This document shows, piece after piece, positions 1 through 20,303 of a DNA stretch of 20,303 bases. How positions within the stretch are numbered: position 1 is the first letter of the stretch; each line of letters begins with the position of its first letter. The translations under genes and the position numbers were made by a program. The notes under the pieces are model-generated. The model saw only the letters and a list, made by a program, of their open reading frames with translations. It ran no database searches and was not told the DNA's origin. This DNA comes from a virus. The stretch covers positions 1 through 20,303 of the IMG/VR virus record IMGVR_UViG_3300009786_002389, one strand, 5' to 3'.

Positions 1-53
1 GATTTTTCGACTTTAACAAAGTATATGGAGTAGCTGATGGCGCGATCAATTAA
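1..53 (+). other. Probable 3' end of an upstream CDS, frame undecided
   Basis: Two forward frames are open from the window edge. Frame 1 ends at TAG 31-33, just before the ATG at 37, which is the usual spacing in this window. Frame 3 ends at TAA 51-53, overlapping the next gene by 17 bases, and would read FFDFNKVYGVADGAIN. Too little is visible to choose between them or to name a product. Sequence to the left of the window would settle it. Confidence 0.35.
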
Positions 54-294
54 ACAAAAAAGGGTTATCAAACAGCCAGAGCGTTATAAATATCCCACAA
101 GGTATGGCAGTCACCAATCCATGGTAGACATGGAGAAGACAGGAGAACTAAACAAGGAAAATAAAGTTGTGATGCAAGATGAGCATGGTTACTATATAAC
201 GGATGAAAATAGACTCGACAGTGGGTTAGCGGACCCCAATCGTTATAAAACAAGTCGTTTAATGTGGTACGAGAAGGAGACACCTGATGCTTGA
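37..294 (+). CDS. Small basic hypothetical protein, 85 aa
   Basis: I do not recognise this protein. It is hydrophilic, with a Lys/Arg-rich N-terminus (MARSIKQKRVIKQPERYKY) followed by a mixed-charge middle. It has no signal peptide, membrane segment or cysteine. GGAG at 27-30 lies 6 bases before the ATG and supports this start. The stop overlaps the start of the DUF1501 gene by 8 bases, so the two are very likely co-transcribed and perhaps translationally coupled. The basic N-terminus could bind nucleic acid or an acidic partner, but that is a guess. Confidence 0.75.
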   Translation: MARSIKQKRVIKQPERYKYPTRYGSHQSMVDMEKTGELNKENKVVMQDEHGYYITDENRLDSGLADPNRYKTSRLMWYEKETPDA

Positions 295-1525
295 TATTCA
301 ATTCAACCGGCGAGACTTCATGAAAGTAGGGGGTATTAGCTCTGGCCTTTCCTCTCTAGGGTTGTCAGATGCTAATGCAGCAAACCTACCATCCAACGAG
401 AAGTCAGTAGTTTGGCTATGGCTGGGCGGTGGCGCGACTCACGTTGAGACATTCGACCCTAAGCCAATGGCTCCAGTGGAGGTAAGATCCACTACTGGTT
501 CGGTTATGACTAACGGAGACTTTCTCCTTGGTGGCAACTTCCTTAAGTTGGCTACTAGGAGTGATAAGATTTCTGTAGTTAGATCGTTTGCTCATAGCAA
601 CTCTAGTCATAGAACTGGTACTCACTGGGTAATGACTGGGCATAACTCGACTGACAATACCCCACAGTCAATGCAGGAAGAGCCTTCATACGGTTCTATC
701 ATGTCATCGGTGTATGGAGCTAATCATCCTACAACCGGTATGCCCTCCTACGTCAAGGTCAATGGTATTTCTTTTGACGGTCCAGCTTGGCTAGGTGGTC
801 AGTACAAGCCTTATGGAGCGAGCGGCGAAGGCGTGGAAAACCTTAAGTCAAGAGTGGAGAACAACCGTTTTCTTCAACGTCGTGATTTGGTTGGTGGGTT
901 GGATAAGCTCAAGATTGAAAACGCTCTTGAAATCTGGCCTGACTTGCGTAAGCAATCTTTTGGTCTTATTCTAGGAAAGGCTAGTGAAGCCTTTGATCTT
1001 AAGAAGGAACCAGAGGACAACCGTAAAAAGTATGGCACGGGACTGGGAGAGCAAATGCTTCTAGCCCGTAGGTTAGTTGAAAATGGCACTAGGTTCGTGA
1101 CCATCCAGTATGGAGGCTGGGATATGCATAGCAACATCGCCAAGTCTCTTGATGGCAGAATGCCTCCTCTTGACCATGCTCTGTCTACCTTTATTGATGA
1201 CTTGTATGATAGAGGCATGAGCAAGAATGTCCTGCTTGTAGTCACTGGTGAATTTGGTCGTACCTACCGTGTCAATAAGAATGCTGGTAGAGATCACTGG
1301 GCGCAACTTAGCCCGCTGATGTTTAGCGGTGGAGATTTTGAAATGGGTAGGGTGATCGGAGAATCTACCGATAAGGCAGAAACCCCCAAGAGTGACCCGT
1401 TTGGCCCCAAGGACGTTACTGCAACCCTGTTCTCTCACTTTGGAATCGACCCTCAATTGCAGAAGATCGTCTTCGCTGGTCGCCCAAGGTATTTCGTAGA
1501 AAGTGGAGCTAAGGTGATTCTATGA
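287..1525 (+). CDS. Tat-exported DUF1501 (sulfatase/alkaline-phosphatase-like) protein
   Basis: The 412-residue protein matches the DUF1501 family (PF07394), which is thought to share the alkaline phosphatase/arylsulfatase fold and is abundant in Planctomycetes. The N-terminus has a twin-arginine signal, NRRDFMKVGG (residues 7-16), and a plausible AxA cleavage region near 29-32, so export of a folded protein is expected. Family hallmarks in order are GGGATHVETFDPKP (47-60), THWVMTGH (112-119), GGWDMH (276-281), TGEFGRT (320-326) and NAGRDHW (332-338). The Asp and His residues of the last motifs are likely metal ligands, inferred from the superfamily. Length is normal and no break is seen. AAGGAG at 274-279 sets the start. 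The stop overlaps the next gene as ATGA. Family members have no firm biochemical function; in planctomycetes they usually pair with DUF1549/DUF1553 proteins, not seen here. Confidence 0.9.
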   Translation: MLDIQFNRRDFMKVGGISSGLSSLGLSDANAANLPSNEKSVVWLWLGGGATHVETFDPKPMAPVEVRSTTGSVMTNGDFLLGGNFLKLATRSDKISVVRSFAHSNSSHRTGTHWVMTGHNSTDNTPQSMQEEPSYGSIMSSVYGANHPTTGMPSYVKVNGISFDGPAWLGGQYKPYGASGEGVENLKSRVENNRFLQRRDLVGGLDKLKIENALEIWPDLRKQSFGLILGKASEAFDLKKEPEDNRKKYGTGLGEQMLLARRLVENGTRFVTIQYGGWDMHSNIAKSLDGRMPPLDHALSTFIDDLYDRGMSKNVLLVVTGEFGRTYRVNKNAGRDHWAQLSPLMFSGGDFEMGRVIGESTDKAETPKSDPFGPKDVTATLFSHFGIDPQLQKIVFAGRPRYFVESGAKVIL

Positions 1526-1857
1526 TAACATTAACTGACAAAGCAATCAAAGAAGTCAAACGAGTGATGGAAGATTTGCCTGAAGCAATCAATACATTGC
1601 TACGAGTTGGTGTTGCTGGTGGGGGATGCTCTGGTTTTGAATACAAGTTGGGCTTCGTAGAAGAAACAGAGTATTCAGACAAAACTTACAACAAGTATGA
1701 GCAAGGTGGGTTGACTATGATAGTTGAAAAGAAAGCCGAGTTATTCATTGATGGTACTACTATCGACTGGATAGAGGACTTGTCTAAACGCGGTTTTGCT
1801 TTTAACAACCCAAATGCTACAAAAAGCTGTGGTTGTGGGGAGAGTTTCAGTGTGTAA
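1522..1857 (+). CDS. A-type iron-sulfur carrier protein (IscA/HesB family)
   Basis: The 111-residue protein has the full length and architecture of the HesB/IscA/ErpA family, cytoplasmic scaffolds that pass Fe-S clusters to target enzymes. The three conserved cysteines are present: Cys36 in GGGCSGFEYKL, and Cys103 and Cys105 in SCGCGESF near the C-terminus. The start overlaps the DUF1501 stop (ATGA, 1522-1525), and AAGGTG at 1511-1516 gives a ribosome binding site. This overlap suggests translational coupling. IscA-like genes are known auxiliary genes of marine phages. Here one may support an Fe-S enzyme during infection; no such client is visible in this window. IscA, ErpA and SufA cannot be told apart by eye. 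Confidence 0.93.
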   Translation: MITLTDKAIKEVKRVMEDLPEAINTLLRVGVAGGGCSGFEYKLGFVEETEYSDKTYNKYEQGGLTMIVEKKAELFIDGTTIDWIEDLSKRGFAFNNPNATKSCGCGESFSV

Positions 1858-1990
1858 TTTTAGAATATGTGGCCATGTCACTTGCTTTGGAGCAGTTGTC
1901 GTTGGGGCATTAAATGGCTTCCAGCCAGCATACGAAACGGAGTTGCTTCTATGGATATCTATTTGTTTTTTTGCATGGGATAATAGATAG
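1850..1990 (+). CDS. Putative 46-aa membrane peptide with GTG start
   Basis: A GTG at 1850 overlaps the stop of the Fe-S carrier gene, with GGGGAG at 1837-1842 seven bases upstream. The frame gives a hydrophobic, Cys-containing peptide with two likely membrane stretches, roughly residues 8-22 and 28-42 (the second rich in Leu, Ile, Phe and Trp). An ATG at 1796 in the same frame lies inside the carrier gene and is less likely as the start. The stop TAG abuts the ATG of the next ORF. Small membrane peptides are common in phages, but there is no homology evidence and the ORF could be fortuitous. Confidence 0.4.
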   Translation: MCNFRICGHVTCFGAVVVGALNGFQPAYETELLLWISICFFAWDNR

Positions 1991-2194
1991 ATGGAAGAAT
2001 TCCCCAATATGGCTACCAGTATAATTTGCAGCTATGTAAAAAGCAAGGGGCTGAATGGGCCACCGGAGTCTATCCAACCTCATATCCATATGCTGTATAT
2101 GGAAGCTAAAAAAGCACATCCGTTTTTAGGAACGTGTGTAAAAAACGTATACAATACTGCGGAGTGGGCTTTTATAAGGCAATACTTCAGATAA
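1991..2194 (+). CDS. Small hypothetical protein, 67 aa
   Basis: Unrecognised. The sequence is soluble-looking, with two Cys, several Pro and His residues and an aromatic C-terminus ending WAFIRQYFR. The ATG directly follows the upstream TAG. The only ribosome-binding-like sequence is GGGA at about 1977-1980, so translation may depend on coupling. The C-terminal half (YMEAKKAHPF to the end) looks helical. It is followed by 88 bases (2195-2282) without a gene. That stretch is rich in T runs but has no clean hairpin, and it separates this block from the glycan genes. Confidence 0.5.
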   Translation: MEEFPNMATSIICSYVKSKGLNGPPESIQPHIHMLYMEAKKAHPFLGTCVKNVYNTAEWAFIRQYFR

Positions 2195-2282
2195 AGGCTG
2201 CAATTTTTTTCTGCTTCTTTTTTTATTGTTCCTGCTCACCTAACCCGATTATTACGAACCCCTTATGGCCGAGTGAAAACCC

Positions 2283-3245
2283 ATGTATGAATTTTTAAAA
2301 GAAGATATTATTAACGTAAAGTCGTGGTTTGACCTAGGGGATTGTAACTACGAACACGATCATAAAGACGATTCAATACCAGAGTCAGGAATTGTTTATT
2401 GTAATATAGAACACATCCAAGACTTTTTCAAAAAGTGCGAATCGACAATAAATAAATACATTGTTGTAAGCGGGTTTAGTGATTATGGACTTGCGTATCA
2501 ACAACAACACAGTGTTGGTCTAGATATGTTGAAATGGATTCCGTTCATTGAACATATGATACCAGAACTAGGGTACAATCCTCTGGTGATACCTCCAAGG
2601 TGCGATGCTGAAAAGTGTACGTTTGAGGATACATACTCCATTAAGTGTTATTCACATACAATGGCCACTGTTCCTGCCATTCCCTTAAATATTAAAGGAT
2701 GGTTTCTTACTAATTCTATGGCTGCACAAAATAGAATACGTGGAATCCCATTAGGCGTTGGAAAAGACGCAACAGATGATATACTAAACACGAAGAAGTA
2801 CGCACACGAAGATAAAACAAACTGGATGTACATCAATTGGCAGAACTACACCCTTGAGCGAAAGTATTTAAAATCATTCTTCGCTCAAAACAACTTTGAT
2901 TGGGTGACATACGTCGAAGAACCTATGGAATTTAAAGAATATCTTGACAATTTATCTCGTCACACTTACGCGATGTGTCCTCCGGGCAACGGTGTAGACT
3001 GCTATAGAATTTTAGAATGTATTTATGTAGGCACAATACCAGTCGTGTTGAACAGTCCGACCATGCAACACCTGAAAGACCTTCCCATGTTAATCATTAA
3101 CGACATTGATGAATTGAATATAGAAAATCTTAAGGCTCAGTATGAGTCTGTTTCCGCTAAAATGAATGATCAGCACATGGAAAAAGCGAAATTTTCATAC
3201 TGGAAAGATCAGATTTCTACAGCGGCAGAACAACTCAATGGATGA
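2283..3245 (+). CDS. Exostosin-like glycosyltransferase
   Basis: The 320-residue protein carries the C-terminal signature of exostosin/GT47-like enzymes, MCPPGNGVDCYRILECIYVG (231-250), followed by TIPVVLNS. In this family that stretch forms the nucleotide-sugar site, with the Arg-x2-Glu pair (Arg242, Glu245) and preceding Gly/Pro loop. The N-terminal half is divergent. There is no signal or membrane anchor, so it should act in the cytoplasm on a nucleotide sugar and an unknown acceptor. The ribosome binding site is weak (GAG near 2272). The stop overlaps the next transferase gene by 8 bases. Such enzymes are frequent in large aquatic viruses and phages. Sugar specificity cannot be read from sequence. 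Confidence 0.78.
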   Translation: MYEFLKEDIINVKSWFDLGDCNYEHDHKDDSIPESGIVYCNIEHIQDFFKKCESTINKYIVVSGFSDYGLAYQQQHSVGLDMLKWIPFIEHMIPELGYNPLVIPPRCDAEKCTFEDTYSIKCYSHTMATVPAIPLNIKGWFLTNSMAAQNRIRGIPLGVGKDATDDILNTKKYAHEDKTNWMYINWQNYTLERKYLKSFFAQNNFDWVTYVEEPMEFKEYLDNLSRHTYAMCPPGNGVDCYRILECIYVGTIPVVLNSPTMQHLKDLPMLIINDIDELNIENLKAQYESVSAKMNDQHMEKAKFSYWKDQISTAAEQLNG

Positions 3246-4308
3246 TATTAATATTATCACACCTATCAACCAATTGGGTTATGGTATAGCAGGGTTAAAT
3301 ATCGTTAACGGCCTGCATAAGGCTGGTTATAGAGTAGCTCTTTCCGTGATAGGACAGGCGGAAGCCTCTCCTGATTACCATTCCGTAATAAAAGAATGCT
3401 CCGAAAATGCCAAGATGCCAAACTTTGACGCTCCGTGTGTTAGGATATGGCATCAATTTGATATGAGTCAGTTTATAGGAAAGGGCGACAGGATAGGTTT
3501 CCCTATATTCGAGCTTGACAAGTTCACCGAGCAGGAAGTACATCACCTATCAAGCCTTGATAAAATCTTTGTTTGTAGCGAATGGGCTAAAAACGTAATC
3601 AAAAAAAACGGAATCAAAGTCCAAACCCACGTTGTTCCTTTGGGAGTAGATATAAACATCTTTCAAAGATCAGTATTTTCCAGAAAGAGTACGATCTTCT
3701 TTAATTGCGGAAAGTGGGAAAAAAGAAAAGGTCATGATATCTTGCCTGAAATTTTTGCCAAAGCCTTCTCTCTAGAGGATGATGTAGAATTATGGATGAT
3801 GTGTGAAAATCCTTTTTGTTCTCCAGAAGAAAATCAGGTCTGGATAGATTCTTATAAGAGGTCTGGATTGGGTGATAAGATAAGACTTATTCCACGCCAA
3901 CAGAGTCAAAAAGAGGTGTATAATATCATGAAGCAAACCGATTGCGGAGTGTTCCCATCCAGAGCAGAAGGTTGGAATTTAGAACTATTAGAGATGATGA
4001 GTTGTGGTAAACACGTTATTGCTACCGACTATTCTGCACATACTGAATTTTGCAACAATACCAACTGTCACTTAGTCAGCATTAAAGAATTAGAAGAGGC
4101 GCGCGATAACAAGTGGTTTTTTGGAGACGGTAATTGGGCTTCGGTAAAAGAGAACCAAATAAATCAAACAGTCTCTTACATGCAAAAGATCCATAACCTC
4201 AAACAAAAACAAAACTTGGAAATTAACCACGCCGGAATTAAGACTGCGGAAAAATTTTCTTGGGGCAACACTACGAAAGAAATTATATGTGGAATGTCCA
4301 AGACGTAA
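3238..4308 (+). CDS. GT4-type (group 1) glycosyltransferase, GT-B fold
   Basis: A 356-residue GT-B transferase. The N-terminal domain begins with a Gly-rich loop, NQLGYGIAGLN (11-21). The C-terminal domain has FNCGKWEKRKGHDILPE, where GT4 enzymes bind the donor phosphate through Lys/Arg. It also has the EX7E motif in EGWNLELLEMMSCG, followed by HVIATDYSAHTEF. I chose the ATG at 3238, 8 bases inside the end of the upstream gene, because homology to the fold begins there. An earlier in-frame ATG at 3166 would add 24 basic residues deep inside the neighbour. It should transfer a nucleotide-activated sugar with retention of configuration. The acceptor is unknown; the context implies a short glycan pathway shared with the flanking transferase and methyltransferase. 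Confidence 0.88.
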   Translation: MDDINIITPINQLGYGIAGLNIVNGLHKAGYRVALSVIGQAEASPDYHSVIKECSENAKMPNFDAPCVRIWHQFDMSQFIGKGDRIGFPIFELDKFTEQEVHHLSSLDKIFVCSEWAKNVIKKNGIKVQTHVVPLGVDINIFQRSVFSRKSTIFFNCGKWEKRKGHDILPEIFAKAFSLEDDVELWMMCENPFCSPEENQVWIDSYKRSGLGDKIRLIPRQQSQKEVYNIMKQTDCGVFPSRAEGWNLELLEMMSCGKHVIATDYSAHTEFCNNTNCHLVSIKELEEARDNKWFFGDGNWASVKENQINQTVSYMQKIHNLKQKQNLEINHAGIKTAEKFSWGNTTKEIICGMSKT

Positions 4309-4313
4309 ATGCT

Positions 4314-5195
4314 ATGAGTTACATGTCGGTAGTCGATGATGCTTTGATATACGACGATGTCTTTAAGGAGTTTAAACAAAACCGTTACTATTCTGCAATA
4401 GTAGGGGGTCAAAGCGATGAAGATGGCGCCAAATGGTTCATAGAGAGAATAAAAAACAACGATCCAGTAGACAGTAAGATCGAGACCTTTAAAAAAAATG
4501 ACACAATAGGTGATCCCGCACTATACGACTCAAAGGAATATGGTTTAATTGCCTCAAGCACACTAAGGTACATTAATTCTCTGCTTACTATACAGGAACA
4601 CCTCGGAGATCTTAACGGAAAAGATATTGTAGAAGTAGGCGTAGGGTTCGGAGGTCTTTGTTATGTTTTGTCTTCCTATTACGATTTAAAATCCTACAGG
4701 CTTGTGGACCTACCTAACGCGACTTTGCTCGCGTTAAAATGTCTAGCAAAACTTGATGTCGATAACTTAGTCATAGAGAGAAGCCATCAAGAAGTTAATT
4801 TGAAATACGAAGAACGGGGGAAAACCGCAGGGGATTTTAGAGGTAAATTTGACACCGAAAAATGGCCGGTGTCAATTATAGAAAACAGGAGAAAAAATAA
4901 TAGGGACTTCCAAATTAACTTTAATCATCCTAAGTTTGATTTGCTGATCAGTGAGTACTGCATTACTGAAATGGACGACGCGGGAATTGATAGTTTCTAT
5001 GAAAAATACATACAACACTCCGAAAATATTTACATATTCTCCAACCTGTGGGATAAAAAAAGAAAAGAAGCTTTCTTGAGCAGACTAGATGAAAAATTTA
5101 AGCTGATAGTATTTGATGATCCCATGCCACAAGAAATAAAAATTTGCCCGGAGCCAGAAAAAATGAATCAGGTAATAATAGGAAAGAAGAGATAA
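4314..5195 (+). CDS. Putative sugar O-methyltransferase (SAM-dependent)
   Basis: The Rossmann-like SAM motif I is clear, DIVEVGVGFGGLCYVLS (104-120), followed by YRLVDLP (128-134), whose Asp would contact SAM ribose. A later DLLISEYCITEMDD strand fits the catalytic sheet. The arrangement, including an N-terminal helical region and the DPALYDSKEYG stretch before motif I, resembles the 'putative sugar O-methyltransferase' family (NanM-like) found in surface-glycan loci. Length is 293 residues from the ATG at 4314, five bases after the upstream stop. In-frame ATG 4287 and TTG 4260 inside the previous gene are alternatives, and none has a strong ribosome binding site. It probably caps or decorates the sugar added by the two upstream transferases. 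Confidence 0.78.
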   Translation: MSYMSVVDDALIYDDVFKEFKQNRYYSAIVGGQSDEDGAKWFIERIKNNDPVDSKIETFKKNDTIGDPALYDSKEYGLIASSTLRYINSLLTIQEHLGDLNGKDIVEVGVGFGGLCYVLSSYYDLKSYRLVDLPNATLLALKCLAKLDVDNLVIERSHQEVNLKYEERGKTAGDFRGKFDTEKWPVSIIENRRKNNRDFQINFNHPKFDLLISEYCITEMDDAGIDSFYEKYIQHSENIYIFSNLWDKKRKEAFLSRLDEKFKLIVFDDPMPQEIKICPEPEKMNQVIIGKKR

Positions 5196-5225
5196 CCGAC
5201 ATCCTATTGAAACAGGAGATTATAG

Positions 5226-5492
5226 ATGCCCTCCCCTCAGAGAGAGAACAAGTCGAAGGCCGCTTACGAGTATGCAGATCCTAAAACTGGAGAACTTTTT
5301 TACTACACCAGAAGAGGTATGTATAAAAAAAATGGAAGGATTCTAGTGTTCAAAAAAAGAACTAGGGGTGAGATTGTGTCTTCCCATGTGCTAAACAAAA
5401 CATCAGAATCTTATGCCGACAAAAAGGCTGGATACCCGCCTAACTGCAACAAGGGGTATATAGAAAAAAACGGCAAGTGTATACCAGAATAG
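5226..5492 (+). CDS. Small basic protein with Cys-Gly C-terminal motif, 88 aa
   Basis: Unrecognised by function. AGGAG at 5214-5218 sets the ATG. The protein is rich in Lys, Arg and Tyr. Its N-terminal half looks like a short beta domain (YADPKTGELFYYTRRGMYKK). The C-terminus ends CNKGYIEKNGKCIPE, a C-x3-Y-x5-GKC pattern like small knots at the ends of some secreted or phage structural proteins. Only two cysteines are present, so one disulfide or a metal site with a partner is possible. It lies between the methyltransferase and a coiled-coil protein and may be a minor virion or DNA-associated protein. Confidence 0.68.
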   Translation: MPSPQRENKSKAAYEYADPKTGELFYYTRRGMYKKNGRILVFKKRTRGEIVSSHVLNKTSESYADKKAGYPPNCNKGYIEKNGKCIPE

Positions 5493-5503
5493 GAGAAGGA
5501 CTA

Positions 5504-5695
5504 ATGAGAACCCTTAAGAACACCCATAAGTGGCTCGATAGCATAAATCAAGAAAGAAAACAACTTCTGAAGAATCTATCTAGAGTAAACAAGAAGTTGG
5601 ACGACCTTCAGCATAAAGAAGACCGGTTAATAAGAGATCTAGAGACCCACACAAAACTGCAAGGAGCGGTTCCACCGGGATCTGGAACCGTATAG
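5504..5695 (+). CDS. Small coiled-coil protein, 63 aa
   Basis: From the ATG at 5504, preceded by AGAAGGA (5494-5500), the product is a charged helix. Hydrophobic residues are spaced in heptads through LDSINQERKQLLKNLSRVNK and onward to the RLIRDLETH stretch. A short Pro/Gly tail, GAVPPGSGTV, follows. An upstream in-frame ATG at 5477 lies inside the previous gene and lacks a ribosome binding site. The protein is probably an oligomerising or scaffolding peptide. No function can be assigned. Confidence 0.65.
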   Translation: MRTLKNTHKWLDSINQERKQLLKNLSRVNKKLDDLQHKEDRLIRDLETHTKLQGAVPPGSGTV

Positions 5696-5705
5696 GGGAA
5701 TAACT

Positions 5706-6614
5706 GTGATATCTGCTATCGTATTTTCAAAAGATAGAGCTTGCCAGTTAGATTTTTTGCTAACGAGCTTAATTCAAAAAGGCAACGAACTATTCGATAT
5801 TAGTGTTCTATACGAACATTCTAACGACTCTTTTAAAGCTGGCTATAGCAGACTGAAAGAAAAATACCCATCTTTAAATTGGGTAGAGGAAACTGATTTT
5901 CAAAAAGACACAACCGACCTTATAACAAAAGGAGGTGATCTAGTCTGTTTTTTCGTGGATGACAACATCCTGTACCGTAAAATAGAAGCTGACGAAGAAG
6001 TCATAACAAAACTTTTTGACAATAGGGACGTTTTTTGCTTGTCTTTGAGGCTCGGAGCCAATACTATTATTCAGAATGAATACGTAATGCAGGAGTGTGT
6101 TATTCCGCTAAGAGGAGAATTTGTCAACGAAACTTTTCTCGTATGGAATTGGATTGCCCAATGTGAGCATTGTAGAGCGCCCCTAACGGGCAACTATGCA
6201 TATCCCTTCTCAGTTGACGGACACATTTTTAAGAAGAGTTTAGTGGAAAAACTATTATTAGGATTTGATGAAATGGATGAACGAGGGGTTAGGGTTGTCA
6301 ATCACCCATTAGTGTTTGACACACCGAATGCTTTTGAGGGCAGGATATGGGATAAGGGATGGGAAGTAAGCGTTATGCCTAAAAAAATGTCTTCATTCCA
6401 AGAAAGCATGGTTGTTAACATTCCGCTAAATTTGGTAGGTTCTTCAGAGAATATGTCTGGTCAAAAATTTGGAGTTTCTTTGGAGGAACTCAATCAAAAA
6501 TATTTAGCAGGATCTGATCCAGACTTGGACAATATGGATTTTTCAAACGTTCAAGGATGTCATCAAGAAATTCAACTTAAATTTAAGGAGGTTGCTAATG
6601 TTAGATCTAGTTAA
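5706..6614 (+). CDS. GT-A-like glycosyltransferase, copy 1 of a paralogous pair
   Basis: The 302-residue protein starts at GTG 5706 behind AGGGGA. It begins MISAIVFSKDRACQLDFLLT, the beta-alpha start of a GT-A nucleotide-sugar fold, and has an acidic DxD-like site in CFFVDDNILYR (Asp85, Asp86). It is clearly paralogous to the gene at 17229-18083. Shared blocks include LSLRLGxNTxIQN, GEFVxxxFLVW, PFSxxGHI and LxxLNxxYL near the C-terminus. The family is not one I can name, but it resembles uncharacterised glycosyltransferase-like proteins in large phages. It is predicted cytoplasmic. The C-terminus overlaps the ribosome binding site and start of the following Cys-rich gene. Confidence 0.72.
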   Translation: MISAIVFSKDRACQLDFLLTSLIQKGNELFDISVLYEHSNDSFKAGYSRLKEKYPSLNWVEETDFQKDTTDLITKGGDLVCFFVDDNILYRKIEADEEVITKLFDNRDVFCLSLRLGANTIIQNEYVMQECVIPLRGEFVNETFLVWNWIAQCEHCRAPLTGNYAYPFSVDGHIFKKSLVEKLLLGFDEMDERGVRVVNHPLVFDTPNAFEGRIWDKGWEVSVMPKKMSSFQESMVVNIPLNLVGSSENMSGQKFGVSLEELNQKYLAGSDPDLDNMDFSNVQGCHQEIQLKFKEVANVRSS

Positions 6615-6807
6615 GAACCATTGGCTTTGTGTGCTGCTCGGTGTTGCTCTAGGTTATTCGCTTCACTGGTGTCCACTACTCGGTCATAACCATGTATGCC
6701 CCCGCGCTGGAGTGCATTCATGTGATTGTGGCGATTGCGACTGCGGTGCCGATTGCGCCTGTATAGTTGGCGAAGCTTGTGGGTGTAAGGGCTGTATGGT
6801 TAAGTAA
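6598..6807 (+). CDS. Cys-rich, membrane-anchored small protein, 69 aa
   Basis: AAGGAGG at 6585-6591 followed by six bases gives an unambiguous ATG at 6598, overlapping the end of the transferase gene. The N-terminus has one hydrophobic helix (about residues 9-22), then a cluster of cysteines. Nine lie in the stretch from SCDCGDCDCGADCAC to ACGCKGCMVK, and 12 are present overall, more than one residue in six. The CxC and CxxC spacing resembles metallothioneins and other soft-metal binding peptides, though no known family is matched. It could bind zinc, copper or iron at the membrane, or be an extracellular disulfide-rich peptide. The strong ribosome binding site argues that it is expressed. 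Confidence 0.75.
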   Translation: MLDLVKNHWLCVLLGVALGYSLHWCPLLGHNHVCPRAGVHSCDCGDCDCGADCACIVGEACGCKGCMVK

Positions 6808-6813
6808 CCACAG

Positions 6814-6835
6814 CACCGGTTGGTGTTTAAAATTT
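6814..6835 (+). terminator. Weak hairpin with T-rich tail
   Basis: CACC-GGTT-GGTG (6814-6825) can form a short stem of four to six pairs, followed by TTTAAAATTTTT. It sits right after the Cys-rich gene. The stem is short, so at most it would be a leaky terminator or pause site. Confidence 0.25.
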
Positions 6836-6860
6836 TTCCTACTTTAGAGGAGCACTAGTA

Positions 6861-7034
6861 ATGATGAGTAAGATTCAAGGCCTTTTTGGCTCGCGTAGAT
6901 TTTTGGTCGCCGTTGGTGGCGTGGTTTTTGTTATCTTTGATGGTTTAGGCATGGGCATATCCGTAGATCAAGTAAACCATTTGGTTCTGTTGGGTGGCGC
7001 TTGGATCGTTGGCGACAGTCTCCGATCCGCTTAA
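6861..7034 (+). CDS. Holin-like small membrane protein, 57 aa
   Basis: The frame from ATG 6861 (or 6864) to TAA 7032-7034 has AGAGGAG at 6846-6852. The product begins MMSKIQGLFGSRRFLVAVGG, has one strong helix through VVFVIFDGLGMG, a short turn with SVDQVNHL, and a second helix LVLLGGAWIVGDSL. The pattern (SRRF, hydrophobic helix, x-D/E-Q-V turn, second helix ending G-D/E-S-L) is the same as that of a common class of phage holin-like proteins of 55-80 residues. It would insert in the inner membrane. Holin activity is inferred only from this pattern. It could instead be a phage membrane protein of other function. Confidence 0.72.
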   Translation: MMSKIQGLFGSRRFLVAVGGVVFVIFDGLGMGISVDQVNHLVLLGGAWIVGDSLRSA

Positions 7035-7070
7035 TTTGCTTAGGTAAATAGACACAGAAGGAAGGATTAA

Positions 7071-7259
7071 ATGGACGTATCCAAAGCTGTAAGTGCTCAT
7101 TTTGAAGCTAAGAAGGCAGAAGCCCTTGTTAGATATCTCCTGTACACCAATAACATTATGGGTATTGGAGATCACTCTAACATCGTAGAGGAGGCCGTAA
7201 AAGCCATTGAAGATTATGAACACGCGGTAAGCTGCCTAGAAATTTTATCGAAAGTCTGA
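7071..7259 (+). CDS. Small helical hypothetical protein, 62 aa
   Basis: AGAAGGAAGGA at 7057-7067 places the ATG well. The product is soluble and appears fully alpha-helical, with a basic early helix (SAHFEAKKAEALVRYLLY), a Gly turn (GIGDHS) and an acidic second helix (NIVEEAVKAIEDYEHAV). The layout suggests a helical hairpin that may dimerise. No family is recognised. It sits four bases before the next gene and belongs to the same run of small unknown genes leading to the sigma factor. Confidence 0.65.
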   Translation: MDVSKAVSAHFEAKKAEALVRYLLYTNNIMGIGDHSNIVEEAVKAIEDYEHAVSCLEILSKV

Positions 7260-7263
7260 CTAA

Positions 7264-7659
7264 ATGAAGATATTAGCAGGTATAAAGAAACTATTTTCTC
7301 GTAAGAAAAAAGATAAACCAATAGCTTCTTTACAGTTTGAGGTTGATTCTGCTGGAGATATATGGATAGATTGCTCTTGGCAGGATCAACCTGCTGCTAA
7401 CATTATCTTTGCCGACCTCATGTATAGAGTTATGGATGGCGAACTTTTTGGGGAAACCCTCACTTTCTTAAAAGATGAGTGTGAAAAGAACGAAAGGCAG
7501 GATCAATTTATAGAAGTATGGGCCTATCTCCATACCATGGAACAACCGCCAGAAGACACTGTTGCACAACCAGATGACAAAATGGTGGTTCCTCCTACGC
7601 AAGTAATGGATATATACAAAGGAAAAATTCTTCCCGGCGGTGACGATACTATAGTGTAA
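7264..7659 (+). CDS. Hypothetical protein with basic N-terminus, 131 aa
   Basis: Unrecognised. The first 18 residues are amphipathic and basic (MKILAGIKKLFSRKKKDK) and could sit on a membrane surface. A beta-strand pair follows (ASLQFEVDSAGDIWIDCSW), then helices containing FADLMYRVMDGELFGETL. The C-terminus is Pro- and acid-rich. The layout resembles small phage proteins of about 130 residues that carry this 'xxxGDIWIDCxW' strand, but I cannot name a family. There is no clear ribosome binding site; the ATG follows the upstream TGA by four bases, so reinitiation or coupling is likely. Confidence 0.65.
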   Translation: MKILAGIKKLFSRKKKDKPIASLQFEVDSAGDIWIDCSWQDQPAANIIFADLMYRVMDGELFGETLTFLKDECEKNERQDQFIEVWAYLHTMEQPPEDTVAQPDDKMVVPPTQVMDIYKGKILPGGDDTIV

Positions 7660-7696
7660 ATAATCTCCTGATCTATCCACGATAAAAGGTAATAAA

Positions 7697-8401
7697 ATGA
7701 CCGCAAAAAGCAAAATCGCGTGGGAGAGATGGGATGAAGACCTTCTTCATGAAGAAATAATTGACAATCTAAGTATAGACATGGAGGACACCGATGAGGA
7801 GCTAGCAGACGAGGCTATGGAACTCATGTCTAAAATTCCTAAGTTAATCTCTACCCCTTTAGGCATTTTCCAACTCTATGATAAAATGAGTCCCATGAAG
7901 CAATTTGAGTGCTGGATGGGATATACCAACTTTAATATCACAGGACAGGTACAAAAGGATATAGAAAATGTAGAAGGGGTTGAGCTTCTTTCTATAATCA
8001 GTAGGTATAGATTTTTTATCGGGGTTGGTAAGTTATTTAACTTTAAAACGGTTAGGATTGATGTAGAAAACCTTCTCAACTGCAACGATAAAACCTCCGA
8101 AAAAGGAAGAAGCGAAAGTATCTCAGATGCTTATGAAGCACTAGCCGATGCGGTGTTTGAAACTGAAACAGACCAAATTAACCCCGATGACAGTATTACC
8201 ACCGAAGAGACAGTTGAAATAATCAAAGAGATAATTTCACAAGACAAATACTGGGCTATATTCATAGATGGAAATGGAGAGATTGATTACACCAGCAGCA
8301 ACCAAGAGAATGATATCACATATCTAGAGAAACTACTTTCGTATAAAAAGCTACGACGGAAAAACGGCGGTATTATACTGCACCCCGACAACGAAAACTA
8401 G
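7697..8401 (+). CDS. Acidic hypothetical protein, 234 aa
   Basis: Unrecognised. AAAGG at 7685-7689 precedes the ATG. The protein is markedly acidic and helical, starting MTAKSKIAWERWDEDLLHEE. A middle segment (QLYDKMSPMKQFECWMGYTN, then FFIGVGKLFNFKTVRIDVEN) looks folded, and a long acidic stretch (TDQINPDDSITTEETVEII) precedes a beta-like C-terminal part. The FECWMGYTNFNIT and YRFFIGVGKLF segments are the most distinctive places to search with. It lies directly before the sigma factor gene and may be an early or regulatory protein, but that rests on position alone. Confidence 0.7.
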   Translation: MTAKSKIAWERWDEDLLHEEIIDNLSIDMEDTDEELADEAMELMSKIPKLISTPLGIFQLYDKMSPMKQFECWMGYTNFNITGQVQKDIENVEGVELLSIISRYRFFIGVGKLFNFKTVRIDVENLLNCNDKTSEKGRSESISDAYEALADAVFETETDQINPDDSITTEETVEIIKEIISQDKYWAIFIDGNGEIDYTSSNQENDITYLEKLLSYKKLRRKNGGIILHPDNEN

Positions 8402-8416
8402 CCCATCGGAGGACCA

Positions 8417-8902
8417 ATGAAGACAACAAGGATAATAAAGGACGAGGAATTTGAAACAGCAAGAAAAGACACCAACAACATTAAAATAATGAACAAGGTC
8501 TGTTTCAAGTATTTCAAATTAATCCCTCAAGATGAACTCGACAGGTGTAAATTAATTTCTTTATGGGAAGCCATGAAAGCTTATGATCCTGAGAAGGGGC
8601 AAAAATTTACATCTTTCCTTTACAATAGGACAGATTGGGAATGCAAGAAGCAGCTATATGAAGTTAACAAAAGGAAAAGACAAAGATACTACAATGAAGC
8701 TCTTCACTTCGAAAATGATAAAAACGACGTAGAAGTTCTCGATTTAATACAAAAATTACACCCAAGATTAAGGCTGGTGATCTATCAGAGGTTTTTTGAG
8801 CGGTTAACAATGGAGGAGATGGCGGAAAGAAACAGTTACAGCAGAGAAACGGCGAGAAGATATATACTACAAGGACTGAAAAAGCTAAGAGAGATCTGTT
8901 GA
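8417..8902 (+). CDS. Small sigma-70-family RNA polymerase sigma factor
   Basis: GGAGG at 8407-8411 marks the start. The 161-residue protein has a region-2-like segment around residues 38-80 containing AYDPEKGQKFTSFLYNRTDW, which corresponds to the FDPEKGxKFSTY hallmark of sigma factors. A region-4 helix-turn-helix spans about 113-158 (RLTMEEMAERNSYSRETARR, then LQGLKKLRE). The linker is short and region 3 is absent, as in ECF-type and phage sigma factors. It would direct host core polymerase to phage promoters, probably late ones. A promoter-like element starts six bases after its stop, immediately before the virion genes, making those genes likely targets. Confidence 0.82.
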   Translation: MKTTRIIKDEEFETARKDTNNIKIMNKVCFKYFKLIPQDELDRCKLISLWEAMKAYDPEKGQKFTSFLYNRTDWECKKQLYEVNKRKRQRYYNEALHFENDKNDVEVLDLIQKLHPRLRLVIYQRFFERLTMEEMAERNSYSRETARRYILQGLKKLREIC

Positions 8903-8907
8903 AAATG

Positions 8908-8919
8908 GTGTATAATACT
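8908..8919 (+). promoter_or_regulatory. Promoter core GTGTATAATACT before the virion genes
   Basis: A perfect -10-like TATAAT at 8911-8916 lies in the gap after the sigma gene. The whole 12-mer GTGTATAATACT recurs exactly at 19765-19776, also between genes. No good -35 box lies 16-18 bases upstream, as expected for a late-type promoter read by a dedicated sigma factor. Transcription would begin near 8923 and leave a leader of about 60 bases. Confidence 0.65.
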
Positions 8920-8937
8920 ATTGGATCGGATATATAC

Positions 8938-8970
8938 TTACTAGGAAAAACAGGAATAATACCTAAGTAA
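8938..8970 (+). promoter_or_regulatory. Leader stem-loop upstream of the virion gene
   Basis: TTACTAGG (8938-8945) can pair with CCTAAGTAA (8962-8970) apart from one bulged A, giving eight pairs around a 16-base A-rich loop. The stem ends four bases before the TTTTGGAGG ribosome binding site, leaving that site free. A 5' hairpin of this sort could stabilise an abundant transcript. The pairing is read by eye, without an energy calculation. Confidence 0.35.
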
Positions 8971-8984
8971 TTTTGGAGGTCATT

Positions 8985-10052
8985 ATGACTGTTAGTACAC
9001 ATACAAGAACGCTAGGCATTACAGGAGCAGAAGCTACTGGAACAGTAACAATTACTGCCTATCTTAACCTAAATACAGGAGACAAGGTTAATTTAATCGC
9101 TACTGATGGAACCAATTATGATTTTGTAAACGGGGACCAAAGCTCGGTAGCTGGCACTTGGGAATCCACCGTAAGCAACGATCAAACTGCTACAAATTTA
9201 ATGAACGTCATTAACACAGGCAGTGGACCCGCTGGAACCAGATTTTCTGCATCAGTACTTGGAGCGGTTGTTACCATTACACAGAGTTCCAATAGCGAGG
9301 CTAGCCTCGAAGACGGAAACACAGCAATCACCCTCACGGATACTTTCGCTGCTGGCATGACCGCCGACAGCGCTTTTACTGGTGGAAGCTCATCGGCAGT
9401 AGTTAATGATCGCGGCGTAGTTATGCAAGGCGGAAACATTGCCGGTTCAAAATATACAAACAAGAGTATTTTGGATACCGTCAAGGGCGCAAACGAGTAC
9501 GGTTCACAGCTTGGTCTAGTTACAGGTACGTCGCACAAGGTTGGCCTTGCTGTTGTTCGTAGTGTAGGAAGTCCCAAGTTTGCCTTCTTCCCGAAGAAGA
9601 TAGATCGTACTGCTACTAACGCCACTTTCTTGGCTAGAGGTCTTCAGACGAAGATCGCTGGTGCTGCTTCAACAGAAGATATCATGGGAGTCCTCGGTCA
9701 GAACCAAGGCGCTCGCGGTACTAATCTTCATACTGATGATCACTACCAAAGAGGAAGCTGGTCTACGTTGGCATTCAACTTGTTCCGCAATCCTACCGCC
9801 GGGGATAACTCCGAAACTACCGGTCTCGTGCAAAGTGATGGAACTGCTAAGAGTGGTGCTACCAACTACGGTACTGCTGATATCTTCCGTAACTTGGCTG
9901 ACCAAGATAATGCTAGACCAGTCACGAATGTTCCAACGCGAGCCGTTCCGGGTGAGATAGTGTTCATGATTGACTTCGCCTCATGGCCGTTCTCAGCGGG
10001 TGAGCCTACTGGTGGTAACTACAAGGATTACTCAGCCATTACAGGCGGGTAA
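8985..10052 (+). CDS. Probable major virion structural protein, 355 aa
   Basis: The ATG at 8985 follows GGAGGT (8975-8980). Residues 1-11 (MTVSTHTRTLG) match the start of the next gene. Residues about 12-134 form an inserted beta-rich, Gly/Thr/Ala-rich module (KVNLIATDGTNYDFVNGD, ATNLMNVIN, VVTITQSSNSEASL, FTGG) of a type repeated in marine phage virion proteins. Residues about 141-355 are shared with the downstream protein, including DYQRGSW-like HTDDHYQRGSW, TLAFNLFRNPTAG, NYGTADIFRNLADQDNARPV and the AITGG end. A dedicated promoter, strong ribosome binding site, shared terminator and frequent C-ending Tyr, Asn and Phe codons suggest very high expression. It may be a capsid, head-decoration or tail-tube-type protein; I cannot tell which. 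Confidence 0.72.
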   Translation: MTVSTHTRTLGITGAEATGTVTITAYLNLNTGDKVNLIATDGTNYDFVNGDQSSVAGTWESTVSNDQTATNLMNVINTGSGPAGTRFSASVLGAVVTITQSSNSEASLEDGNTAITLTDTFAAGMTADSAFTGGSSSAVVNDRGVVMQGGNIAGSKYTNKSILDTVKGANEYGSQLGLVTGTSHKVGLAVVRSVGSPKFAFFPKKIDRTATNATFLARGLQTKIAGAASTEDIMGVLGQNQGARGTNLHTDDHYQRGSWSTLAFNLFRNPTAGDNSETTGLVQSDGTAKSGATNYGTADIFRNLADQDNARPVTNVPTRAVPGEIVFMIDFASWPFSAGEPTGGNYKDYSAITGG

Positions 10053-10763
10053 TCTTTACTATATATAAGGAGGTTTATTATGACTGTTAGCACACACGTT
10101 GGAGCAGCTAAGGCTGCTGGTGGTGGTAAAGATAACGACGGCGGCACCATTCTCGCCGCTGGTAATGTCGGTAGTTCAAGATGGGCAAGCAAAAGCAGTT
10201 TGGAGATTGTCAAGGGTGCAGAAGATTACGGCTCAAAGCTTGGTATATCTACAGGTACAAGATACGTCGTCGGTCTTGCCGCTGCGCGTAGCTTGAATAG
10301 TCCCAAGTTTGGCTTTACTCCTAAGAGGGCAGATCGTTCTGCCACCAACTCTACCTTTATGATCAAAGGAGCTTCGACAAAGCTAGCTGACATTACTTCC
10401 TCGGAAGATATTCTGGGGCTTCTTGGAAGCGATCATAGTGTTCGAAGTGCTCATCTTCATACCGATGATCATTACCAGAGAGGCTCTTGGGCTACCTTGG
10501 CCTTTAACCTCTTTAAAAACCCGACTGCTGGTTCTACCAGTAACCACGGCCTTGTCCAGAGCGATCTTACGGATAAGAGCGGCGCTACCAATTATGGTAC
10601 TGCTGCCATCTTCCGCAATATTGCCGATCAGGACAATGCCAGACCGGTTACAAACGTTCCCTCAAGAGCGGTTCCGGGTGAATTGGTATTCTTGGTTGAT
10701 TTCGTTACTCGCACAACGAGTGGTGGAAACTTCCAAGATTATAGCGCTATTACAGGCGGTTAA
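9405..10763 (+). repeat. Diverged tandem gene duplication
   Basis: About 215 codons at 9405-10049 match about 211 codons at 10128-10760 at the protein level, and the first six codons of each gene are also nearly the same. Runs such as SGATNYGTA, DQDNARPVTNVP and LHTDDHYQRGSW are identical or nearly so. The DNA has diverged at third positions, so the duplication is not recent. Confidence 0.9.
10080..10763 (+). CDS. Probable virion structural protein, shorter paralogue, 227 aa
   Basis: AAGGAGGT at 10067-10074 precedes the ATG. The protein opens MTVSTHVGAAKAAGGGKDND and lacks the inserted beta module of the upstream copy. From residue 17 it aligns with that copy to the end (SSLEIVKGAEDYGSKLG, SPKFGFTPKRADRSATNSTF, DNARPVTNVPSRAVPGEL, YSAITGG). 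The pair shares one transcription unit that ends at the terminator after this gene. The two proteins could co-assemble, like a basic subunit and a longer subunit that exposes an extra surface domain. No enzyme motif or membrane segment is seen. Confidence 0.72.
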   Translation: MTVSTHVGAAKAAGGGKDNDGGTILAAGNVGSSRWASKSSLEIVKGAEDYGSKLGISTGTRYVVGLAAARSLNSPKFGFTPKRADRSATNSTFMIKGASTKLADITSSEDILGLLGSDHSVRSAHLHTDDHYQRGSWATLAFNLFKNPTAGSTSNHGLVQSDLTDKSGATNYGTAAIFRNIADQDNARPVTNVPSRAVPGELVFLVDFVTRTTSGGNFQDYSAITGG

Positions 10764-10782
10764 TCGTTAATGCAGTCGCATG

Positions 10783-10817
10783 AAGGGGGCTGCAAAAGCA
10801 GTCCCCTTCCTTTTTTT
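10783..10817 (+). terminator. Strong rho-independent terminator
   Basis: AAGGGGGCTGC (10783-10793) and GCAGTCCCCTT (10798-10808) pair over 11 bases with one G-T wobble around an AAAA loop. CC and a run of seven T follow (10811-10817). It closes the virion-protein unit that begins at the promoter at 8908. Confidence 0.93.
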
Positions 10818-10837
10818 CTTTGAAGAAAGAGGTAGCA

Positions 10838-11158
10838 ATGGAGTCAGACATCCTTTCGATTCCTGTTTTAGCTGCAATCGTTGCCATAGTTATAGGATTA
10901 GGGAAAGTTATTGAGGTTCTCATTTTAAAAGCAGTTCCGCAAAAATCCGTTTTAATGGACGACGAGAGAGATTGGATGCAACATACTTACAAGGTGGTTT
11001 CTAGACAAGACTCTGATGGTACTCCACTGGTTTACGTTCCTAGGAGTTGGGCAGAAACCCAAAAAGATATGCAACAGATCATGACGCAAATTGTAAATGA
11101 CCAACGAAGAATCGCTGACATACTAGACAGAATAGACAAGAAGCTAGAAGATAAATAA
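10838..11158 (+). CDS. Membrane-anchored coiled-coil protein, 106 aa
   Basis: The ATG at 10838 follows AGAGGT (10828-10833). An in-frame TTG at 10820 overlaps the terminator tail and is rejected. One N-terminal transmembrane helix (about residues 8-30, IPVLAAIVAIVIGLGKVIEV) is followed by a conserved-looking middle (DDERDWMQHTYKVVSRQD, then YVPRSW). A C-terminal coiled coil (MQQIMTQIVNDQRRIADILD) completes it. This architecture occurs in small phage proteins encoded near lysis or tail genes. It lies one base before the permuted papain-like enzyme, so the two probably work together at the membrane. Function is unknown. Confidence 0.72.
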   Translation: MESDILSIPVLAAIVAIVIGLGKVIEVLILKAVPQKSVLMDDERDWMQHTYKVVSRQDSDGTPLVYVPRSWAETQKDMQQIMTQIVNDQRRIADILDRIDKKLEDK

Positions 11159-11159
11159 T

Positions 11160-11801
11160 ATGATATACGTTCCCTATTCCGATGCCGTTAAACAACGCTT
11201 GATTCATGAAGCGGATGTCTTGCTTTTTAGAGGCGACGGTATAAGCAGTTGGCTTATCAAAAGGTATGGGGGCGGCGTACATAGTCACGCCGGGATGGCT
11301 CATTGGGACGGTAAGAATTTAGAGTGTGTCGAATTCAGAGAGTTCAAAGGCGGAAGGGCTGTTTCCCTGAAGTCTCAAGTTGAGACACATCCAGACAATA
11401 TAGATGTTTTTAGACCCGCTAAGCTTGTACAGCATAGTAAGTTTGACACTTGGTCTGAAAACGAACATAGGACATCTGGTTATAGACAAGATGACGATCA
11501 TAGGATAATTGATCCAAATAAAATTACTGACGCTATGTTAGAACTAACCGGCCTGCCGTATGGGTGGAAAAATATTTGGAAACTAGCGAAACATTATCTG
11601 CCTTTTTGCAGGCTGGCTCCACAAAACATGAAGGACGATGATCCTATGAATGTTTTCGTGTGCAGTACCGCTGTTGCTTTCGCTTACAGAAAAGGCTATA
11701 TAGATCCTGTACCATACCTAGCAGATTCGGCTGTTATGCCCGCTGACTTAGCTAGATCAGCACTCTTTAAATATCAATTCACCATCAGTAAGGACTGGTA
11801 A
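11160..11801 (+). CDS. YiiX/NlpC-P60-like permuted papain-fold hydrolase
   Basis: The 213-residue protein fits the circularly permuted papain-like group (YaeF/YiiX, C92). The N-terminal block is DVLLFRGDGISSWLIKRYGG, followed by HSHAGMAHWDG with the candidate catalytic His43. The catalytic cysteine comes late, Cys168 in FVCSTAVAFAYRKGY, as expected after permutation. GLPYGWKNIW (131-140) matches the Tyr-x-Trp segment common to NlpC/P60 folds. It has no signal peptide. Family members are proposed to cleave peptide or lipid amide bonds; the substrate here is unknown. Position between small membrane proteins and exported proteases makes a role at the cell envelope plausible. The start ATG has only a weak ribosome binding site. 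Confidence 0.8.
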   Translation: MIYVPYSDAVKQRLIHEADVLLFRGDGISSWLIKRYGGGVHSHAGMAHWDGKNLECVEFREFKGGRAVSLKSQVETHPDNIDVFRPAKLVQHSKFDTWSENEHRTSGYRQDDDHRIIDPNKITDAMLELTGLPYGWKNIWKLAKHYLPFCRLAPQNMKDDDPMNVFVCSTAVAFAYRKGYIDPVPYLADSAVMPADLARSALFKYQFTISKDW

Positions 11802-11806
11802 AGGTC

Positions 11807-13870
11807 ATGAAAAAACTAATTCAAGCTATGATAGTTTTGGCACTAATGACGCTCTTCCCAGCTTTAGGGTTTGCCCAACCGCTTACGATGGACGAGGCTT
11901 TGGAAGGAGTATGTAGGGTTAGTACATCTGGAGCGAGAGGCTCTGGTACGGTATTTTCAGAAGATGAAGAAAAATACTACATACTAACTAACGGTCATGT
12001 AATCGAAAGAGCCAGAAGAGGTCACCTAGAGTTCTTTCAAGATGGCTACAAGTCTGCTATGATTCCCTTTAGAACAGAATATTCTGAATATAAAGAGGGT
12101 ACTGCGTTAGACTTAGCTGTTGTGTCCGTAGAAAAGAAATATTTTGGACGATTCCCTCCTAGGGTAATTCCTCTAGCTCCGAAGGGAACAGAGATAAAGG
12201 CTAATGATCTAGTGATGGCTGGAGGATGCCCCTCTGCTCAATGGGCTACCTCTTGGAAAGGTAGGGTTCTTAGGAACGCAGGGGCTGTTATCAGTTTCAA
12301 TGCTGCCCCTATTGGCGGTCAGTCTGGAAGTGGCGTTCTGGTTCTTATCAAGGATGACAAAGGAGAGCTTCATACTCGTCTCGGCATTCTTCTCGCTTGG
12401 AGAATAGGAGATGGTGCATGGACAGACGATGGGCCAAATGACTACGGCGCTGGCCTATCCTTAAGACAGATCTATGAGATAATGGAAGGCAATGGCCAAG
12501 GCCATCCTATCGAAGCTTCTTATAGCATTGTTGTCGATAAAGAGACCAAGCCCAACAAGCCAGAGCGTCTTACTAAGATCTGTCCACATTGCGATCATAA
12601 AATTGAAGACCATATCGTCATCCCCTACAAGGGAGGCCTTAGAAAGACTGTCAATGGTGAGTTTATGTTTTGCCCTGAGATTAAACTTCCAGATGGTAGT
12701 ATCACTGATACTGCTCAATACTACGGAGGCATAAGGGTTGGCGAACTATACGAAGGCAGCGGATTGTTTCCTTGGTGTCCATTTGGTAGCCCTTCTCCTC
12801 CCAATCGACCACCTCAATTGCCTCCCTCCAATCCAAATCCGCCAAACGATGGAGGAAACGGTGGCGGATGGAACGGTTGGCCCGGTAGACCAAATCCCGA
12901 TGGACCCGTTGATCCTCCTATAGGCGATTTTGAAAAGGAGCGTCAGGAATATCTTAATAAGATTACAGAACTACAGGAAAAATTTACCAATCTTGAAAAG
13001 ATATCCGATAGCGTTCAAGCTGAACTACAAACAAAACTAAATAGTCTGGAATCTCTGTCCGAAAGTCTTAAAGCGGAGCTTGGTGGAACAAACAGTAATC
13101 TTTTAGAAGCTCAAAATGCAGTCAACGGCCTGAGAGATCTCTTGGGGGCTGTTGAGGGACAAAAAGATTCACTAAAGACTAAAATAGACGACCTCATGGG
13201 GGTTATCGGCACAAAGGATGGTCATATATCACAACTGGAGACTAACGGTAGTCATTACATGGATGGCGCTACCGGTGGTAACGGAAACACTGTAGAAAAC
13301 GTCAGCTTTACACTTGGGGGGATGAGCTTGGGAATGCTGGCCTTAAAATACGGAGTTCCGTTCTTGCTGGGACGAAGAAGAAAAAGAAAAAATGGAAAAA
13401 ATATTGACAAAGGTGATGAAGAGGAGTATGATAATGACACAAGACCACCCACGCCACCTCCCGTCGAAAAAGAAGGTTGTGACGGCGATGGTTCTTGCAC
13501 ACATGTTCATGAACACGTTCACAAACATCGTCACGAAAACGAGTATGTCATGCCCTTAGACGGTCTGCCAGAGCATGTTGCCACAGAGAATGTTGAAGAC
13601 AGGACTGGCAAGCACGGACTGAATCCGCAGTTTATCCCTTACGGATTTCCTGCAAGCGAACCTTATCATCAACAACCAATTGCTATGCAAGGATTGCCAC
13701 CGCAATTTTTGAATGTACCGTTCAGCACGCGAAAACAAGCTACTGCTGAACAGATCATGACGGTGTTCGGAGAACTAGTCAACGAATATCAAAACGATCA
13801 AACAATGACGATGAGTCAGGTTGATACATTGGTACGTCATAGACTTAAGCAGAAATTTAACTTAGAGTAA
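11807..13870 (+). CDS. Sec-exported trypsin-like protease with coiled coil, membrane helix and His-rich tail
   Basis: This 687-residue multi-domain protein has a Sec signal at residues 1-23 (cleavage after GFA). A trypsin/DegP-like domain spans about 30-225, with a triad of His64 (ILTNGHVIE), Asp102 (TALDLAVV) and Ser173 (GGQSGSG). A small cysteine site follows (Cys259, Cys262, Cys289, Cys324). Next are a Pro/Gly linker (about 326-372), a coiled coil (about 374-475) and a membrane helix (about 503-522) followed by RRRKRK. The positive cluster after the helix places the protease outside and the tail inside. The tail holds CTHVHEHVHKHRHENE (564-579) with six alternating histidines, a likely metal site. 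The C-terminal 90 residues are unrecognised. No frameshift is seen. I know no named family with this full layout. Confidence 0.82.
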   Translation: MKKLIQAMIVLALMTLFPALGFAQPLTMDEALEGVCRVSTSGARGSGTVFSEDEEKYYILTNGHVIERARRGHLEFFQDGYKSAMIPFRTEYSEYKEGTALDLAVVSVEKKYFGRFPPRVIPLAPKGTEIKANDLVMAGGCPSAQWATSWKGRVLRNAGAVISFNAAPIGGQSGSGVLVLIKDDKGELHTRLGILLAWRIGDGAWTDDGPNDYGAGLSLRQIYEIMEGNGQGHPIEASYSIVVDKETKPNKPERLTKICPHCDHKIEDHIVIPYKGGLRKTVNGEFMFCPEIKLPDGSITDTAQYYGGIRVGELYEGSGLFPWCPFGSPSPPNRPPQLPPSNPNPPNDGGNGGGWNGWPGRPNPDGPVDPPIGDFEKERQEYLNKITELQEKFTNLEKISDSVQAELQTKLNSLESLSESLKAELGGTNSNLLEAQNAVNGLRDLLGAVEGQKDSLKTKIDDLMGVIGTKDGHISQLETNGSHYMDGATGGNGNTVENVSFTLGGMSLGMLALKYGVPFLLGRRRKRKNGKNIDKGDEEEYDNDTRPPTPPPVEKEGCDGDGSCTHVHEHVHKHRHENEYVMPLDGLPEHVATENVEDRTGKHGLNPQFIPYGFPASEPYHQQPIAMQGLPPQFLNVPFSTRKQATAEQIMTVFGELVNEYQNDQTMTMSQVDTLVRHRLKQKFNLE

Positions 13871-13882
13871 CCGGAGGCAAAA

Positions 13883-14683
13883 ATGTCAGATCATGCAAAT
13901 GAAAGCTTAGTTATCCCAACCCACGACGCAATACTTCCTTATATGTTTGAGGGGGTGAAGTGGGCTATTCCTAATGTTGGCGACAACAAGGAAACTCATA
14001 ATATGGCAATTGCCCGCCTGTTTGAAAAGGTTGGCGAGCACCTACAAGCATTTTCAGTACGTACTGATTGCTTTGTTCCCGGTCCTCCAACACTGGCGGC
14101 TGTCAAGCAGCATCACAACATGTTTGTTCGTTTGTGCAACCTGATTGATACAAATACGAAGCCAGACAACATGGAAAGACTTGAAGCTCATCATATCACA
14201 CATGAGAGACGGGCATTCAAGATTTATCCGATTCGCTACTTTGATGTCAAGAATGACTACTGCCGTCGATGGATTGAACTTGGTCTTCAGGGCTTGAGTG
14301 ATATGGCTCAGCTTTCTGAGAATACTTGGGCCAATGACTGGAGTGTTCAGACTGGCAAAGAGATGAAAAAGCTTTTCCGTGAAGCTTATCGTCTCATGGT
14401 TGTTGAGTTGTTCAGGATTCCGGTTATAGAAGCTCACGGTGTATTCGATGATGAAGATCCGTACTTCTTAGCCCCAGAACTATTCGCCAACTATGATGTT
14501 AGTCATATTCCAACCATCGAATGGATCAAGCATCCTGCCCTTGGTAGTGAATTCACAGAGGATGAGCTTCGCTCAATCTCAACTCCTAATATTCCAGTAG
14601 CACCCGGCGTTGCGGAGAACGAAGGCAATACGCCCCAGCGTGAGCTAGAGCGTAGAATGCAGGGCGGCGGTGAGACTGTTTAA
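13883..14683 (+). CDS. Hypothetical protein, 266 aa
   Basis: GGAGG at 13873-13877 sets the ATG. The protein is soluble, mostly helical and rich in His and Trp (KQHHNMFVRLCNLIDTNT, EAHHITHERRAFKIYPIRYF, ENTWANDWSVQTGKEMKKLF). The C-terminal 40 residues are Pro- and Glu-rich and probably disordered. I recognise no family. A terminator-like hairpin follows, so it ends a transcription unit begun after the terminator at 10783. C-ending codons are fairly frequent, as in the virion genes, hinting at good expression. It may be a virion or tail protein, but nothing proves it. Confidence 0.75.
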   Translation: MSDHANESLVIPTHDAILPYMFEGVKWAIPNVGDNKETHNMAIARLFEKVGEHLQAFSVRTDCFVPGPPTLAAVKQHHNMFVRLCNLIDTNTKPDNMERLEAHHITHERRAFKIYPIRYFDVKNDYCRRWIELGLQGLSDMAQLSENTWANDWSVQTGKEMKKLFREAYRLMVVELFRIPVIEAHGVFDDEDPYFLAPELFANYDVSHIPTIEWIKHPALGSEFTEDELRSISTPNIPVAPGVAENEGNTPQRELERRMQGGGETV

Positions 14684-14702
14684 AGCGATAGACATGCCAG
14701 TT

Positions 14703-14730
14703 AGGGGATTCTGGACAAAACCCCTTTTTT
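14703..14730 (+). terminator. Probable rho-independent terminator
   Basis: AGGGG (14703-14707) can pair with CCCCT (14721-14725). Two further T-A pairs are possible beyond one mismatch, leaving a loop of about seven bases, and TTTTTT follows. It lies 20 bases after the stop of the 266-residue protein and before the second protease gene. The stem is shorter than the terminator at 10783. Confidence 0.65.
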
Positions 14731-14758
14731 CTATTACATGACACTGAGGAAGGAATCG

Positions 14759-15712
14759 ATGAAAAAATCAATCTTGAGTTCTGTTCTACTGCTCCTGCTA
14801 TTCTCCTCGCCCACCAATGGTGAAGACCGCGAGGACTCAGAGTTGGTCTCTAAAAGACTGTATCAACATCTACAGGATGTTTCTGTTACAGTAAAATCCG
14901 GCTCTGGAGAAGGTTCTGGCGTCATTGTTACGCGAACCATCCCCGTTGCTCAAGCTAAGGGAAAACCTCTTGCGGTAAAGGTAAACTTTGTATGGACCGC
15001 TGCACATGTTGTAGACGGTCTTCGTTCCGTTAGGACTATAATTAAAGACGGGCAATCAACCAAGGTTGTAGAATTTAAGGACGCTCAGGTCGTCCAAGAA
15101 TTGGTCGAGGATGGCCGTCGTGTTGGCGAGATGAAGATGGAAGCCAAGGTTATTAAATATAGCGACTCCGAAAACGGGGAAGATTTAGCTCTCCTAATGA
15201 TTAGAAAGAAGGGTTATATCGACAAGTCGGTCACGTTCTATCAGGGTGAAGGCAGGCCTGTCGCTATTGGTACAGAGCTATACCATGTTGGCTCATTACT
15301 AGGCCAAACTGGCTCGAATTCTATGACGAGAGGAATTTGTTCTCAGGTCGGAAGAGTTCTTGACTTAGGGTCAGGTGATGGTGTAGTATTTGATCAGACG
15401 ACTGTTACAGCTTTCCCCGGTTCGAGTGGCGGGGGAGTTTTTCTCAGCGAGAGGTCTGGCGACAACGCTGGGCAATACATGGGAATGCTTGTGCGTGGGG
15501 CGGGAGAAACTTTTAACCTTATCGTTCCAGTTCGTAGAATGCGAGACTATGCCAAAAGAGAAGGTATCCTATGGGCTATCGACTCGAACCATCCTGTTCC
15601 CACCCTGAAAGAGATCACGAATATATCAATCGAAGGCGGAACATCAAAGAGTAAGGCCGGAAAGAGTGTCTTGACTAAAGACAGCATCAAGTTTCCCACG
15701 TTCCTTAAATAA
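14759..15712 (+). CDS. Sec-exported trypsin-like serine protease, 317 aa
   Basis: The start at 14759 follows GAGGAAGGA (14746-14754). An upstream in-frame ATG at 14738 would put a charged stretch before the signal peptide. The first 20 residues (MKKSILSSVLLLLLFSSPTN) are a clear Sec signal. The trypsin-like domain has His83 in WTAAHVVDG, Asp142 in NGEDLALLM and Ser223 in FPGSSGGGVF, a complete triad. A DegP-like PDZ domain is not visible; after the domain comes a short basic tail. It should act outside the cytoplasm. It is a separate, smaller protease from the one at 11807 and shares only the fold. It begins after a terminator-like hairpin and starts a run leading into the thioredoxin and sugar genes. 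Confidence 0.85.
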   Translation: MKKSILSSVLLLLLFSSPTNGEDREDSELVSKRLYQHLQDVSVTVKSGSGEGSGVIVTRTIPVAQAKGKPLAVKVNFVWTAAHVVDGLRSVRTIIKDGQSTKVVEFKDAQVVQELVEDGRRVGEMKMEAKVIKYSDSENGEDLALLMIRKKGYIDKSVTFYQGEGRPVAIGTELYHVGSLLGQTGSNSMTRGICSQVGRVLDLGSGDGVVFDQTTVTAFPGSSGGGVFLSERSGDNAGQYMGMLVRGAGETFNLIVPVRRMRDYAKREGILWAIDSNHPVPTLKEITNISIEGGTSKSKAGKSVLTKDSIKFPTFLK

Positions 15713-15721
15713 AGGATAGCA

Positions 15722-15952
15722 ATGTTTAGGAAGATTTCTGATTGGTATATGGAACAAAAAATTAGTCACCTACTGCTCGTCGCCTATCTCGCGGCGGCAA
15801 CTTCGGCCACCCTTATTATACCGGGGCGAGAGGGATTGATTCTTTGGGCTTGGGGTACTGCAACAACTCTAATAGTAGGCCCGTGGATGTGGTCACTTAA
15901 TCATGTCACAAAGAAACACACAGGAAATAACCTTTGGGGTAACGATGGATAA
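15722..15952 (+). CDS. Small two-helix membrane protein, 76 aa
   Basis: AAAGGA at 15712-15717 precedes the ATG. Two hydrophobic helices are visible: LLLVAYLAAATSATLII (about 17-33) and LILWAWGTATTLIVGPWMW (about 39-57). A short charged loop (PGREG) separates them and the C-terminus is polar. This is the size and shape of a class II holin or a small phage membrane protein. Its last 8 bases overlap the thioredoxin-like gene, and it follows the exported protease by nine bases. Together these suggest an envelope role, but holin activity is unproven. Confidence 0.7.
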   Translation: MFRKISDWYMEQKISHLLLVAYLAAATSATLIIPGREGLILWAWGTATTLIVGPWMWSLNHVTKKHTGNNLWGNDG

Positions 15953-16250
15953 AAAAAATCTTCAAGTGGTAGTTTTTGTTGCTAGCTGGTGTCCTCATTG
16001 TACAGGAATGAGGCAAGAAGTATGGACCGACGAGAAGGTTCTTGATTCAGTCAAGCCCTTCTTTGATGGCACACCAGCTATTATTCAGGTTGACAAACCG
16101 GGCAATGAATATTTGTCTCAACAGTTCGATATTGAATCATACCCCACCGTAGTTATCATGGACGAAAGTCGCAATATATATAAGCGAAAAGGGAACATGA
16201 CTGCCGAAGAAACAATAGCGTTTTTGGAAGAGATTAATGCCGATCAATAA
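15945..16250 (+). CDS. Thioredoxin-fold protein with CPHC active site
   Basis: From ATG 15945 the 101-residue protein has a thioredoxin fold. Strand FVASWCPHC carries redox Cys16 and Cys19, a later ESYPTVVIMDE has the cis-Pro loop, and a C-terminal helix (AEETIAFLEEIN) follows. The CPHC centre is the DsbA/PDI-type sequence, not the CGPC of classic thioredoxin, which suggests a more oxidising or disulfide-exchange role. No signal peptide is present, so it should stay in the cytoplasm. GGGG near 15935 is a modest ribosome binding site, and the start overlaps the membrane-protein gene by 8 bases. It might serve the downstream ribonucleotide reductase or the Cys-rich proteins here. Confidence 0.85.
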   Translation: MDKKNLQVVVFVASWCPHCTGMRQEVWTDEKVLDSVKPFFDGTPAIIQVDKPGNEYLSQQFDIESYPTVVIMDESRNIYKRKGNMTAEETIAFLEEINADQ

Positions 16251-17229
16251 AGACGACAGCGTATTAATCACCGGAGGAAAGGGCTTCTTAGGGAAGTGGC
16301 TTTATAACAGGTTGAACAATGCTGGCTACACAAGGCTGACTGCCGTAGGAGGCACCAAGGACGGTGTAGATCTAGGCGAAGAGGCATACGTCGGGTGGTT
16401 GTTTGATATGTATCGTCCCGATGTAGTAATCCATCTCGCTGCTAGGGTAGGTGGAATCGGAGCCAATATGAAATATCCCGCAGGTTTTCTGTATGAAAAT
16501 CTCAATATGGGTATAAAGATGATTGAAGAAGCCCGTCAATATGAATGCAAGAAATTTATAATGATGGGAACGGTGTGTTCGTATCCTAAGTATTGTCCTG
16601 TCCCCTTCAAAGAGGAAGACATATGGAACGGATATCCAGAAGAAACCAACGCTCCCTATGGGATAGCAAAAAAAACATTAATGGAAATGCTACAGGCGTA
16701 CCATAGGCAGTTTGGAATGAATACTATTAGCCTTGTCCCTACTAACATGTATGGCCCCGGAGACAATTTTGACCCTAGAGCTAGCCATGTTATACCGGCA
16801 ATAATGTCTCGCATAGCTCACGCAAAAGAAAATAACGATCCTGAGCTAGAAGTCTGGGGTTCTGGCGAGGCTAGTAGAGAATTTCTTTTTGTAGGAGACT
16901 GCGTCGAAGCCATTCAGCTTGCCATGGAAAATCATGATGACGATCCTTCCCCTACTAATATAGGGACAGGAAGCGAGACCAAGATTAAAGATTTAATTGG
17001 GTTGCTATGCGAGATAATGGAATACGAAGGCGAGATTGTATGGAATGATCAAAAGCCTGATGGTCAACCTCGCAGGTGTCTGGACGTTACTAAAGCAAAA
17101 GAAAAATTTGGATTTTCTTCGTCTACTTCCCTAAGAAAAGGTCTGGAGATAACATTCGATTGGTACAATGGCCACATGTCTCCATACAAAAAGCCCCTGA
17201 ATGAACTACCGCCGACAGAAAGATTTTAA
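16237..17229 (+). CDS. fcl: GDP-L-fucose synthase
   Basis: A 330-residue short-chain dehydrogenase with NAD(P)-binding ITGGKGFLGKWL (11-22). Next come HLAARVGGIGANMKYPAGFL, the segment GTVCSYPKYCPVP, and the YxxxK pair Tyr141 and Lys145 (YGIAK). PTNMYGPGDNF and SHVIPA (His184) follow. These match E. coli GDP-4-keto-6-deoxymannose epimerase/reductase, including Cys114 at the Cys109 position. Thr112 replaces the catalytic Ser107, which may keep the hydroxyl. It converts GDP-4-keto-6-deoxy-D-mannose to GDP-L-fucose using NADPH. No GMD (mannose dehydratase) gene lies in this window, so the substrate must come from the host or a distant gene. The start overlaps the thioredoxin gene by 14 bases, and the stop overlaps the next transferase by one base. 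Confidence 0.9.
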   Translation: MPINKDDSVLITGGKGFLGKWLYNRLNNAGYTRLTAVGGTKDGVDLGEEAYVGWLFDMYRPDVVIHLAARVGGIGANMKYPAGFLYENLNMGIKMIEEARQYECKKFIMMGTVCSYPKYCPVPFKEEDIWNGYPEETNAPYGIAKKTLMEMLQAYHRQFGMNTISLVPTNMYGPGDNFDPRASHVIPAIMSRIAHAKENNDPELEVWGSGEASREFLFVGDCVEAIQLAMENHDDDPSPTNIGTGSETKIKDLIGLLCEIMEYEGEIVWNDQKPDGQPRRCLDVTKAKEKFGFSSSTSLRKGLEITFDWYNGHMSPYKKPLNELPPTERF

Positions 17230-18083
17230 TGATCACCACCATTATTCTTTCTGAAGACAACGCCGTGAGACTTCATCTTCTTCTAGAAAGTCTTCATCTA
17301 AACGGCGGTAATTTATTTGACATAACCGTTTTATACAGGGCTTCTTCCAACGATTTTTTTAAAGGGTACGAGAAAGCGGCAATCCATTTTAACGGTAAAA
17401 ATCGGTACAGCCACACTTTTCCAGTTAGGTGGGTAGAAATGGAGCATTCGTCTGTAGCCAAGAACATGCTTTCATTCCTTCCCTCCGCTAGAGACTTGGT
17501 GTGTATTTTTAACGATGAAAACATCTTGTTCAAAAACCCCCCATCGTTCACCGCGATAAAAACCTTGTTCGACGAACATAATCCTCTCGCGTTGTCCTTG
17601 CGATTAGGTAACAATACGGTTATACAAAACCCTTATGATACGGGTGAATATTTTTCTGAAATCCCTCCAGATGGAGAATTTGTTCTGGACCAATTTTTAG
17701 TATGGGACGCTGCTTCTGTTGCCCCATACACAAACTTTGGGATACCCTTTTCTATAAACGGGCATATTTATAAAAACGGATCTTTAGTGAAAATTTTAGA
17801 TCAATCATCTTCTTCAATGATAGATGATTTAGAATCAGAAATTCAACCCAATTTCTATAATAATCTGCATGATGGATTACCTAGCACGCTATCCTGTCTC
17901 GAATACAGTATCGCAATTCACAATTCGTCTCAAAAAATTGCAGATACCGATCAGCAACCTTTAGGGCTAGGGCTGGAAGACCTAAATAAAAGATACCTCC
18001 AGTCTCAAACCATAGATTTGGACTACATTACTTTTGATCATATTTCTATGCCGTTTGAACATTTTGTTTTGAGGTTTCATTAA
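17229..18083 (+). CDS. GT-A-like glycosyltransferase, copy 2 of a paralogous pair
   Basis: The 284-residue paralogue of the protein at 5706-6614 begins MITTIILSEDNAVRLHLLLE. It has an acidic site CIFNDENILFK (Asp96, Glu97) where the other has VDDN. Shared blocks are ALSLRLGNNTVIQN, GEFVLDQFLVWD, IPFSINGHIYK and LGLEDLNKRYL. Asn-Asp-Glu in place of Val-Asp-Asp is a notable change at the presumed metal site and may mean a different donor or weak activity. It overlaps the GDP-fucose synthase stop by one base (TAATG), so the pair is probably translated together, and GDP-fucose is a reasonable candidate donor. Specificity remains an inference. Confidence 0.72.
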   Translation: MITTIILSEDNAVRLHLLLESLHLNGGNLFDITVLYRASSNDFFKGYEKAAIHFNGKNRYSHTFPVRWVEMEHSSVAKNMLSFLPSARDLVCIFNDENILFKNPPSFTAIKTLFDEHNPLALSLRLGNNTVIQNPYDTGEYFSEIPPDGEFVLDQFLVWDAASVAPYTNFGIPFSINGHIYKNGSLVKILDQSSSSMIDDLESEIQPNFYNNLHDGLPSTLSCLEYSIAIHNSSQKIADTDQQPLGLGLEDLNKRYLQSQTIDLDYITFDHISMPFEHFVLRFH

Positions 18084-18085
18084 AC

Positions 18086-19000
18086 ATGCAGATTATATGC
18101 ACAACGGTTATCAGAGCAGCTTCTCAGGGCGATGTTCATGGAGGCCTATACGTTATAGATATGGACTCCGAAGAAGTTCTACACCATTCTCCTTACTCAA
18201 AAGATTTTGTAAACGATAACGAAAGAGGAGGCGAAAGAGGCTTAAGAGGCATAGCAGTTTTGGATGACCGAATCATCGTGGCGGATTCTTCTGGCTTGAT
18301 GGAGTTAGATAAAGATAATTTTAAAATTACCAACAGGATTCAAGACGACAATATATTTAAATCGATACACGAGATCTGCTTTTTCGACAAAAATTTGTGG
18401 ATAACTTCTACAGCATACGATAAAATTGTTGCGATGGACCTTAATTTTAAACTGCAAGGCATCTGGGAAGTAACAGGAGAGAACGGCGAAGATCGTAAGG
18501 TTTTAACCGGCTTAAAGCCCAGCAACCCTAGGCCTCCTAAAACCGAAGACAAATATCATATTAATTCCATTTCCAGTACCAATGGTAGAGTGGTTTTTTC
18601 TGGATTGATCACTCACCTATATTCTACCGCAACCATGGATGTTGTTGCCCCCATGCCGGTTGTAAACAACGAGAGAAGTTTCCAGCACAACTTTTATGAG
18701 TACGAAGATTTATGCCTTATCAATCTTACAACCTTTGGGTATTTAGGAATTATCAAAAAAGATTCTCCAAAGATTAATTACGTCGCAATACCTAAATCCA
18801 AAAAAGTAAAGTATTCTTCTGATCAGATAGCCACTAATAATTGGAACCGTGGACTAGCTCGTAAAGACAACTATATTCTAATAGGTACTTCGCCAGCCAG
18901 AATCCTTCTTTATAATATGAGCACTAATCAAATAGAAAAAGAGATACAGCTTGAAGAAGACGTAAGACACTGCATTCACGGACTAGAAATACTGGAGTAA
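18086..19000 (+). CDS. Beta-propeller-like protein, 304 aa
   Basis: A series of beta-sheet repeats with short strands and Asp/Gly turns suggests a propeller: VHGGLYVIDMDSEEVLHHS, LRGIAVLDDRIIVADSSGL, IHEICFFDKNLWITSTAYDK, then ARKDNYILIGTSPARILLYN and HCIHGLEILE. Segments such as WNRGLA and IHEICF recall DUF4915/TIGR03032-type propellers, which occur near glycosyltransferase genes, but I cannot confirm membership. There is no signal peptide or enzyme motif. It begins two bases after the transferase stop, so it is very likely in the same operon and could be an auxiliary or acceptor-binding protein for that enzyme. Confidence 0.65.
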   Translation: MQIICTTVIRAASQGDVHGGLYVIDMDSEEVLHHSPYSKDFVNDNERGGERGLRGIAVLDDRIIVADSSGLMELDKDNFKITNRIQDDNIFKSIHEICFFDKNLWITSTAYDKIVAMDLNFKLQGIWEVTGENGEDRKVLTGLKPSNPRPPKTEDKYHINSISSTNGRVVFSGLITHLYSTATMDVVAPMPVVNNERSFQHNFYEYEDLCLINLTTFGYLGIIKKDSPKINYVAIPKSKKVKYSSDQIATNNWNRGLARKDNYILIGTSPARILLYNMSTNQIEKEIQLEEDVRHCIHGLEILE

Positions 19001-19002
19001 AG

Positions 19003-19218
19003 ATGAAAATCGACGAAGAAAAAGTGGAGGAGAGTAAGGCCGAGTTATTGAAAATCGGTAGTAAAACTACATCGTTAGTTTTGCCGGAAGGTTTCGACGG
19101 TCTTGAAAAGAAAAATGGGTTTCGCAAAATGATTGCATATGCGATTCATTCAAAATATACTTGGGTTCATTCAGATTTTAGGTTAAAGCATGGGAAAAAC
19201 AGTAAGAAAAAAAAGTAA
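19003..19218 (+). CDS. Small basic hypothetical protein, 71 aa
   Basis: The ATG at 19003 follows GGAG (18995-18998), only two bases after the previous stop. An acidic first part (MKIDEEKVEESKAELLK) leads to TTSLVLPEGFDGLEKKNGF, then a helix and a very basic C-terminus (KHGKNSKKKK). No domain is recognised. Its tail is overlapped in another frame by a 34-residue ORF at 19190-19294. It could be a nucleic-acid-associated protein; there is no stronger basis. Confidence 0.6.
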   Translation: MKIDEEKVEESKAELLKIGSKTTSLVLPEGFDGLEKKNGFRKMIAYAIHSKYTWVHSDFRLKHGKNSKKKK

Positions 19219-19294
19219 GAGAGACAAGAAAAAGCTAAAGAAAGAACGTCGTTTAAGGAAAGATAAGCGTGAAAATGCGTATAACATGGGATGA
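19190..19294 (+). CDS. Possible 34-aa Lys/Arg-rich peptide
   Basis: An ATG at 19190 opens a frame to TGA 19292-19294 that overlaps the C-terminus of the previous gene and the start of dCMP deaminase. The product (MGKTVRKKSKRDKKKLKKER to the end) is more than half Lys or Arg, with few hydrophobic residues. AGG at 19180-19182 is a weak ribosome binding site. Without it, 19219-19268 would be an unusual gap for this window. It could be a real DNA- or RNA-binding peptide or an accident of A-rich sequence. Confidence 0.4.
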   Translation: MGKTVRKKSKRDKKKLKKERRLRKDKRENAYNMG

Positions 19295-19754
19295 CTACTT
19301 TATGGGCTTGGCTTATTACGCCTCCATAAGAAGCCATGACGAACAAACCAAGGTCGGGTGCGTAATCGTCAGTGACAAAAGAGTCATCAGCATGGGTTAT
19401 AACGGCTTCTGTAAGGGGGTTGATGACAGCAAACTTCCTACTGTAAGACCCAATAAATATCCGTTTATGGTTCACGCAGAAGAAAACGCCGTCAGCAACA
19501 TGCTGATTAGCCCCCCTTCTCTGAAGCAAGTATACGTCACACATATGCCTTGCAACAGATGCGCCAAGCTTCTGTGGCAAAATGATATACGTGACTGGCA
19601 CATCCCCGTTGGCTGTAAAGCTCATGGATATTCAAAAGAAGACGCGATTGTTTATCAACACCTAATTGACAATGGGCTTCAAATATCTTACATCAACCCA
19701 GACCTGTCTTACTTGAACAGGCTTGCGGAGGAGCAAAAACCTTTGAGTAGTTAG
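19269..19754 (+). CDS. dCMP deaminase
   Basis: A 161-residue zinc-dependent cytidine/deoxycytidylate deaminase. Motifs are VGCVIVSDKRVISMGYNGF (29-47), HAEENAVSN with zinc ligand His69 and catalytic Glu71, and PCNRCAK with zinc ligands Cys95 and Cys98. The layout and length match dCMP deaminase (ComEB/T4 Cd type), which makes dUMP from dCMP for thymidylate synthesis. The GTG start at 19269 is chosen because AAGGAA (19255-19260) lies eight bases upstream; the in-frame ATG at 19275 is 14 bases away. It is near the ribonucleotide reductase gene, in a nucleotide-supply group typical of phages. HAEEN in place of the more usual HAEMN is a minor variation. Confidence 0.92.
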   Translation: MKMRITWDDYFMGLAYYASIRSHDEQTKVGCVIVSDKRVISMGYNGFCKGVDDSKLPTVRPNKYPFMVHAEENAVSNMLISPPSLKQVYVTHMPCNRCAKLLWQNDIRDWHIPVGCKAHGYSKEDAIVYQHLIDNGLQISYINPDLSYLNRLAEEQKPLSS

Positions 19755-19764
19755 GCGCACTTTA

Positions 19765-19776
19765 GTGTATAATACT
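19765..19776 (+). promoter_or_regulatory. Second copy of the GTGTATAATACT promoter core
   Basis: The 12-mer matches exactly the element at 8908-8919. It lies 11 bases after the dCMP deaminase stop and about 67 bases before the nuclease start. TATAAT is at 19768-19773. TTGAGT at 19743-19748 is a poor -35 at 19 bases. It probably drives the nuclease and ribonucleotide reductase genes. Confidence 0.62.
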
Positions 19777-19842
19777 TCATGACGGCGTGAGTTATTCACA
19801 GCGGTCCATCCCCTTTAGGTGAAGAAAAGAGAGTCAACAAAG

Positions 19843-20205
19843 ATGAAGCAACCACCGGTAGGGATTACTACTAAAGGGTCTGTCGTTAATGTGGTTGACG
19901 GTGACACGGTAGACATAGAAGTAACAAGAACTATCAGAGTTAGACTTAAAGATTGCTGGTGTCCTGAAACTAGAACCAGAGATCTAGAAGAGAAGAAAAA
20001 GGGTCTTGCCGCTAAAGATCATTTGATGGGGCTTTTAGAAGATAGCAACGACGTGGTTTTATTTATCCCGGCAGATTCAGAAGGTGACATAAAAGATGTG
20101 TTCACCTTCAGTCGAGTGCTGGGGTATATTTTTATAGACTCCGAAAATGTCTCGTCCAGAATGGTCGCAGATGGACACGCAATCGTAAAAAAAGAAAAGA
20201 AGTAG
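19843..20205 (+). CDS. Staphylococcal-nuclease-like protein with altered calcium site
   Basis: The 120-residue protein has the SNase/thermonuclease fold: VVNVVDGDTVDIEV (14-27) with Asp21, then RVRLKDCWCPETR with Arg34 and Glu42, and FSRVLGYIFID with Arg91. These fit Asp21, Arg35, Glu43 and Arg87 of the S. aureus enzyme. The Asp40 position (Arg plus five) is Trp39, and an Asp sits at plus three instead, between two cysteines. RLxDCW-type loops may mark a subfamily, so activity is not excluded. No signal peptide is seen, so it acts inside the cell or in the virion, perhaps on host DNA. ATG 19843, preceded by AGAGAG, is preferred to GTG 19819, which has no ribosome binding site. Confidence 0.8.
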   Translation: MKQPPVGITTKGSVVNVVDGDTVDIEVTRTIRVRLKDCWCPETRTRDLEEKKKGLAAKDHLMGLLEDSNDVVLFIPADSEGDIKDVFTFSRVLGYIFIDSENVSSRMVADGHAIVKKEKK

Positions 20206-20213
20206 GATAGAAA

Positions 20214-20303
20214 ATGTCATTGATCGAATTGCAAAATTATACGTTTGTTAGCAAGTATGCGAGATGGATTCCAGAAAAAAAGAGAAGAGAGACATGGAAA
20301 GAA
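20214..20303 (+). CDS. nrdJ: Ribonucleotide reductase, class II (NrdJ-like), 5' end only
   Basis: The reading frame begins at ATG 20214 with AGGAT at 20202-20206 and runs off the window edge. The 30 visible residues include FVSKYARWIPEKKRRETWKE, which matches the conserved N-terminal YARWLPEKxRRETWxE segment of adenosylcobalamin-dependent ribonucleotide reductases, including many phage forms. The enzyme reduces ribonucleotides to deoxyribonucleotides and would sit with the dCMP deaminase upstream in the nucleotide supply. It is probably transcribed from the element at 19765. The visible part contains no catalytic residue, so class and activity need the rest of the gene. Confidence 0.75.
   Translation, partial: MSLIELQNYTFVSKYARWIPEKKRRETWKE

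Follow-up and report, generated by a model that had tools for sequence, protein, structure and literature searches.

A phage gene for a predicted exported and membrane-anchored trypsin/HtrA-like protease with a conserved histidine-rich cytoplasmic end

What would a phage do with a single polypeptide that appears to place a protease outside the host inner membrane and a histidine-rich tail inside the cell? This question is raised by the virus record IMGVR_UViG_3300009786_002389, whose whole stretch of 20,303 nucleotides, analyzed here, is called the window. A preliminary description of this DNA proposed that one frame, hereafter the focal gene, joins an exported protease, a four-cysteine site, a coiled coil, a membrane helix and a tail of alternating histidines. 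The layout was likened to a spanin-like tether and was not known from any described phage protein. The features that carry the argument are collected in Table 1.

Table 1. Features of the focal gene and of its neighbors in the window
Feature	Residues	Position	Strand	Basis
Small membrane protein, conserved K and E in membrane segment		10838..11158	+	tblastn, 21 relatives
Cysteine peptidase-like gene, 3kw0 relative, without signal peptide		11160..11801	+	PDB profile match, E 2.3e-4
Focal gene	1-687 (687 aa)	11807..13870	+	uninterrupted frame, ATG 11807 to TAA 13870; full-length relatives
Signal peptide	1-23	11807..11875	+	hydrophobic peak KD19 2.15; A23 invariant (22 relatives)
Trypsin/HtrA-like protease domain (predicted)	24-240	11876..12526	+	Pfam Trypsin_2, invariant triad, DegS/HtrA-like model
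Triad codons	H64, D102, S173	11996-11998, 12110-12112, 12323-12325	+	invariant, 22 relatives
Cysteine region (C259, C262, C289, C324, H269)	241-330	12527..12796	+	invariant in 22; model mostly locally confident
Pro/Gly-rich linker	331-372	12797..12922	+	sequence; length varies among relatives
Coiled coil	373-482	12923..13252	+	hydrophobicity period 3.50; predicted helices
Juxtamembrane motif HYMDGATGGNGNTVEN	483-498	13253..13300	+	pN/pS 0.13, lowest segment
Putative membrane segment with GG	499-522	13301..13372	+	marginal hydropathy; near-invariant; sub-cut-off GlyGly-CTERM match in relatives
Basic cluster	523-533	13373..13405	+	sequence; R523, R524 invariant
His tail CTHVHEHVHKHRHEN	564-578	13496..13540	+	4-8 alternating His in 22/22 relatives
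Conserved C-terminal helical module	626-687	13682..13867	+	pN/pS 0.21; predicted helices
13883 gene, function unassigned		13883..14683	+	85% mean column identity; contig set is that of the focal gene
Second exported trypsin-like protease, intact triad		14738..15712	+	Pfam E 1.9e-10; triad 20/20

The focal gene and its relatives

The focal gene starts 5 bases past the stop codon of the upstream gene and runs as one intact frame. A first scan of IMG/VR found relatives on 21 contigs, 17 of which span residues 1-687, with unbroken frames of 656-701 aa and an identical order of parts. A profile scan of the same collection found them on 30 contigs, many from different metagenomes and up to 161 kb long, at 59-100% identity; scans with the C-terminal module alone and with the membrane segment alone returned 36 and 35 contigs, respectively, mostly the identical set. 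All these scans were seeded by short exact patterns and a wider family may exist.

Because about 30 independent contigs encode the same order of parts, the focal gene is not an assembly fusion. The preliminary description had named the joining of two genes by an assembly error as a finding that would overturn it; the junctions are identical in contigs spanning the whole range of identity, conserved parts flank every one of them and nothing was found in favor of an assembly or annotation artefact, whose probability is practically negligible. The single polypeptide is confirmed, and relatives with an identical order of parts, which the description had called for, exist.

The novelty of the architecture was likewise supported, as no match to the focal protein was found in 50,697 records of cultured phages. 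Relatives were also absent from the genome contigs database, scanned like the cultured phages from short exact patterns, and from 7 PVC genomes, and this architecture was not encountered in the literature on phage-encoded exported serine proteases and planctomycete phages. An exported, anchored protease with a conserved cytoplasmic end would thus be new with respect to all cultured-phage records searched.

Every named part of the protein except the linkers appears to be under purifying selection. The pN/pS ratios, which are merely relative since synonymous sites are near saturation, are lowest in the juxtamembrane stretch (0.13), followed by the membrane segment (0.16), the protease (0.17), the C-terminal module (0.21), and the His tail and coiled coil (0.27 each); linker 534-563 is the least constrained (0.74).

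The predicted exported part

Residue invariance was read from an alignment of 22 relatives. Pfam Trypsin_2 matches residues 45-178 at 36 bits (curated cut-off 27.6; E 1.4e-8), S173 sits in a GGQSGSG motif and the complete triad is fixed in 22/22 relatives, which upholds the reading of this part as an exported protease. The four-cysteine site is equally constant and, with C36 and C141 inside the protease, which are also invariant, brings the exported cysteines to six. No PDZ domain was detected by Pfam down to E 0.1, and the protein falls far below the cut-off of the full-length HtrA models of NCBIfam.

An AlphaFold2 model of residues 24-330 built from 21 relatives has a pLDDT of 48, with local confidence confined to an N-terminal barrel and the greater part of the cysteine region (block means of about 69-86 in the latter, with one block at 53). 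The structures nearest to this weak model are DegS, DegQ and HtrA2 (Foldseek E 1.4e-5); VIA-align gave Z scores up to 9.8 across 71-118 residues, and the matches to solved structures cover mainly residues 1-172 of the model rather than its cysteine region. The full-length model (13 relatives, pLDDT 35) is usable for helices only. Compared with the PDB, the whole-protein profile matched just coiled coils, membrane segments and, weakly, stretches of DO proteases, and BFVD returned for the most part viral serine proteases of a generic kind. Among 294 Planctomycetota genomes, nothing stronger than weak matches of the protease profile to ordinary trypsin/HtrA-type proteins came up. Judged from its sequence, the focal protein is a predicted protease of trypsin/HtrA type.

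Coiled coil, membrane segment and cytoplasmic end

The hydrophobicity of residues 375-480 has a period of 3.50, a value matched by 1 in 1000 shuffles, and both the coiled coil and the basic stop-transfer of the preliminary description hold, the latter through its two invariant arginines. The window copy and relatives L004 and L018 have 18 additional residues in the coiled coil, an insert that looks by eye like an internal duplication. Most positions are fixed among the 22 relatives in the near-invariant stretch HY.D..TGGNGN.VENV...LGG.S.G.LALKYGVP.

The membrane helix, on which the preliminary description had itself staked its validity, proved borderline. Beyond the signal peptide, segment 503-521 is the sole candidate in the protein and its octanol sum of -3.2 favors the membrane. 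Its Kyte-Doolittle value (1.38 vs the usual 1.6) and its approximate position-dependent insertion energy (+2.6 kcal with a simplified function) are marginal. The predicted topology, with a signal peptide upstream of this marginal segment and Arg/Lys residues downstream, fits a type I anchor. Residues G505, G509, A512 and G516 would share one invariant helical face, as in packed membrane helices, and K514, with seven residues left before the segment ends, may extend as far as the inner surface.

The predicted cytoplasmic His-rich tail was also recovered, since the alternating run is present in all 22 relatives. The window copy has six histidines; the six sites use both CAT and CAC, and at four of them no row of the 22 departs from His. 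Alternating histidines under apparent purifying selection, in varying number, suit a metal-binding or an oligomerising tail and prove neither. Two elements had escaped the preliminary description, the variable linker 534-563 and the conserved C-terminal module, in which helices are predicted at 647-660 and 669-684 (pLDDT 60-74). Small secreted-looking His-rich proteins with HWHSHPH or HSHLHNHIHHH motifs are encoded in distant relatives (L305:6717-7061, L313:3847-4191 and L316:2616-2951).

Gene neighborhood

The focal gene keeps constant company. The order of the focal gene, the 13883 gene and the second protease gene is maintained in 24/24 loci, and the 11160 gene, whose profile matches the solved cysteine peptidase 3kw0, precedes the focal gene in 23 of these, the exception (L029) beginning at the focal gene. 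The small membrane protein, whose C-terminus is predicted by charge to be cytoplasmic, was found in 21 of 22 loci, the remaining one (L036) beginning within the 11160 gene. The 13883 gene occurs on 36 contigs, within the set of the focal gene; it had been guessed by eye to encode a globin, and, as a PDB profile search gave a weak lactoferrin stretch only, this guess was given up.

The second protease is commoner (117 contigs). Among its 42 most distant loci (L279-L320), the focal gene is found in five and is missing from the available sequence of the rest, which is short for many. In L298, the sigma-factor, 8973-like, 10838-like and 14738 genes adjoin directly; the 11160, 11807 and 13883 genes therefore constitute a lineage-specific block, since they are missing there between the same flanks. 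Many relatives carrying the second protease lack the focal gene in the sequence examined, so the wider phage group can do without it.

Other genes of these loci deserve mention. In many loci, the focal gene is preceded at a distance of a few genes by a sigma-factor gene, which is absent from view in several. Its position is occupied by a gene of cluster c31 (about 214 aa) in L010 (2530-3174) and five other loci, where no sigma-factor gene is seen; L045 has both. Positions 8973-10052 and 10080-10763 of the window encode tandem paralogues without family match, the first with an inserted domain, which occur in one or two very diverse copies among relatives. A small Cys-rich protein with one hydrophobic segment (6592-6807; HWCPLLGHNHVCPRAG...CDCGDCDCGADCACIVGEACGCKGC) has relatives in 14 loci and looks metal-binding. 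Large genes with a VDLHTHSSLK or VDLHSHPSLK motif, possibly metallo-hydrolases, lie near the second protease in phages devoid of the three-gene block (L279:2261-3649 and L298:7360-8625).

Phage and host

The carriers of the focal gene are an uncultured marine phage group. Among the genes of the 161-kb relative are a replication set like that of DNA polymerase III and RIIA/RIIB, and its terminase, tail genes and recognized structural genes all lie away from the focal locus. No peptidoglycan endolysin family was among the matches of its complete family lists; two further lists covered 25 of 50 and 25 of 37 entries. At 11191-12316 of this relative (L050), upstream of its terminase, a MotA/TolQ/ExbB Pfam match (E 8e-8) fits an ORF at 11191-11736 with two hydrophobic segments; the next ORF has one, and by eye the two may form a phage proton-driven motor pair.

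The host is probably a member of the Planctomycetota, an assignment that rests on one kind of acquired gene. The window carries a DUF1501 gene (287-1525) with a twin-arginine-like start and up to 50% identity to Planctomycetota proteins, and the phage copies group in a DUF1501 tree as the sister of a set of 17 sequences from Planctomycetota and one from Verrucomicrobiota, on a branch supported at 100/100. Further DUF1501-like genes were noticed by eye in the distant relatives L305, L310 and L317.

Proposed function and alternatives

One gene with a conserved order of parts, an intact triad and constant company is the basis for a functional reading, together with a predicted export and topology. 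We tentatively favor a phage type I membrane protease that would cut host envelope proteins during infection. The signal peptide would export the trypsin/HtrA-like serine protease across the host inner membrane to its outer face, where disulfides or metal would stabilize the cysteine region, and the Pro/Gly hinge and coiled coil would probably carry several protease heads on a stalk, if the protein oligomerises. One segment rich in small residues would anchor the protein, and the His-rich stretch and helical module on the cytoplasmic side would probably bind a partner of phage or host origin or adjust assembly. The focal protease would probably work with the second exported protease, presumably late in infection, and the cleavage of host envelope proteins would weaken or remodel the envelope for phage release. 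Of the functions considered, envelope proteolysis has the most support, since predicted export and a second exported protease point to substrates beyond the inner membrane. That second protease is close by in 24/24 loci, and the cysteine peptidase-like gene, the sigma-factor gene upstream in many loci and the lack of endolysin families in the complete lists of the 161-kb relative also speak for this reading. The marginal membrane segment, the many relatives with the second protease but no focal gene, and a host assignment resting on one kind of gene speak against it. Planctomycetes were long assumed to have a proteinaceous wall, yet peptidoglycan is present (PMC4432640), and a protease alone should therefore not suffice for lysis. 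Should envelope proteolysis prove true, it would show how likely Planctomycetota phages may handle the host envelope. Phages of this phylum have hardly been studied, and the locus provides two conserved proteases, both with an intact triad, on which tests could be run.

The same predicted export and anchoring would also serve superinfection exclusion or the shaving of receptors: held at the inner membrane, the protease would cut receptors or incoming ejection proteins there and thereby shield the infected cell rather than aid release. An accessory competition gene would be expected to show just this confinement to one lineage, narrower than the spread of the second protease, but known phage exclusion gene families gave no match; although no result tells this reading apart from proteolysis for release, we consider it rather unlikely. 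A role in the virion, or as an ejected protein acting during entry, could be suggested by the proximity of the 8973/10080 family, which could be structural, and by a match of the coiled coil to a tape-measure family (E 1e-4). This match is confined to the coiled coil, however, the signal peptide is retained in all complete relatives and the terminase and recognized structural genes of the 161-kb relative are elsewhere, so that such a role appears very improbable. Still more remote is an anti-sigma style of transmembrane signaling from the cytoplasmic module to the neighboring sigma factor: the sigma-factor gene of many loci would suit it, but that gene is not seen at all loci of the focal gene and is replaced by c31 in several.

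The membrane segment itself raises another alternative, namely that its GG-rich sequence is cut by a host rhomboid or rhombosortase, freeing the protease to be displayed at the surface or secreted, which we hold to be quite unlikely; the His-tailed fragment may also be freed into the cytoplasm. A variant, in which an internal rhombosortase-type site would send the protease outward while the cytoplasmic His-tailed fragment acts as a reporter of the envelope or of metal, is judged decidedly unlikely. Signal peptide, protease, GG, short hydrophobic segment and Arg/Lys cluster follow each other in the order of GlyGly-CTERM proteins and, by hydropathy and charge, the protein has a signal peptide, a sole membrane segment, GG outside and a basic cluster inside. 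Secreted proteases of trypsin type, VesB among them, belong to the GlyGly-CTERM proteins (PMC3237569; PMC6219818), and the domain is reported from Rhodopirellula baltica, oriented in the same way and with a core rich in Leu, Gly and Ala (PMC3237569). Two of the five segments compared with TIGR03501 match the entire model, at 14.7 bits (L045) and 13.1 bits (L014), both under the cut-off of 15.5; none of 10 shuffled cores matches this model, but one of them reached 14.0 bits with a different sorting model, so that the scores are within the noise of such models. The window copy had no match and a record-level search with TIGR03501 found none. A rhombosortase scores above cut-off in 18 of 199 sampled Planctomycetota genomes, while no rhomboid gene was found in the 13 phage records searched. 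GlyGly-CTERM is moreover defined at the extreme C-terminus, and about 165 residues follow the focal segment. Only the GG order is specific, which makes GlyGly-CTERM a lead and not a membership. If the segment were a rhomboid substrate, phage infection would be tied to host intramembrane proteolysis.

Comparison with known systems

In inner-membrane spanins, the membrane segment lies near the N-terminus and is followed by a coiled coil outside, and the outer subunit is a lipoprotein. The focal protein also has a coiled coil adjoining a membrane segment, but its anchor follows the coiled coil, its orientation is opposite, it bears an enzyme and it has no lipobox, as Cys is missing from the signal cleavage site among the 22 relatives; the likeness to a spanin-like tether was thus abandoned. 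The HtrA/DegS proteins are closer by their exported trypsin-like core and triad, DegS, DegQ and HtrA2 being the nearest structures to a model of pLDDT 48, and DegS, too, is held in the inner membrane by an anchor. The focal protein differs in the lack of a detected PDZ domain, in its additional cysteine region and coiled coil, and in an anchor placed C-terminal to the protease and followed by the His-rich tail and helical module. The second Trypsin_2 protease of the locus, likewise exported and with an intact triad, is a distant kin (hhalign probability 87, E 4.5e-6) that lacks coiled coil, anchor and tail. Although the focal segment is internal, scores under the TIGR03501 cut-off and precedes about 165 cytoplasmic residues of conserved order, the focal protein shares with Vibrio cholerae VesB the succession of signal peptide, trypsin-like protease, GG, hydrophobic segment and basic cluster, in the same order and orientation (PMC6219818).
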